Below are positions 1 to 64,000 of a stretch of 64,000 nt of DNA, one piece after another. Origin of the DNA: Caenispirillum bisanense (GTDB lineage: Bacteria; Pseudomonadota; Alphaproteobacteria; Rhodospirillales; UBA2165). Location of the stretch: assembly GCA_945877815.1 (NCBI GenBank), contig CAMDWJ010000012.1:1-64000 (forward strand), written 5' to 3'. Both the position numbers and the translations under genes were made by a program. How positions within the stretch are numbered: the first letter of the stretch is position 1; each line of letters opens with the position of its first letter. The notes below the pieces were generated by a model. That model saw only the letters and a list, made by a program, of their open reading frames with translations, had not been told where the DNA came from and searched no databases.

Positions 1-178
1 GTTTCCACGGAGATTCCAAGCCAAGCCCAAGGGCCAAAACGTCCCCAGCTTCCATCGACCAACCTCCCATGCTGAAACCAACCCAGCATGAAAGGCGCAA
101 AACCCACTTTCAACAGTTCTTCAATTCCATTCCAAACGTCGAGGAGCCAATATTCTGCTGGCGGCTTTTGCCGCTATT

Positions 179-565
179 TTGTTGGCACTGGCGGCACCCG
201 CAATGGCCCAAGAAACCGCGCCAACAATTGCCGGCGCCAAGACGATTTCGCCAAATGAAGCCAAAGCGCTGATGGAAAAAGGGGCGCAAGTTTACGACGT
301 GCGTCGGCGGGCCGCATTTCTGGAGAGCCATCTTCCGAAGGCGAAGAGCGTGGCTTCCGCAGTCGATTCCAAGGAAAAGACGGCCGATGCCTCTGTGCTT
401 GGCGAAAACAAGGCCGCTGTTTTGATTATCCACGGTCATGGCACCGACGGTTGGTCGGCCGTCTATCTGGTCGAAGCTGCCGTAAAAGCCGGTCACACCA
501 ACGTGAACTGGATGCGTGGCGGGTTCGCCGAATGGTCCGATGCGAAGCTCCCGCTCGAAAACTAA
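179..565 (+). CDS. Rhodanese-like protein, catalytic Cys absent
   Basis: Probable secreted single-domain rhodanese homologue of about 128 residues. The N-terminus is hydrophobic and ends in an AxA-type cleavage site (APAMA then QE). The rhodanese fold is suggested by the VYDVR stretch near residue 40, a SHLPKAKS segment matching the usual GHIPGA motif, and a C-terminal MRGGFAEW block. Where active sulfurtransferases have a Cys-led loop (YCxxGxRS), this protein has IIHGHGTDGWSA, so the nucleophile is replaced by His. It is therefore probably a binding or sensing domain rather than an enzyme. The start shown is a TTG. The same frame is open back to base 92 and encodes a better signal peptide (KRRGANILLAAFAAILLALA) but has no ATG, GTG or TTG there; an ATG at 88 is one base out of frame. 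The start is uncertain. Nothing else was recognised in bases 1-178. Confidence 0.65.
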   Translation: MLALAAPAMAQETAPTIAGAKTISPNEAKALMEKGAQVYDVRRRAAFLESHLPKAKSVASAVDSKEKTADASVLGENKAAVLIIHGHGTDGWSAVYLVEAAVKAGHTNVNWMRGGFAEWSDAKLPLEN

Positions 566-610
566 GCAGCTAGACCCAGATCCTGGTTTGCTCAAAACCG
601 AGAATATCCG

Positions 611-2590
611 ATGAAGTGGTGGAAACGTGTCGCGTTGCGAGTGCCGGTTGCGATCGCACTCGTAGCGATACTGATGTTGGGGCTCGCCACCTATTCCTTC
701 CTGTTCATCACTTATGTGATCGAACAGGAAGCGGATAATATCGAAGTCATGGAGCCTGGTCGGGAGCGAATTGCCGCGATCTCGCTGAATGTATCGGGCT
801 TGAACAGCCGATTGCTCGGCGTGATGGCTGAAGTATATTCGGCATCGGGCATTGTTGAGCCCATGAACCGGCATTTTGGGGCGATCGAGCAAAATTTGGC
901 GACGCTATTGCCATTGTTGACCGAGCAGATCAGCGAGACGACAAAAGTAGAGCTGCAGAAATCGATCGCCAATCTGGTCGCGCTTCGCGAACCATTGACG
1001 GCGACCCTGCGCAGCAATCGCCGCGTTTCCCAGGCCTACGATACGTGGCTCGATCCATTTGCCGCAGTCAACAAGAGCTTGTTGGCGGTTAACACTCAAT
1101 TTGCGGAACATGTTCGCCAGCAGGCCGCGGAGAGCAGGGTGGCGGCCGATCAAGCCAAGACATTTATCATGGTCGCCGCGGCAGTATCCGTACTGTTGCT
1201 GAGTTGGGTTTCCTACGTACTGATATTTAACGTTACGCGCCCTATTGCCTTCACGGATGCCACGATGCGCGGTCTGTCGCAGGGCAATTTCGACGTCGTC
1301 ATCCCCTATCTCGAACGGCAGGATGAGATCGGAGCGATGGCGCGTTCGGTGGAAGTCTTCCGCGAAAGCGGCGTCGAAAAATCCAGGCTGGAGAAGCAAG
1401 CCGAAGAGCAACGCCGGGAGGCCGATAGGAATCGGGCCGAGCGAGAAGCTCGAGAAAATACGGCCGCGCAGGAGATATCCAAGCTGGTCGGAGAAATAGC
1501 CCGGGGTCAGTTGTCCAATAGGATTGAGGAAGCCGGCAAAGAGGGCTTTCAATTGACGGTAAGCCAGCTGCTTAACACATTGACCGCTACGCTGCAGCGG
1601 GTCACGTCCGAGATCGATTCGGTTATTTCGGCTCTCGCCGAAGGGGACGTCAGCAAGACGATCGAGGGTGATTACGAAGGCGTGTACGGGAATCTGAAAT
1701 CAAGAACGAATGTAATGGCGGCGAGATTGCAGGAATTTGCCGGGCGGCTTGCCGCCAGTTCCCAAGTTCTGCGCGATGCGTCGACGAATATTTCGGAAGG
1801 TAGCGAGGAGTTGGCCGGACGCACGCAAAGTCAGGCCGCGATGCTCGAGCAAACCTCGGCTTCGATGCAGGAAATCAGCGCAAACGTGAAGAAGAATGCA
1901 GAAAACGCGCAAGAAGCATTTCAACTGACGACGAATTCGCGTGCGGTCGTCGATCGGAGCGGTGGCGTCGTGAACGAAGCGATTGCCGCGATGACTCAGA
2001 TTCAAGAAGGCGCAAATAAGATCAGCGAAATTATTTCGATGATCGACGAAATTGCCTTTCAGACAAACTTGCTGGCATTGAATGCGGCCGTGGAAGCGGC
2101 ACGCGCTGGTGAGGCAGGCAAAGGTTTTGCCGTGGTCGCGCAAGAGGTGCGATCTCTGGCGCAGCGTTCCGCCGAGGCGTCGAAAGAGATCAAGAACTTG
2201 ATATCTTCATCCAACGTTGAAGTGCGCCACGGCAGTGAACTGGTGAACAGTACTGGGCAGTCGTTCTCCGAAATCGGCAAAGGAATTCATTCGCTTTTGG
2301 AAATCGTGAGCAAGATTTCTCACGCCAGTTCCGAACAGGCCGCGTCTTTGCAGGAAGTGAATGGCGCGATCAGCAACATCGATCAAATGACCCAAGGAAA
2401 CAGCGAATTGGTCGACGAAACCCACGCCTCGGCTCAGGCGCTGGCAGAACAGGCCAGCGAGTTGAACGATCTGGTTGGGTTTTTCAAACTTTCCGACGAA
2501 GGTGCCGAGCCTTCGACATCGTCGCCTCATCGACCTCGCGGTGACACGTCCCGAGTAGGACGCGGCAGATTGCTGGGCGCTGCTTCCTAG
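611..2590 (+). CDS. Methyl-accepting chemotaxis protein
   Basis: Inner-membrane chemoreceptor that would signal to CheA and CheW. The order is: TM1 at about 12-34, a roughly 150-residue helical periplasmic sensor, TM2 at about 184-206, a HAMP domain (TRPIAFTD, then [16 protein letters not shown]) at about 207-262, a long coiled-coil linker, and a cytoplasmic signalling domain from about 380. The signalling hairpin tip is intact around residue 480 ([20 protein letters not shown], then [15 protein letters not shown]). Length is typical of a two-TM receptor. The C-terminus lacks an NWETF-type CheR-docking pentapeptide. No che genes are in the window, so it is an orphan receptor here. The ligand cannot be inferred. 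A fragment of an unrelated transporter begins immediately after the stop codon. Confidence 0.93.
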
Positions 2591-2782
2591 CTCCATGCCG
2601 CGCCAGAGCGTTATGGCCAGAGCGTAGGAGGCGAGGATGAGGGCTAACAGCAGAGTGCCCACGGTGTCGAACCCGGTCCGCTCAACCGTCGGCTTTTGTT
2701 TGTCGAGGGGCAGGCTGCGCAACGCGATCAAGAACGTCGCGATCCCCAGCGGCACGCCGACGAGGAAGATCGGCGCGGCCTC
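2591..2782 (-). pseudogene. Remnant of DHA2-family MFS transporter
   Basis: On the minus strand about 63 codons read like the middle of an EmrB/QacA-type drug:proton antiporter. A helix (IFLVGVPLGIATFLIALRSL) resembles the conserved IFLINVPIG helix of that family, followed by FDTVGTLLLALILASYALAI, which resembles the FDWLG start of the next helix. The frame before it is not transporter-like, and beyond it the frame runs antisense through the chemoreceptor gene. No start or other MFS motif is present. I read this as a decayed internal fragment left by a deletion or rearrangement. The family assignment rests on pattern recognition only. Confidence 0.6.
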
Positions 2783-2985
2783 TAGGCATTTTGTGTGCAT
2801 TGACTGAGCATCGCCCAGACTTGTCAGAGGCTCGGTCGAGACGGGGCCGAACGATTCCGTTTCGCGCTGTCCCTGCTTCGGGGACGGGCGATGCGATTGC
2901 GCATCCGTGGCGATGGTCAAGCAGTCAGTCTAGCGCAGGCAGGCTGGGCGAAATCAATAAAATAATTCCAATTAAGAGGAGTTAT
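2783..2985. other. Intergenic stretch, no gene recognised
   Basis: This piece between the transporter remnant and the Fic gene carries no credible coding sequence. Its right end (about 2955-2995) becomes abruptly AT-rich, consistent with a junction into the accessory patch that follows. No terminator hairpin with a T-run was found for the chemoreceptor gene. Confidence 0.5.
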
Positions 2986-3561
2986 TTATAAATCGATCAA
3001 ACCGCCGATCTGCCGCGCGAGCGGTTTCTCGTCGCCCTGGAAACTTTCGATCACGGCGGCGAGGAAAAGGGCTGGATCGAGGCGCATCAGGTTCAGTGGG
3101 TGGCCGGCCCGCGCGGCAAGGATGGCGAGGAAAGACAGCTGCGTGCGCCCGTTGCCCTCGCGGAAAGGATGGATCGCGTTCAGCGTGGCGAGGAAATGGG
3201 CGGCATCGGCGGCAAACCGCCGCGCCGTCAGGTCTGCCAGGAAATTCCGCGACTCGATCCAGGCAAACAGGTGTTCCATTTCCGAGGCGATATGCTCGGG
3301 ATAACAGAACATGCTGTCGCCCTTAGCGATGCGGACGGTGCGGTAGGTGCCGGCCCACCGATAGACATCTTGAAAGAGATGGCGATGGACCGCGCTATAG
3401 TGCCGCGCGTCCAATTTGCCGTCGGGGAAGTTTTCACGCGCGCGCTGAGCTATCGCGCCGGCTTCGAAGCGATCCAGCGCCGCTTGCTCGCGCAGACCTT
3501 TGGTATTCTTTAGGACGCTCGTTCCCGCGTAGCAGTAGGGATCGGGCGCGACCGCATACAT
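2986..3561 (-). CDS. Fic-domain protein, probable toxin
   Basis: A 191-residue single Fic-domain protein. Family members usually transfer AMP from ATP to a hydroxyl of a target protein. The core motif is HPFREGNGRTQL at about residue 131. It keeps the catalytic His, the Phe, the acidic metal-binding position and GNGR, but the final Arg of the canonical HxFx(D/E)GNGRxxR is Leu, so catalysis may be altered. The flap segment TVRIAKGDSMFCYPEHI and the upstream LFQDVYRWAGTYR block fit class I toxins of the VbhT/FicT type. The ATG lies two bases after the stop of the small upstream gene, so the two are co-transcribed like a toxin-antitoxin pair. The locus sits in an AT-richer accessory patch, which suggests horizontal acquisition. 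Confidence 0.88.
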   Translation of the reverse strand: MYAVAPDPYCYAGTSVLKNTKGLREQAALDRFEAGAIAQRARENFPDGKLDARHYSAVHRHLFQDVYRWAGTYRTVRIAKGDSMFCYPEHIASEMEHLFAWIESRNFLADLTARRFAADAAHFLATLNAIHPFREGNGRTQLSFLAILAARAGHPLNLMRLDPALFLAAVIESFQGDEKPLARQIGGLIDL

Positions 3562-3563
3562 CG

Positions 3564-3824
3564 CTATTTCGATTTCGGCGGTTTGGCTCCGTATTTCTCG
3601 GCGATCACGCGGCGGCGCTCCGCGTCCGACATACCCTTGCGGTCGAAGGAACGGAAATCATCCTTCAACTCGGCGGAGAATTGAATGCCCTCGACCGCGC
3701 TGATTTTTTCGAACTCGTCCAACGTGAACGAGAATCCAGAGGCTCTTTGCGCCAGCTTTTTCGAGATTTTGTTCACCAAGCTAGTATAGCGTAAAATGGC
3801 TGCGATGTATTCCGATAAAGCCAA
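3564..3824 (-). CDS. Putative Fic antitoxin, VbhA-like
   Basis: An 86-residue protein directly upstream of the Fic gene. Its middle (KISAVEGIQFSAELKDDF) and end (KGMSDAERRRVIAEKYG) resemble the VbhA/FicA antitoxin layout: a short inhibitory helix with an E-G pair, then a G-x-S/D-x-x-E helix ending in R/KYG. Class I antitoxins carry an (S/T)xxxE(G/N) motif whose Glu blocks ATP positioning. Here EG is present, but the residue four before Glu is Ile rather than Ser/Thr (a Ser sits at minus 3), so the match is imperfect. The role is inferred mainly from size and from the two-base spacing to the toxin. It is divergent from the next gene, so the short gap at 3825-3857 probably holds both promoters. 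Confidence 0.55.
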   Translation of the reverse strand: MALSEYIAAILRYTSLVNKISKKLAQRASGFSFTLDEFEKISAVEGIQFSAELKDDFRSFDRKGMSDAERRRVIAEKYGAKPPKSK

Positions 3825-3857
3825 CGTCTCGCTTTGGGCTTCAGATTGAGCAAATCA

Positions 3858-4829
3858 ATGACCATCTTTCTTCCGCCGCCGGTATCCGTGGCCACACTCT
3901 CGGGCTTAAGCCTGACAAGTCTGTTGGAAGACATGTTTGTCGATCCCGTAACTGGGAAGCCCCTCGTAGATCGGAAGACAATTACGGCCCTTTTAAAGGG
4001 GAAAGCGGCGCCAAGAACGAAAGAAAAGCTCGATCATTTTATCGACAAAAATTGTCCGGGCCAGCGGAAACGCATGTTGGATGGACGTACAAAGCATTCG
4101 GACGAACTTCGCGGTCGCGGAATGATGGGGGCGGCTGACGTTCTCGATCAGGGGCTGACTTGGCATATGATGATCGAGGAGATGGATTGGTCCGCTCGCA
4201 AACAGCGGCGGTCCAAATCGGCTCCATTGATCTTTTTAAAGAAACTCCTTCCGCTCGAGGAGACGTCCGCCATGGCAACGGCGGCGTGGGATGAAGGGCG
4301 GCTGTCCGACATCATACCCATTCTGGAGCAATCATCGTTTTCGCCGTTTATTCGAATTGCTCATCTCAAGAAAACATTGCGCGGTTGTAATGACCCGGAG
4401 ACATTTCGGCGTCTGCTTGGGCCGGTTCGCGCGGTAGGGGCGTTATATCTGCTGGTTGCTTTCGAGCGCGCTTTTTTCTGGGATCCAAAGAAAACGCACG
4501 TTTTCGTTTTCGGGCCCCTTCTGCCTACGCAGGACGAAAAAGGAAGCATGCAAGGGCCGATGGTGCGACTGCTGCTGAAGGGGCTTGAGGAGTTAGAACT
4601 CAAAGAGGGAGTCGATGCCAAGAAAACCAAAAGAGCCGCTCGCTTAAATCTCCTCCAATTCGCAGACGGCGATGACGAATATAAACTGAAAAAGATCAGG
4701 CGCTGGATAAAGAAAGGGATTTTTCCAACGCGTGGCGAATTCAGAACATTGACCCGTGGTGTGGCACAAAAAAAGGAGAGGTGGATTATAGATTTGTCGA
4801 TCTGTTCTATTACGCGCTGCGCTACCTAA
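3858..4829 (+). CDS. Unrecognised protein with slippery site near its 3' end
   Basis: I do not recognise this protein of about 323 residues. It is basic and visibly less GC-rich than the rest of the window. Near the N-terminus a DRKTITALLKGKAAPRTKEK stretch resembles the recognition part of a helix-turn-helix, so a DNA-binding role is possible but unproven. The middle has a hydrophobic helix (AVGALYLLVAFERAFF) and a charged C-terminal third. The ATG start is chosen over an in-frame TTG 24 bases upstream because neither has a clear ribosome-binding site. Near the 3' end the frame crosses A_AAA_AAG. After that site the zero frame gives only a short odd tail, whereas the -1 frame gives a more protein-like extension, entered separately. 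It is divergent from the Fic module. Confidence 0.5.
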   Translation: MTIFLPPPVSVATLSGLSLTSLLEDMFVDPVTGKPLVDRKTITALLKGKAAPRTKEKLDHFIDKNCPGQRKRMLDGRTKHSDELRGRGMMGAADVLDQGLTWHMMIEEMDWSARKQRRSKSAPLIFLKKLLPLEETSAMATAAWDEGRLSDIIPILEQSSFSPFIRIAHLKKTLRGCNDPETFRRLLGPVRAVGALYLLVAFERAFFWDPKKTHVFVFGPLLPTQDEKGSMQGPMVRLLLKGLEELELKEGVDAKKTKRAARLNLLQFADGDDEYKLKKIRRWIKKGIFPTRGEFRTLTRGVAQKKERWIIDLSICSITRCAT

Positions 4830-4990
4830 CTTCGATATGCAAAGAGTTTACGTCCACTCTGGAACACTTCGATGATCCCAATGCTTTTTCTTCGATTTAT
4901 AAGGAAATATACTGTTCGTTCGGAGATATATTGCTCATTGGGAGAGGAGGGCGCCGCATCGCTGTGGCGCCCTCAACCCTACTTGATTAG
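4769..4990 (+). other. A_AAA_AAG slippery site and -1 frame extension
   Basis: Seven A bases at 4768-4774 followed by G form the heptamer A_AAA_AAG in exactly the phase needed for -1 slippage from the upstream frame (codons CAA AAA AAG). This is the same heptamer used in E. coli dnaX. A slip enters a frame encoding GEVDYRFVDLFYYALRYLTS and then about 50 more residues to a TAG at 4988-4990. An AGGAG sequence follows immediately (4774-4778) and could alternatively support initiation at the GTG at 4781, though the spacing is very short. The last part of the extension crosses a strong hairpin, so its true end may lie earlier. It may be programmed frameshifting, or simply an indel in a homopolymer that has broken the gene. 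Confidence 0.4.
4947..4974. terminator. Perfect 9-bp hairpin between convergent genes
   Basis: GAGGGCGCC (4947-4955) pairs perfectly with GGCGCCCTC (4966-4974) around a 10-base loop. It lies between the unknown rightward gene and the leftward 57-residue gene and could terminate from both sides. Neither side has a convincing T-run, so function is inferred from position and stem strength. Confidence 0.4.
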
Positions 4991-5160
4991 CCGCCGTCCT
5001 TCGGCTGGTTCTGAGAGATTTGCGATCCTCGATGTCCTTCGGCCTTATCGTAGTGGATGTTGGTGCCGGACGTTCCCTTGTTGGCATTCGGAGTTTGGCT
5101 GTTCTGATCGCGAACAGCCTGAGGAACTGGTGATTTCCCGCCTTTGCTACTTTTACTCAT
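4987..5160 (-). CDS. Small hydrophilic protein, unknown function
   Basis: A 57-residue, very polar protein rich in Ser, Gly, Asn, Gln and Lys (for example MSKSSKGGKSPVPQAVRDQN), with no hydrophobic segment, probably disordered. An ATG 33 bases upstream is in frame, but the start chosen has a clear ribosome-binding site (AAAGGAAA about 8 bases before it), which supports a real gene. Its 3' end overlaps the end of the -1 frame extension of the convergent neighbour. Small hydrophilic proteins of this kind are often stress-related, but nothing in the sequence proves a function here. Confidence 0.5.
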   Translation of the reverse strand: MSKSSKGGKSPVPQAVRDQNSQTPNANKGTSGTNIHYDKAEGHRGSQISQNQPKDGG

Positions 5161-5263
5161 CGGATTTCCTTTCGAGTTAAAGGATGCGCTCAATGCGCTT
5201 CCGGAAAGTAAGCCGGTGTCATCGCTTCAAATAGGACATCGGACGGGAAAATACGCCGCCCTG

Positions 5264-5752
5264 CTATTTCCGCCGTCCGAACGGGGTCATACCCCACGGC
5301 TTGTAGATCGACAGTGCCGTGATCGCCGTCAGCACGGCGAGCCCGGCGCTCGCGTGCACAATGAGATGCGGGCGCAGCTCCAAGAGGTGATCAACGTGCA
5401 ACACGGACATCGCTAACGTCTGCGATGCGTGATCCAAGGTCCGCAGCAGAACGGCGATGGTGAAGATCGTGAGAACGAGTTTCGCGACGATCCAATAATA
5501 GCGAAACAGGCCCCACTTGGTGGTGAACGATTGGATCAGCCCGGTCACGAGCGCCGCGATGCAGAGCGGTGTGACGACATACCAGCCGATGAGTTCCATC
5601 GCGCCATAAATGATGCGCGCGTTCGCGGGCTCAATGCCGTTCAATCCGACGATGGAGAGTATCAGGTAGGCCGCAACCGCGCCGATGCAGCCGACCGATG
5701 TCGCGACATGTGCGGAGAGCATCATTCTCGTAAGCTTTGGGGTCATCATCAT
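5264..5752 (-). CDS. Four-helix integral membrane protein, DUF2269-like
   Basis: A 162-residue membrane protein with about four hydrophobic helices: residues 12-36 (AHVATSVGCIGAVAAYLILS), 50-72, 85-105 (IVAKLVLTIFTIAVLL) and 128-147. The family is found widely as a hypothetical small membrane protein with an early AHVATSVGCIGAV-type helix and a GLIQSFTTKWGLFRYYWIV loop. The resemblance to DUF2269-type proteins is by eye only. It begins MMMTPKL, so two nearby ATGs are also possible starts. It lies 28 bases downstream-side of hemF on the same strand, but no functional link is evident. Confidence 0.6.
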   Translation of the reverse strand: MMMTPKLTRMMLSAHVATSVGCIGAVAAYLILSIVGLNGIEPANARIIYGAMELIGWYVVTPLCIAALVTGLIQSFTTKWGLFRYYWIVAKLVLTIFTIAVLLRTLDHASQTLAMSVLHVDHLLELRPHLIVHASAGLAVLTAITALSIYKPWGMTPFGRRK

Positions 5753-5780
5753 CGCCAGTGCCGCCTTTGTGGTGAATAAT

Positions 5781-6683
5781 TTAACTCCACGCCGCCAAGG
5801 GCGGCAGGCTCATCAGGATCGCTTCGGTATTGCCGCCGGTCATCAGACCGAAGCGGGTGCCGCGATCGTGGATCAGGTTGAACTCGACATAACGTCCGCG
5901 TTTGACGAGTTGCGCCGCGCGCTGTTCCTCCGTCCACGTTTTATCCATATGGCGGCGCACGAGCGCGGGATAGATATCGCGGAAGGCGCCCCCGACATCC
6001 TGGGTGAAGGCCAAATCCTTGTCCCAATTCTCGGTCGCGTGATCGTCATAGAAGATGCCGCCGACACCGCGCATCTCGCCGCGATGCGGCAGATAGAAAT
6101 ACTCGTCGCACCATTTCTTGAATTTCGGATAGTAGGCCGCGTCATACATGTCGCAGGCGCGCTGGAAGGCGGCATGGAAATCGCGCGTGTCGCTTTCGAC
6201 CGGAAAGACCGGCGTGAGATCGCCGCCGCCGCCGAACCACTGTTTGGTCGTTACGATCATGCGCGTGTTGAAATGCGCGGCCGGCACCAGCGGCGAGCGC
6301 GGGTGCGCGACCAGCGAGATGCCGGACGCCCAGAAGCGCGGATCGTCCTTGGCGCCCGGAATTTGGTTGCGGAACTGTTCGGAGAATTCGCCGTGCACGG
6401 TTGAGACATTGACGCCGACCTTCTCGAACACGCGGCCCTTCATCACCGACATGACGCCGCCTCCACCATCGGTGTCGGCTTCGGCTTCAATGCCGGCGCC
6501 CCTTTGCTCGGGCGGGCGTTTCCACGCCGTGCGCGTGAATCGTCCCGGCGCCAGTGCGCTCGATTCGTTGGGGCCGGCGACCGCGTCTTCAAGCGCCTCG
6601 TAAGAGGCGCAGATCTCGTCGCGGAGCGTCTCGAACCAGGCGCGCGCCTGGGCTTTACGTTCTTCCAATAAAACATCGTTCAT
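5781..6683 (-). CDS. hemF: Oxygen-dependent coproporphyrinogen III oxidase
   Basis: Cytoplasmic enzyme of heme synthesis that converts coproporphyrinogen III to protoporphyrinogen IX by two oxidative decarboxylations using O2. The 300-residue length is normal. Family motifs are strong: [20 protein letters not shown] near residue 73, [20 protein letters not shown] near 137, [20 protein letters not shown] near 192, and [18 protein letters not shown] near 263. It requires oxygen, which fits an aerobic or facultative organism. The ATG overlaps the trmL stop by four bases, so the two are probably translationally coupled although their pathways are unrelated. Confidence 0.97.
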
Positions 6684-7159
6684 GAGGTCAGATTACTCGA
6701 TAAAGCCGGGAAACCTTTGATTTGGCGCAAGCCTTCGGCCACCGCGATGGCTGCGGTCTGCGCCACATTGAGCGAGCGCGATCCGGTCTGCATGGGCACG
6801 ACGAGGCGGGCGTCGCAGGCGGCGTGTACCGAATCGGGCACCCCGGCGCTTTCGCGTCCCATCACGATGGTGTCGCCGGCCTGAAAGACGAAGTCGGTAT
6901 AGATGAGAGTGCCTCGCGTTGTCATCAATATCAGCCGAGAGTCGGCGGCGCGGCGCTCGGCCCGGAAAGAGTCCCAATCGGAATGGCGGCGAATCGTCAC
7001 GCGATCCCAATAATCCATGCCCGCCCGGCGCATCCGGGCCTCGCCAAAGACGAAACCTGTCGGCTCGATAACATCGACCGGCAGGCCGAAACAGGCGGCC
7101 AGGCGCAGCATGGCGCCGGTATTCTGCGGGATATCGGGCTGATAGAGGGCGAGGTGCAT
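6680..7159 (-). CDS. trmL: tRNA (cytidine/uridine-34-2'-O)-methyltransferase
   Basis: SPOUT-class methyltransferase that uses S-adenosylmethionine to 2'-O-methylate the wobble nucleotide of certain leucine tRNAs. The protein of 159 residues is the minimal TrmL/YibK size, with no extra RNA-binding domain. The N-terminal [20 protein letters not shown] and the knot motifs [11 protein letters not shown] (near 96) and [11 protein letters not shown] (near 125) are clear. It is the promoter-proximal gene of a trmL-hemF pair and is divergent from the cytochrome bc1 operon. Confidence 0.95.
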
Positions 7160-7199
7160 GATGCGCTTAAAGACCCTTCAAATGCGCCGGTTTTCCCCT

Positions 7200-7249
7200 T
7201 TGCATCGCAGATTTTCTGGACTATACCTTGCCGCGACTTGGGGGCAAGG
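7200..7249 (+). promoter_or_regulatory. Candidate petA promoter and leader hairpin
   Basis: In the divergent gap between trmL and petA, TTGCAT (7200-7205) and TATACC (7222-7227) are spaced by 16 bases, a fair sigma-70 match. Directly after lies a perfect 7-bp hairpin, CCTTGCC (7226-7232) with GGCAAGG (7243-7249), which would sit at the 5' end of the bc1 transcript. Both calls are by eye. Confidence 0.35.
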
Positions 7250-7377
7250 AATCTGCAAGAAATTCCATGGTTCCAAGCCACTACCCGATGCTCAATATTC
7301 GAGATTCCCGCGAAACCAGCCCAGCAAACCCCATCGATCCGAGCAGAATTTCGCAGGCGATAGAGGAACGACGAAGC

Positions 7378-7941
7378 ATGGCCGATCATTCATCCACCGC
7401 GCCCGGTACGGCGCACAGCGCCGACCACGGTCACGACGACGGCCGCCGCGATTTCCTTCTTCTTTCGACCTTAGCGGTGGGCGCCGTCGGCGCCGGATTG
7501 GCCGCCTGGCCCTTCATCGATACGATGAACCCCTCCAAGGACGTTCTGGCGCTGGCGACCACCGAGGTGGATCTGTCGCCGATCTCCGAAGGCCAAAGCA
7601 TTACCGTCATCTGGCGCGGCAAGCCGGTGTTCGTGCGCCGCCGCACGAAGGCCGAAATCACCGAAGCGAAAAAGACGCTCGGCGAAAAAGACCCCGAAGC
7701 AGACGACAAGCGCACCAAGAAACCCGAATGGCTGGTCGTCATCGGCATCTGCACCCATCTCGGCTGCATTCCGCTCGGCCAGAAGACGGGCGATCCCAAG
7801 GGTGACTACAATGGCTGGTTCTGCCCCTGCCACGGCTCGGCGTACGACACGTCCGGGCGCATCCGCAAAGGGCCGGCTCCCACCAATCTCGCTGTCCCGC
7901 CGTACGAGTTTACGGGCGACACAACGATCCGTATCGGCTGA
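7378..7941 (+). CDS. petA: Ubiquinol-cytochrome c reductase, Rieske subunit
   Basis: The [2Fe-2S] subunit of the cytochrome bc1 complex, passing electrons from ubiquinol to cytochrome c1 on the periplasmic side. A twin-arginine signature ([10 protein letters not shown]) precedes the single N-terminal membrane anchor at about residues 25-45, as expected for a Tat-exported Rieske protein. Cluster ligands lie in CTHLGC and CPCHGS, with a disulfide Cys in each. The ATG is chosen over an upstream in-frame ATG because a GAGGAA ribosome-binding site precedes it by about 9 bases, and it gives the usual length of about 187 residues. First gene of petABC. Confidence 0.97.
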
Positions 7942-7952
7942 GGAAGCGTCTC

Positions 7953-9215
7953 ATGGCTACCCAATTCAAAAATCCCGTCGTCCGCTGGATCGACCATCGC
8001 CTGCCGATCTTCACCTTCATGGAGCACAGCGCGGTCAGTTATCCGACGCCGAAGAATCTCAGCTACTGGTGGAACTTCGGATCGCTGGCCGGCATCATTC
8101 TGGTCATTATGATCGCGACCGGCGTTTTCCTCGCGATGCAATATACCCCGCACACCGCGATGGCCTTCGATTCGGTCGAACGCATCATGCGCGACGTGAA
8201 TTACGGCTGGCTGTTGCGCTATCTGCATATGAACGGCGCGTCGATGTTCTTCATCGTCATCTATATCCATATGTTCCGCGGCATGTATTACGGTTCCTAC
8301 AAGGAACCCCGCGAAATCCTGTGGATCATCGGCGTGCTGATTTTCCTCGCCATGATGGCGACCGCGTTCGTCGGTTATACCCTGCCATGGGGCCAGATGA
8401 GCTTCTGGGGCGCCACCGTCATCACCAACCTCTTCTCGGTGGTGCCTGTCGTCGGCACTGTCATCGTCGAATGGCTGTGGGGCGGCTTCTCGGTCGATAA
8501 CCCGACGCTCAATCGCTTCTTTGCGCTTCATTACCTGCTGCCCTTTGTCATCTTCGCGCTGGTTTTCCTGCACCTGTGGGCGCTGCATACCCATAAGTCG
8601 AACAACCCGCTCGGTATCGACGTCAAGGGCGACAAGGACGAGATCCCGTTCCATCCCTATTACACGATCAAGGATTCCTTCGGCCTCGGCGTGTTCCTGA
8701 TCGTCTATCTCGGCTTTACTTTCTTCGCTCCCAACTTCTTCGGCGAGCCGGACAACTACATCCCCGCCGATCCGCTGGTGACACCCGCGCATATCGTGCC
8801 CGAATGGTACTTCTTGCCGTTCTACGCGATGCTGCGCGCTGTTCCGGACAACTTCATCGACGTGTTCGGGATCTTGCCGATCATTATCTCGGCCAAGGCC
8901 GCGGGCGTGGTCGTCATGTTCGGATCGATCATCTTGTTGATCTTCCTGCCCTGGCTCGACAGCAGCAAAGTCCGCAGCTCGCAGTTCCGCCCGGTCTTTA
9001 AATGGGCCTTCTGGCTGTTCCTGCTCGATTGCATCGTGCTCGGCTATGTCGGCGGTCAGCCGGCCGAGGGCGCGATGCTGACGATCGGACGTTTGTGCAC
9101 CTTCTGGTACTTCTTCCACCTGCTCGTCGTGGTTCCGTTCCTGGGCAAGTATGAGAAGACGCGGCCGCTGCCCGAAAGCATCAGTGCCGCCGTGACCGCG
9201 AAGGAGTCGAAGTGA
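7953..9215 (+). CDS. petB: Ubiquinol-cytochrome c reductase, cytochrome b
   Basis: Integral membrane core of the bc1 complex, carrying both b hemes and the Qo and Qi quinone sites. The 420-residue single polypeptide is the full proteobacterial form rather than the split b6/IV form. Heme-ligand helices are visible: [20 protein letters not shown] near 89, and [20 protein letters not shown] near 191. The Qo-site loop reads [15 protein letters not shown] near 281 (the PEWY motif). It lies 11 bases after petA, and its stop overlaps the petC start by four bases, so the operon is tightly coupled. Confidence 0.98.
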
Positions 9216-9997
9216 TGAAAACGCAAGTCCTCGCGGCGATCCTGGGCGGCCTGCTGGCGTTCGGCGCGATCCAGGCGGCCTCTGCGGCCGAAGGTCAGGC
9301 GGCGCCCAAACTTAAATGGACGACCGATGGCGTAACCGGGCATTTCGACCGCGCGGAGCTTAAGCGCGGCTGGACGGTCTATAAGCAGGTCTGCGCTTCG
9401 TGCCATTCGGCGCACCAACTGTACTACCGCAACCTGACGGACATCGGCTTCAGCGAAGCCGAGGCCAAGGCCATTGCCGCCGGCGACTCTGTGCCCGCCG
9501 GCCCCAACGAAGCCGGCGAGACCCATGTGGACGGCTCGCCCATTATGCGTCCGGCGCTCCTGTCTGATAAGCTCGCGGCCCCTTACGCCAACGCCAATGC
9601 GGCGCGCGCGGCCAATAACGGCGCCCTGCCGCCCGATCTGTCGCTGATCACCAAGGCGCGCAAGGGCGGAGCCGATTACATCCATGCGCTTTTGACCGGC
9701 TACAAAGAACCGCCGGCCGGCTTCCAGCTTCAGCAAGGCATGGCCTTCAACGCCTATTTCCCCGGCTTCCAGATCGCCATGCCGGCGCCGCTGGTCGAGG
9801 GTGCGATAAGCTTCGACGACGGCACCAACGCGACTGTGGCGCAGATGGCGCGCGACGTATCGGCCTTCCTTATCTGGTCGGCCGAGCCCGAGCTCGAGGA
9901 CCGCAAGCGCATGGGCATCAAGATCCTGGCCTTCCTGCTTGTGTTCACAGCGCTGCTTTATGCGCTCAAGCGTAAGATCTGGGCCGATGTTCATTGA
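9212..9997 (+). CDS. petC: Ubiquinol-cytochrome c reductase, cytochrome c1
   Basis: Membrane-anchored c-type cytochrome that takes electrons from the Rieske protein and passes them to soluble cytochrome c. It has a Sec signal peptide (residues 1-25, ending ASAAE), a covalent heme site CASCHSAH near residue 64, and a C-terminal anchor ([20 protein letters not shown]) at about 236-256. The 261-residue length is typical. The start overlaps the petB stop. Confidence 0.97.
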
Positions 9998-10019
9998 CGG
10001 ACGGACGCTGACCGTTTCA

Positions 10020-10613
10020 ATGGGTCGCCGGCGCGCGCTTTGTGCCGCTTTCCTGGGAGCATTCCTCCTGATGCTTGCCGATACCGATGACGCCTTGGCC
10101 CAAGTCAAGCCCAAGGTCCTGTTCAAGACCAATATGGGCGATATCACGGTCGAGCTGGAACCGGCGAAGGCACCCAACACGGTGGCCAATTTCCTCGCCT
10201 ATGTGAAGGAAGGCCATTACGACGGCACCGTCTTTCATCGCGTGATCAATAATTTCATGATCCAGGGCGGTGGCTTCATGGAGGATTTCCGCCGGGTGCC
10301 GACCAAGAATCCCATTCAGAACGAGGCCGATAAGGGTCTGTCCAACGAACGCGGCACCATCGCCATGGCGCGCACCTCCGATCCGCATTCCGCGACCGAT
10401 CAGTTTTTCATCAATCTGAAATTCAACGGCTCGCTCGATCACCGCGCGAAGTCCGGCGACGGTTGGGGCTATACCGCGTTCGGCCGCGTGACGGACGGGA
10501 TGAACATCGTGGCGCGGATCGGCCTCGTGAAGACCGGCCGCAGCGGCCCTTTCGACAGCGACGTGCCTGCCGAGCCGGTCATCATCGAAAAAGCGACCAT
10601 TATTTCCCAATAA
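10020..10613 (+). CDS. Cyclophilin-type peptidyl-prolyl isomerase, exported
   Basis: Catalyses cis-trans isomerisation at proline bonds, here probably in the periplasm. An N-terminal signal sequence (RRRALCAAFLGAFLLML, ending DALAQ) precedes the cyclophilin fold. Family motifs are FHRVINNFMIQGGGF, the AMARTSDPHSATDQFFINL active-site block and the WGYTAFGRVTDGMNIV segment. The start is uncertain: an in-frame ATG at 9987, overlapping the end of petC, is also possible, and neither has a strong ribosome-binding site. Its position just after petABC suggests read-through from that operon. Confidence 0.93.
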   Translation: MGRRRALCAAFLGAFLLMLADTDDALAQVKPKVLFKTNMGDITVELEPAKAPNTVANFLAYVKEGHYDGTVFHRVINNFMIQGGGFMEDFRRVPTKNPIQNEADKGLSNERGTIAMARTSDPHSATDQFFINLKFNGSLDHRAKSGDGWGYTAFGRVTDGMNIVARIGLVKTGRSGPFDSDVPAEPVIIEKATIISQ

Positions 10614-10620
10614 GTGTGAC

Positions 10621-10675
10621 CCTCATGTTGAGCTTGTCGAAACATGAGGCATCCGTCGACAGGCTCAGGATGAGG
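10621..10675. repeat. Intergenic palindromic (REP-like) repeat, copy 1
   Basis: Two inverted units. CCTCATGTT (10621-10629) pairs with AACATGAGG (10641-10649) as a 9-bp hairpin. The reverse complement of its first part recurs with changes at 10656-10675 (TCGACAGGCTCAGGATGAGG). A related two-unit element occurs after the phosphatase gene at 21976-22041. It lies between the cyclophilin gene and mtnP, where it could also form a transcript-end structure. Confidence 0.7.
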
Positions 10676-10684
10676 ACTTAAGTC

Positions 10685-11575
10685 ATGGCGCAACCGGGCA
10701 CCGCGCCCGTCGTCGGTATCATCGGCGGCAGCGGGCTTTACGATATCGACGGCCTCGCCAATACGCGCTGGGAAAAGGTCTTCTCGCCGTTCGGTGCCCC
10801 CTCGGACGAAGTGCTCATTGGCGATTTGGACGGGCTCACGCTCGTTTTCCTGCCGCGCCACGGGCGCGGTCACCGCATCCCGCCGTCGGAACTGAACTTC
10901 CGCGCCAATATCGACGTGCTGAAACGTTTGGGCTGCACCGACATCCTATCGCTGTCGGCCTGCGGCTCGTTCAAGGAGGAGCTGGCGCCGGGGACCTTCG
11001 TGGTCGTCGATCAATTCATCGACCGCACCTTCGCGCGGGTGAAGTCCTTCTTCGGCACCGGGCTTGTCGCGCATGTCGGATTCGGCGATCCGGTCTGCGC
11101 GCGTCTCGGCGATGCTCTGTATGACGGCGCGAAGGAATTGGGCATCGACGTCGTGCGCGGCGGCACCTATCTGGTCATGGAAGGGCCGCAATTCTCGACC
11201 AAAGCGGAATCCAACCTCTACCGCTCTTGGGGGTGCGATGTCATCGGCATGACCAATATGCCCGAAGCCAAACTCGCGCGCGAAGCCGAGATGTGCTACG
11301 CGACCGTCGCCATGGTGACCGATTTCGATTGCTGGCATCCCGACCACGACCACGTGACGGTCGACGCCATCGTCGCGGTGCTGCTCAGCAATGCCGATAA
11401 GGGTAGGGCACTCGTGAAGAACGTGGCGCCGCGGCTGGCCGGCCGCACGGCCAAATGTCCGCACGGCTGCCACACCGCGCTCGATACCGCGATCATTACT
11501 GCGCCCGATTCCCGCGATCCCGGCATGATCGCGAAGCTCGACGCGGTCGCGGGCCGCGTGCTCGGCCGGGCCTGA
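10685..11575 (+). CDS. mtnP: S-methyl-5'-thioadenosine phosphorylase
   Basis: First step of the methionine salvage route here: phosphorolysis of 5'-methylthioadenosine, a by-product of polyamine synthesis, to adenine and methylthioribose-1-phosphate. The 296-residue protein opens with VGIIGGSGLYDIDGL, has the phosphate-binding FLPRHGRGHRIPPSE near residue 57, and the purine/ribose-site segment YLVMEGPQFSTKAESNLYR near 162 with IGMTNMPEAKLAREAE near 189. Its product is the substrate of the MtnA encoded 21 bases downstream, so the pair is a functional unit. Confidence 0.96.
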   Translation: MAQPGTAPVVGIIGGSGLYDIDGLANTRWEKVFSPFGAPSDEVLIGDLDGLTLVFLPRHGRGHRIPPSELNFRANIDVLKRLGCTDILSLSACGSFKEELAPGTFVVVDQFIDRTFARVKSFFGTGLVAHVGFGDPVCARLGDALYDGAKELGIDVVRGGTYLVMEGPQFSTKAESNLYRSWGCDVIGMTNMPEAKLAREAEMCYATVAMVTDFDCWHPDHDHVTVDAIVAVLLSNADKGRALVKNVAPRLAGRTAKCPHGCHTALDTAIITAPDSRDPGMIAKLDAVAGRVLGRA

Positions 11576-11596
11576 TGCTCGGATGAAGGTCGTATT

Positions 11597-13000
11597 ATGA
11601 AAGTCGCCGGCAAGCATACACGCACGATCTGGCTCGCCGCCGACGCCAAGGATGGTATCGGCGCGGTCGAGGTCATCGACCAGCGCAAGCTGCCGCACGC
11701 CTTCGTGACCGTCCGGTTGGAAACGCTCGACGAAGCCGCCACCGCCATAAGCGACATGTGGATCAGGGGCGCACCGCTGATCGGCGCCACCGCCGCCTAT
11801 GGCATCGCGTTGGCCATGCGGAGCGATCCGTCGGATTCCAGCCTTGCCGCTGCCTACGATATTCTCCTTACCACCCGCCCGACCGCGATCAATCTCAAAT
11901 GGGCGCTTGAAGATCTGCGCCATACCTTGAAGCAGGTGCCGCCCGAGCGCCGCGCTCAAGCGGCCTATCGGCGCGCGGCCGAAATCTGCGACGAGGATGT
12001 GGCGATCTGTTCGTCCATCGGCGATCACGGCTTCGGCGTCATCAAAGAAATCGCCGCTCGGAAAAAGGCGGGCGAGGTCACCAATATCCTGACCCATTGC
12101 AATGCGGGCTGGCTCGCCACGGTGGATTGGGGCACGGCGCTTGCCCCGATCTATAAGGCGTTCGATGCCGGCATGCCCATCCATGTTTGGGTCGACGAGA
12201 CGCGGCCGCGCAACCAGGGGGCCAGCCTCACCGCGTGGGAGTTGAACCAGCACGGCGTGCCGCACACCGTCATCGTCGATAATGTCGGCGGGCATCTCAT
12301 GCAGCATGGCCGGGTGGATATGTGCATCGTCGGCACCGACCGCACGACCACCAACGGCGATGTCTGCAACAAGATCGGCACGTACCTCAAGGCACTGGCC
12401 GCGCACGACAACAACGTGCCGTTCTACGTCGGCCTGCCGTCGCCCACCATCGACTGGACGATGAAATCGGGCATGGATATCCCGATCGAGGAGCGCGACG
12501 GAACCGAGGTCACGGTGATGAGCGGGCGCACCAAGGATGGGCAGGTGGTTGAGGTGACCATCACGCCCGAAGGCAGCCCGGCCGCGAATTTCGGTTTTGA
12601 CGTCACGCCCGCCCGCCTGATCACCGGCCTCGTCACCGAACGCGGTGTGTGCGCGGCGAGCGAAGCGGGACTGAAGAAGCTCTTTCCGGGACAATTGAGC
12701 GCCATCGGACCTTCCGGCCGGTATTGGAGCCTCGGTTTCGGCGTCACGTATATCTCTGGCGCTGTGTTGGCGGGCTTTAACCAGGAACTGATCTGGGAAC
12801 TGTTCGCGCCGGATGGGGTCAGCGGACAGACCCGTCATCTCGTGTCGGTGCTAACGACCGTCTATCCTCATGTTCTCGCCGTGCCCGGCCTGGCACTTCT
12901 GATTGCCGGATTGCGGATGTCGCGGCTGGTCTTCATCCTGACGGGGCTCTTCCCCGTCGTGGCGACGATCGCCTGTCTCGCCATTCGGGCCTCATATTAG
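11597..13000 (+). CDS. mtnA: Methylthioribose-1-phosphate isomerase with C-terminal membrane extension
   Basis: Isomerises methylthioribose-1-phosphate to methylthioribulose-1-phosphate in methionine salvage. Residues 1 to about 365 form a complete Mtn[18 protein letters not shown] near 53, [16 protein letters not shown] with the catalytic Cys near 166, [18 protein letters not shown] near 203 and the catalytic-Asp region [20 protein letters not shown] near 244. After the usual end (LKKLFPG) the frame continues for about 102 residues with three hydrophobic stretches ([56 protein letters not shown]). MtnA proteins normally stop near 365 residues, so this is a fusion to a membrane module, or a neighbouring gene joined by loss of a stop codon. 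I do not recognise the module. Confidence 0.93.
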
Positions 13001-13040
13001 GTGTTGGCCATAAAACGGTCTTAAATTTCCGACTTCTTTA

Positions 13041-13138
13041 GGGTACATATCGTATCCGGGGGGACGCGATATGCGGGCCGGGGTCTTTCCGGTCCTTCAG
13101 ACGACAATCCCGCCTCGAATCGAACGCCGGAGCGCTGC
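13041..13138 (+). promoter_or_regulatory. Structured leader upstream of terC
   Basis: Two consecutive stem-loops precede terC: a perfect 7-bp stem CATATCG (13046-13052) with CGATATG (13067-13073), then a GGCCGG / CCGGTCC stem at about 13076-13095. TerC-family genes are often under a manganese (yybP-ykoY) riboswitch in other bacteria, but I do not see that riboswitch's conserved bases, so this is only a candidate structured leader or a terminator of the mtnA transcript. Confidence 0.3.
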
Positions 13139-13879
13139 ATGGATTATTTGACATCGTTGGTCACCGACCCGACCGCCTGGGCGGCGCTCATCACCCTGAT
13201 CGCCATGGAAGTGGTGCTCGGTATCGACAATCTCATTTTCATTTCGATCCTCACCAATAAGCTGCCCGAACATCAGCGCGCGCGCGGGCGGCGCATCGGC
13301 ATCAGCCTGGCGCTCATCATGCGCCTCGGCCTGCTCAGCACGGTGGCCTTCATCGTGCAGCTCACCACGCCGCTGTTTAGCGCGTTCGGCCACGGATTTT
13401 CCTGGCGCGATCTGATCCTGATCGCGGGCGGTTTGTTCCTGGTCTGGAAGGCGACCAAGGAAATCCATCACAGCGTCGATCCTCGTCCTTCCGACGACAT
13501 GTTCGACGCGCCTCAGGCCGCCGTCATCAATTTCGGTTCGGCGATTTTCCAGATCATCCTGCTCGATATCGTCTTTTCTATCGACAGCATCATCACGGCG
13601 GTCGGCATGAGCGACGATATCCCGGTCATGATCATCGCCGTCATCGTCGCGGTTCTCGTGATGCTGCTGGCGGCCGATCCGCTCGCCCATTTCATCGAGC
13701 GCAACCCGACTATCGTTATGCTGGCCCTGGGCTTCCTGCTGATGATCGGCACGACGCTGATCGCCGACGGTTTCGGCGTGCATGTACCGAAAGGCTATAT
13801 CTACGCCGCCATGGCCTTCTCGGCGTTGGTCGAGGGGCTCAATATGCTGGCGCGCCGGGCCAATGAGCGGAAGAAGTAG
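13139..13879 (+). CDS. TerC-family integral membrane protein
   Basis: A 246-residue membrane protein of about seven helices. The two family-defining acidic motifs are present: [15 protein letters not shown] near residue 23 and [16 protein letters not shown] near 142, which contain membrane-embedded Asp residues expected to bind a metal. TerC relatives (Alx, YoaE, YkoY types) have been linked to manganese efflux, metalation of exported proteins and tellurite resistance; which applies here cannot be told. The C-terminus is short and basic, with no CBS or CorC domain. A GGAG about 10 bases before the ATG supports the start. Confidence 0.92.
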
Positions 13880-13929
13880 GCCTGTTCGCCCGGTTGGCTA
13901 ACCCGCCCGTCCGCGCATAGGATCGGGCT

Positions 13930-15198
13930 ATGGGCGATCTTGAACTCTTCTACCGGATCGGTTTGGCGCTTGCGATCGGTTTCGTGATTGGGTTCGAGCG
14001 CGGCTGGCACATCCTGGACGAAGGGCGCGAGCATCGCGCCGCCGGCACCCGCACTTTCGCGCTGGTTGGTCTGTTGGGCGGCATCGCCGCGCAATTGTCG
14101 ATCGCTTTTTCCGAAACCGTTCTTGTCGTCGCGTTCATCGGCGTACTGGCGCTGACGGTCGCGGGCTATTGGGCTGAAGTCCGACTCAGCGATGCCGATC
14201 GAGGCTTGACGACCGAAGTCGCGATGCTGTTGACCTTCGTGCTCGGCGCCTATGCGGTGGCGGGCGACATGGCCTTGGCGGCTGGGGCGGCAGTCGTCAC
14301 GGTCGCGCTGTTGCGCCTGAAGCCCGAACTTCACACCTTCGTCGGCCTGATCGACCGGCTCGAGCTCAACAGCGCGATCCGATTACTGGTGATTTCGGTC
14401 GTGGTCCTGCCGCTTTTGCCGAACCGCGGCTTCGGACCCGGCGAGGTCGTGAATCCCTTCGTGATATGGTGGATGGTGGTCCTGATCTCGGCGTTGTCGT
14501 TCGCCGGCTACTTCGCGATCAAGCTGGCGGGGCCGCGCCGCGGACCGATCCTCGCCGGCATCTTCGGTGGGCTTGCATCGTCAACCGCCGCGACGCTCGG
14601 GTTTTCGCGCATCGCGGCGCGCGATCCGTCGCTTGCGGCACCCATGGCCATGGGCATTGGAATCGCTTGTTCGATCATGTTCGCCCGCATCCTGGTCATG
14701 GCAGGCCTACTCGATCTCGATATGGCCGGGTCCCTGTCGGCGCCACTCGGCGCCATGGCCGCCGTTTCGTTGGTCGCGACGATTGCGCTCGGCCGGCGCG
14801 GGCCGGCCGAGGTTAAGTCGCCCGTCATGGTGATCGGAGATCCGGCCGACATTCCGGCGGCGCTAAAATTCGGCGTTTTCCTGCTCGGGCTCGCGGTCGT
14901 GTCCCATTATCTGCAGCATTATTTCGGCGCGTCCGGCCTGTATGGATTGGCGCTGGTGGCGGGATTGGCCGACGTTGATGCTTTGACCCTCACGTTGGTT
15001 CGCGACGTTGCGCAATCCCCCGATATGGCGTCGCTGCGGGCCACGGCCGCCATCGCCATCGTGCTGGCGGCGATCTCCAATACGCTGATCAAGGCGTTCA
15101 TGACGGCCTGGATCGGCGGCCGGCCGCTGGCGCTGCGTGTCGTGCCGGCGCTGGCCCTCGCCGTCGCCGCCGGCATCGCGGTTGCGGTTCTGCGTTAG
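13930..15198 (+). CDS. MgtC/SapB and DUF4010 fusion membrane protein
   Basis: A 422-residue, very hydrophobic protein of about 12 helices. Residues 1-145 match the MgtC/SapB N-terminal domain (IGLALAIGFVIGFERGW, then GTRTFALVGLLGGIAAQLS). Residues 180-400 match DUF4010 (VLPLLPNRGFGPGEVVNP; PILAGIFGGLASSTAATLGF; YGLALVAGLADVDALTLTL). This two-domain arrangement is a known family of unknown transport function. MgtC homologues elsewhere affect magnesium homeostasis and F1Fo ATP synthase activity, but equivalence is not shown. It is 50 bases downstream of terC, so both may belong to one metal-related transcript. Confidence 0.9.
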   Translation: MGDLELFYRIGLALAIGFVIGFERGWHILDEGREHRAAGTRTFALVGLLGGIAAQLSIAFSETVLVVAFIGVLALTVAGYWAEVRLSDADRGLTTEVAMLLTFVLGAYAVAGDMALAAGAAVVTVALLRLKPELHTFVGLIDRLELNSAIRLLVISVVVLPLLPNRGFGPGEVVNPFVIWWMVVLISALSFAGYFAIKLAGPRRGPILAGIFGGLASSTAATLGFSRIAARDPSLAAPMAMGIGIACSIMFARILVMAGLLDLDMAGSLSAPLGAMAAVSLVATIALGRRGPAEVKSPVMVIGDPADIPAALKFGVFLLGLAVVSHYLQHYFGASGLYGLALVAGLADVDALTLTLVRDVAQSPDMASLRATAAIAIVLAAISNTLIKAFMTAWIGGRPLALRVVPALALAVAAGIAVAVLR

Positions 15199-15226
15199 GA
15201 AGTGGCAGCTCGCATTTGGCTCTGGC

Positions 15227-16876
15227 CTAGGCCTTGGTCTTCGCCGTGTCGCGCAGGCCGATGGTGCGATTGAAGACGAGACTTCCGGCACCATTGGTGT
15301 CGTTGTCGCGGCAGAAATAACCGAGCCGTTCGAACTGCACGCATTCGCCGACGGGTGTCTGGCTAAGCGCCGGCTCGATCAGCGCGTCGGTCACGATCTC
15401 CGGCTCCGCCTCGATGCCCGCATAATCGTAGAGTCGCACTTCGGCACGGTGCGCATGCGCGGCCGAGGCCCAATGCAGGGTCGCCTTTACCTTGCGGCCG
15501 TCCAGCGAATCGCCGCCGCGGGTCTGCGGATCGTAGGTGCAGCGCAGCTCGATTACATTGCCCTGTGCATCCTTCACGACGCTCGTGCAGGTGACGAAAT
15601 AGGCGTAGCGCAGCCGCACTTCCTTGCCGGGCGAAAGGCGGAAGAAACCTTTGACCGGGACTTCCATGAAGTCTTCCTGCTCGACATACAACTCGCGGCC
15701 GAACGGAACCTTGCGGGTCCCCGTATCGGGATCGGCCGGATTGTTGACGGCGTCGAGCTCTTCGCTTGTCCCTTCCGGGTAATTCTCGATCACCAACTTG
15801 AGCGGTTTGAGAACTGCCATGCGGCGCTGGGCGTGGGCGTTCAGATGTTCGCGCACGAAATGATCGAAATAGCTCATCTCGACGATCGAGTTTGCCTTCG
15901 AGACTCCGATCGCCTCGCAAAATGCGCGGATGGCGGTAGCCGGAATGCCGCGCCGGCGCAGGCCCGAAATGGTCGGCATGCGCGGATCGTCCCAGCCGGT
16001 CACGGTGCCGCCGGTCACAAGCTCGATGAGCTTGCGCTTCGACAGCACGACATCGGTGAGATTGAGGCGCGCGAATTCGTACTGATGTGGGCGCGACGGC
16101 ACTGGCAGGTTCTCGATGAACCAATCGTAGAGCGGACGATGATCTTCGAATTCCAACGTACAGATCGAATGGGTGATGCCTTCGATGGCGTCGGATTGAC
16201 CGTGCGCGAAATCGTAGGTCGGATAGATGCACCACGCGGTGCCGGTGCGCGGGTGCGCGGCGTGTTGGATGCGGTACAGGGTCGGGTCGCGTAAGTTTAT
16301 ATTGCCCGACGCCATATCGACCTTGGCGCGCAGGACGCAATGGCCGTCCGGGAACTCGCCCGCGCGCATGCTGCGGAACAGATCGAGGTTCTGCTCCACG
16401 CTGCGGTTACGGAAGGGGCTCTCGCGTCCGGGTTCGGTCAATGTGCCGCGATACTCGCGCATTTCGTCGGCGGAGAGGTCATCGACATAGGCATTGCCGG
16501 TGTTGATAAGCTGCTCGGCCCACTCGTAGATCTGTTCGAAATAGTCGGATGCATAATAGAGATGCTCGCCCCAATCGAAGCCGAGCCAGCGCACGTCGGC
16601 TTTGATCGCGTCGATATATTCTTGCTCTTCTTTCGACGGATTGGTGTCGTCGAAGCGCAGATGGCAGCGGCCGCCGAATTCCCCTGCTATGCCGAAATTC
16701 AGGCAGATCGACTTGGCGTGGCCGATATGCAGATAGCCGTTGGGCTCTGGCGGGAAGCGCGTGACCACGCTTTTGACCCGGCCTTCGCCCAAGTCGCGGC
16801 GCACGATCTCGCGGATGAAATCGTGCCCGGTTTTCGGGCCGTCGTCGTCGGATATGGCAGTTGGGGCAGTATTCAT
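15227..16876 (-). CDS. glnS: Glutamine--tRNA ligase
   Basis: Charges tRNA-Gln directly with glutamine using ATP. The class I synthetase motifs are the HIGH-type [16 protein letters not shown] near residue 40 and the KMSKS-type VLSKRKL near 270. Other GlnRS segments are [19 protein letters not shown] and [20 protein letters not shown]. With this ATG the protein is about 549 residues, the usual size. The frame stays open for about 160 codons further upstream, but that part is antisense to modA and does not look like protein. Many alphaproteobacteria lack GlnRS and make Gln-tRNA through GatCAB, so its presence is informative. Confidence 0.96.
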
Positions 16877-17048
16877 GGGCCTGGTGTGCCAAAAAACGGC
16901 ACCTGTCACAAGCCGTACGCGGTTTGGTCGCACAATTGTCATTCGGCGCTCGCCTGAGGGGCTTTGGCGAGATATTCCGTTGAATATGTTGATGGCGAAT
17001 GCTATCGATCGAAAGAAGGCGAATTGATCGCGATTAAGGGAGCCTAGG

Positions 17049-17807
17049 ATGTCGATCTTCACGCGATTTCCCGGCGCCGTTTGTGGCGCCGCACTGGCCT
17101 TTGCGTCGCTGCCGGCCGCCAAGGCCGCCGAGACCAATATCGCGGTCGCCGCCAATTTCGCGGATGTGGTCAGAGAGGTCGGTGCGGTATTTGAGAAAAA
17201 GACCGGCCACAAAACGATCTTCAGTTTCGGCGCCACCGGCCAATTATTCACCCAGATCAGCCAGGGCGCGCCGTTCGATGTGTATCTGTCGGCCGACCAG
17301 ACGACGGCGACGAAGGCGGGCGCCGACGGCTTCGGAGTTGCCGACTCGCAGTTCACCTATGCCGAAGGCAAGCTTGTGCTCTATAGCAAGAACAAGGACG
17401 CGGTGACAGGCGAGCAAACGCTGAAGGATGCAAAGTTCCAGAAGATCGCGATCGCCGCCCCGGGTGCGGCGCCCTATGGCGCGGCCGCCGTCGAGACCAT
17501 GAAAAAGCTCGGAATCTACGAGAATCTATCGTCGCGGATCGTGGAAGGGCAGAACATCGCCCAGACCTTCCAATTCGTCGAGACGGGCAATGCCGAGGTG
17601 GGCTTCGTGGCACTCTCGCAAATCGTCGCCAACAATGAAGGTTCGCGCTGGATCGTTCCCGGAAATCTCCATACGCCGATCAAACAGGATGCGATCCTAC
17701 TAAAGCGGGGCGAGGCCAATGTGGCGGCCAAGGAATTCCTGGCCTTCCTGAAGGGGGCCGAGGCGGCGCAGATTAAGGAAAAATACGGCTACGGGCCCGG
17801 CTTATAG
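17049..17807 (+). CDS. modA: Molybdate ABC transporter, periplasmic binding protein
   Basis: Periplasmic receptor that delivers molybdate or tungstate to ModBC. It has a signal peptide (residues 1-26, ending AKAAE) and the mature start [16 protein letters not shown] typical of ModA. The oxyanion-binding segments [20 protein letters not shown] (near 58) and [11 protein letters not shown] are present. The length of 252 is normal. A GGGAG ribosome-binding site precedes the ATG. No modB or modC is adjacent, so it is an orphan here and the permease must be elsewhere or missing. Its end is six bases from the convergent SYLF gene. Confidence 0.93.
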
Positions 17808-17813
17808 AATCGG

Positions 17814-18485
17814 CTATCTTGTCCCGAGTGCTGCGCGCAAAGCATCGGCCTTGGGGTTGCTGCGTTGTCGCAGGGTCAGAATGTCGTTGGGCTCGCTGAT
17901 CGTGCCATAGAAATCCTGATTGAAATCGCCGCGCCGGACGAGCGCGCCGCCTTCGAGCGAGATGCCGCCGTAAAGCCCCATCGCATCGGCGAAGACGATA
18001 ATGTCGGCGCCGACATTGGTCGTGGTGGCACCCTCTAACCCGGTTCCGAAGGTGGCGACGCTGAGGCCGATATCCGCGCCGAGCTTGGCCTGATTTTCGA
18101 TGAGCGCCTTCAACGCGGCGGGTGTGCGGATGATGAGTGCCGCGCGCGCGCGCTGGCCGCCCATTTGCAGCCCAAAGCTGCCCGACGCGAGGCTATAGAA
18201 GGCAGGATAGCTCCAGGCACCGCTCGCGTCGCGCGCCAGTACGACGCCGTTGCCGCCTTCGGCGCCGAAGAAAAAGGCGCCCTTGTAGAGATTAGGGAAA
18301 ATCGCGACGGCGTGCGCTTGGGACAGCATGTCGCTGAATGTCGGCACATGCGGTTGCAATCTGAGCGCTTCGACCGTGGCGCGCGATTCATCGACGATTT
18401 CCTGCGTGGTCGGAACCTTGGAGCCGGCGCAGGCCGACAGAAGCAGTGCCGTTGCGGCGACGGCTAACGCGAAGGTGCGGGTCAT
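17814..18485 (-). CDS. SYLF-domain (Ysc84) lipoprotein
   Basis: A 223-residue predicted lipoprotein: signal peptide with lipobox LLSAC (Cys at about 19), then a SYLF/Ysc84 domain from about 50. Recognisable pieces are AVAIFPNLYKGAFFFGAEGG, SGAWSYPAFYSLASGSFGLQ and ADIIVFADAMGLYGGISLEG. SYLF domains bind phospholipids in eukaryotic relatives; the bacterial role is not established. It probably sits in the periplasmic face of a membrane. AAGGAG about 9 bases before the ATG supports the start. It follows the EAL pair on the same strand by 29 bases and may be co-transcribed with it. Confidence 0.9.
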   Translation of the reverse strand: MTRTFALAVAATALLLSACAGSKVPTTQEIVDESRATVEALRLQPHVPTFSDMLSQAHAVAIFPNLYKGAFFFGAEGGNGVVLARDASGAWSYPAFYSLASGSFGLQMGGQRARAALIIRTPAALKALIENQAKLGADIGLSVATFGTGLEGATTTNVGADIIVFADAMGLYGGISLEGGALVRRGDFNQDFYGTISEPNDILTLRQRSNPKADALRAALGTR

Positions 18486-18514
18486 CGATCGATCTCCTTA
18501 AGCGGCCGCAGCAA

Positions 18515-19801
18515 CTATTCCTGATCGGGCTCCAGCGGCTGGTTGCGCCGGCGTGCCATTTCCATATCGCGGCGGCGGGTTTCCTCGGCGATCAGATTTT
18601 CGATAAAGCGGCCCTGAAACATATTGATGCCGACCGATTGGCCGAAGGTGACCGCCTTGTCGTTGTCGCACCGGCAAAGGATGACGCGAGCGGCCTGTTG
18701 ATCCTTGACGAGGCGGCGGACGCGCTTCTGGCCGATGGTTTCCTCGAGTTCGGGATGCCAGACCAGCTTCACCATATCTGCGCCGAGCTTCTCGCGATTG
18801 ACGAACGGCATGGTCTCGTGCGTCAGCCCGTCGATGCAGATGCGGTAGCCGCGTTCCTTGGCGAAATCGCGTGCGAACAGGAAACTATTGAGATCGGCGA
18901 AGATATCGACCTTCTGCAATTCGACCACGACGGAGCCGCGCATCGCGGCGTTGAGGCTGTCGTCGAACTGGATGAATTCGGGCGACAGCAGCGTCGAGAT
19001 GTTGAGGTTGACGCTGATCTCGCCGGTGATCGAGTGATCGTTGGTCTTGCTGAGCATCGCCAGCACGCGCCGGTCGAGCGTTTCGGTCAAATGCTGGAAC
19101 AGCCAGCGGCTGGCCGACAGATTGACGCCGGGCATCAAAGTTTCGCGCAGATCGGCGATCGAGATGAAAAGTTCGCTGAAGAGCGGCTGCGGAGTCGCCT
19201 TGCCGATCAGCGCGCATATGAATTGGCGGCGCACCATGTTGGAAAGATCGGCGCGCTGCAGCGATTGAATAACGCGGCCGAGCAGACGCGGGCTCAAGGG
19301 CTCGCCTTTCTCCTGGCGCTTCTGTAGCAGGCCTTTGGAATTCCCCTCGTTCTGCGGTGCTGCCTCTTCCTGTTCGGAATGCACCATCGCGCGCGCGATG
19401 GCGAGGATCTTGGGATATTCCTTTTCGGCGTCGTAGTAGGTATGGAACGCGTTGTTCTCGCTCGCCGCCTGTACTTCGTCGCCCATCAGAGGATCGTCGC
19501 TGAAAAGGAAGCGCAGCTTGAGCAGCGATGTCTCGACGTCGCTTTGCGAGGCTGTTTTGTAGATGAAGAACAGATCGGAATTCTTGAGCACGAATAATTG
19601 GCCTTCGTGCATCTTCACCAGCGGCTCGAAGGTATTGGAGGCGATCCGCACATGATGTTCGCGGCGATTGTAGGGTTGCAAGCTCGATAAGTGCACGTGA
19701 ACGCAACGCCGTCCGGCCTTATGACTGTCGAGCCGGTGCACATAATCGAGCAGCAGGCTCTCCTGTGTCGCGATGCGTTGGGTTGTGCCCGTATCGGCCA
19801 T
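18515..19801 (-). CDS. Degenerate EAL-domain protein, second of tandem pair
   Basis: A 428-residue cytoplasmic protein whose C-terminal half follows an EAL (c-di-GMP phosphodiesterase) fold without the catalytic residues. Matching positions are ISVNLNISTLLSPEF (usually the isvNvSp block), VVVELQKVDIFAD (usually lEitE), YRICIDGLTHETM (where active enzymes have DDFG), and GINMFQGRFI (the QGy block). The EAL signature itself is absent. The N-terminal half (VHVHLSSLQPYNRREHHVRI and onwards) is shared with the paralogue upstream and may be a degenerate GGDEF-like or unknown domain. It is expected to be a c-di-GMP-binding or scaffolding protein, not an enzyme. It starts 9 bases after its paralogue ends. 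Confidence 0.8.
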   Translation of the reverse strand: MADTGTTQRIATQESLLLDYVHRLDSHKAGRRCVHVHLSSLQPYNRREHHVRIASNTFEPLVKMHEGQLFVLKNSDLFFIYKTASQSDVETSLLKLRFLFSDDPLMGDEVQAASENNAFHTYYDAEKEYPKILAIARAMVHSEQEEAAPQNEGNSKGLLQKRQEKGEPLSPRLLGRVIQSLQRADLSNMVRRQFICALIGKATPQPLFSELFISIADLRETLMPGVNLSASRWLFQHLTETLDRRVLAMLSKTNDHSITGEISVNLNISTLLSPEFIQFDDSLNAAMRGSVVVELQKVDIFADLNSFLFARDFAKERGYRICIDGLTHETMPFVNREKLGADMVKLVWHPELEETIGQKRVRRLVKDQQAARVILCRCDNDKAVTFGQSVGINMFQGRFIENLIAEETRRRDMEMARRRNQPLEPDQE

Positions 19802-19810
19802 GAATTTCGC

Positions 19811-21094
19811 CTAGTGCCGTCTGGAGGCAGAAGCCATCGGCACGCCGCCGCGCTTCTCGGTTTGCTTTTTGACCAGAAGGTCGATGAAAAATCCCTGGAA
19901 GCGCCGCACACCGAGCGTCAGCGCCCATCGTAGGGCGGTTTCGCTGTCTGTACGCGCGAGAATGAACCGTTCGGCGCCGATGCTTTCGACCAGCGCGCCA
20001 ACCTCGGCATGCTCCTCGACCGACTCGGTGTCGGTATAGCTCGACGTCCACGACACTTTGTAGAAGTCCGCGTTCAGGAGGCCGGGATTGTAGAATTGCA
20101 GCGACATCGGATTAAGGCCGTCGATCAAAACCCGATAGCCGCGATCGCGCAGCCAATCGCGGGCCGAGTAGAAGGCGGAGATGTCAGAAAAGACGTCGAT
20201 CTGTTGCAGTTCGACGACGACGCGTCCGGTGCGTTCGGCGACCATTTCGTCGAGGCGCTGAAAATCGCGCGACATCACAGTGTTGATGTTGAGATTGACG
20301 CTGATGTCGTAGGGCATTCCCGCGAAGTCGTGCCGCGCCAGCGCCACCAAAACGCGCTTGTCGATGGTTTCGGTGAGGTGCTGGAACATCCACATGTTGG
20401 ACAGAAGATTGTATTCGGGGGCAGCCTGCTTTTGTAGCTCGGCGATGGAGACGAATTGTTCCATGAACAGGACTTCTTCGGTCCCGCCTTCGCCGATGAT
20501 GACGGCCGGCTGCTCGCGCATGATATCGGCTATGCGGAAGCGCTGCAGCGCTTCATCGACTTTGGCGAGATTGAAGGGGTCGAGCGCCTGGCCGGAGAAG
20601 GCGGTGTCCTGGCCCTGGCCCGCCGACGCGTCCTCGCCGCGCCGCGGCCGCACGCGCCTTGATGCGAGTTCGAGGCCGCGGACCATCTCGACGAAGCTCT
20701 CGAAGTCGGCTTCGAAATCGAACCAGCGCGAAAATTCCGTACCGTCCGGCAGCCGGCCACGCGCGGCCAGCGGATCGGCGCGGAACAATTGGCGGATCTT
20801 GGCGAGCACGGCATCGACGTCATCGACCTTGGCATTGCGGCACATCAAGATCAGATCGCCGTTGCTCATGACATAGAGTTGGGCGTCGACCGAATGCAGC
20901 AGGGTGTCGAAGGTTCGGCTCGCGATTCGAATATGATGCGGTTGCCGGTTATGTGGCTTAAGCTTGGACAGCAGAACCTGAACCGCGAAACGGCCGGCGC
21001 GGTTGAGCGCGACCCGCCCGACATGATCGAGCAGGGAACGTTCGGGGGTCCGTTTTTCGGAAATCCCGCTTATATTAGAGGCGTCATCGGCCAT
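19811..21094 (-). CDS. Degenerate EAL-domain protein, first of tandem pair
   Basis: A 427-residue paralogue of the next gene, with the same architecture and near-equal length. The shared N-terminal pattern is VQVLLSKLKPHNRQPHHIRI with LLDHVGR before it, and the C-terminal EAL-like pattern is DISVNLNINTVMSRDF, VVVELQQIDVFSDISAF, YRVLIDGLNPMSLQF and LGVRRFQGFFID. The catalytic EAL Glu and the DDFG Asp pair are missing (IDGL at that place), so phosphodiesterase activity is unlikely. A variable, low-complexity linker (RRVRPRRGEDASAGQGQ) separates the halves. Its promoter lies in the divergent gap before the phosphatase gene, where a CtrA-like site is seen. Confidence 0.8.
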   Translation of the reverse strand: MADDASNISGISEKRTPERSLLDHVGRVALNRAGRFAVQVLLSKLKPHNRQPHHIRIASRTFDTLLHSVDAQLYVMSNGDLILMCRNAKVDDVDAVLAKIRQLFRADPLAARGRLPDGTEFSRWFDFEADFESFVEMVRGLELASRRVRPRRGEDASAGQGQDTAFSGQALDPFNLAKVDEALQRFRIADIMREQPAVIIGEGGTEEVLFMEQFVSIAELQKQAAPEYNLLSNMWMFQHLTETIDKRVLVALARHDFAGMPYDISVNLNINTVMSRDFQRLDEMVAERTGRVVVELQQIDVFSDISAFYSARDWLRDRGYRVLIDGLNPMSLQFYNPGLLNADFYKVSWTSSYTDTESVEEHAEVGALVESIGAERFILARTDSETALRWALTLGVRRFQGFFIDLLVKKQTEKRGGVPMASASRRH

Positions 21095-21147
21095 GGCACG
21101 ATTTGGCGGGCAAGTGGTTCAATTTCCTTGCGTTTACACGAGATGCT

Positions 21148-21164
21148 TTAACTAACTATAAACC
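21148..21164. promoter_or_regulatory. Candidate CtrA-type binding site
   Basis: TTAA (21148-21151), 7 bases, then TAAACC (21159-21164): one mismatch from the alphaproteobacterial CtrA full site TTAA-N7-TTAACC. It lies in the divergent gap between the EAL pair and the phosphatase. CtrA commonly controls motility and c-di-GMP genes in this class. A short motif of this kind can occur by chance, so confidence is low. Confidence 0.25.
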
Positions 21165-21220
21165 GAAAGACAAACCCGGGCGAACGCGGTTTTTCCGGCG
21201 GGTTTTTGACAGGTTTTGGT

Positions 21221-21967
21221 ATGTTGAAAATGGACGGACGGGGCTATCGGCATTGGGCGCGTACGCCTCCGGAAACCCTTATTTATGCGATCGGCGATCT
21301 GCATGGACGGCTCGACCTTCTGGACGACATGCACGACCTGATCCGCGACGATGCCCGCTTGGCGCGGGGGCGGCGGACCGTTGTGGTCTATCTCGGCGAT
21401 TATATCGACCGGGGTCCCCATTCACGCGAACTGATAGACCGTCTTCTCGACCGGCCTGTGCCCGAGTTCGAGACGGTCTATCTGCGCGGCAACCATGAAG
21501 ACATCATGTTGGAGTTCATCGATTTCGGCACGCAGGGGGCGCCTTGGTTCCGGCACGGCGGGCGCGAGACCCTGGAGAGTTACGGCATTGCGTCGCCTCA
21601 ACCGGGCGACGAAGCCGATTTTCCGGCGGCCCAAAAGGCGTTGCGCCGACGCCTGCCGGCCAGCCATCGGGCTTTTCTCGATGCCACGGTGATCTCGCAC
21701 CGCGAGGGCGATTACCTATTCGTTCATGCCGGGATCAAGCCCGGAGTGGCGATCGCCGATCAGGATCTCAACGATTTCATGTGGATACGCCATGAATTCA
21801 TGGAGTCGGAGGTCGATTTTGGGGTTTGCGTCGTCCATGGCCATACGATCGAGAAGCGCGCGGTGGTCAAACGCAACCGGATCGGACTCGATACCGGCGC
21901 CTATGCCTCCGGGCAATTGAGCTGCGCTGTGCTCGAGGACGACCGTGTCCGGCTTTTGCAGACGTAA
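21221..21967 (+). CDS. Metallophosphatase, Ser/Thr phosphatase type
   Basis: A calcineurin-like phosphoesterase of about 248 residues with the complete di-metal signature set of PPP-type bacterial phosphatases: GDLHGR, GDYIDRGP, RGNHED, a central HAG and a final VVHGHT. It could act on phosphoproteins or diadenosine tetraphosphate; the sequence does not decide between them. No signal peptide is seen, so it is cytoplasmic. The ATG chosen is preceded in frame by a TTG 15 bases upstream and followed by another ATG 9 bases later, so the exact start is not certain. A REP-like repeat follows the gene. Confidence 0.92.
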   Translation: MLKMDGRGYRHWARTPPETLIYAIGDLHGRLDLLDDMHDLIRDDARLARGRRTVVVYLGDYIDRGPHSRELIDRLLDRPVPEFETVYLRGNHEDIMLEFIDFGTQGAPWFRHGGRETLESYGIASPQPGDEADFPAAQKALRRRLPASHRAFLDATVISHREGDYLFVHAGIKPGVAIADQDLNDFMWIRHEFMESEVDFGVCVVHGHTIEKRAVVKRNRIGLDTGAYASGQLSCAVLEDDRVRLLQT

Positions 21968-21975
21968 AAGTATCC

Positions 21976-22041
21976 CCTCATGCTGAGCCTGTTGAAGCAG
22001 GCGAGTGCCGCTGCCGATCCTTCGACAAGCTCTGGATGTGG
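21976..22041. repeat. Intergenic palindromic (REP-like) repeat, copy 2
   Basis: CCTCATGCTGAGCCTGTTGA at its left end closely matches the unit at 10621. An inverted partner at 22019-22041 (reverse complement CCACATCCAGAGCTTGTCGA) closes the element. The two-inverted-unit layout is the same as in copy 1, with a longer spacer. It lies between the phosphatase and the epimerase genes and codes for nothing. Confidence 0.65.
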
Positions 22042-22126
22042 CCGTGTCAGTTGGTTGCGACGTTCTTGAACCGTTAAGACAAACCGGTCTAAACCCACAT
22101 TTCAGCTATGGTCGGGGGGATTCCGA

Positions 22127-23065
22127 GTGGCGCGCAAACGCATTTTGGTTACGGGCGGGGCGGGATTCATCGGTTCGCATCTGTGTCGCCGTTTGGTAGC
22201 CGACGGGCACGATGTCGTCTGCCTCGACAATTATTTCACAGGCACCAAGGACAATGTAGCGCCGCTTCTGGGCAGCACGAACTTCGAATTGCTGCGCCAC
22301 GACGTGACCTTCCCGCTCTATATCGAGGTCGACGAGATCTACAATCTTGCCTGCCCGGCCTCGCCTATCCACTACCAATTCGATCCCGTGCAGACGACCA
22401 AGACGAGCGTCCACGGCGCGATCAATATGCTCGGTCTCGCCAAGCGCACACGGGCCAAAATCTTCCAGGCTTCGACGAGCGAGGTCTATGGCGACCCCGA
22501 CGTGCATCCGCAGACCGAGACTTATCGCGGAAACGTGAACACGATCGGACCGCGCGCCTGTTACGACGAAGGCAAGCGTTGTGCCGAGACGTTGTTTTTC
22601 GATTATTACCGCCAGCACCGGCTCAATATCCGGGTGGGGCGCTTCTTCAATACCTACGGCCCGCGCATGCGCCCCGACGACGGCCGCGTGGTGTCCAATT
22701 TCATCGTCCAGGCGTTGCGCGGCGAACCGATCACCATTTATGGCGACGGATTGCAGACCAGATCCTTCTGTTTCGTCGATGACCTGATCGAAGGAATCGT
22801 GCGGCTGATGAACGCTCCCGACGATGTCGTGGGGCCGATGAATCTCGGAAATCCCACGGAATTCACCATTGCCGAGTTGGCGCAGCTGGTCATCGAGCTC
22901 ACTGGCGCGAAGTCCAAGATCATTCATATGCCGCTGCCCGAGGACGACCCGATGCAGCGCTGTCCGGATATCGGCTTCGCCAAGCGCGCTTTGGGCTGGG
23001 AGCCGGCCATTCCCTTGGCGCAGGGAATTGAGCGCACGATCGCCTATTTCAAAACGATCGTTTGA
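22127..23065 (+). CDS. NAD-dependent epimerase, UDP-glucuronate decarboxylase-like
   Basis: A short-chain dehydrogenase-fold sugar nucleotide enzyme of 312 residues. The NAD site is GGAGFIGSH at about 10-18. The sequence around [33 protein letters not shown] and YDEGKRCAE (the YxxxK pair) matches UDP-glucuronate decarboxylases (UXS), which make UDP-xylose from UDP-glucuronate; [10 protein letters not shown] and the Arg-rich SFCFVDDL segment agree. UDP-xylose would feed polysaccharide or lipopolysaccharide glycans. The start is GTG, supported by GGGGGGA about 7 bases upstream. No glycosyltransferases are adjacent. Other UDP-sugar epimerases of the same fold are the main alternative. Confidence 0.88.
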
Positions 23066-23173
23066 AGTCGAGTTTTGCTTGACCAGTAAAAAGAACATAA
23101 CACGAACATACTTCGGCCACATTTCTTACGAATATTTGCCGAAACGCCGAATGATCCAGTATTCGCGCGAGCC

Positions 23174-23190
23174 GTAACGCTTTTTTAACG
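23174..23190. promoter_or_regulatory. Candidate CtrA-type site upstream of mraZ
   Basis: GTAA (23174-23177), 7 bases, then TTAACG (23185-23190) differs from the TTAA-N7-TTAACC consensus at one base in each half. It sits just upstream of the MraZ boxes. CtrA represses division genes in Caulobacter, so a site here would be plausible, but the match may be chance. Confidence 0.25.
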
Positions 23191-23207
23191 CCAAAGGGCC
23201 ATTCTCG

Positions 23208-23251
23208 CCCATTGACGCCCATATAAACCCATGTTATCCCACAAATACCCA
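23208..23251. promoter_or_regulatory. MraZ operator: five TGGG boxes at 10-base period
   Basis: CCCA occurs at 23208, 23218, 23228, 23238 and 23248, exactly 10 bases apart; on the other strand these are five TGGG boxes. MraZ of E. coli binds repeated TGGG boxes spaced like this and represses its own cluster. Within the same stretch a likely promoter is TTGACG (23212-23217) with TTATCC or TATCCC 16-17 bases later, so bound MraZ would cover the promoter directly. The array ends 87 bases before the mraZ start. Confidence 0.75.
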
Positions 23252-23338
23252 GGGGAAATCGTGGGTTTGTAGCGTGTCCGGGCGGTCGGGGGACCATCGG
23301 CGCGTCGGCGTCGAAGGCGTGCTGAGGCGGGACGCAGC

Positions 23339-23797
23339 GTGTTTATAGGGCGGCATACCAATAAGATTGATAAAAAGGGCCGTCTTTCGGTCCCAAAGGC
23401 GTTTCGCGACGCCCTGGGCGATGCGGCGGACGGCGTTTTTGTCTTTCCCTCCTTCAAATATCCGGCGCTCGAAGGGGCGGGACGCGACTTTATCGAACGG
23501 TTCGTCGCCAGCCTCGACGATCTCGATCTGTTTTCCGACGATCAGGACGATCTGGCCGCCACGGTGCTGGCCAATACCAATGCGCTGGCCTACGACCCCG
23601 AGGGCCGCGTCATCCTGCCCAAGACTTTGCTGGATCACGCCGAGCTGGGCGACGAGGCGGTGTTCGTCGGCCGCGGGTCGCGCTTCCAGATCTGGTCGCC
23701 GACTTTGTTCGAAACCCACAATGCCCGCGCTTTCGAACGCGCGCGTTCGCGCGGCGCCACCTTGGCGTTGCGAAACACGGACAAGATCGAGCCATGA
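23339..23797 (+). CDS. mraZ: Transcriptional regulator MraZ
   Basis: DNA-binding repressor that heads the division and cell-wall cluster. The 152 residues contain two AbrB-like MraZ repeats, each with the conserved DxxxR motif: [13 protein letters not shown] near residue 11 and [13 protein letters not shown] near 84. MraZ assembles as a ring and reads repeated TGGG boxes; such an array lies upstream. The start is GTG with a GAGGCGGGA sequence before it. Its stop overlaps the rsmH start by four bases. Confidence 0.97.
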
Positions 23798-24765
23798 CGG
23801 GCGCCGCGCTCCACGCGCCCGTGATGATGGCCGAAGTCGTCGCAGCGTTGGCGCCCCGGGACGGCGGCATCTATGTGGACGGAACCTTCGGGCGCGGCGG
23901 CTATAGCGAGGCGATCCTCGCGGCGGCCGCCACCACCGTCTTCGGCATCGACCGGGATCCCGCTGCCATCACCTTCGGCGCCGAATTGGGCCGCCGCTAC
24001 GGCGGTCGGTTGCGCATGCTGCACGGTTGCTTCGGCGACATGCGCCAATTGATGCAGACTGCCGGTATCGAACGGGTCGACGGCGTTGCTCTGGATCTCG
24101 GTGTTTCGTCCGTGCAACTCGACGAGGCGGCGCGCGGCTTTTCCTTTCGCTTCGACGGTCCGCTCGACATGCGCATGGGATTGGACGGCGAAAGTGCGGC
24201 CGATCTCGTCAACGAAGCACCGGAAGGCGATCTCGCCCGCATCATCCGTGAATATGGCGACGAGCGTCATGCGCGGCGCATCGCACGCGCCATCGTGATC
24301 GCACGCGCCGAACGGCCGCTTTTGACCACGACCGATTTGGCCACGATCGTGCGCGGCGTCGTGCACGCAACGCCGGGCGGCATCGATCCGGCGACGCGTA
24401 CCTTCATGGCGATCCGCATCCACGTGAACGACGAACTCGGCGAATTGCAACGCGGCCTCGAAGCTGCCGAAGTGCTGTTGCGCCCGGGCGGACGGCTTGC
24501 CGTCGTTTCGTTCCATTCGCTCGAAGACCGCATCGTGAAATCCTTTTTCGTCGAGCGCGCCGGCCTCACCCCGCGCGGCTCGCGTCATTTCCCGGATGCC
24601 CCCGGCGCGGATGAGCCGCCGACCTTCGAACTGTTCGATCGCGGCGGACGCAAACCGTCCGATACCGAAATCCACGAAAATCCGCGCGCCCGTTCGGCGC
24701 GCCTTCGTGCCGCGGAACGCACCGAGGCTCCGGCACGTTCAACTGCAAAGGGGAGGCGGGGATGA
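23794..24765 (+). CDS. rsmH: 16S rRNA (cytosine-1402-N4)-methyltransferase
   Basis: S-adenosylmethionine-dependent enzyme that methylates N4 of C1402 in the ribosomal P site. The 323-residue protein begins [13 protein letters not shown], then [16 protein letters not shown] (SAM site), [20 protein letters not shown] near 90, DMRMG near 125, and ends with [18 protein letters not shown] near 238. It is always the second gene of this cluster type. It overlaps mraZ and ftsL by four bases each. Confidence 0.97.
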
Positions 24766-25097
24766 TGCGTCAAACCACGATCTTCACGCTGCTTGTTGCC
24801 GCCGTGATGGCGGTCTCGCTGTTTTTCCTCAAATACGAGGTCACCAATCTCGAACAGCAGTTGGAAGGCCTCAACAAATCAATCGTCGCCGATCACGAGG
24901 CGATCCACGTCTTGAAGGCGGAATGGAGCCACGTGAACGAGATCGGCCGCGTACGCGAATTGTCGCATCGCTATCTCGAACTTGGGCCGACCAATCCGCT
25001 GCGCATTGTCACCATCGACGAATTGCCGGCTGCGGTCGAGGCGCAGCAGGCGCTGGCCGCTTCGCCCGCGCCGCCGAAGAAGAGTGCGACGCGATGA
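24762..25097 (+). CDS. ftsL: Cell division protein FtsL
   Basis: Small bitopic divisome protein of 111 residues. A short cytoplasmic tail is followed by one transmembrane helix (residues about 5-26, [20 protein letters not shown]), then a periplasmic coiled coil ([20 protein letters not shown] onward) that pairs with FtsB and FtsQ to recruit FtsW and FtsI. The sequence is poorly conserved, as usual for FtsL. The assignment rests on topology and its fixed place between rsmH and ftsI. Confidence 0.9.
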
Positions 25098-26893
25098 AGC
25101 TCGAACGCATCGAACATCCGGCAGCTCCACGCACCGACGCCACGGGCCCGCATGCCGTCGCGGCGGAGATTCCGAACTCGGTCGCCTTTGCCGGGGTGCG
25201 CGCTCATGCCCTGGAAGTCAGCCGCAACCGCATCGTCGTGACCGCCGCGCTGATCACCCTGGCATTCGTGGTGATCGCCGGTCGCTTGGTCGAACTCACG
25301 GCGTTCCGTGCCGCGCCGGCCCCCGTTCGTGTCGCGCAGACGAGCGCACCAAAGGAACGCGCCGATATCGTCGATCGCAACGGCATCCTGCTCGCGACAA
25401 GCCTGCCGATGGCCTCGCTTTATGCCAATCCGAAACATGTGCTCGATCACGATCAGGCGGCAGAACGCCTTGCCCAAGCCTTGCCCGATCTCAAGCGTGA
25501 GACCATCGCCAAAAGACTCGCCTCCGACGGCTCGTTCGTCTGGCTGCACCGCAATCTGACGCCGGAAGCTCAGTTCCGGGTGAATGCACTCGGCATCCCC
25601 GGTCTCTATTTCCAAAAAACAGAACGCCGCGTCTACCCCTACGGAAATCTCGCCTCGCATGTCATGGGGTTGACCGACGTCGACGGCGCGGGGCTCTCGG
25701 GGCTCGAAAAACATTTCAACGATAACCTGCAGGTTCGCTCCGGTGTCCTGAAATCGTCGATCGATATCCGCATTCAATCGGTGCTGCGCGACGAACTCGG
25801 CCGCGCGATGAAGGAATTCCAGGCGATCGGTGCCACCGGCATCGTCATGGATGTCCATACCGGCGAAGTGCTGGCGATGTCATCGCTGCCGGATTTCGAC
25901 CCCAACCATCCGTCCTCGGCCATCGGCGATGCGGCATTCAACCGCGCGACCAAGGGCGTGTACGAGATGGGATCCACCATGAAGCTGTTCACCGCAGCGG
26001 TGGGTCTCGATATGGGGACGACGGATCTGACGCGTCGCTACGATGCCTCGACTCCGATCCATATCGGCCGTTTCACCATCAAGGATTATCACGGCAAGAA
26101 CCGCTGGATGAGCGTGCCGGAAATCATGATCTATTCGTCGAACATCGGCGCCGCCAAGATGGCGCTCGAATTCGGCACGCCCGCGCAGCGTCGCTATATG
26201 GAGGCCTTCGGCTTCCTCAAGCCCGCGCATTTCGAATTGCCCGAGATCGGCAGCCCGCTGTCGCCCGCCAAATGGCGCGACGTCAATACGATCACGATAT
26301 CTTACGGACACGGCATCGCGGTCAGCCCGCTGCAGATCGTCACCGCCGTCTCTGCCATTTCCAACGGAGGCATTCTGCCAACGCCGACGCTCATCCGTCG
26401 CGACGACGATGTGCGGCGCACGGTCGGCACGCGCGTGGTCACGCGCGAAACCTCGCGCAAAATGCGCGAACTGATGCGCATGGTCGTCGAGGACGGCACC
26501 GGCAAGAACGCCGACGTTCCGGGTTATCTCGTCGGCGGCAAGACCGGTACCGCCGACAAAGCCGTCGCGCGCGGCTATAGCGAACGCAAGATCATCTCGT
26601 CGTTCGTCGGAGCCTTTCCCATCGACGAGCCGGAATATGCGGTGCTGGCGATCCTCGACGAGCCCAAGGGAACCAAGAAGACCTACGGCTATGCCACGGG
26701 CGGTTGGGTTGCGGCGCCGGTGGTGAGCAACGTCATCAGCCAGATGGCGTCGATCATGGGCATCGTGCCGTCCGATCGGGCAACGATCGAGGCATTGCAG
26801 AAGAAAAAAACGGCCAAAGCAATCGTGACTGCGCGGGCAACCGAAACGAAGCCCGATGGGCGCGTCAAGGGGCAGCCGGTTGCGACTAACTGA
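25094..26893 (+). CDS. ftsI: Peptidoglycan D,D-transpeptidase FtsI (PBP3)
   Basis: Septal class B penicillin-binding protein that cross-links peptidoglycan at division. With the ATG overlapping the ftsL stop the protein is about 599 residues, the normal size. There is a single N-terminal helix (VTAALITLAFVVIAGRLVEL, about 48-67), a dimerisation/pedestal region (RADIVDRNGILLATSLP-type segment near 92), and the transpeptidase domain with SxxK at Ser294-Lys297 (GSTMKLF), SSN at about 348-350 and KTG at about 483-485. The C-terminal tail is basic and low-complexity. The frame is open far upstream, but that overlaps rsmH and is not coding. Confidence 0.97.
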   Translation: MKLERIEHPAAPRTDATGPHAVAAEIPNSVAFAGVRAHALEVSRNRIVVTAALITLAFVVIAGRLVELTAFRAAPAPVRVAQTSAPKERADIVDRNGILLATSLPMASLYANPKHVLDHDQAAERLAQALPDLKRETIAKRLASDGSFVWLHRNLTPEAQFRVNALGIPGLYFQKTERRVYPYGNLASHVMGLTDVDGAGLSGLEKHFNDNLQVRSGVLKSSIDIRIQSVLRDELGRAMKEFQAIGATGIVMDVHTGEVLAMSSLPDFDPNHPSSAIGDAAFNRATKGVYEMGSTMKLFTAAVGLDMGTTDLTRRYDASTPIHIGRFTIKDYHGKNRWMSVPEIMIYSSNIGAAKMALEFGTPAQRRYMEAFGFLKPAHFELPEIGSPLSPAKWRDVNTITISYGHGIAVSPLQIVTAVSAISNGGILPTPTLIRRDDDVRRTVGTRVVTRETSRKMRELMRMVVEDGTGKNADVPGYLVGGKTGTADKAVARGYSERKIISSFVGAFPIDEPEYAVLAILDEPKGTKKTYGYATGGWVAAPVVSNVISQMASIMGIVPSDRATIEALQKKKTAKAIVTARATETKPDGRVKGQPVATN

Positions 26894-28346
26894 ATTAATG
26901 GTGGATGTGGAATGGGCCAACATGCAAAGCGGAGCGCTGTATGACGCGGAAATCAGCGGGCTGACCGCCGATTCGCGCAAGGCGGCGCCGGGCTTCTTAT
27001 TCGCGGCGCTGCAAGGTTCGTCGGTCGATGGCCGGCGTTATATCGCCGATGCGGTTGCGCGCGGCGCCGTCGCCGTTTTGGCGGACGAAGGAACGCGCCT
27101 GGACGACACCGCAAAAGTTGCACTGTTCACGCATAGCAATCCGCGCCGCCGGTATGCCCAAATAGCCGCACGCTTCCATGCGCCGCAACCCGGCACCGTC
27201 GTTGCCGTTACCGGCACCAACGGGAAATCCTCGACCGTCGAATTTGTACGCCAGATGTGGGAGGCCGCCGCGCGGCCCGCCGCCACACTCGGCACCCTCG
27301 GCCTCGTGGCACCCGGCCGCGTGCGTACGGGCGGCCTGACGACGCCGGACCCAGCCGACCTTCATGCCGATTTGAAAGCGCTCGCCGAGGACGGCGTCGA
27401 TCATGTCGCGATCGAGGCGTCGAGCCACGGGCTCGATCAATACCGGCTCGACGGCCTGTCGATCGTCGCGGCTGCATTCACGAATCTGACGCGCGACCAT
27501 CTCGATTATCACGGCACGATGGACCGCTATTTCGAGGTCAAGGCCCGACTATTCGGTGAGTTGCTGGTTCCGGGCGGCGCGGCCGTAATCAATCTCGACG
27601 ATCCGTTTGGCGTCCAGATCGCGGCGCGTGCGAAGGCGCGCGGTGCGGCGCTCTTCAACTACGGCCGCAAGGGCGCCGAGTTGCGCCTGTTGGAGGCGCG
27701 CCCCTTGCCGCACGGCCAGATGCTGAAACTCGATATCCTCGGCCGCCGGGTCGAGACCGTGCTTCCCTTGATCGGTGAATTCCAGGCCATGAACGCGCTC
27801 GCCGCCTTGGGTCTGGCGCTTGGCACCAGCATCCCGGTCAAGGACGCTGTCCCGGCCTTGGCGAGCCTCAAAGGTGCCCGCGGCCGCTTGGAACACGCGG
27901 CCAGCCTCGCCAACGGCGCCTCGATTTTTGTCGATTATGCGCACACACCCGATGCGCTCGAACGCGTGTTGCAGGCGTTGCGCCCGCATACGGACGGCCG
28001 CCTGGTCGTCGTCTTCGGCTGTGGCGGCGACCGCGACATAGGCAAGCGCCCGCTGATGGGCGGGATCGCCGTGCGCCGCGCCGATCTTGCGATCGTGACG
28101 GACGACAATCCACGCAGCGAGGATGCTGCCGCGATCCGCCGCGAAGTTCTTACAGGTGTTCAGGGAGCGCGCGAAATCGCGGATCGCGAAACGGCCATCT
28201 TCGATACGATCGCGCAATTGCGCGCGGGCGACATCCTGGTGATTGCCGGCAAGGGACACGAACAGGGCCAGATCGTCGGCACCCAAGTGTTTCCCTTCGA
28301 CGATCTTGAGATCGCGCGCCGCGCCGCGAAGGCGGTGCGTTCGTGA
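26880..28346 (+). CDS. murE: UDP-MurNAc-tripeptide synthetase (meso-DAP)
   Basis: Adds meso-diaminopimelate to UDP-MurNAc-L-Ala-D-Glu. The ATP loop VTGTNGKSSTVEF lies near residue 109, ISGLTADSRKAAPGFLFAAL near 21, and EASSHGLDQYRLDGL near 178. The TDDNPRSED motif near 405 carries the DNPR box that selects meso-DAP over lysine, as expected for a Gram-negative. The TTG start is preferred because it gives a family-like LRLTELM beginning with AAGGGG about 7 bases before it; an ATG 18 bases later is the alternative. It overlaps ftsI by 14 bases. Confidence 0.95.
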   Translation: MRLTELMVDVEWANMQSGALYDAEISGLTADSRKAAPGFLFAALQGSSVDGRRYIADAVARGAVAVLADEGTRLDDTAKVALFTHSNPRRRYAQIAARFHAPQPGTVVAVTGTNGKSSTVEFVRQMWEAAARPAATLGTLGLVAPGRVRTGGLTTPDPADLHADLKALAEDGVDHVAIEASSHGLDQYRLDGLSIVAAAFTNLTRDHLDYHGTMDRYFEVKARLFGELLVPGGAAVINLDDPFGVQIAARAKARGAALFNYGRKGAELRLLEARPLPHGQMLKLDILGRRVETVLPLIGEFQAMNALAALGLALGTSIPVKDAVPALASLKGARGRLEHAASLANGASIFVDYAHTPDALERVLQALRPHTDGRLVVVFGCGGDRDIGKRPLMGGIAVRRADLAIVTDDNPRSEDAAAIRREVLTGVQGAREIADRETAIFDTIAQLRAGDILVIAGKGHEQGQIVGTQVFPFDDLEIARRAAKAVRS

Positions 28347-29764
28347 GTACATCGCGCACTCCTTTATGGACCTGGCAGGCCGTTCTTGCGGCGACGCAGG
28401 GCAATGTGCCGCAGGGTTGGCAGGCGAGCGGGATTTCCATCGACAGCCGGACGGTTGGGCTGGGCGATCTGTTCATTGCGCTCAATGGGCCGAATTTCGA
28501 CGGTCACGATTATGTCGCCGGCGCATTCGACAAGGGTGCGGCCGCCGCCATGGTGACGCGCAAACCGGACGGCGTCGGCGCCGATGCTCCGCTCGTGATC
28601 GTCGAGGATACGGAACACGGATTGTCGGCCCTGGCCCGCTATCGCCGTGCTCAAAGCGACGCCAAGATCGTTGCGGTCACTGGCAGCGTGGGAAAGACCG
28701 GCGTGAAGGAAGCGCTCGCCCATCTTTTGGGATGCTATGGCGACACTCACGCTTCGGCCGGCAATTTGAACAATCAGATCGGCGCACCTTTGAGTCTCGC
28801 GCGCATGCCCGTCGCGTCGGATTACGCGGTGTTCGAGATCGGCATGAACCACGCGGGCGAGATCGCGCCGCTGTCGCGCCTGGTGCGCCCGCACGTCGCC
28901 ATCGTAACGACAGTGGCACCCGTTCATATAGAATTTTTCGCCTCGATCGAGGCGATCGCCGAAGCCAAGGCGGAAATCTTCGTCGGCGTCGAGCCACAGG
29001 GCACGGCGATTCTCAACCGCGACAATCCGCAGTTCGACCTTCTGGCGCGGCGCGCGCGCGAAGCCGGCATCGAAACCATCATCGATTTCGGCTCGCACGC
29101 CGACGCGGGGTTCCGTCTGGTCTCGGTCGAAACCGGTGCCGACGGATCGCGCATTGCGGCATCGTTCGACGGGCGGACGATCAATTACCGCCTCAAATTA
29201 CCGGGCCGCCATTGGGCGCACAATTCACTGGCCGTTCTGGCGGCAATCCACGCCGTCGGCGCTGATGTGTTCGAGGCCGCGCGCGCCTTCGCCGAGATCG
29301 AGCCCGCCAAGGGGCGCGGTGCGCGCCACACCGTCAATACCGGCATTATCGAGTTTCTCTTGATCGACGACAGCTACAATGCGAGCCCGGTTTCAATGGC
29401 CGCCGCCTTGCGGGTACTTGCCGATATTCCTCCGGGCCCATTGGGACGCCGCATCGCGGTTCTTGGCGACATGCTCGAACTTGGCCCAGACACCGAGAAG
29501 TTCCATCGCGAGCTTGCGCAAGATGCCGAGGCAAGCGGCATCGATCTAGTCTTCGCCGCCGGCGAACGCATGGCATCGATGTACGAGGAACTGCCGACGT
29601 CTCGGCGTGGCGGCCGCGCATCGAGTTCCGCCGAATTGAGCCCGCTGGTCGCGCAAAGCTTACGCGACGGCGATGTCGTTCTGGTCAAAGGTTCTGCCGG
29701 TTCGAAAACCGGTCTTATTGTCCGCGATTTGCTGGCGCTCGATACGCGCCCGGCAACGCATTAG
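28343..29764 (+). CDS. murF: UDP-MurNAc-pentapeptide synthetase
   Basis: Adds D-Ala-D-Ala to the tripeptide, completing the soluble pentapeptide precursor. The 473-residue protein has the Mur ligase loop [19 protein letters not shown] near residue 110, [16 protein letters not shown] near 32, [18 protein letters not shown] near 162 and a C-terminal [11 protein letters not shown] block near 343. It overlaps murE by four bases. The next gene, mraY, uses its product. Confidence 0.97.
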
Positions 29765-29774
29765 GGGAACGCGG

Positions 29775-30866
29775 ATGCTTTACAACACACTCACCCAGTT
29801 CTCCGACGATCTGAATGTCCTCAACCTGTTCCGCTACATAACCTTCCGGACCGGCGGCGCAATGATCACGGCATTGATCGTCAGCTTCATCTGCGGCCCG
29901 GCCATCATTCGGGGCTTGCGCGCGCGCCAGCATGGCGGCCAACCGATCCGGTCCGACGGGCCGGAAAGTCATTTGCTGACCAAGAAGGGTACGCCCACCA
30001 TGGGCGGCTTCATGATTCTGCTGGCGCTGGTCGTCGCCACTTTGCTGTGGGCCGATTTGCGCAACGGTTACGTCTGGGCGGCGCTCGGCGTCACGATCGG
30101 ATACGGCTTGATCGGTTTTATCGACGATTACGTGAAGATCTCGCGGCGTCATCACGCAGGCCTGCCCGGGAAACTCAAACTTGCCTTGCAAGTGTTGATC
30201 GCAGGCGTAGCCACCATCGGCATCGTCAGCCTGACGCGCGGCTCGCTCGGCACATCGCTCGCCATTCCGTTCCTCAAGACCGTGCTGATCGATCTCGGCC
30301 TGTTCCTCTTCGTCGTCTTCGCGGTCTTCGTTATCGTCGGGGCCTCTAACGCGGTGAACCTGACCGACGGATTGGACGGGCTCGCCATTGGTCCCGTGAT
30401 GATCGCGGCAGGTGCCTTCGCGCTGATCTCGTACCTGATCGGCAACAGAGTCTTCGCCGACTATCTGCAAATCAATTACGTGCCGGGAGCGGGCGAGCTT
30501 GCCGTGTTCTGCGGCGCGCTCGTCGGCGCCGGACTCGGCTTCTTGTGGTTCAACGCGCCGCCCGCGATGGTCTTCATGGGCGACACGGGCTCGCTCGCCA
30601 TGGGTGGCGCGCTCGGCGTCGTCGCTGTCATCACCAAGCACGAACTGGTGCTCGCCATCATCGGCGGACTTTTCGTGCTCGAAACCGTTTCTGTGATCGT
30701 TCAGGTCGCCTCGTTCAAATTGACCGGCAAGCGCGTCTTCGCCATGGCGCCGCTGCACCATCACTTCGAAAAGAAGGGGTGGAAGGAGCCGACCATCGTC
30801 ATCCGCTTTTGGATTATCGCCATCGTTCTGGCGCTCGCCGGTTTGGCGACGCTGAAACTGCGCTGA
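29775..30866 (+). CDS. mraY: Phospho-MurNAc-pentapeptide translocase
   Basis: Inner-membrane enzyme that transfers phospho-MurNAc-pentapeptide to undecaprenyl phosphate, making lipid I. The 363 residues contain about ten helices. Cytoplasmic catalytic motifs are [14 protein letters not shown] near 70, [16 protein letters not shown] near 112 (the DD pair), [16 protein letters not shown] near 190 and [14 protein letters not shown] near 325. AGGGGA precedes the ATG, which is 10 bases after the murF stop. The frame extends upstream into murF but has no family resemblance there. Confidence 0.97.
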
Positions 30867-30873
30867 GGGAAAT

Positions 30874-32259
30874 GTGATCAAAGTCGCCTCATTCGCCGAT
30901 CGACCTGTGGCCGTCATGGGACTCGCGCGTTCGGGCCTCACGGCGGCGGCTGCGCTCAAGGCGGGTGGTGCCGACGTGCGCGCGTGGGATGACGCCGAAG
31001 CCGGCCGCGCCGCAGCGCGCGCGCGCGGGCTTGCCGTCACCGATCTTAGCGATTGCGATTGGTCCGTAATGGCTGCCCTGGTGCTGAGCCCGGGCATCCC
31101 GCATACCTTTCCGAAGCCGCATCCGGTTGCCGCTGCCGCCATCGCGGCCGGCTGCGCCATCATTTGCGACATCGATCTGCTCGCCCGCGCCGTGCCCGAG
31201 GCCGGCTATATCGGTATCACTGGCACCAACGGAAAATCGACGACGACCGCACTTATCGGGCACATCCTCAAGCGCGCCGGGCGCGCGGTCGAGGTCGGCG
31301 GCAATATCGGCCTGCCGGTGCTCGATCTGGCGAAGCTCGGGTCCGACGGCACCTATGTGCTGGAATTATCGTCCTATCAGCTTGAACGCATCCCGTCGGT
31401 GGCGCTCGATATCGCCGTGCTGCTCAATATCACGCCGGATCATCTCGACCGCCACGGCAGCATGGAAGGCTACGTTGCGGCCAAGCGGCTCATTTTCGAT
31501 CGCACCGCCGAAGCGGCGACCGCCATCGTCAGTCTCGAAGATCCGACGAGCCGGGGCATTGCCATGGAATTGATGATGGGCAACCGTCATCGCATCGTGC
31601 CCATCTCGACCTTAACGCGGGCGGCCGGCGGTATCTTTTTCGATGGCGGGGCCTTGATTGACGATATGGACCGCGCCGGGGTGCGCGCCGTCGATCTCGC
31701 GACCTTGCCGACCTTGCAGGGTCGGCACAATTGGCAAAATGCCGCCGCCGCCTATGCGGTCGCGCGCACCCTCGGTGTCGAGATCGAAACCATCGCGGCT
31801 GCGATGCGCGATTTTCCGGGCCTTCCTCATCGCCAGGAAAAAATCCGCACCATCGGGCGCGTCACCTATATCAACGATTCCAAGGCGACCAACACGGATT
31901 CCGCGGCCCAAGCCCTGGCCACCTTCGAGCGCATCTATTGGCTGGCGGGTGGCGTCTTCAAGGAAGAGTCGTTGGGTGCGGTGACGCAGTTCCTGCCGCA
32001 CGTGCGCGAAGCCTTCCTATTCGGCGAGTCGACACCGAAGTTTGCATCCTGGCTCAAAGGCCAAGTTCTCGTGAGCGAATGCGACACCATGAATGAGGCT
32101 TTGATGCGCGCGCACGAAACCGTGCAAACGTCGCGCGACGGCGGCGTGGTCCTTTTGTCGCCGGCCTGCGCATCCTTCGACCAGTTTCGCGATTACGAAG
32201 ATCGCGGCGCGCAGTTCCGCGTGCTGGTTCAATCCTTGCCGGAGGAGGCCGCCGCATGA
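30874..32259 (+). CDS. murD: UDP-MurNAc-L-alanine:D-glutamate ligase
   Basis: Adds D-glutamate to UDP-MurNAc-L-Ala. The 461 residues start from a GTG with GAGGGA just upstream, as in many mraY-murD junctions. The N-terminal Rossmann part reads AVMGLARSGLTAAAALKAGG, the ATP loop is GITGTNGKSTTTALIG near residue 113, and YVLELSSYQLERI and LPHRQEKIRTIGRVTYINDS follow. The last matches the MurD-specific segment before the C-terminal domain. It overlaps ftsW by four bases. Confidence 0.97.
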   Translation: MIKVASFADRPVAVMGLARSGLTAAAALKAGGADVRAWDDAEAGRAAARARGLAVTDLSDCDWSVMAALVLSPGIPHTFPKPHPVAAAAIAAGCAIICDIDLLARAVPEAGYIGITGTNGKSTTTALIGHILKRAGRAVEVGGNIGLPVLDLAKLGSDGTYVLELSSYQLERIPSVALDIAVLLNITPDHLDRHGSMEGYVAAKRLIFDRTAEAATAIVSLEDPTSRGIAMELMMGNRHRIVPISTLTRAAGGIFFDGGALIDDMDRAGVRAVDLATLPTLQGRHNWQNAAAAYAVARTLGVEIETIAAAMRDFPGLPHRQEKIRTIGRVTYINDSKATNTDSAAQALATFERIYWLAGGVFKEESLGAVTQFLPHVREAFLFGESTPKFASWLKGQVLVSECDTMNEALMRAHETVQTSRDGGVVLLSPACASFDQFRDYEDRGAQFRVLVQSLPEEAAA

Positions 32260-33404
32260 CGACCTATTCGCGCACCAATATCAGCGTCATCGGCCGGTGG
32301 TGGCTGGGGATCGACCGTTGGACCATCGCCGCCCTGATCGTGCTTGCCGCGATCGGCATCGTGCTTGCAATGGCCGCGTCGCCCGCGGTCGCCGAACATC
32401 TCGGCAAGGACATCTTCTATTTCGCCAAGCGTCAGCTGTTGTTCTTGCTGCCGGCGATGATTGCGATGCTCGGCGTCTCCATGCTGGGCGAACGCGACCT
32501 GCGACGCTTCGCCATCGCGCTCTATGCCTTCGCGTTGGTGATGATGGTGATGGTTCTGGTCCACGGCACCGAGATCAAGGGCGCTACGCGCTGGGTGTCG
32601 CTCGCCGGCGTCACGATCCAGCCCTCCGAATTCATGAAACCCGCGTTCATCGTGCTGTCGGCCTGGATGTTCACGGCCTGGCGCCTCAACCGCGATCTCG
32701 CCTGCTTCATGATTGCGATGGCCCTATATGGCGGTTCGATCGTGCTGCTGCTCGCTCAACCCGATGTCGGTATGGCGCTGCTCATATCGATGGTATGGGG
32801 TGTGCAATTTTTCCTGGCCGGACTGCCGATGATCCTCGTCGTCGGCGTCGGCATCCTATTCGTCGCTGGCGGCGTAGGCGCTTATTATCAGTTCGATCAC
32901 GTCCACCAACGCATCGACAAGTTCCTCGATCCCGCAGGCGCGGAGGCCTATCAGGTCGCGCGCTCGCTCGAAGCCTTCCGCAACGGCGGCGTCTATGGCG
33001 TCGGCCCGGGCGAGGGTCAGGTGAAGGCGGTTCTGCCTGACGCGCATGCCGACTTCGTCTTCGCGGTCGCGGGCGAGGAATTCGGTCTCATCACCACGCT
33101 GCTGATCGTCTTGCTGTTCTGCTTCGTCGTGCTGCGCGGCTTCGGACGCGTATTCAAAAGCTCAAGCCTGTTTGCCCAGCTCGCGGTCGCGGGGCTGCTC
33201 GCGCAGTTCGGTCTGCAGGCGATCATTAATATGGCCTCGACGCTCAATCTGATGCCGACCAAGGGCATGACGCTGCCATTCGTGTCCTACGGCGGCTCGT
33301 CGATGTTGGCCCTGGCGCTCGGTATGGGCATGGTTCTCGCGTTGACCCGCGATGGCGCAGGCTCACGGCAGGTCACCACCCAAGGTCTGGGAGGCTGGCG
33401 ATGA
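32256..33404 (+). CDS. ftsW: Lipid II polymerase FtsW
   Basis: SEDS-family septal peptidoglycan glycosyltransferase that works with FtsI. The 382 residues form about ten helices. Family motifs are VSLAGVTIQPSEFMKPAFIV near residue 113, AQPDVGMALLISMVWG near 168, and GGVYGVGPGEGQVKAVLPDA then HADFVFAVAGEEFG near 245-275. The end has NLMPTKGMTLPFVSYGGSSM near 330, typical of FtsW/RodA; assignment to FtsW rather than RodA is from the cluster position between murD and murG. Confidence 0.97.
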   Translation: MTTYSRTNISVIGRWWLGIDRWTIAALIVLAAIGIVLAMAASPAVAEHLGKDIFYFAKRQLLFLLPAMIAMLGVSMLGERDLRRFAIALYAFALVMMVMVLVHGTEIKGATRWVSLAGVTIQPSEFMKPAFIVLSAWMFTAWRLNRDLACFMIAMALYGGSIVLLLAQPDVGMALLISMVWGVQFFLAGLPMILVVGVGILFVAGGVGAYYQFDHVHQRIDKFLDPAGAEAYQVARSLEAFRNGGVYGVGPGEGQVKAVLPDAHADFVFAVAGEEFGLITTLLIVLLFCFVVLRGFGRVFKSSSLFAQLAVAGLLAQFGLQAIINMASTLNLMPTKGMTLPFVSYGGSSMLALALGMGMVLALTRDGAGSRQVTTQGLGGWR

Positions 33405-34546
33405 CCCTGTCGCGCAAACCTACGATCGTGCTCGCCACCGGCGGAACCGCCGGCCATGTCTTTCCCGCCGATGCCTTGGCGGACGAATTGAGCCGTCGCG
33501 GCTGCCGTCTCGTGCTCATTACCGACCGTCGCGGGGGCGCCGTCGGCGGTCGACTGAGCGAATTGGAAACCCACAAGGTCCGCGCCGGTGGCATCGCCGG
33601 TAAAGGCATTTTCGCGCGCCTGACCAGCGTGGTCGAAATTCTGATCGGCATCGCCCAGGCCTATGTACTCCTGGGCAAGATCTGCCCCGACGTTGTCGTC
33701 GGTTTCGGCGGCTATGCCTCCGTTCCCACAATGGTTGCGGCAACCCTGCGCAAGGTGCGCACCGTCATCCACGAACAAAACGCCGTGCTCGGCCGCGCCA
33801 ACCGGCTTTTGGCATCGCGCGTTGCCCGTATCGCAACCTCCTATGAAAAGGTCGAGAAACTGCCCGAGGATGGACCCGAGATTGTCGTGACCGGCATGCC
33901 CGTGCGGCCCAGTGTCGCGGCGCTGTGCGACGTCCCCTATCCCGCGCGCCAAGCCGGCGGCGATATTCGTCTGCTGGTGTTCGGCGGCAGCCAGGGTGCG
34001 AGCGTGTTCTCGCGCGTGGTCCCCGATGTTGTCGCACGCATCGCACCGAAGCTGCCGGGAAAACTGCGTGTGACCCAGCAATGCCGTCGCGACGATGTGA
34101 CGCCGGTTCAGGCCGAATACCGCCGGCTGGGATTCGAGGCCGAGGTTGCCGCCTTCTTCGACGATCTGCCGAGTCGTATCGCCGATTCTCATCTCGTCAT
34201 CAGCCGCGCGGGCGCCTCGACCGTGGCCGAACTGACCGCCATCGGCCGACCCTCGATTCTGGTGCCTTACCCGCATGCCATCGACGATCATCAGACCAGC
34301 AACGCTCACGCTGTCGATGAAACGGGTGCCGGCTGGTTGTTGCCGGAAAGCGCCTTTACCATTGACGGGTTGGCGAGCAGGCTGGAATCGCTTTTGACCA
34401 TGCCCCGTATCCTCGAGACGGCGGCAGCTGCCGCACGCAACGCCGCGCCCCCCGATGCTGCCGTACGCCTCGCCGATGTCGTCTTGAGTCTCGTCAACGG
34501 CAATGGCGGCAATGGCCATACCGAAGCGCGGAGGGAGGCGGCATGA
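33401..34546 (+). CDS. murG: UDP-GlcNAc:lipid I N-acetylglucosaminyltransferase
   Basis: Peripheral inner-membrane GT28 enzyme that converts lipid I to lipid II on the cytoplasmic face. The 381-residue protein has the N-terminal loop [19 protein letters not shown] near residue 13, [18 protein letters not shown] near 101, [15 protein letters not shown] near 126, and the donor-site [17 protein letters not shown] near 195. [19 protein letters not shown] near 266 binds UDP-GlcNAc. It overlaps both neighbours by four bases. Confidence 0.97.
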
Positions 34547-35976
34547 GAACCCTTCCGCTCGATCTCGGAACTATCCATTTCATCGGCATCGGCGGCATCG
34601 GCATGAGCGGCATCGCCGAGGTGCTGCATAACCAGGGCTATACCGTGCAGGGCAGCGACATAGCCGAAGGTGCGAACGTCGTACGCCTGCGTGGGCTCGG
34701 CATCGCGGTCTCGATCGGTCATACGGCTGACAATCTCGGCGACACGGCGGTCGTGGTGATCTCCTCGGCGGTCAAGCCGACCAATCCCGAGCTAAAGGCC
34801 GCGCGCGAACGCTTCCTGCCGATCGTGCGGCGCGCCGAAATGCTAGGCGAACTGATGCGCCTCAAATGGTCCATCGCAGTCGGCGGCACGCACGGCAAGA
34901 CGACCACGACATCGCTGATCGCTGCGATGCTGGAGGCCGCCGAAATGGATCCGACGGTGGTCAACGGCGGCATCATCAACGCCTGGGGCACCAATGCGCG
35001 TCTCGGCACAGGCGATTGGCTGGTCGCGGAGGCGGACGAATCCGACGGCACCTTTGTCAAGCTGCCGGCGACCATCGCGGTCGTCACCAATATCGACCGC
35101 GAGCATATGGATCACTACGGCACCTTCGACAAGATGCGCGACGCCTTCGCCGCCTTCGTCGAAAACATTCCGTTCTACGGTTTCGCGGCCTTGTGCCTCG
35201 ACGACCCCGAAGTGCAGGCGATCATCCCGCGCGTGTCCGACCGCAAGATCGTGACTTACGGCCATAGCCCGCAGGCCGACGTACGCTGCGTGCGTATGGA
35301 ACCCGGTCCGAACGGCACGATTTTCGACGTCGTGATCTCCGAGCCTCGCGCCGGCACCGAACGTTCGATCGACAATCTCGTGCTGCCCATGTTCGGCGCG
35401 CACAACGTGCAGAATTCCTGCGCCGCCATCGCGATCGCGAGTGAGCTTGGCCTGTCCGACGAAGTAATCCGCAAGGCGCTCGCCGGTTTCGGCGGGGTCA
35501 AACGGCGTTTCACCAAAACCGGCGTGTCGCGCGGTATCACAGTGATCGACGATTACGGCCATCATCCGGTCGAAATCCGCGCCGTGCTGAACGCGGCGCG
35601 CGCGGCGGCCAATCGCGGGCGCGTCATCGCCGTGGTTCAACCGCATCGTTATTCGCGCTTGCACGACCTGTTCGAGGAATTCTGTACCTGCTTCAACAAT
35701 GCCGATGTGGTGATCGTCGCCGACGTCTACGCGGCGGGCGAAGATCCCATCGAAGGCGTCGATCGTGCGCATCTCGTCGAAGGTCTGCGCGCGCACGGCC
35801 ACCGCAACGTGATCGGCTTGGAACGCCCGACACAGCTCGCCAGCCTTGTCTATGAAGCGGCCCAGTCAGGGGATTACGTCGTGTGCCTCGGCGCCGGCAA
35901 TATCACCAACTGGGCCAATGCGCTTCCCGCCGACCTCGACCGTCTTCCCGCCAAGGCCAGGGAGGCGCGTGGATGA
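34543..35976 (+). CDS. murC: UDP-MurNAc:L-alanine ligase
   Basis: First of the four Mur ligases, adding L-alanine to UDP-MurNAc. The 477 residues begin with [20 protein letters not shown], the MurC-type nucleotide fold. The ATP loop is [18 protein letters not shown] near residue 112, followed by EADESDGTF and [11 protein letters not shown]. The C-terminal [14 protein letters not shown] near 337 is specific to MurC. Its ATGA stop/start overlap with murB indicates translational coupling. Confidence 0.97.
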
Positions 35977-36944
35977 TGGCCGCGGATAAAACGACGCTGC
36001 GCCTGATCGACCGTCTGCCGAGCGTGCGGGGACGATTGATCGAGGGTGCGTCGCTTGCCAAGCTCACTTGGTTCCGCGTCGGCGGCCCGGCGGAAGTTTT
36101 GTTCCGCCCGGCCGACGCGGACGATCTTGTTGCCTTCCTCGCGGCGACGCCGGTCGACATTCCGATCGCCATGATCGGCGTTGGCTCGAATCTTTTGGTG
36201 CGCGACGGCGGCGTGCCCGGCGTGACCGTGCGCCTCGGCGAACCGTTCACGCGGCTCGACATCGACGGCATGGATATCGCGGCCGGCGCAGGTCTGTCGA
36301 ACCTCAAACTTGCTAACGCGGCCCGCGATGCGAGCCTGACCGGCTTCGAGTTTCTCAGCGGTATTCCGGGATCGCTCGGCGGCACGCTGCGCATGAATGC
36401 GGGCGCCTATGGCGCCGAGATCGCCGACGTCACCGTATCGGTCACGGCTGTTGATCGCGCCGGCACACGGCATGAAATTGCTGGTCTCAATATGGGTTTC
36501 TCCTATCGCCATTCCGCCGTGGCCGAAGATTTGATCTTCGTTTCGGCTCGGCTGCGCGGCCGTCCGGGCGACCTCGCGGCTATCGCCGAACGCATGGCGC
36601 GCATCCAGACCGAGCGCGAAGAGACGCAACCGATCAAGACGCCGACCGGCGGCAGCACCTTCGTCAATCCGGCCGCTGCGCCAGGTGGAGCGAAGGCATG
36701 GGAGCTGGTCGATCGCGCAGGCTGCCGAGGTTTGACGCGCGGTGGTGCCATGGTGTCCGAAAAACATACCAACTTTCTGGTCAATATGGGCACCGCCACG
36801 GCGGCCGATCTCGAGGGGCTCGGCGAGGAAGTGCGCCGCCGCGTCTTCGCCCAGACCGGTGTGCGGCTGGAATGGGAAATCCGCCGCATCGGTCTTCCTG
36901 CGGACGGCACGCTGCATGCGCTCGACGACGAGGTCGGACGATGA
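35973..36944 (+). CDS. murB: UDP-N-acetylenolpyruvoylglucosamine reductase
   Basis: FAD-dependent enzyme that reduces UDP-GlcNAc-enolpyruvate to UDP-MurNAc using NADPH. About 323 residues, the type without the extra C-terminal loop. FAD-site motifs are [13 protein letters not shown] near 31, [13 protein letters not shown] near 68, and [20 protein letters not shown] near 125; [20 protein letters not shown] near 225 carries the catalytic Ser. Two consecutive ATGs begin the gene; the first overlaps the murC stop and is chosen. Confidence 0.96.
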
Positions 36945-37837
36945 GCCGGCATGTCGCGGTCGTCATGGGCGGCTGGTCCGCCGAACGCGAAGTTTCGCTT
37001 GTCAGCGGCGCTGCCGTCGCGGCCTCGTTGAAGCGCTCAGGCTATCAGGTCACCACAATCGACGTGCAACGCGACATGGGCTCGTTTTTGACACGGCTCT
37101 ATCCGAAGCCCGACGCTATCTTCAATGCGTTGCATGGTCGCTACGGCGAGGACGGCTGCATCCAGGGCCTGCTCAATATCCTCGAAATTCCCTACACCCA
37201 TTCCGGCGTGTTGGCCTCGGCGCTCGCCATGGATAAGCCGGCAGCTAAATCGGTCTTCGCGGCAGCCGGCATCAAGGTTGCCGAGCATCAGATCGCGAGC
37301 CGTGAGGATCTTGCCAAGGGACGCGTGATGGCGCCGCCCTTTGTCATCAAGCCGACCAACGAGGGATCGAGTGTCGGTGTGCATATCGTTTCCGTAGGCG
37401 ACAATTACACTCCGACCGAATGGCACTTCGGCGATCGCGTGATGGTTGAACGCTTCATTGCGGGCCGCGAATTGACGGTTGCCGTGATGGGCGACCGCGC
37501 GCTCGCCGTCACCGAAATCACGACCGACCGAAAATTCTACGATTACGACGCCAAATACGCGCACGGTGGATCGGCCCATACGATCCCGGCGGATATTTCG
37601 CCCGAGCTTGAAGCCGAGGCTCGCCGTATCTCGATCCTGGCGCATCGCTCGTTGGGCTGTCGCGGCGTGTCGCGCACTGATATCCGCTATGACGGGCGCG
37701 ATCTCTATGTGCTCGAACTCAACACCCAGCCCGGCATGACACCGACATCGCTCGTCCCCGAACAAGCGGCGCACGTCAATATCTCGTTCGATCAATTGGT
37801 GAGCTGGATGGTGGAGAACGCGGCATGCGACGCGTAG
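36941..37837 (+). CDS. ddl: D-alanine--D-alanine ligase
   Basis: ATP-grasp enzyme that joins two D-alanines for the pentapeptide terminus used by MurF. The 298-residue length is the DdlB type. The N-terminus MGGWSAEREVSLVSG binds the first D-Ala. The ATP-grasp core includes FVIKPTNEGSSVGVHIV near 135, ERFIAGRELTVAVM near 170, and VLELNTQPGMTPTSLVPEQA near 255, which holds the metal and second D-Ala. The ATG overlaps the murB stop by four bases. Confidence 0.96.
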   Translation: MSRHVAVVMGGWSAEREVSLVSGAAVAASLKRSGYQVTTIDVQRDMGSFLTRLYPKPDAIFNALHGRYGEDGCIQGLLNILEIPYTHSGVLASALAMDKPAAKSVFAAAGIKVAEHQIASREDLAKGRVMAPPFVIKPTNEGSSVGVHIVSVGDNYTPTEWHFGDRVMVERFIAGRELTVAVMGDRALAVTEITTDRKFYDYDAKYAHGGSAHTIPADISPELEAEARRISILAHRSLGCRGVSRTDIRYDGRDLYVLELNTQPGMTPTSLVPEQAAHVNISFDQLVSWMVENAACDA

Positions 37838-38679
37838 AAGCTATCATGCCCGGGGCCAAGAAGGTTTCGCGCCGCCGTCCGCGCGCCAAGCCGCTATTAG
37901 ATCGCTCCAAGCTGCGCTTTGCCGGCTGGTTCGTCGCCGTCGCGATCTGGGGTTTTGCTGGCTGGCAGGTCTGGGACAGCGGTTGGATCCAGGAAGGCGG
38001 CGGGCGCGCCACCGACCGTTTCGTTACGTTGAGCACTTTGATCGGCTTTAAGGTCGAACAGATCACGGTTGAAGGACGCCAGGAAACATCTCAGGACGAC
38101 TTGCGCGCTGCATTGCGGCTCGATCGCGGTACGCCGATCTTCGGGTTCGATGCGGCCGCTGCGCATGATCGGCTCAAAAAACTGCCGTGGGTCCGCGCCG
38201 CAGTCATCGAACGCCATCTTCCCGATGTCGTCACTTTGCGCATCACCGAACGGCGGCCGATCGCCTTATGGCAGCGCGATGGGCAATTCTCGCTGATCGA
38301 TACCGAAGGCGTGGTGATTCCGATCGACGATATCGGACGTTTCGGAAAGTTGATCGTCGTGGTCGGTGCCGATGCGCCGCCCCACGCCAAGGGTCTGGTC
38401 GATTTCCTCGCCGCGGAACCCGCGCTTTTGCCACGTGTGCGCGCTGCGGTGCGCGTCGGCGACCGCCGCTGGGATCTTTATCTGGACGACAGCATGCACG
38501 TGCTGATGCCCGAGGAAGACGCGGGTTCTGCCTGGCGCAAGCTCGCCGATCTGGAACGCAGCGGCGATTTGTTCGCCCACAATTATTCGATCATCGATCT
38601 GCGTCTCAAGGACCGCGTCGTCGTTCGCAAGGCACCGCCCGAGGCGAAGCCGGCCGATCCGAAACAGCGCAACACGTAA
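37825..38679 (+). CDS. ftsQ: Cell division protein FtsQ
   Basis: Bitopic divisome scaffold that binds FtsB and FtsL. The 284 residues have a basic cytoplasmic tail (KKVSRRRPRAKPLL), one transmembrane helix at about 33-50 (GWFVAVAIWGFAGWQVW), a POTRA domain from about 70 (FKVEQITVEGRQETSQDDLR to the LKKLPWVRAAVIERHLPDVV segment), and the FtsQ beta domain (ITERRPIALWQRDGQF onward). The start overlaps ddl by 13 bases; an internal ATG 21 bases later is possible. Confidence 0.95.
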   Translation: MRRVEAIMPGAKKVSRRRPRAKPLLDRSKLRFAGWFVAVAIWGFAGWQVWDSGWIQEGGGRATDRFVTLSTLIGFKVEQITVEGRQETSQDDLRAALRLDRGTPIFGFDAAAAHDRLKKLPWVRAAVIERHLPDVVTLRITERRPIALWQRDGQFSLIDTEGVVIPIDDIGRFGKLIVVVGADAPPHAKGLVDFLAAEPALLPRVRAAVRVGDRRWDLYLDDSMHVLMPEEDAGSAWRKLADLERSGDLFAHNYSIIDLRLKDRVVVRKAPPEAKPADPKQRNT

Positions 38680-38697
38680 CGGAGGACATGTAGGGGG

Positions 38698-39969
38698 ATG
38701 TCCAAAATGCAGAAGAAGCGGTTGAAATACGCGGCACGTCCGGGCCTGATCGCGGCGCTGGATATCGGGTCGTCGAAAATCGCCTGTTTGATCGCGCGTC
38801 CGCAGGATGACGGCACGGCCGAGGTCATCGGCGTCGGCCATCAAGTCTCCAAGGGCATGCGCAACGGCAATATCGTCGATATGGGCGCGGTCGAGAACGC
38901 AGTCAGCGCGACTGTCGAAGCAGCCGAGCAGCTCGCCCGCGAAAATGTGCGCGAGGTCGTTCTGTGCATGTCCGGGGGTTCCCCGGAATCGAAACTGATT
39001 TCCTTCGACGTCGCCATCGCCGGCCATGAGATCGGCGACGGCGATCTGCGCCGCGCGCTGGATCCGACCTGGCTCTATGCGCGTCAAGGCGACGATCGGC
39101 GCATCATCCACACCCTGCCGGTCGGCTTTTCGATCAATGGGAATCGCGGCGTGCGCGACCCGCGTCGCATGTACGGTGAAAAGCTCGGCGTCGACATGCA
39201 TGTCATCACGCAAGCCTCCAGCGCCGTGCGCAATCTGGAATCCTGCGCGGCGCGCTGCCAGCTCGAAATCGAGGCGCATGTGGTTGCACCTTACGCCGCC
39301 GGTCTCGCCGTCCTCGTCGAGGACGAGAAGGATCTGGGCGGCATCTGCATCGATATGGGCGGCGGCACGACGGGCATTTCCGTCTTCCTCGAAGGCGAGG
39401 TGGTCTATACTGGCGCCATCGCCATGGGCGGCAATCACGTGACCAACGATATCGCGCGCGGTCTGTCGACGCCGCTGGCGCACGCCGAGCGGATGAAGAC
39501 GCTCTACGGCGGAACCTATGTCACCGGCTCAGATCCGCACGAAATCATCAAGGTTCCGCTGATCGGCGAGGACGATACCGAGGAAAATCAGATTCCGCGC
39601 TCGATGCTGGCTGAAATTATTCGCCCGCGCATCGAGGAGATATTCGAACTCGTGCGCGCCAAGCTTGACGAGGCGGGCCTCGACAAGGGCGTCGGGCGGC
39701 GCGTCGTGCTGACCGGCGGGGCTTCGCAGCTCGCCGGCGTGCGACGCCTGGCCGCAGAGATGCTCGGCAAGCAGGTGCGCCGCGGCCGACCCACGCCGAT
39801 CAAAGGATTGCCGGAGGCTGCATCCGGCCCCGCCTTCGCCGCTGCAGTTGGGCTTGTGCACTACGCGCTCACCGAGCGTCAGCAAACCTCGTTCACTTCA
39901 CTTTACTCCAAGGAGATGCCGTCGAGCCGGTTCGGCCGGCTCGGGCAATGGTTTCGTGACAACATTTAG
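38698..39969 (+). CDS. ftsA: Cell division protein FtsA
   Basis: Actin-like protein that tethers FtsZ filaments to the membrane. The 423 residues include the ATP-fold motifs ALDIGSSKIACLIARP near 20, ICIDMGGGTTGISVFLEG near 217 and VLTGGASQLAGVRRLA near 337. The C-terminal amphipathic helix (SRFGRLGQWFRDNI) is the membrane anchor. The ribosome-binding region GGAGG plus a GGGGG run lies just upstream. It is separated from ftsZ by a 128-base gap with hairpins, so ftsZ may have its own control. Confidence 0.97.
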   Translation: MSKMQKKRLKYAARPGLIAALDIGSSKIACLIARPQDDGTAEVIGVGHQVSKGMRNGNIVDMGAVENAVSATVEAAEQLARENVREVVLCMSGGSPESKLISFDVAIAGHEIGDGDLRRALDPTWLYARQGDDRRIIHTLPVGFSINGNRGVRDPRRMYGEKLGVDMHVITQASSAVRNLESCAARCQLEIEAHVVAPYAAGLAVLVEDEKDLGGICIDMGGGTTGISVFLEGEVVYTGAIAMGGNHVTNDIARGLSTPLAHAERMKTLYGGTYVTGSDPHEIIKVPLIGEDDTEENQIPRSMLAEIIRPRIEEIFELVRAKLDEAGLDKGVGRRVVLTGGASQLAGVRRLAAEMLGKQVRRGRPTPIKGLPEAASGPAFAAAVGLVHYALTERQQTSFTSLYSKEMPSSRFGRLGQWFRDNI

Positions 39970-40097
39970 CTTTCGTAAATCTTTCGCCCTGACAAAGGGC
40001 TCAACCATTCTGTCCCGCGATCCGGGATCGAAGCGCTCGCCCGTCGGAGAAACCGGCATTTCCGGCGGGTGTTCACTCACTCTGTAAGGAGGCCACT
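39970..40097 (+). promoter_or_regulatory. ftsA-ftsZ intergenic leader with hairpins
   Basis: This is the largest gap within the division genes. It holds a hairpin GCCCT (39986-39990) with AGGGC (39996-40000), a near-perfect dyad CGATCC-G-GGATCG at 40018-40030, and a strong AAGGAGG ribosome-binding site at 40086-40092. Separate promoters for ftsZ are usual in alphaproteobacteria; I cannot identify the promoter boxes with confidence. Confidence 0.35.
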
Positions 40098-41948
40098 ATG
40101 ACCATCAACATTACCGTTCCGGCCAAGGTCGTGGAGTACGAGCTGAAGCCGCGCATTACCGTAATCGGCGTCGGCGGTGCCGGCGGCAACGCAGTCAACA
40201 ATATGATCGATATGGGGCTCGGAGGTGTCGAGTTCATCGTCGCCAATTCGGATGCCCAGGCGCTCGCCCATTCCAAGGCGGAGCGGCGCATCCAGATGGG
40301 AACCGAAGTCACCCGCGGGCTCGGCGCCGGTTCCAATCCGAATATCGGCCGCGCCGCGGCCGAGGAATCGCTGGAGGAGATTTTCTCGCATCTGCGCGAT
40401 ACCAACATGGTCTTCATTACCGCCGGTCTCGGCGGCGGCACCGGAACGGGGGCAGCCCCTGTCATCGCGCGAGCCGCGCGCGATTACGGGATCCTGACCG
40501 TGGGCGTCGTGACCAAGCCCTTCCAGTTCGAGGGTGAGCGCCGTATGAAGTTGGCCGAAGCCGGGCTTGAGGAATTGCAGCAATATGTCGATACGCTGCT
40601 CGTCATTCCCAACCAAAATCTCTTCCGCATCGCCAATGAATCGACCACCTTCGCCCAGGCCTTCAAGATGGCCGACGATGTGCTTCATTCGGGCGTGCGC
40701 GGCGTGACCGATCTGATGGTGATGCCGGGCCTTATCAACCTCGATTTCGCCGATATCCGTTCGGTGATGAGCGAGATGGGCAAGGCGATGATGGGGACCG
40801 GCGAAGCCGAGGGCGAGGATCGCGCGATCGAGGCCGCCGAGGCCGCCATCGCGAATCCGCTGCTCGACGATTCGTCGATGAGCGGTGCTCGGGGCGTGCT
40901 GATCAACATCACGGCCGGGCGTGACATCACCCTGTTCGAGGTCGATGACGCGGCCAACCGCATCCGCAAAGAAGTGGACAAGGACGCCAACATCATCTTC
41001 GGATCGACATTCGACGATACGCTTGGAGGCAAGATCCGCGTCTCCGTCGTCGCGACCGGCATCGATGCCAACGAATCGATGCGCCGCGATCCGTCCGAAC
41101 GGGCCATGCGCGATGAATACCGCGAGCCAGCCCGCCTCGAGGCGCCGATGCCGCGTATCGGCTCGGTCCACCAGGTGCTTCAGCCGTCGATGGCGGCGCA
41201 GCAGGTCCACCATGCGCCGCAGCCGATGGCCGCGACGGCGCAGGCAACGATGCCTGCATCGTCGATGCCGCAACCGGCGTTGCGCACTGTGATGCAGGAA
41301 GAAATGGTCGAACCGAAGCCTGTTGCTCCGACCCCGGCTCCGGTTGCTTCCGAGCAGCCGAGATTCATTCTGCCCAAGGGCAAGCCGCTGTCGGAAATTC
41401 GCGCACCCGTATCCCACATGGCCCGGGCTGTCGAACCGGCCATCGAACCGGCCGCCGTCGGTCGCGATCTGTTCATCCCGGACGCACCGTCCGACGGATC
41501 GATCGCACCGGAGGCACCGCGTTTGGTCAATCCCTTCGCGGCGGCCGATATGGTCAACCCGCCCCGGGCGACCGAACGGGCCGTTCCGGAACGCAAACCC
41601 GATGTTAGCCTTTTCGAGCGCATTACCGGAGTGCGTCGGATCGACAAGCGCCAATCCAGCGTCGAACCGGTTGCTCCCGCCGCCATGCCTGCCATGACGG
41701 CGCCGGCTCAGCCGCAGTTCAGCGAACCGGGCCCCCGGGTGTTTGTGGCACCCGCACCCGTGGAAGAGGTAACGCCGGCCGAGACGGCCCTTCAAAAACC
41801 CGAATCGATCCCCGTGGTCCCGGTGGAGGCGCCTCAGCAGGCTTCTCCGCTGCTCGGCGGGCTCGATCCGGACGACCGTTTGTCGCTCAGTTCAGAGGCG
41901 GATGATCCCCTTGATATTCCTGCATTTTTAAGGCGTCAGGCGAATTAG
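40098..41948 (+). CDS. ftsZ: Cell division protein FtsZ
   Basis: Tubulin-like GTPase that forms the division ring. Residues 1-320 are the conserved core: [16 protein letters not shown] near 22, the tubulin signature [16 protein letters not shown] near 113 and [18 protein letters not shown] near 172. A long Pro- and Ala-rich linker of about 270 residues follows, as in many alphaproteobacteria. It ends in the conserved C-terminal peptide [10 protein letters not shown], which binds FtsA. At 616 residues it is longer than the usual 380-500. The ATG has an ideal AAGGAGG ribosome-binding site. Confidence 0.98.
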
Positions 41949-41983
41949 GAAGGATCGTAACAAACTGCAATAATTGTTGATTT

Positions 41984-42055
41984 GAGTACGTCCCGGGGTG
42001 GCCTTACACCAAAACTCAGGGGCGTACTCGATCGACCCGCCAACCGGGGGGTTGG
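41984..42055 (+). promoter_or_regulatory. Two hairpins between ftsZ and lpxC
   Basis: GAGTACGTCCC (41984-41994) pairs with GGGGCGTACTC (42019-42029), an 11-bp stem with one G-T pair. Next, CCAACC (42040-42045) pairs with GGTTGG (42050-42055) around GGGG. Neither is followed by a T-run, so they look more like leader structure, an operator or processing sites than an intrinsic terminator. Confidence 0.4.
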
Positions 42056-42089
42056 TTCGTAAAAGAGCGATCGGGCCGGTTTGGAAAGC

Positions 42090-43097
42090 ATGAATCAGAT
42101 CGATAGGCATTCGTTCAGGGGAAAACAAGGGTTCGGCCAAGCCGTATCCAATCCGCTGACCCGTGTGCGCGGTCTGGATCTTGCCCGTCGCGAACGTACC
42201 TTGCTCCGCTCCGTCAATTGCGTGGGCGTCGGCCTTCACTCGGGCCGCAGCGTCTCGCTCACCCTCAAACCGGCGCTGGCCGGCACGGGAATTGTGTTCC
42301 GCCGTGTCGATCTTGCCGGGGCTCCCGAAATTCCGGCGCGTTGGGACCATGTGGTCGATACCGCCATGTGCACGACAATTGGGATCGACGGCGGTATCCG
42401 CGTCGGCACGGTCGAACATCTGATGTCGGCCTTTGTCGGCTGCCATGTTGACAATGTGATCGTCGAAGTCGATGGCCCCGAAGTTCCGGTAATGGACGGT
42501 AGCGCCCAGCCCTTCGTCTTCCTCATCGAATGTGCCGGGATGGTCGATCAGGACCGTCAGCGCACGGTCATTGAAATTCTCAAACCGATTAAGGTCGAAC
42601 AGGACGGCAAATCCGCCGAACTCCTTCCGTCCGACACGTTCTCGGTCGATTTTGAAATCGATTTCGCCAGCAGCGCCGTGTCGCGCCAGTCGATCCGGCT
42701 CGAACTCGTCAATGGCACCTTCAACAAGGAAGTCGCCCGCGCCCGTACCTTCGGCTTTGCCGAGGATGTGGAAAAGCTGCGTGCGGCCGGCTTGGCGCTC
42801 GGCGGCTCGCTCGACAATGCGGTCGTGGTCGAAGGCGACAAGATCCTCAATGAGGGCGGCCTGCGCTACGAGGATGAATTCGTGCGTCACAAGGTTTTGG
42901 ACGCGGTTGGCGATCTGAATCTGGCGGGTGGCGAAATCCGCGGTGCCTATCGCGGGGCCCGCGCCGGCCACCAGATGACCAATCTCCTATTGCGGGCCTT
43001 GTTTGCCGATCCCAGCGCCTATTGCGTGCATGGCCCAGCGAGCCAGGCCGATGACGAGGACGTTTCCGCCCCGATTCGTCGGGCGCGCCGCGCCTAA
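42090..43097 (+). CDS. lpxC: UDP-3-O-acyl-N-acetylglucosamine deacetylase
   Basis: Zinc enzyme for the committed step of lipid A synthesis. About 335 residues. The zinc-ligand His lies in [17 protein letters not shown] near residue 109, and the other two in [16 protein letters not shown] and [10 protein letters not shown] near the C-terminus. The segments [37 protein letters not shown] and [10 protein letters not shown] are typical. A TTG 9 bases upstream is an alternative start. Its place directly after ftsZ is the normal alphaproteobacterial and gammaproteobacterial order. Confidence 0.97.
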
Positions 43098-43103
43098 ACA
43101 GCC

Positions 43104-43135
43104 GCGCCAAACGCTTTTCCCGGCGGCGCTTTTTT
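43104..43135 (+). terminator. Probable intrinsic terminator after lpxC
   Basis: GCGCC (43104-43108) can pair with GGCGC (43125-43129), directly followed by six T bases (43130-43135). It starts 7 bases after the lpxC stop. The stem is short and the loop long, so strength is uncertain, but it could end the division-cluster transcript. Confidence 0.45.
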
Positions 43136-43235
43136 CGTATAACGTTGACGTCGATTCGCAGGGCTCGAATCCATTGCGATTCGTCGGGCGTGGAGCCGGT
43201 TCCTGATCGAGAACAAGGGAAAGCGGGGTTTGTAC

Positions 43236-44150
43236 ATGAACGTTCGGATAGGCGTGGTTCGGCGGTGTTTGCCGGCACGATACCTGATCGTTTCGGCCCT
43301 CGCTTTGGCGCTCGTCGCTTGCGCGTCGGAGAAGCCGAAATACGTCGAAAAGCCGGTGGAGGAACTCTACAACACCGCCGTCGATTTGATGCAGCAACAG
43401 GAATTCACCAAAGCCGCCGCCGCCTTCGACGAGGTCGAGCGCCAGCATCCCTATTCGGTGTGGGCGACCAAGGCCCAACTGATGGCAGCCTATAACCACT
43501 ACCAGAAAAATGCCTACGACGATGCGATCATTGCGCTCGACCGCTTCATCCAGCTCCATCCCTCGCATTTGGACGTGCCTTACGCCTATTACCTGAAGGC
43601 GCTGTGCTACTACGAGCAGATTTCCGACGTCGGCCGCGACCAGAAAATGACGGATCTGGCCTCCAAGGCGTTGCAGGATCTGATGACACGGTTTCCGAGC
43701 TCGAGATATGCCCGCGACGCGACAATCAAGCTCGATCTGACGCGCGATCATCTCGCCGGCAAGGAAATGGAGATTGGGCGCTATTACCAAGGGCAGCAGC
43801 AATATCTCGCCTCGATCAACCGCTTCAAATATGTGGTCGACAATTACCAGACTACGACCCACGTCCCCGAAGCCCTGCACCGACTGACCGAGGCCTATAA
43901 GGCGCTCGGCCTGACCGAGGATGCCCGCAAGACCGCCGCCGTCCTCGGCCATAACTTCCCCGGCAGCGAATGGTATATCGATTCCTTCGAGCTGGTCGAA
44001 GGGACGCCGTTCCGTGAAAAGGTCGAGAAGAAGGCGCCGTGGTATTGGCCGTTCGGCGCGGCGACCAAAAAAGAAAGCGCCCAAATGGCCTCGCCGCCCG
44101 TTGTCGATGATTCCAAGGGGAAGTCGAGTCCTTGGTATTGGCCATTTTGA
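43236..44150 (+). CDS. bamD: Outer-membrane assembly lipoprotein BamD
   Basis: Lipoprotein of the BAM complex, which folds outer-membrane proteins with BamA. The signal peptide ends in the lipobox LALVAC (Cys at about 29). TPR repeats follow (YNTAVDLMQQQEFTKAAAAF; AQLMAAYNHYQKNAYDDAII; ARDATIKLDLTRDHLAGKEM; RYYQGQQQYLASINRFKYVV), the BamD/YfiO pattern. At about 304 residues it is longer than E. coli BamD because of a C-terminal tail with a repeated aromatic motif: APWYWPFG near 267 and PWYWPF as the last residues. A TTG six bases upstream is a possible start. Confidence 0.95.
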   Translation: MNVRIGVVRRCLPARYLIVSALALALVACASEKPKYVEKPVEELYNTAVDLMQQQEFTKAAAAFDEVERQHPYSVWATKAQLMAAYNHYQKNAYDDAIIALDRFIQLHPSHLDVPYAYYLKALCYYEQISDVGRDQKMTDLASKALQDLMTRFPSSRYARDATIKLDLTRDHLAGKEMEIGRYYQGQQQYLASINRFKYVVDNYQTTTHVPEALHRLTEAYKALGLTEDARKTAAVLGHNFPGSEWYIDSFELVEGTPFREKVEKKAPWYWPFGAATKKESAQMASPPVVDDSKGKSSPWYWPF

Positions 44151-44213
44151 CGTCGTCCTGAGGAATCGACCCGGTGGCTTTCTCACGCCTCTGGCCACTG
44201 GCATAATCTCCGT

Positions 44214-48042
<3,829 letters not shown>

Positions 48043-48043
48043 G

Positions 48044-49096
48044 CTACTCCGCCGCCTTGGCGCCCGCACTGCGTTCGCGCGCCAGAATCCCGTCGACAAT
48101 GCGCCGCGCTTGGACCGCGCCCGCATCTTGGCGGAAATCGATCTGTGGCGGGAGTGAGCTGCCGTAGAGCGAAATGTTTTTCTGCTGCTCGCGGATGATG
48201 TGCAGATCTTCCATGAAGGCAGTGTGCACCTGACGAAAGACGAGTTCCGTCACGGTCGGATCGTCGAGCGCGAAGTCGCGCGCCTGGGCCCAGAAATAAT
48301 GCGTCGTCGTCTCGGTCTCGGGGGTGATTGCGTTGAGATTGCGCATCGAAAATCCCTGCGAACGGTCGCCGTCGCGTGCCCCCGTGCCGGCGATTGCGCC
48401 GCCGACATCGAGACGCACGAAAGCAGGTGCGGAATAGTCGATGATTTGCCAACGATCGATGTTCTGGTCGGGCTTAAAGCCGCCAGCACGTTGGAAGAAG
48501 GGCGGCGGCGGCGAATTCATGATCCAGCGAGTCACGCGCACGCGATCGCCGTCATGCTCGGTGGCAATGGGCGAGCCCGAGATCGCCTCGGTGCCGAGCG
48601 TGGTGCGATGGACGAATTGCAGATGGGTAAGATCGAGCAGATTCTCGACGAGCAGAAGATAGTTCCCCTCCAGATCGAGCTTCTCGCCTTTGGCCCGCCA
48701 GTTGGGATCGTCCATCCAATGGAAATCTTCAATCAAATTCGGATCGGCGAGTGCCGGATCGCCCATCCAAATCCATATCCAATGATTGCGTTCGACGACG
48801 GGAAAGCTCCGCACGCAAGCCTGCGGCGGAATATTGACCTGCGAGGGAATGAGCACACAGGCGCCGCTCGCATCGTATTGCAGCCCGTGATAGGGACATT
48901 CGACGGAGTTGCCGATGAGCCGACCTTCTGACAACGGCATATGGCGGTGGCAGCAGCGATCTTCGAGCGCAGCCGGCGTGCCTTCGCTGTCGCGCCAGAA
49001 CACGATGGGCTGGTTGCAGATCGTGCGGCGCATCAGCTCTTGGCGCCGGACTTCCCAATCCCACGCTGCGACATACCAGAAATTGCGCGGAAACAT
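48044..49096 (-). CDS. Rieske non-heme iron aromatic oxygenase (VanA-like)
   Basis: Oxygenase component of a ring-hydroxylating or O-demethylating system. The 350-residue length and opening NFWYVAAWDWEV are typical of the vanillate O-demethylase/toluenesulfonate monooxygenase group. Rieske ligands are in CCHRHMPLSEG and CPYHGLQYD (residues about 48-75). The mononuclear iron site is in NLLDLTHLQFVHRTTLG near 155. The substrate cannot be told from sequence. No ferredoxin or reductase partner is nearby, so it is orphaned here and must use one encoded elsewhere. It converges on ligA with one base between stops. Confidence 0.9.
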   Translation of the reverse strand: MFPRNFWYVAAWDWEVRRQELMRRTICNQPIVFWRDSEGTPAALEDRCCHRHMPLSEGRLIGNSVECPYHGLQYDASGACVLIPSQVNIPPQACVRSFPVVERNHWIWIWMGDPALADPNLIEDFHWMDDPNWRAKGEKLDLEGNYLLLVENLLDLTHLQFVHRTTLGTEAISGSPIATEHDGDRVRVTRWIMNSPPPPFFQRAGGFKPDQNIDRWQIIDYSAPAFVRLDVGGAIAGTGARDGDRSQGFSMRNLNAITPETETTTHYFWAQARDFALDDPTVTELVFRQVHTAFMEDLHIIREQQKNISLYGSSLPPQIDFRQDAGAVQARRIVDGILARERSAGAKAAE

Positions 49097-49141
49097 GATG
49101 CCTCTCCTAATTCTTATGGGAGAAGCATAGCCGACAAGCCG

Positions 49142-49161
49142 CCTGCCCTCTAGGGGGCAGG
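49142..49161 (-). terminator. Hairpin at end of F0 operon
   Basis: CCTGCCC (49142-49148) pairs perfectly with GGGCAGG (49155-49161), 26 bases past the last F0 gene in the direction of transcription. There is no T-run, so it may be a Rho-dependent or processing structure rather than a classical intrinsic terminator. Confidence 0.4.
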
Positions 49162-49186
49162 GTTCGGCTCGGCCGTTTAAGAAGCT

Positions 49187-49675
49187 CTAATTCAGTTTCG
49201 ATCCAAGCTCGCCGATGGCGGCGTCGACGATCTGCTCGGCGCGCGCACCCTGAACCTCCTGGGCGAGGATCTGGCGGGTCGCTTCGAGCGCCACATCGGC
49301 TGTCAGCGCCCGGATCTCGGCGGTTGCGTCGGCTTCGGCTTGGGCGATGCGGTCCATCGCCATGCGCTCGCGGCGTTTGAGCGAGGCTTCGGCGTCTTCG
49401 GTCATTTTGATACGCAGGCTCTGCGCGCTACCGCGCGCATCTTCGACGATGCTGCGGGCCTCGCGCTCGGCATCGGCAAGCTTACGCTTGGCTGCGGCCA
49501 GCATGTCCTGGGCTTCTTCGCGCAGGCGCATTGCCTCGTCGATCCGCGCCTGGATCTCGGCGATTTTGTCGTCGAGCGCCTTCGTGATGATCTTGCCCAC
49601 GGGCTTTGCGACCAGGGCAATGAGAATGATGAAGGCAACACCGACCCAGAAGGCGGGATCATGGAGGAATGCCAT
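49187..49675 (-). CDS. atpF: ATP synthase F0 subunit b
   Basis: Peripheral-stalk subunit that links F0 to F1. One N-terminal membrane helix (FWVGVAFIILIALVAKPVGK, about 8-27) is followed by a long charged coiled coil (ALDDKIAEIQARIDEAMRLR onward). 162 residues, the usual size. It is the last gene of the operon; its ATG shares one base with the b' stop. The two related but different b-type genes are the alphaproteobacterial and phototroph arrangement. Confidence 0.94.
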   Translation of the reverse strand: MAFLHDPAFWVGVAFIILIALVAKPVGKIITKALDDKIAEIQARIDEAMRLREEAQDMLAAAKRKLADAEREARSIVEDARGSAQSLRIKMTEDAEASLKRRERMAMDRIAQAEADATAEIRALTADVALEATRQILAQEVQGARAEQIVDAAIGELGSKLN

Positions 49676-50166
49676 CAGCTGCGTCCCCCGAGTGCGCGAT
49701 CAACTGCGGCTGCCGTCGCCTGCTCGCTCGGCGTCGTGCCGATCAGGCGTTGCGTGGCCGCCTGGGCGACGCCGACGGCGGCATCGCGGATGCTCGCCCG
49801 CGCGGCCGTCTTGGCCCGCTCGATCTCGGCCTCGGCCGTTTTGATCTGGGCGGCGAGGCGCTGGCCGAGCTGTTCGCTCTTGGCCTGCGCGTCGCTGCTG
49901 ACCTCGCGGGCAGTCTCCTGGATCGCGGCACGAGCGTCACTACGCGCCAGTGCGAGGCTTTTGTCGTAGGCCTCCGCGTCGGCTTGCGCCGTGGCCCGCA
50001 TCTCTTCCGCCGACGCCAGGTTGTCGTCGATCTTGTCCTGGCGTTCGGCGAGCACGTTGCCGATCCTGGGCAGGGCGACTCGCGCCATCAGGATGTAGAG
50101 GACGACAAACGAGATCGCGAGCCAGATGATCTGGCTTGGAAATGTCGCGATATCAAATTGAGGCAT
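49675..50166 (-). CDS. ATP synthase F0 subunit b'
   Basis: Second peripheral-stalk subunit, forming a heterodimer with b. 163 residues: membrane helix at about 8-28 (PSQIIWLAISFVVLYILMAR), then VALPRIGNVLAERQDKIDDN and a coiled coil rich in Ala, Glu and Lys. The PRIGNVLAERQDKI segment is typical of the b' form. It lies 74 bases after atpE. Confidence 0.93.
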   Translation of the reverse strand: MPQFDIATFPSQIIWLAISFVVLYILMARVALPRIGNVLAERQDKIDDNLASAEEMRATAQADAEAYDKSLALARSDARAAIQETAREVSSDAQAKSEQLGQRLAAQIKTAEAEIERAKTAARASIRDAAVGVAQAATQRLIGTTPSEQATAAAVDRALGGRS

Positions 50167-50240
50167 GCGCGCGCTCCGGGACTGCGGGGGCCGGTGGGCG
50201 TTGGCGGGACCGAAGTCCCGCCGACACCAGCCGTATCGGC

Positions 50241-50489
<249 letters not shown>

Positions 50490-50505
50490 TCAGTATTTGG
50501 TTGGA

Positions 50506-51237
50506 TTAGTGGAGATGGACCGCATCGTTAATGTAGATGCAGGTCAGAATGGTGAAGATGTACGCCTGCAGGAAGGCGATCAGCAGTTCCAGCGCGGTCA
50601 CCGCGACCAGGCCCAAGACCGGTATCGCGCCGAAGATGCCGAGAGGAATGACAAACCCCGCGACCACCTTCAGCAGCGTATGCCCCGCCATCATGTTGGC
50701 GAATAGGCGGACGCTGAGGCTGACGGGGCGTGACAAATACGAAATGATTTCGATCGGGATTAGCAGGGGCGCCATCGCGATCGGCACGCCGTGCGGCAGG
50801 AAGAACGAAAAGAACTTCATCCCGTGTTTGGCGATGGCGATCAGGGTCACGGCGACGAAGATGAAGGCGGCGAGCGCGAAGGTGACCGCGAGGTGGCTCG
50901 TATAGGTGAAGCTGTAGGGAAGCATGCCGAGCATGTTGCCGAACAGGACGAACATGAAGACCGAGAAGATGAAGGGGAAATAGGGACGCCCTTCCTTGCC
51001 GATCGTATCGGTCAGCATCTTGGCGATGAAGGTGTAGGACAACTCGGCGAGTAGCTGCCAGCGTCCAGGAACGAGGGCGCGCGAGCGCACCGACAGAATC
51101 ATCAGCGCGGAAATGCACAGCACCGCGACGACCATGAAGGCGGCGGAATTGGTGAAGGACGCATCAATGCCGCCGATGTGAATCGGAATCAGGGGCTTGA
51201 TGTGAAACTGTTCGAGAGGATTGTGCGCTTCGGCCAC
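50506..51237 (-). CDS. atpB: ATP synthase F0 subunit a
   Basis: Membrane stator that forms the proton half-channels against the c ring. 243 residues, about six helices. The essential Arg lies in RPVSLSVRLFANMMAGHTLL near residue 170. GNMLGMLPYSFTYTSHLAVT near 100 and AFLQAYIFTILTCIYINDAV at the C-terminus are typical. It lies 40 bases before atpE and eight bases after atpI. Confidence 0.97.
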   Translation of the reverse strand: MAEAHNPLEQFHIKPLIPIHIGGIDASFTNSAAFMVVAVLCISALMILSVRSRALVPGRWQLLAELSYTFIAKMLTDTIGKEGRPYFPFIFSVFMFVLFGNMLGMLPYSFTYTSHLAVTFALAAFIFVAVTLIAIAKHGMKFFSFFLPHGVPIAMAPLLIPIEIISYLSRPVSLSVRLFANMMAGHTLLKVVAGFVIPLGIFGAIPVLGLVAVTALELLIAFLQAYIFTILTCIYINDAVHLH

Positions 51238-51244
51238 TTAACGG

Positions 51245-51589
51245 CTACCCCTTGTGTTCGTCCGACTTGGTCGGCCGCTTAAAACCGACCGGCGATCCTT
51301 GGCCCATCGCCAACCGGAAGACATTCCATAGTCCCGCAGCGCCGCCGAGCAAGGTAAAGCCGATCAGGAACCAAGGCCGGGTCTCCAGCCAACGATCGAT
51401 CCCATAACCGATCGCTATTCCCATCACCAGCGTCACGACCAGCTCCGTGCCGATTCGCGATGCAAGTCCCAGCCCGCTCTGCGGCAAAGCATGTGCCGAC
51501 CGCTCCTCCGGTGGACGCTCCCGTTCGCGTGCGCGAGCAAGGCGGTCTTCGAAGTCCTCTTTGGCCTGGGGTTCCGACGATTCACTCAT
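51245..51589 (-). CDS. atpI: ATP synthase assembly protein AtpI
   Basis: Small membrane protein that assists assembly of the c ring and possibly magnesium uptake. About 114 residues: an acidic/basic cytoplasmic N-terminus (EDFEDRLARARERERPPEER) and two helices (IGTELVVTLVMGIAIGYGID; FLIGFTLLGGAAGLWNVFR). The ATG is placed inside a longer open frame because the product then starts MSESSEP like homologues and gives the usual length. First gene of the F0 operon. The F1 genes are not in this window, as is normal in alphaproteobacteria. Confidence 0.93.
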   Translation of the reverse strand: MSESSEPQAKEDFEDRLARARERERPPEERSAHALPQSGLGLASRIGTELVVTLVMGIAIGYGIDRWLETRPWFLIGFTLLGGAAGLWNVFRLAMGQGSPVGFKRPTKSDEHKG

Positions 51590-51755
51590 GTCCGAACCCG
51601 CAGCCCTACGAGAGATCCAGCGGACGGCGAAACTCCCCCGAGATGAAGTCGCGCCAACGAAATCGGGCGGACCATATCGGCCCCCTCCCACCCTGTCAAG
51701 TTGCCTGCGACTTGCGATAAATAACTGGATTTGTTGGGGTTTTCGGCATTATTCG

Positions 51756-51790
51756 CTCCCTCCCCGAGAGGGGGAGGGTTGGGGTGGGGG
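51756..51790. repeat. Left inverted repeat flanking DUF559 gene
   Basis: A hairpin (CCCTCCCC, GAGA, then GGGGGAGGG) runs into GTTGGGGTGGGGG-type sequence. Bases 51770-51790 are identical over 21 bases to the reverse complement of 52166-52186. It ends 7 bases from the DUF559 stop. Confidence 0.85.
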
Positions 51791-51797
51791 ATCGATA

Positions 51798-52130
51798 TCA
51801 GATTTTGATCAAATAAGCTCTGATTCGCTCCAAAACACCGTCGATATTCTCGGTAATATCGTTAATCCAAAACCGAACAACCGGGAAGCGAGGCCGTTCG
51901 ATATCCTGGGCTCGAGCAGCATCTTGCGCCTGCCGGTCTGAATGCGGGCCTCCATCGATTTCGATGATCAGTCGCGCCGCATGGCTATAGAAGTCGACGA
52001 CATATTTGCCGATCGGGACTTGGCGTCGGAAACGGGCGCACTCAAGCTCCTTATTGCGGAGGCGCGACCTTAGGCGCCGCTCGGCGTCGGTTTGATTGGC
52101 ACGCAGCCGTCGTGCAACGGTCGAGGACAT
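51798..52130 (-). CDS. DUF559 nuclease-like protein
   Basis: A 110-residue protein of the DUF559 family, which has a PD-(D/E)XK/very-short-patch-repair-like endonuclease fold. Family features are ANQTDAERRLRSRLRN, FRRQVPIGKYVVDFYSHAAR, and LIIEIDGGPHSDRQAQD, where the VDF Asp and the EIDG acidic residues would make the nuclease site. The later VVRFWINDITENIDGVLERI block is also typical. Its biological role is not established. It is enclosed by two identical 21-base inverted repeats and inserted between the F0 operon and smc, so it may belong to a small mobile or repeat-associated unit. Confidence 0.9.
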   Translation of the reverse strand: MSSTVARRLRANQTDAERRLRSRLRNKELECARFRRQVPIGKYVVDFYSHAARLIIEIDGGPHSDRQAQDAARAQDIERPRFPVVRFWINDITENIDGVLERIRAYLIKI

Positions 52131-52165
52131 GGCCGGATTTTATCCGGACTCGGGTAGGCTGAGTA

Positions 52166-52203
52166 CCCCCACCCCAACCCTCCCCCAATGGAGCAGGGGG
52201 AGA
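52166..52203. repeat. Right inverted repeat flanking DUF559 gene
   Basis: Bases 52166-52186 are the exact reverse complement of 51770-51790, followed by AATGGAGC and GGGGGAG, so this copy also forms a hairpin (CTCCCCC-type arms). It starts 35 bases upstream of the DUF559 start and 8 bases past the smc stop side. Confidence 0.85.
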
Positions 52204-52210
52204 GGACGGG

Positions 52211-55200
52211 TTAAGCCGTGGCGCGGATTTCCATGGCCTGACTGAGATCGACTGAGACCAGTTGCGACACGCCGCGTTCGCCCATGGTCACGCCGAACAG
52301 GCGATCGACGCGCGCCATGGTCATGCGGTGATGGGTGATGACCAGGAAGCGGGTCGAGAGCGAGTGTGCCATGTCGCTGACCAGGGTGCAAAACCGGTCA
52401 ACGTTCGATTCGTCGAGCGGTGCGTCCACTTCGTCCAGCACACAGATTGGGGCCGGATTGCACATGAACACGGCGAACAGCAGCGACAATGCGGTTAGGG
52501 CCTGCTCGCCGCCGGACAGCAGCGACAGTACCTGGAGGCGCTTGCCGGGCGGGCTCGCCATGATTTCGACGCCGGCCTCGAGCGGATCTTCCGATTCGGT
52601 CAGCGTGAGATAGGCGCGGCCGCCGCCGAATAATTGCACGAACAGCTTCTGGAAATGCTCGTCGACCTGCTTGAAGGCGTCGAGGAGTCGCTGTCGTCCT
52701 TCGCGGTTTAGTTCCGAGATGCCGCGGCGCAGCTTTTCGATCGCTTGCTGCAAATCCGAACGCTCGTTGGTCAGCGATTCCATCTGGTCGGTTAGCTCCT
52801 GTGCTTCCGCTTCGGCGCGCAGATTGACCGGACCCATGGTTTCGCGTTCGCGGTGTAGGCGTTCGACCCGGCGCTCGGCCGATTCGAGATCGGGTAGGGC
52901 GCCTTCCTCTTCGATGCCGGCAAGCTCGCGCAGAGTGGCGGGCGCGCTTTGCAGGCGGTCGCGGATGCGGTCGGTCAGCGCGGTTTCGCCCTGGCGCGCC
53001 TGTTCGACGGCGGCTTCGGCGCGCACGCGGATTTCGCGGGCACTTGCGAGGCGATGGTCGGCCTCGCGCAAGGTCTTGTCGGCTTCGGCGGCCATGCGCT
53101 CATGTTCGGCCAAGGTGTCGGCGCAATCGCGCCGTTTGGCCTCGGCCACCTCGATATGTTGCAGCAGTTCGGCGTTGCGGCGGTCGAGTTCGGCAGGCTT
53201 GTCGCTGATCGCCGCAAGCTCCACCTCGGTTTCGCCGCGCCTTTCGGTGAGTTGGGTCTGGCGCTGTTCGGCGCCGCCGCGACGATCGCGCCACGAGGCG
53301 AGTTCGCCGGCGACCGCGACGAGACGGCGGCGGCGGTCCGCCACTTGGCGGGCGAGGCCCTCGAAGGCGCTTTGGGTTTCGACAAGATAGGCCCGCTGAT
53401 CGCCGACTTCGGCGCGCAAGGTTTCAGCCTCGCGCTGGCCGGGTTCGGCATCGGGCAGGGCGGCGCGCGCCGCCTCGGCTTCGTTGAAGGCGCCATCGGC
53501 CTCGGCGAGATCGGCGGCGATGCGTTCGGCGGTTTCGCGTCGTGCCGACAGGCGCGAATCGTTTTCGGCGCTCTTCTGGCGGATGGAGGAAAGCGCATCG
53601 CGTACACCTGAATGTTCCCGTTCGGCGCCTTGCAGCGTCTGGCGGGCTGTCGATTCGGCGGCGGCAGCATCGCGCATCGCGGCGCGCGCGGCCTGATCGG
53701 CTTCTTCGGCTTCGGCGGCGATGGCGGCGAGGGCCCCCAATTGCGCGCGCAGTTCGACCAGACGGTTGCGTTGTTCGAGGCGAACGGCGGCTGGGGTCGG
53801 CGCTTCGGCGGCGGCGACGAACCCGTCCCAGCGCCACAATGCACCGTCCCTGGTGACGAGGCGCTGGCCGTTTTGCAGCCGTGCCGACAGACGGTGCCCC
53901 GTCTCGGCATCGACGACGACGCCGATCTGCGACAGGCGGCGATGCATGGCATCGGGCGCGGCGACATGGGCGAGCAGCGATTCAACGCCATCCGGCAATG
54001 CCGGTTGTTCATAGGTGCCGACGAGGCGGCGCCAATGGATGGGTGCCGCTTCGTCGGTCGAGGCATCGAGATCGTCGCCGAGAGCTGCGCCGAGCGCTTT
54101 CTCAAACCCAGGTTCGACCTTCACGGCATCGACGAGCGGCGGCCACAGATCGGGATCGCCGGCTTCGAGCAGGCGGGCGATGGCTTTGATTTCGGCTTCG
54201 AGACGGGTGACGTCGGCGCTTGTCGTGCGGGCCCTGGCACCGGTTTCTTCGACGCGGCCTGAGGTTTCGCCGCGGCGTTGTTCGGCGCTCTGCACCGAGG
54301 CGCGCGCACCTTCGACGCCTGCGGCCGTGGCGCTTAGGCGTTGTTCGGCTTCCGCGAGGGCGACAGGATCGATGGCCTGCGCCCTGATCCCTTCGATTTG
54401 GCGGTCGACATCGGCGGCACTGGCGCGCAGCCGCTCGACACGTGCGCGCAACTCGTTGCGCCGCCGGTCGAGGTTGGCGCGTTGCGCTTCTTCGGCCGCG
54501 AGACGCTGGGTGAGGGCATTCAGGCGCGCCTCGATGGTGGCGGTATCCTCGCGCGCGGCATAAAGCTTGGCGCGCGCGCGCGCGGTATCGACTTCCTCGC
54601 CGCCGAGTACTTGGTTGATCTCGACTTCTTCCGCACCCAGCCGCTGCATGGCGGTATCGGCATCCGCCATCAGAGCGGCTTCGCGGTTCATATCCTCGCC
54701 GATCTGGGCCAGGCGCTTCTCGCTGTCGAGGCGCGCGGCTTCGATACGCTTGCGTTCCTCTTCGAGCGATTCGCGGGCATGCAGCATGCGCTGCAAGGCG
54801 GCGGCGGCGCGGGCTTCGTCCTCGCGCAGCGGCGGCAGGGCCGATTGGGCGTTGGCTTGATTGGTGGCGGCGTGCGCGGCCTCGCCGGTTAAATCGACGA
54901 CGATCTTCTCGGCTGCGGCCAATTGTTCCTCGGCGCGCGCAAGTTCGGCGGTCGCGTTCTCCCATAAAAGCGCGAACATTGCCGCTTCGGCCTTGCGGAT
55001 ATGATCGTTCAGGCTGCGATAGCGCGCGGCCTGACGGGCCTGCTTGCGTAAGGATTGCAGCTGGGTTTCGAGCGTGACCAGCACGTCGTTGAGGCGTTCA
55101 AGATTGGCGTCGGCGGCTTTCAGGCGTAACTCGGCCTCGTGGCGGCGCGAATGCAGCCCGACGATGCCGGCGGCTTCTTCGATCAGCATTCGGCGCTCGG

Positions 55201-55672
55201 TCGGCTTGGCCGAGATGATCTTGCTGATCTGACCTTGGCTGACTAGCGCGGTCGAGCGCGCGCCCGAAGCCTGGTCGGCGAACAGCAGATGGACATCGCG
55301 GGCGCGCACCTCGTTGCCGTTGACTCGATAGGCCGAACCTTTTTCGCGTTCGATGCGGCGGCTGATCTCCAGCACTTCGGCATCGTTGAAGGCGGCCGGC
55401 GCATTGCGCTCGCCGTTATCCAGCGTCAGGACCACTTCGGCGATGTTGCGCGCCGGACGACTGGTGGTGCCGGCGAAAATCACGTCGTCCATCTCGGTGC
55501 CGCGCATTTGCTTGGCCGAAGTTTCGCCCATCACCCATTTCAGGCTTTCGACGATGTTGGACTTGCCGCAACCGTTGGGACCGACAATGCCGGTCACACC
55601 CGGCAGGATATCGAGTTCGGTAGGATCGACGAAGGATTTGAAACCTGTCAGACGGACTTTTGTGAATTGCAC
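52211..55672 (-). CDS. smc: Chromosome segregation protein Smc
   Basis: Condensin ATPase that organises and segregates the chromosome with ScpA and ScpB. The 1153 residues have the full layout: N-terminal Walker A GIVGPNGCGKSNIVESLKWV near 28, about 300 residues of coiled coil, a hinge at roughly 500-640 (LWPPLVDAVKVEPGFEKALG onward), a second coiled coil, and a C-terminal head with LLSGGEQALTALSLLFAVFM near 1055 and Walker B PICVLDEVDAPLDESNVDRF. Extremely rich in Ala, Glu and Arg. It follows dsbA by 26 bases. Confidence 0.97.
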   Translation of the reverse strand: MQFTKVRLTGFKSFVDPTELDILPGVTGIVGPNGCGKSNIVESLKWVMGETSAKQMRGTEMDDVIFAGTTSRPARNIAEVVLTLDNGERNAPAAFNDAEVLEISRRIEREKGSAYRVNGNEVRARDVHLLFADQASGARSTALVSQGQISKIISAKPTERRMLIEEAAGIVGLHSRRHEAELRLKAADANLERLNDVLVTLETQLQSLRKQARQAARYRSLNDHIRKAEAAMFALLWENATAELARAEEQLAAAEKIVVDLTGEAAHAATNQANAQSALPPLREDEARAAAALQRMLHARESLEEERKRIEAARLDSEKRLAQIGEDMNREAALMADADTAMQRLGAEEVEINQVLGGEEVDTARARAKLYAAREDTATIEARLNALTQRLAAEEAQRANLDRRRNELRARVERLRASAADVDRQIEGIRAQAIDPVALAEAEQRLSATAAGVEGARASVQSAEQRRGETSGRVEETGARARTTSADVTRLEAEIKAIARLLEAGDPDLWPPLVDAVKVEPGFEKALGAALGDDLDASTDEAAPIHWRRLVGTYEQPALPDGVESLLAHVAAPDAMHRRLSQIGVVVDAETGHRLSARLQNGQRLVTRDGALWRWDGFVAAAEAPTPAAVRLEQRNRLVELRAQLGALAAIAAEAEEADQAARAAMRDAAAAESTARQTLQGAEREHSGVRDALSSIRQKSAENDSRLSARRETAERIAADLAEADGAFNEAEAARAALPDAEPGQREAETLRAEVGDQRAYLVETQSAFEGLARQVADRRRRLVAVAGELASWRDRRGGAEQRQTQLTERRGETEVELAAISDKPAELDRRNAELLQHIEVAEAKRRDCADTLAEHERMAAEADKTLREADHRLASAREIRVRAEAAVEQARQGETALTDRIRDRLQSAPATLRELAGIEEEGALPDLESAERRVERLHRERETMGPVNLRAEAEAQELTDQMESLTNERSDLQQAIEKLRRGISELNREGRQRLLDAFKQVDEHFQKLFVQLFGGGRAYLTLTESEDPLEAGVEIMASPPGKRLQVLSLLSGGEQALTALSLLFAVFMCNPAPICVLDEVDAPLDESNVDRFCTLVSDMAHSLSTRFLVITHHRMTMARVDRLFGVTMGERGVSQLVSVDLSQAMEIRATA

Positions 55673-55698
55673 TTTTCGCGCCCCCGTTCGCGATTACG

Positions 55699-56340
55699 TT
55701 ACTTGCTTTTCACGGCCGCAGCCGCGTCCAGCGCTTTGCGGAATTCCCCGACGGATAGACCGCCGGTCATCTTGGTGCCGTTGACGACGAAGGTCGGCGT
55801 CGAATTGACCTTGAATTCCTGTTCGGCCTTGCCGCGACTTGAAACGACTCCGTCGAAAATTTCTTTATTGGCGAGGCAGGCATCGAAACTTTCCTTGGAG
55901 AGGCCGGCGACCGCGCCCAGTCGCTGCAGGGCCGCCACCGGATCGCTCGCGCGCGCCCAGCTTTCCTGCGTACGGAACAGGGTTTCGACCAGCCCGTAAT
56001 AACGGTCCTTGGGCGCGCAGCGCGCCATCATGGCGGCGCGCAGCGCCACGCCATCGAGCGGATAGTCGCGATAGATCAGCTTCACCTTGCCGGTATCGAC
56101 ATACTCTTTCTTGATGGTCGGCAGGGTTTCCTTGGCGAAAGTGGCGCAGTGGGGACAGGTCAGCGAGGCATATTCGATCAGGGTGACCGGCGCATCGGCC
56201 TTGCCCAACACTCGGTCGGCCAGGATGTCCTCTGTGGCGGGTAGCATATCGGCGGCCGAGGCGACCATCGGGGCGATTGCCACCGCGAGAACCAGGGTGA
56301 GTCCTCTGATTACCCGCATTAACACAATATTTCCGGTCAT
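55699..56340 (-). CDS. DsbA-family thiol-disulfide oxidoreductase
   Basis: Periplasmic thioredoxin-fold protein with active site CPHC in YASLTCPHCATFAKETLP near residue 70, followed by a helical insert and the cis-Pro motif VNSTPTFVVNG near 176. The signal peptide (LTLVLAVAIAPMVASA) is clear. It belongs to the DsbA/BdbD-like group that is usually found beside smc in alphaproteobacteria. The ATG chosen has GGAGAG about 5 bases before it; an ATG 21 bases later would give a shorter signal peptide. It probably introduces disulfide bonds; substrate and DsbB partner are unknown. Confidence 0.9.
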   Translation of the reverse strand: MTGNIVLMRVIRGLTLVLAVAIAPMVASAADMLPATEDILADRVLGKADAPVTLIEYASLTCPHCATFAKETLPTIKKEYVDTGKVKLIYRDYPLDGVALRAAMMARCAPKDRYYGLVETLFRTQESWARASDPVAALQRLGAVAGLSKESFDACLANKEIFDGVVSSRGKAEQEFKVNSTPTFVVNGTKMTGGLSVGEFRKALDAAAAVKSK

Positions 56341-56505
56341 TTGCTCTCCGACCCACAACATGTGGTGATAATAAAGTTGGCGTTTCGACTCTACAAGCGA
56401 CGAAAAAAGCGGCGATTTTAGGGCCTTAGACGACTTATCCCCATTGGGCCCCACGAAATATGGGGCATCCACGGCCCTTCGACTGTTTGGAGAGGGAAGG
56501 GATTG

Positions 56506-56985
56506 TCAGTCGCGCGCGATCGCCTCGCCCAGACGGCGCAGCGCTTCCTGGAGATCGGGATCGGTGACGCGCCCGACCTTGCGTTCGAGGGCGGCGCGTT
56601 TCTCCGGGGCGAGTGCCGGGCGCGGCTTGGCCTTGGGGGCTTCGGGGCGTTTGACGGGCCCCTGCAGGATGCGCAGCCGCGCCACCGCGCGATAGCCGAA
56701 ATGGCTGTTGATGCGCTCGATCATCTGGGGTTCGAGATGCTGCAGCTCAAGCGCAAGGGAGGCGCTGGAGACCTTCAGATGGAGCGTGCCGTTCCCGCGT
56801 TCGCCTTGCGGATAGGCGATGCGTTCGGGCGCGGTCGCGCGCGCCAGCACCGGACCCACGATCTGTTCCCATTGGGTGATCACGCTGGCGGCGCCGAAGC
56901 CGCGCGCGCCCAGGATCGGCTTCATCAGCCGCTCGACGGCGGCGCCGACGGCGCGGATCTGGTGGCGACGGACGGTGGCGCTCAT
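56506..56985 (-). CDS. DciA family (DUF721) helicase-loading protein
   Basis: A 159-residue protein of the DUF721/DciA family, which replaces DnaC in most bacteria as partner of the replicative helicase DnaB. The N-terminal fold is seen in WEQIVGPVLARATAPERIAY, GTLHLKVSSASLALELQHLE and MIERINSHFGYRAVARLRIL; the C-terminal part is basic and Pro-rich, then helical. Order dciA-dsbA-smc is conserved in alphaproteobacteria. Its start overlaps the permease stop by four bases. Confidence 0.88.
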   Translation of the reverse strand: MSATVRRHQIRAVGAAVERLMKPILGARGFGAASVITQWEQIVGPVLARATAPERIAYPQGERGNGTLHLKVSSASLALELQHLEPQMIERINSHFGYRAVARLRILQGPVKRPEAPKAKPRPALAPEKRAALERKVGRVTDPDLQEALRRLGEAIARD

Positions 56986-57911
56986 GGCCTGAGTTTAGAC
57001 CGAAGTAGGCGACCCGCAAGGCGGCCATCGGCGACCGCCAATCCGGCGAAGATCAGTGCCATTCCGGCAAGTTGGGGAACCGTCAGGATTTCGTCCAAAA
57101 AGGTCACCGCCATAAGAATCGCGCTGATCGGGACCAGGAATGTAACCAACGCCGCGTTGGTGGCACCGGATCGTGCGAGTATCTTGAAAAAAATCAGATA
57201 GGCGATTGCGGTCGATAGGATCGCCAGCGCCAGTATGCCGCCCCACGCGACCGCGCCCGGTGCAGCCAACGTCCACGGCCGATCGATGACCAATGCAAGG
57301 GGAGCGACCAAAACGAAAGCCGCGATGAACTGGCCGGCAGCCGCGGCATCGGGCGCGATTCCCAGGTGCGATATCCGCCGCCCATAGACGCCGGCAAGCG
57401 CATAGAAAATCCCGGACGACAGGGCGGCGATCTGAGCCCACAGGCTGCTGCCCAGATCGCTGAGGCTTTCGCCGCCCATCAGTATGACAACGCCAGCGAA
57501 GCCGGTGACCAGGGCGAACAACCGCGATGGCGTGATGCGATCGTCGCTGGTCCACAAATGCGCGACCAGGATGGTAAACAGGGGCGTCATGGCGTTGAAG
57601 ATGGAGGCGAGCCCGGCGGTGAGTTCGGTCTGGGCCCAGGTCAGTAAAATGAACGGTGCTGCGTTGTTGAGGAAGCCCATCATGGCGACGGCAAGGACGC
57701 GGTCGCGCGTCAGGTGGGGAATGCGGCCGCTGGCGACGAGCCAAGTGCCCATGAGCATCGTGCCGATGCCGAGCCGAATCGCGACAACGCTCAGCGGTTG
57801 GAATCCGGTCAATGCCAGTTTGATGAAGATAAACGAACCGCCCCAGATGACGGACAGCAGCGCGATCCAGAGCCAGTCGGCGGATGCCATTTTGACGTTT
57901 GGGTTGGCCAT
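56982..57911 (-). CDS. EamA-family (DMT) permease
   Basis: A 309-residue inner-membrane protein with ten helices formed by two EamA repeats (repeat 1 about 12-140 beginning WIALLSVIWGGSFIFIKLAL; repeat 2 about 160-300). It belongs to the drug/metabolite transporter superfamily; the substrate is unknown and usual candidates are amino acids or other small metabolites. It is divergent from mutY by about 60 bases. It lies in the same strand run as dciA, dsbA and smc, overlapping dciA. Confidence 0.9.
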   Translation of the reverse strand: MANPNVKMASADWLWIALLSVIWGGSFIFIKLALTGFQPLSVVAIRLGIGTMLMGTWLVASGRIPHLTRDRVLAVAMMGFLNNAAPFILLTWAQTELTAGLASIFNAMTPLFTILVAHLWTSDDRITPSRLFALVTGFAGVVILMGGESLSDLGSSLWAQIAALSSGIFYALAGVYGRRISHLGIAPDAAAAGQFIAAFVLVAPLALVIDRPWTLAAPGAVAWGGILALAILSTAIAYLIFFKILARSGATNAALVTFLVPISAILMAVTFLDEILTVPQLAGMALIFAGLAVADGRLAGRLLRSKLRP

Positions 57912-57971
57912 GTGGGTGCATAACCGAAGAGAGGGTTTTCTTCACTCCGTTTCTTGTTGCTACGATGCGCT

Positions 57972-59036
57972 GTGGCCAAAGCATCTCCAAAGATAAAATT
58001 GATGGCGCCTCCGGCGGAAACGTTGCTTGCCTGGTACGACCGGCATCGCCGCGCCTTGCCGTGGCGCGCATTGCCCGGCGAAAGGATGGACCCCTACCGC
58101 GTGTGGCTGAGCGAGATCATGCTGCAACAGACGACGGTGGCCGCCGTGAAACCCTATTTCGAATCCTTCCTGGCGCGCTGGCCGCAAATCGAAGATCTCG
58201 CGGCTGCCGAGTTGGACGAGGTTCTACACGCCTGGGCCGGCCTCGGCTATTACGCGCGGGCGCGTAATCTCCATAAATGCGCGAAGATCGTGGCGCAGGA
58301 TTACGGCGGGCGTTTTCCCGATACCGAAGACAGCCTCGCCGAATTGCCCGGCATCGGCCCCTATACCGCCGCCGCCATCGCCGCCATCGCCTTCGACCGA
58401 CACGCTAGCCCGGTGGACGGCAATATCGAACGGGTGGTCGCGCGCCTGTTCGCGGTCGAAGAGTCGATGCCGGCCGCGAAACCCAAATTGCGCGCCCTCG
58501 CCGCGACCCTGACCCCGCCGACACGCGCCGGAGATTACGCGCAAGCTGCGATGGATCTGGGCGCGACTTTGTGTACGCCGCGCAAGCCGGCTTGCTCGTT
58601 GTGTCCGTGGATCGAGGTTTGTGCCGCGCGCGCGCTGGGGCGTTCGGAAGAATTTCCGCGCCGGGTACCCAAACCCGATAAGCCGACGCGGCGCGGCGTG
58701 GTGTTCTGGGCGCTCGATGCGAAGGGCCGCGTGCTGATCCGTCGACGCGTGGAAAGCGGCTTGCTCGGCGGCATGATGGAATTTCCCTCGACCGAATGGT
58801 CACAAGCCGGTTCACCCGCCGCCACCGCGATCAAGGAGGCACCCGTCGCGGCGGATTGGTCGGAACTCCCCGGCCTCGTGCGCCACACCTTCACGCATTT
58901 TCATCTGGAATTGACCGTGCTCGCCGGACGCAAGGCGCGCGGCAAAGGGTTATGGTGCGAGATCGATCGTCTTAGCGATCACGCGCTGCCGAACCTTATG
59001 AAGAAAGTCACGCGGCACGCATTGAAGCACCTTTAG
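57972..59036 (+). CDS. mutY: Adenine DNA glycosylase
   Basis: Removes adenine mispaired with 8-oxoguanine. About 354 residues. The helix-hairpin-helix reads LAELPGIGPYTAAAIAAIAF near 120 and the catalytic Asp is in SPVDGNIERVVARLFAV near 145. The [4Fe-4S] ligands are in CTPRKPACSLCPWIEVC near 200. A C-terminal NUDIX-like domain for 8-oxoG recognition follows (GVVFWALDAKGRVLIRRR; GLLGGMMEFPSTEW). The N-terminus has LPWRALPGERMDPYRVWLSE. The GTG start is a guess; an ATG 30 bases later is equally possible, and neither has a clear ribosome-binding site. Confidence 0.95.
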   Translation: MAKASPKIKLMAPPAETLLAWYDRHRRALPWRALPGERMDPYRVWLSEIMLQQTTVAAVKPYFESFLARWPQIEDLAAAELDEVLHAWAGLGYYARARNLHKCAKIVAQDYGGRFPDTEDSLAELPGIGPYTAAAIAAIAFDRHASPVDGNIERVVARLFAVEESMPAAKPKLRALAATLTPPTRAGDYAQAAMDLGATLCTPRKPACSLCPWIEVCAARALGRSEEFPRRVPKPDKPTRRGVVFWALDAKGRVLIRRRVESGLLGGMMEFPSTEWSQAGSPAATAIKEAPVAADWSELPGLVRHTFTHFHLELTVLAGRKARGKGLWCEIDRLSDHALPNLMKKVTRHALKHL

Positions 59037-59160
59037 GTGCGTATAACGATCCGGAAGCCAGCGATGGCTTCGCCTGTAGCTCATTCATGCTTTTTTGGAT
59101 CGTATCACGGCGGAAAAAACGGCCCTATACTGCGCCCCATTGACCCTGGGGATTCCATTA

Positions 59161-60123
59161 ATGATGGCAAAACACGGCCGTTTGATCGATATCCATCAAC
59201 ACTACCTATTGGACGAGTACAAAGGAGCCCTGGCCACACTCGGCATCGGCGGCAGCGCCGAACGCTCGTGGCCCGATTGGTCGCCGGCCAAGACCGATGA
59301 GACGATGGCGAAGGCCGGCATCGATGCCGCCGTCATGTCGATTGCCTCGCCGGGAACTTATTTCGGCGACATCGAATTCACCAAGAAATTGGTCGTGACC
59401 TGCAACGACGGTTTCGCGCGCTTGGTCGGCGATAATGCCAAACGCTTCGGCGCACTCGGCATGGTCTCGCTACCCGATGCGGCAGCCGCCGCGCGGGACG
59501 TTGCCTATGTGCTGGACACGCTCAAGCTCGACGGCATCGGCCTGGTGTCGCATTACGACGACATCTATGTCGGCGAGCCCGACTGGAACGAATTCTATGC
59601 CGAGCTGGATAAGCGCAAGGCGGTGGTCTTCGTGCATCCCATCCGCCCCCTGCAGGGCGGCCGCGCGATCTATCATTTTCCGAGCGGCTTCGTGGAACTT
59701 GTGGCCGCCTCGGGGCGCGTCATCGCGAACCTCTTGGCAACCGGCACCTTGGAGAATTATCCGAACATCCGCTGGATCATCCCGCATGCGGGCGGAATAT
59801 TGACCTCGATCCTGTACCGGCTGTCGAAGTTCGAGACCATGCGTGCCTTCAAAGACAACGTGCCGAAGGGCGTTGATGCGTATCTATCGAATATTTATTT
59901 CGATGTTGCGCAGGCAACCGACCCGGCCACCCTCGAAGCCTTGTTCAAGGTCGCACCCGTGGACCGCGTGCTGTTCGGCTCCGATTATCCCCAAGCCATC
60001 GACATCGACAATGTGGTGCAGGACACGCTCGACGGGCTCAAGGTCTTGCCCGCCTTCGATGCCGAAGCGAGGCGCAAGATCATGTCGGAAAATGCGCTGA
60101 GCCTGTTTCCGAGGCTGGCCTGA
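59161..60123 (+). CDS. Amidohydrolase-2 family protein (ACMSD-like)
   Basis: A 320-residue TIM-barrel metal-dependent hydrolase or decarboxylase. It has the N-terminal HxH metal motif in LIDIHQHYLLDEY, a mid-protein His in FVHPIRPLQGG near 158, IPHAGGILTSILYRLS near 212, and the late metal Asp in VLFGSDYPQAIDID near 283. This is the ACMSD/Amidohydrolase-2 pattern, a family acting on aromatic or other carboxylates; the substrate is unknown. A TGGGGA sequence before the ATG supports the start; the open frame upstream lacks family resemblance. Confidence 0.9.
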   Translation: MMAKHGRLIDIHQHYLLDEYKGALATLGIGGSAERSWPDWSPAKTDETMAKAGIDAAVMSIASPGTYFGDIEFTKKLVVTCNDGFARLVGDNAKRFGALGMVSLPDAAAAARDVAYVLDTLKLDGIGLVSHYDDIYVGEPDWNEFYAELDKRKAVVFVHPIRPLQGGRAIYHFPSGFVELVAASGRVIANLLATGTLENYPNIRWIIPHAGGILTSILYRLSKFETMRAFKDNVPKGVDAYLSNIYFDVAQATDPATLEALFKVAPVDRVLFGSDYPQAIDIDNVVQDTLDGLKVLPAFDAEARRKIMSENALSLFPRLA

Positions 60124-60134
60124 CAAGAAACGAT

Positions 60135-60500
60135 ATGAACAAGATCGCCGAGCGTCTGCGCAAGTTCGCGCTCTCCTTCCCGGAGACGGCGGAAAGCCAT
60201 CCATGGGGCGAAACCGCGATTAAGGTGAGGGGAAAAACCTTCCTGTTCATGCGCGCCGACGACGCATTGCTCAGCCTGTCGGTCAAATTGCCGGCGAGCC
60301 GCGAATTCGCGCTCGATCGCGATTTCACCGAGCCGACGCATTACGGCCTCGGCTCCAAGGGATGGGTGAGCGGGAAGTTCGAGGGCAAGGCGCGCGGCAA
60401 GAACAAACCGCCGGTCGCCCTGCTCGAAACCTGGATCGAGGAGAGTTATCGTGCTATCGCGCCCAAGCGCATCTTAGCGAAGCTCGTGGAAAACACGTGA
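60135..60500 (+). CDS. MmcQ/YjbR family protein
   Basis: A 121-residue protein of the YjbR fold, proposed to bind DNA in some members but without a proven function. Typical pieces are LSFPETAESHPWGETAIKVR, FLFMRADDALLSLSVKLPAS and GLGSKGWVSGKFEG. It starts 11 bases after the amidohydrolase and is followed closely by a YCII-like gene, so the three are probably co-transcribed. Confidence 0.9.
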   Translation: MNKIAERLRKFALSFPETAESHPWGETAIKVRGKTFLFMRADDALLSLSVKLPASREFALDRDFTEPTHYGLGSKGWVSGKFEGKARGKNKPPVALLETWIEESYRAIAPKRILAKLVENT

Positions 60501-60514
60501 ATGAGGATGTGGTT

Positions 60515-60907
60515 ATGGCTGATCGGACAGACGCGGAAAGAGCGCGACGTATCCAGGAACTGATTGGAGGGTTTCTGCATAAGGAAGTTTATGTCGTCGT
60601 GACCCAGCCGGTGCAATCACCTGAAATTGTCCCCAAGTTGCTCGACCATCTGGAAAACCAGGTGAAGCTGGAGAGGGACGGCGTCATGTTCGCTGCCGGT
60701 CCGATGTTTGAGGAAGGCAGCGACAAGCCGATTGCCGGCATGTTCGTCATTCGCGCGAATTCCTATGCGGAGGCCAAAGCCATCGCCGATTCCGACCCTT
60801 TGCATCAGGCTGGATTGCGCAGCTATACGATCCGTAAATGGCAGATCAACGAAGGCCAGCTTCAGCTCAAGATAAATTTTTCCGACAAGAGCGCCGAAGT
60901 CGGATGA
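60515..60907 (+). CDS. YCII-related protein
   Basis: A 130-residue small alpha-beta protein whose middle matches the YCII fold (dimeric alpha-beta barrel): HLENQVKLERDGVMFAAGPM, PIAGMFVIRANSYAEAKAIA, DSDPLHQAGLRSYTIRKWQI. YCII proteins are thought to be small-molecule-binding or catalytic, but the role is unknown. The start is the ATG preceded by GAGGAT; an in-frame GTG 18 bases earlier overlaps the yjbR stop. Confidence 0.8.
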   Translation: MADRTDAERARRIQELIGGFLHKEVYVVVTQPVQSPEIVPKLLDHLENQVKLERDGVMFAAGPMFEEGSDKPIAGMFVIRANSYAEAKAIADSDPLHQAGLRSYTIRKWQINEGQLQLKINFSDKSAEVG

Positions 60908-60943
60908 TTTCGGTCGATCAAGGCGTGGTAGCCTTTTAGGGAA

Positions 60944-61330
60944 ATGACGCTCGGCGCCCGCTTGCAACGCTGGATCGACGCCGCGCGGCGCGACGTGATG
61001 ATCATGTATCTCGCCGCGCGCCATCCGGACGTTCCCTGGGCGGCCAAGTTCCTGGCGGCGGCGGCGGCGGCCTATGCGCTCAGCCCGATCGACCTGATCC
61101 CCGATTTCATACCGGTGCTCGGGTTGCTCGACGAACTGATCGTCATTCCGTTCTGTTTCTGGATGATCGCGCAGTTGATCCCTGAGGACGTGATGGAGGA
61201 TCTGCGCGTGCGCGCAGCCGCGCGCATCGAGCAGGTCTCCAAAAGTGTGGTTGGCCTTATCGTCGTTGTCTCGATCTGGTTGGCGCTCGCCGCCGCCATC
61301 TGGTTCGCGGTCGTCGCCTCGCACGATTAG
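60944..61330 (+). CDS. DUF1232 (YkvA-like) membrane protein
   Basis: A 128-residue membrane protein with the DUF1232 signature AYALSPIDLIPDFIPVLGLL near 46, followed by DELIVIPFCFWMIAQLIPED. The C-terminal helix (VVGLIVVVSIWLALAAAIWF) is an extra membrane anchor. The function of the family is unknown. It ends the rightward run and is convergent with the esterase gene. Confidence 0.9.
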   Translation: MTLGARLQRWIDAARRDVMIMYLAARHPDVPWAAKFLAAAAAAYALSPIDLIPDFIPVLGLLDELIVIPFCFWMIAQLIPEDVMEDLRVRAAARIEQVSKSVVGLIVVVSIWLALAAAIWFAVVASHD

Positions 61331-61383
61331 GCGCGGCGATCTGCCCCGCTTAAGGGCAGGCCGCTCGTTTTTCGGTCCGGCTG

Positions 61384-62292
61384 TTACTTGCCGGTCACTT
61401 CCTTCACGAAGTCCAACATGTCCCGGCCGACGCTGGTGTCCTCGGTGTTTACCGACAGGATCTCGGACATATGGCCGTGGCCCGGGATGATGCGGAACCA
61501 GGGGGCGACGCCGTCACGTTCGAGCAGCGCCTGACCCATGTCGAAGCCCGCCTTGAGGAAGGGTTGCGAGTCGCCTTCGGCCAGCATGACGTAGACCGGG
61601 GTTTTGACCGGACCCAGGTTGGCGATAGCCGACATGGCGAGGAATTTGCTTTTGTCGGCGCCGTAATAGGGTGACGCGCGGTCGCCCGGTGCGTTCTCCA
61701 CATCGGGGCGGCATTGACCGGACATGATGATCGCACCCTTGATGGTGCCTTCGGGCGGCTGAACGTCCTTGTGCAGCGCATAGGTACCGACGTGGGTGCC
61801 GCCCGACGAATGGCCCATCACCACGATGGCGTCCGGATCGCCGCCATATTCTGCGATGTGCTTACGCGCCCATTCGACCGCGTGGCCGATGTCACGCGCC
61901 CCGTCGGGCCAGGTGACCTCCGGCGCGTAGCGGTAGGTGCCGTTGCAGCAAATGATGCCGTGTTTGGCGAAGTAGTCGCCGACATTGCCGTAGAAGGCGC
62001 CCTTCTTGACGTTCTTATGGCCGGAGATGAACCCGCCGCCATGGAAGAACATCACGACCGGCAGCTTCTTGCCCTTCGAGCCCGCGGGCATGTGCACATC
62101 GAGCACCTGGCGTTCGTGATCGCCATAATGGATGTCCATGGCGATCTGGACGCCCTCGGTTTTTATGCCGCGCTGCAGTTCGGCGTAGAGATCGTAGCTC
62201 TGCATCATATGGTCGCGCGACAGGCCGCGCCCGGTCGCAAAAAGGTGGCGGCGCACTTCGTCGGCGGTGCGCAGCGTCGTGACTTCGCTCAT
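61384..62292 (-). CDS. Alpha/beta hydrolase, carboxylesterase type
   Basis: A 302-residue hydrolase of the hormone-sensitive-lipase-like group: the HGGG oxyanion motif lies in FFHGGGFISGHK near 83 and the nucleophile Ser in VMGHSSGGTHVG near 167. The late Asp/His pair is probably in MLAEGDSQPFLKAG and GHGHMSEILS. It probably hydrolyses a carboxylic ester; no secretion signal is seen, so it is cytoplasmic. AAGG upstream supports the ATG. The same-strand acyl-CoA synthetase upstream hints at a shared small-acid pathway, but a long palindromic repeat lies between them. Confidence 0.88.
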   Translation of the reverse strand: MSEVTTLRTADEVRRHLFATGRGLSRDHMMQSYDLYAELQRGIKTEGVQIAMDIHYGDHERQVLDVHMPAGSKGKKLPVVMFFHGGGFISGHKNVKKGAFYGNVGDYFAKHGIICCNGTYRYAPEVTWPDGARDIGHAVEWARKHIAEYGGDPDAIVVMGHSSGGTHVGTYALHKDVQPPEGTIKGAIIMSGQCRPDVENAPGDRASPYYGADKSKFLAMSAIANLGPVKTPVYVMLAEGDSQPFLKAGFDMGQALLERDGVAPWFRIIPGHGHMSEILSVNTEDTSVGRDMLDFVKEVTGK

Positions 62293-62317
62293 GTGTTCGA
62301 CCTTCTACTAGGAGCTT

Positions 62318-62431
62318 CATGCCCGGACTTGGGTCACGCACTCAATGCGTGCCAAGCACGCGGGGCATCCACGAATCTTTTCGCGCGGACGCAATTTCGT
62401 TCGTGGATGGCCCCAACGTGTGCGGCCATGA
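62318..62431. repeat. Long imperfect palindromic intergenic repeat
   Basis: GGGGCATCCACGAA (62362-62375) pairs with TTCGTGGATGGCCCC (62400-62414) with one bulged base, and weaker outer arms extend from CATGCCCGG near 62318 to GCGGCCATGAC near 62422-62431. The whole looks like a mobile palindromic intergenic element. The 12-base core GGGGCATCCACG also occurs at about 56462, before the dsbA-family gene. Confidence 0.55.
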
Positions 62432-62441
62432 CGGTTACGGA

Positions 62442-63983
62442 TTAGGTATTCTTCTGCGTTAGCATCTCGACCAGGGTTTTCTTAACGACCTTGCCGCTTT
62501 CGTTGGTCGGCAACTTGTCCATGAAGACGACGTTCTTCGGCCGCTTTGGTCCGCCGAGCTTGTCGCGGCAGAAATCGATCACTTCGGCTTCGGTCATCGG
62601 CTCCTTGCCGACGACACAGGCGACGACCTTCTCGCCCCACTCCGTGTCGGGAATGCCGATAACGGCGACCTGTTCGATCTTGCCGTAGCTCATCAGCACG
62701 GGTTCGATCTCGGCCGGATAGACGTTGATGCCGCCAGTCTTGATCATCTCGCGCTTGCGCCCACACATGTAGACATAGCCTTCCGCGTCGCGACGGATCA
62801 GATCGCCGGTGACCAGCCAGCCGTCGCGCAGCACCTTGGCGGTTTCTTCGGGCCGTTCCCAATAGCCTTGGAAAACCGAGGGGCCGCGGATCGCCAACTC
62901 GCCGATCTCGCCTGTTGGCACGGGTTTGAGGTCGTCGTCCACCGCCTCCATGCGGAAGAGGCGCCCCTCTCGCCCCAGGCTATCGTGCAAGTGGCCGTAT
63001 TTCACCGGATCGTCGAACGTCTTCTGGTAATCCTCGGGCTTCTTGAAGCTGATCCGCCCGCCGCCTTCGGACGAGCCGTAGCCGGTATGGAAACCGGCAC
63101 GGAACGTCTTCTGGTTTCTGAGAAGCTCCATCGATTCGTGATCGCGCGATCCCGAGAAGGTGCGCAAGCTCGAGAGGTCGGCTTGCTGAAATCCAGGATG
63201 GGTCGCGAAGCGGCGCACCATCGTGTCCATCGCGTAGCCGAAGGTGATCTTCTCGCGCTCAATGGCCTCGAAATACTTGGCGGGATCGAATCGGCCGAGC
63301 AGCACGGTGCGTGTGCCACGGATGACGAAGCGCGACATCTCCGTGATGGCCATGCCGGCGGCGAGCGGCGAGGAGATCGAGGCCACGTCGTCGTCGTACA
63401 TCGGTTGTTCGAACAAGCCGACCGCGCCCGCCATGACGAAATTGCTGTGGCTTCGGATACAGCCCTTGGGAGCGCCGGTGGTACCACTCGTATATTTGAT
63501 GGTGAGGAAGTCGGACGGCTCGATTCGCACGTCCGGATCGGCTTCCGTCGAGTTGCGCATGATCTCGTCGTAATCGAACTCGAGGTCGTGGCCTTCGCCG
63601 ATTCCGATTACATGCTCGACGGTTTTGAGTTGATCGGCGACGTCGCGCACGCCTTGGGCACCCTCGCGTTCGACGATGATGTATTTGGCGCGCAGATCGT
63701 TGGCGATATAGACGATTTCCGCCCCGACCGACTTCGGCAGTGATGGCGCGCTGATCACGCCGATCTTGGCGAGCCCGTAATAGACCTCGATGAATTCCAT
63801 CGAATTGTCGATCAGCATGAGCGCGCGGTCGCCTTTTTTGGCACCGAGTTTGGTCAGCGCGTTGGCGAAGCGATTGGCTTTGTCGTTGAGATCTTTCCAG
63901 GTCGAACGCTGATTGCCGAAGATGATGGCTTCGCTATGGGCCGAAGTGCGTGCGTTATAGGCCAGGGTCTCGCCGAGGATCAT
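62442..63983 (-). CDS. AMP-binding acyl-CoA synthetase family protein
   Basis: A 513-residue ANL-superfamily enzyme that would activate a carboxylic acid to the acyl-AMP and then the CoA thioester. The ATP loop YTSGTTGAPKG is near 169, the GYGSSEGGG motif near 298, DGWLVTGDLIRRDAEGYVYM with the C-domain boundary RKREMIKTGGINVYPAEIEP near 405-435, and the catalytic Lys in NESGKVVKKTL near 502. The acid substrate cannot be told. The ATG lies 17 bases inside the window edge and the length is normal, so the gene appears complete. Confidence 0.93.
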   Translation of the reverse strand: MILGETLAYNARTSAHSEAIIFGNQRSTWKDLNDKANRFANALTKLGAKKGDRALMLIDNSMEFIEVYYGLAKIGVISAPSLPKSVGAEIVYIANDLRAKYIIVEREGAQGVRDVADQLKTVEHVIGIGEGHDLEFDYDEIMRNSTEADPDVRIEPSDFLTIKYTSGTTGAPKGCIRSHSNFVMAGAVGLFEQPMYDDDVASISSPLAAGMAITEMSRFVIRGTRTVLLGRFDPAKYFEAIEREKITFGYAMDTMVRRFATHPGFQQADLSSLRTFSGSRDHESMELLRNQKTFRAGFHTGYGSSEGGGRISFKKPEDYQKTFDDPVKYGHLHDSLGREGRLFRMEAVDDDLKPVPTGEIGELAIRGPSVFQGYWERPEETAKVLRDGWLVTGDLIRRDAEGYVYMCGRKREMIKTGGINVYPAEIEPVLMSYGKIEQVAVIGIPDTEWGEKVVACVVGKEPMTEAEVIDFCRDKLGGPKRPKNVVFMDKLPTNESGKVVKKTLVEMLTQKNT

Positions 63984-64000
63984 GACTGTCTCTCACTGCC

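Follow-up and report, generated by a model that had tools for sequence, protein, structure and literature searches.

DUF559 nuclease genes placed between their own hairpin repeats suggest an enzyme that drives, or lives off, repeat spread

Why does a small gene of the DUF559 family, a widespread family of 'unknown function', lie between two identical inverted repeats in the gap between an atpI-like gene and smc? The locus belongs to a window of 64,000 nucleotides, which is the whole stretch of DNA analysed, and an earlier note on this window likened it to a minimal mobile or REP-type element. Here we describe the locus, the distribution of its repeat within the same genome, the association of DUF559 genes with comparable hairpins in other bacteria, and the explanations that might account for it. 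The features are as follows; the two flanking frames come from the list of open reading frames, and their names are provisional, being judged from their sequences.

51245 to 51691, minus strand: flanking open reading frame, presumably atpI-like
51753 to 51790, plus strand: left repeat unit, with hairpin arms at 51758-51765 and 51771-51778, then the G-rich tail TTGGGGTGGGGG at 51779-51790; a member of the genome's 32-copy family
51770 to 51790, minus strand: left copy of the 21-base repeat, exact match
51798 to 52130, minus strand: DUF559 (PF04480) gene, 110 amino acids, with a predicted Vsr/EDxHD-like nuclease fold
52166 to 52203, plus strand: right repeat unit, inverted, with the C-rich tail CCCCCACCCCAA at 52166-52177, then hairpin arms at 52180-52186 and 52196-52202
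52166 to 52186, plus strand: right copy of the 21-base repeat, exact match
52211 to 55672, minus strand: flanking open reading frame, presumably smc, with its C-terminal part located in 23 of the 24 family genomes

The two identical repeats that bracket the gene are real. Sequence comparison within the window confirms the earlier claim that 51770-51790 and 52166-52186 are exact reverse complements, 21 bases each, and similarity extends beyond them to 38-nucleotide arms (51753-51790 and 52166-52203) that are 82% complementary. A chance origin of the inverted repeat was ruled out, there being no 21-mer match in 100 shuffles of the window. Each copy contains the hairpin that had been proposed for it, CCCTCCCC-GAGAG-GGGGAGGG on the left and CTCCCCC-loop-GGGGGAG on the right, although single arms fold only modestly better than shuffled sequence (z of -1.8 and -1.2 respectively). 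The repeat unit is composed of this pyrimidine/purine hairpin and a tail, which reads CCCCCACCCCAA toward the hairpin. Between atpI and smc, the right arm of the unit ends approximately 7 nucleotides from the smc stop codon; on the left, divergence of the gap in the relative prevents the limit of the unit from being fixed to the single base. A search of 51500-52500 against Rfam returned no match at E values up to 1, and a known RNA family in that interval was dropped from consideration.

The gene between the repeats encodes the 110-residue DUF559 protein that it was said to encode; the product matches PF04480 with E = 3.1e-33 and 114.4 bits, against a cut-off of 20.6, and also matches MTES_1575 below the cut-off. 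A structure model of the protein (pLDDT 78.6, with residues 62-65 below 50) has as its best match the gonococcal DUF559 protein 3hrl (Z 15.6), followed among solved structures by the homing endonuclease I-Bth0305I (3r3p; Z 12.1, 2.6 Å over 92 residues), and matches Vsr (1cw0) at Z 9.8, a score tied with mitochondrial ribosome chains at 9.0-9.9. The model thereby predicts a fold of the Vsr or EDxHD type. Residues E17, D46, E57, D59 and H63, invariant in 36 DUF559 sequences, are all retained in the window protein. Three near-invariant residues, W21, Q62 and G81, are replaced by R, P and R, so this particular copy may be weakening, and perhaps decaying.

The repeat is not confined to the locus. 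Within the 3.98-Mb genome the 21-mer occurs in 32 copies at up to three mismatches, compared with 3 for a reversed control, and only four of the 32 listed copies sit at DUF559 genes, most being gene-free. Six inverted pairs of copies were found, on contigs C2, C4, C22, C32, C38 and C64, with 64-103 nucleotides from start to start, a spacing that leaves no room for a gene between the members. Two of these six paired elements, folded as single-stranded DNA, gave z of -4.8 and -5.5, and the inverted-pair element has the shape of a REPIN. The repeat therefore does occur alone, as the earlier note had proposed to look for, in REPIN-like pairs without a DUF559 gene. The genome has three DUF559 genes and each has a repeat copy within 70 nucleotides of its domain, where the chance of three genes lying within 150 nucleotides of a copy is approximately 1.7e-8. 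No match to PF01797, the Y1 HUH transposase family of RAYT, was found in a search of this genome, and a RAYT was rejected as the spreading enzyme there.

The layout reaches far beyond the window. Among 80 DUF559 loci, the best 80 of 568 when ranked by similarity to the query and picked blind to the repeats, 76 have a pyrimidine/purine hairpin within 250 nucleotides, against 56 of 2372 control positions; the detector found no hairpin at the other four, and hairpin density in these loci is 4.7-5.0 per kb within 250 nucleotides of the domain against 0.05-0.1 per kb beyond 500 nucleotides. The difference persists when intergenic DNA only is counted, with 106 hairpins in 17 kb beside DUF559 (6.2 per kb) and 51 in 156 kb elsewhere between genes (0.33 per kb). 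Of the 75 loci with full flanks, 59 have hairpins on both sides, 13 on one side and three on neither. The titles of the 80 records include Alpha-, Beta-, Gamma- and Deltaproteobacteria, Chloroflexi, Nitrospirae, Omnitrophota, Planctomycetes and others. In other genomes of the same class, 25 of 29 further DUF559 loci have a strict hairpin within 250 nucleotides, and the remaining four (L046, L053, L062 and L064) have imperfect hairpins recognised by eye. The final locus set was taken from an HMM scan, and the domain is present in 159 of 159 loci. Deinococcus and Synechocystis plasmids display the same arrangement of DUF559 and hairpins.

Four individual loci deserve separate mention. On a Pseudanabaena plasmid (L235), paired units of the CCCCCCTAGCCCCCCAATTCTGGGGGG type, with an AATT-containing arm to which the detector is blind, stand either side of DUF559, in a cyanobacterial version of the architecture. 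A Klebsiella pneumoniae plasmid (NZ_CP093490; L185) has a DUF559 remnant between inverted repeats of the E. coli type, at a position with no annotated gene. A long protein with a weak DUF559-like domain (L207, G011:C1:287000-289400) has hairpin-free flanks, and the repeats may be tied to short DUF559 proteins only. At L002 (G000:C20:68784-72095, with DUF559 at 70284-70595) the DUF559 frame continues, free of stops, through the downstream repeat into a gene that we presume to be glnD-like, making a fused DUF559-glnD-like product possible as far as the reading frame goes.

Co-occurrence was assessed genome by genome across 289 genomes of the class, which divide into 72 with a full DUF559 match (E < 1e-20, a cut of our own), 25 with a weaker match only and 192 with none. 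A genome was called repeat-rich when either of two hairpin patterns reached 10 copies or more and also three times its control count; the 10-copy threshold exceeds the few copies that adjoin DUF559 genes. On this definition 55 of 72 genomes with full DUF559 are repeat-rich, against three of 25 with weak matches and 10 of 192 with none (Fisher 3.6e-31, first against last), in a comparison that was not blind, the patterns having been chosen after viewing DUF559 flanks in the same genome set. Among genomes of at least 2.5 Mb the figures are 52 of 65 with DUF559 and eight of 91 without. In 25 of the 27 families that include genomes with and without DUF559, it is the carriers that are richer (the families were selected by eye, 29 being taken of which two were contrast-free, and these counts, like those of co-occurrence, were transcribed by hand). 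Seventeen of the 72 carriers fall below the repeat-rich mark by the two patterns used. Hence repeat and DUF559 do co-occur, far above background and also within families. The earlier note held that its reading would fail if the repeat were unlinked to DUF559 in most genomes, or the gene conserved without the repeats; neither is generally the case, although 10 of the 192 genomes without a DUF559 match are repeat-rich. A Y1 match was found in five of 20 repeat-rich genomes, leaving 15 without, the genome of the window among them; in a 14-genome control list, E. coli matches PF01797 and not PF04480, and the strain concerned may lack ycjD.

Where a genome has several DUF559 paralogues, each gene tends to carry its own repeat type. 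Flanks that belong to one gene are more alike (median similarity 0.58, n = 31) than flanks of different paralogues (0.23, n = 116; p = 3e-6), and within genomes protein identity is correlated with repeat similarity (rho 0.39 over 70 pairs, reached in 0 of 1999 within-genome permutations). These values derive from 42 loci in 11 genomes, L207 having been dropped as a long protein with hairpin-free flanks, and from the fetched DUF559 matches, which are part of the total in those genomes (nine of 10 in G011). G011 contains 16 exact copies of one paralogue's repeat, three sitting at the gene itself, and nine copies of a variant that differs by one base, one of which abuts a second paralogue; exact copies and a single variant were used for this count because the repeat is nearly the same when reversed, which made the reversed-pattern control uninformative (18 and 8 against 20 and 9). 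Such pairing fits specific recognition, or common descent of gene and repeat, and is hard to explain by general insulators.

E. coli provides a second example. YcjD belongs to DUF559 (PF04480, E = 1.4e-49), a CCCCTCACCCTAACCCTCTCCCC hairpin lies past the 3' end of ycjD with a second hairpin at the 3' end itself, and in K-12 both the DUF559 gene and repeats are present. The ycjD repeat was found in 5377 of 5426 E. coli genomes, at 1 to 35 places (median 19), and occurs also as two-hairpin elements of approximately 105 nucleotides; 3358 of the 5426 contain a match spanning 80% or more of the 301-base query, which comprises the repeat and part of ycjD. Among 59 genomes taken at even steps (60 rows, less one plasmid record), the repeat has 14-30 places (median 22) in the 37 with ycjD and 2-23 (median 7.5) in the 22 without, a contrast in which the ycjD place is itself counted and which phylogroup confounds. 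In two ycjD-free genomes that we inspected, efflux genes adjoin sapF or fabI instead, an arrangement described for E. coli in PMC12817139. When E. coli NCTC 86 (L190) is set against K-12 (L097), 106 nucleotides at the ycjD 3' end, hairpin included, are missing from a position flanked by two similar stretches.

Is the unit an insertion? The C-terminal part of smc was located in 23 of the 24 genomes of the family, and none of the 21 readable relatives (of 22 loci besides our own) has DUF559 behind smc within the fetched stretch; this set includes G001, the other genome of the genus in the sample. An atpI-like motif lies 270 to 371 nucleotides past the smc stop in 19 of these 21 relatives. As to whether orthologous atpI-smc gaps lack the unit with a precise boundary, which the earlier note proposed to check, the unit is absent from every readable relative and a precise boundary was not found. 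A similar polymorphism was observed before carB, where two of seven genomes of one genus have DUF559 with a complete two-hairpin unit and the other five lack DUF559, four having carA directly upstream and one (G313) another gene. Neither a target duplication nor an exact limit of insertion came to light at the sites compared in relatives, where the flanks have diverged. The E. coli adk-hemH site is polymorphic, but its element-free alleles also differ in flanking DNA; the same applies to a lysine-N-methylase/glycosyltransferase site, and at neither was a clean empty site found. A scan of plasmid matches to the E. coli repeat for insertion pairs gave none, several of the matches being chromosome-like DNA.

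Other comparisons concern persistence. The window genome and G001 have in common a unit of DUF559 between genes that we take to be mutS and glnD, for which the DUF559 pair (L002/L035) gives dN 0.14 and dS 1.68; the gene can therefore be passed on by descent and is under purifying selection. In 50-kb segments from three Azospirillum brasilense strains of approximately 95% identity, no turnover was seen at three comparable repeat sites, all of them shared, so turnover is slow; a fourth hairpin was excluded as an unrelated stretch present in all three strains, with small changes in one. An Azospirillum site beside a prfA-like gene is occupied in each of the seven records with query coverage of 80% or more. 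At one fixed site in A. brasilense Sp7 (L194, approximately 1795-1853) the second hairpin of a pair is approximately 60 nucleotides longer than in the two other strains, a change inside the element.

The placement of DUF559 genes between their own hairpin repeats suggests that the enzyme drives the spread of the repeats or lives off it. We favour, with a probability of roughly 0.6, the reading that gene and repeats constitute one REP-like system whose dedicated enzyme is the DUF559 nuclease, which would cut the repeat and mobilise it. The unit is the pyrimidine/purine hairpin with its G-rich tail, and two inverted units form a REPIN-like element of approximately 100 nucleotides that can fold into one long hairpin. 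Each DUF559 lineage tends to have a repeat type of its own, with copies on both sides of the gene, much like the REP transposase gene of a REPtron. The protein would bind and cut its cognate repeat, either as an extruded hairpin or as a single strand, and repair or replication of the cut would copy the repeat to new sites; rarely, the gene might be copied along with both bracketing repeats. Metal-dependent hydrolases with such a fold are not expected to reseal DNA; spread should accordingly rely on repair or recombination by the host, in contrast to spread by RAYT. The view of the locus as a minimal mobile or REP-type element is partly supported, by co-occurrence, by lone repeats and by a gap that lacks the unit in relatives; an exact boundary and a target duplication were looked for and not found.

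The chief rival, which we consider unlikely though the most serious of those weighed, supposes that the repeats spread or persist by other means and that a DUF559 gene encoding a homing endonuclease has settled inside a REPIN-like element. Unoccupied copies would be cut and the gene copied in by recombination through the flanking repeats, which would be landing sites and not a product. The gene does occupy the spacer position of a two-hairpin element, its two arms tend to match, and before carB it adjoins a complete two-hairpin unit; I-Bth0305I is moreover the nearest solved structure (Z 12.1) after the gonococcal DUF559 protein. In its accessible part PMC9403480 also assigns a DUF559-containing gene of an intein to the EDxHD homing endonucleases, for which reason we weighed homing slightly higher; by the same token not all DUF559 members need a repeat. 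Against homing, most copies are gene-free, only four of the 32 listed in the window's genome lying at DUF559 genes, and homing alone would leave unexplained both the frequency of DUF559 in repeat-rich genomes and the lower copy number in the sampled E. coli without ycjD.

Two further rivals detach the gene from the repeats. It is improbable, in our judgement, that DUF559 is a passenger, the repeats being spread by another enzyme or by replication errors while the hairpins near the gene serve as terminators or insulators that make intergenic insertion tolerable. The hairpins could be bidirectional terminators, and both the 10 repeat-rich genomes among the 192 without a DUF559 match and the Y1 matches in five of 20 repeat-rich genomes agree with another source of spread; yet the Y1 match is absent from the window's own genome, repeat type tracks the paralogue within a single genome, a match that general insulation would not call for, and intergenic DNA elsewhere is poor in hairpins (51 in 156 kb, against 106 in 17 kb beside DUF559). 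Least probable is a housekeeping role, in which DUF559 would perform Vsr-like mismatch or very-short-patch repair at methylated motifs, a role that has been proposed for VsrA of Caulobacter, with the repeats incidental. Vsr is a relative by fold (1cw0, Z 9.8, tied with the mitochondrial ribosome chains); the accessible part of PMC12907096 has the DUF559 protein VsrA causing DNA damage when the methyltransferase ScmA is missing, and that of PMC6712171 lists a DUF559 gene among those changed on loss of N4-cytosine methylation in Deinococcus. Incidental repeats account neither for the 76 hairpin-bearing loci among the best 80 of 568 nor for paralogue-specific pairing. Repair and repeat roles could both hold, in different DUF559 members.

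In its accessible part PMC1189080, a paper on folds, assigns YcjD to the PD-(D/E)XK superfamily, close to Vsr, and makes no mention of repeats. GTAG and CGTC repeats, and REPtrons with Y1 enzymes, are described in the portions seen of PMC3733652 and PMC6006769, the former noting that CGTC repeats apparently have no dedicated transposase. VsrA is a Caulobacter DUF559 protein reported in DNA damage (PMC12907096, in part), and a repeated Legionella segment with a transposase and DUF559 is a mutation and recombination hotspot according to the available text of PMC12308824. No link between DUF559 and dispersed short repeats was recognised in the open-licence PubMed Central papers covered, and the same searchable literature offered no named partner enzyme for GC-rich bacterial palindromes of the CCCTC type. 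The pairing would give this family a testable function, suggests where a major class of dispersed repeats might come from, and offers a natural set of nucleases with paralogue-specific hairpin targets. More tentatively, at somewhat under even odds, we suggest that DUF559 is a second, independent class of REP-associated enzymes across many phyla, YcjD included, each proliferating its own hairpin by nuclease and repair without transposase chemistry, such that a large share of GC-rich dispersed palindromes would be the products of Vsr-fold nucleases.

The DUF559 arrangement shares features with several known systems. Like insertion sequences and MITEs, it has a gene between inverted repeats and non-autonomous copies that keep the ends; in contrast to them, its sole open reading frame is DUF559 and not a transposase, its ends are hairpins with a tail of their own, and target duplication was not found. 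With the EDxHD homing endonuclease I-Bth0305I and with Vsr it shares a predicted fold (Z 12.1 and 9.8), whereas the gene here is freestanding and intergenic, outside any intron or intein, and paired with dispersed repeats. E. coli YcjD has the Pfam family and the repeat layout of the window gene. The likeness to the REP/REPIN-RAYT systems, or REPtrons, extends to short dispersed intergenic palindromes, often in inverted pairs that fold into long hairpins (32 copies and six pairs in the window's genome, their intergenic position judged by eye only), to a repeat type that usually has a single enzyme gene, with copies of the repeat on either side of it as for the DUF559 gene, and to a stable gene with mobile-looking repeats (compare the accessible parts of PMC6006769 and PMC3733652). 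The differences lie in the enzyme, here a DUF559 nuclease of predicted Vsr fold where RAYT is a Y1 HUH transposase, and in the mark of the repeat, here a pyrimidine/purine hairpin accompanied by a tail of the CCCYCACCCYAA type. GTAG is not a regular foot, as it lies within 6 nucleotides after the tail in three of 30 copies from the window's genome. Since the working appears REP-like and both of the RAYT-defining features tested, the Y1 HUH transposase (PF01797) and the GTAG foot, fail here, we regard the DUF559 arrangement as a variant of such systems and not as a member of the RAYT system itself.
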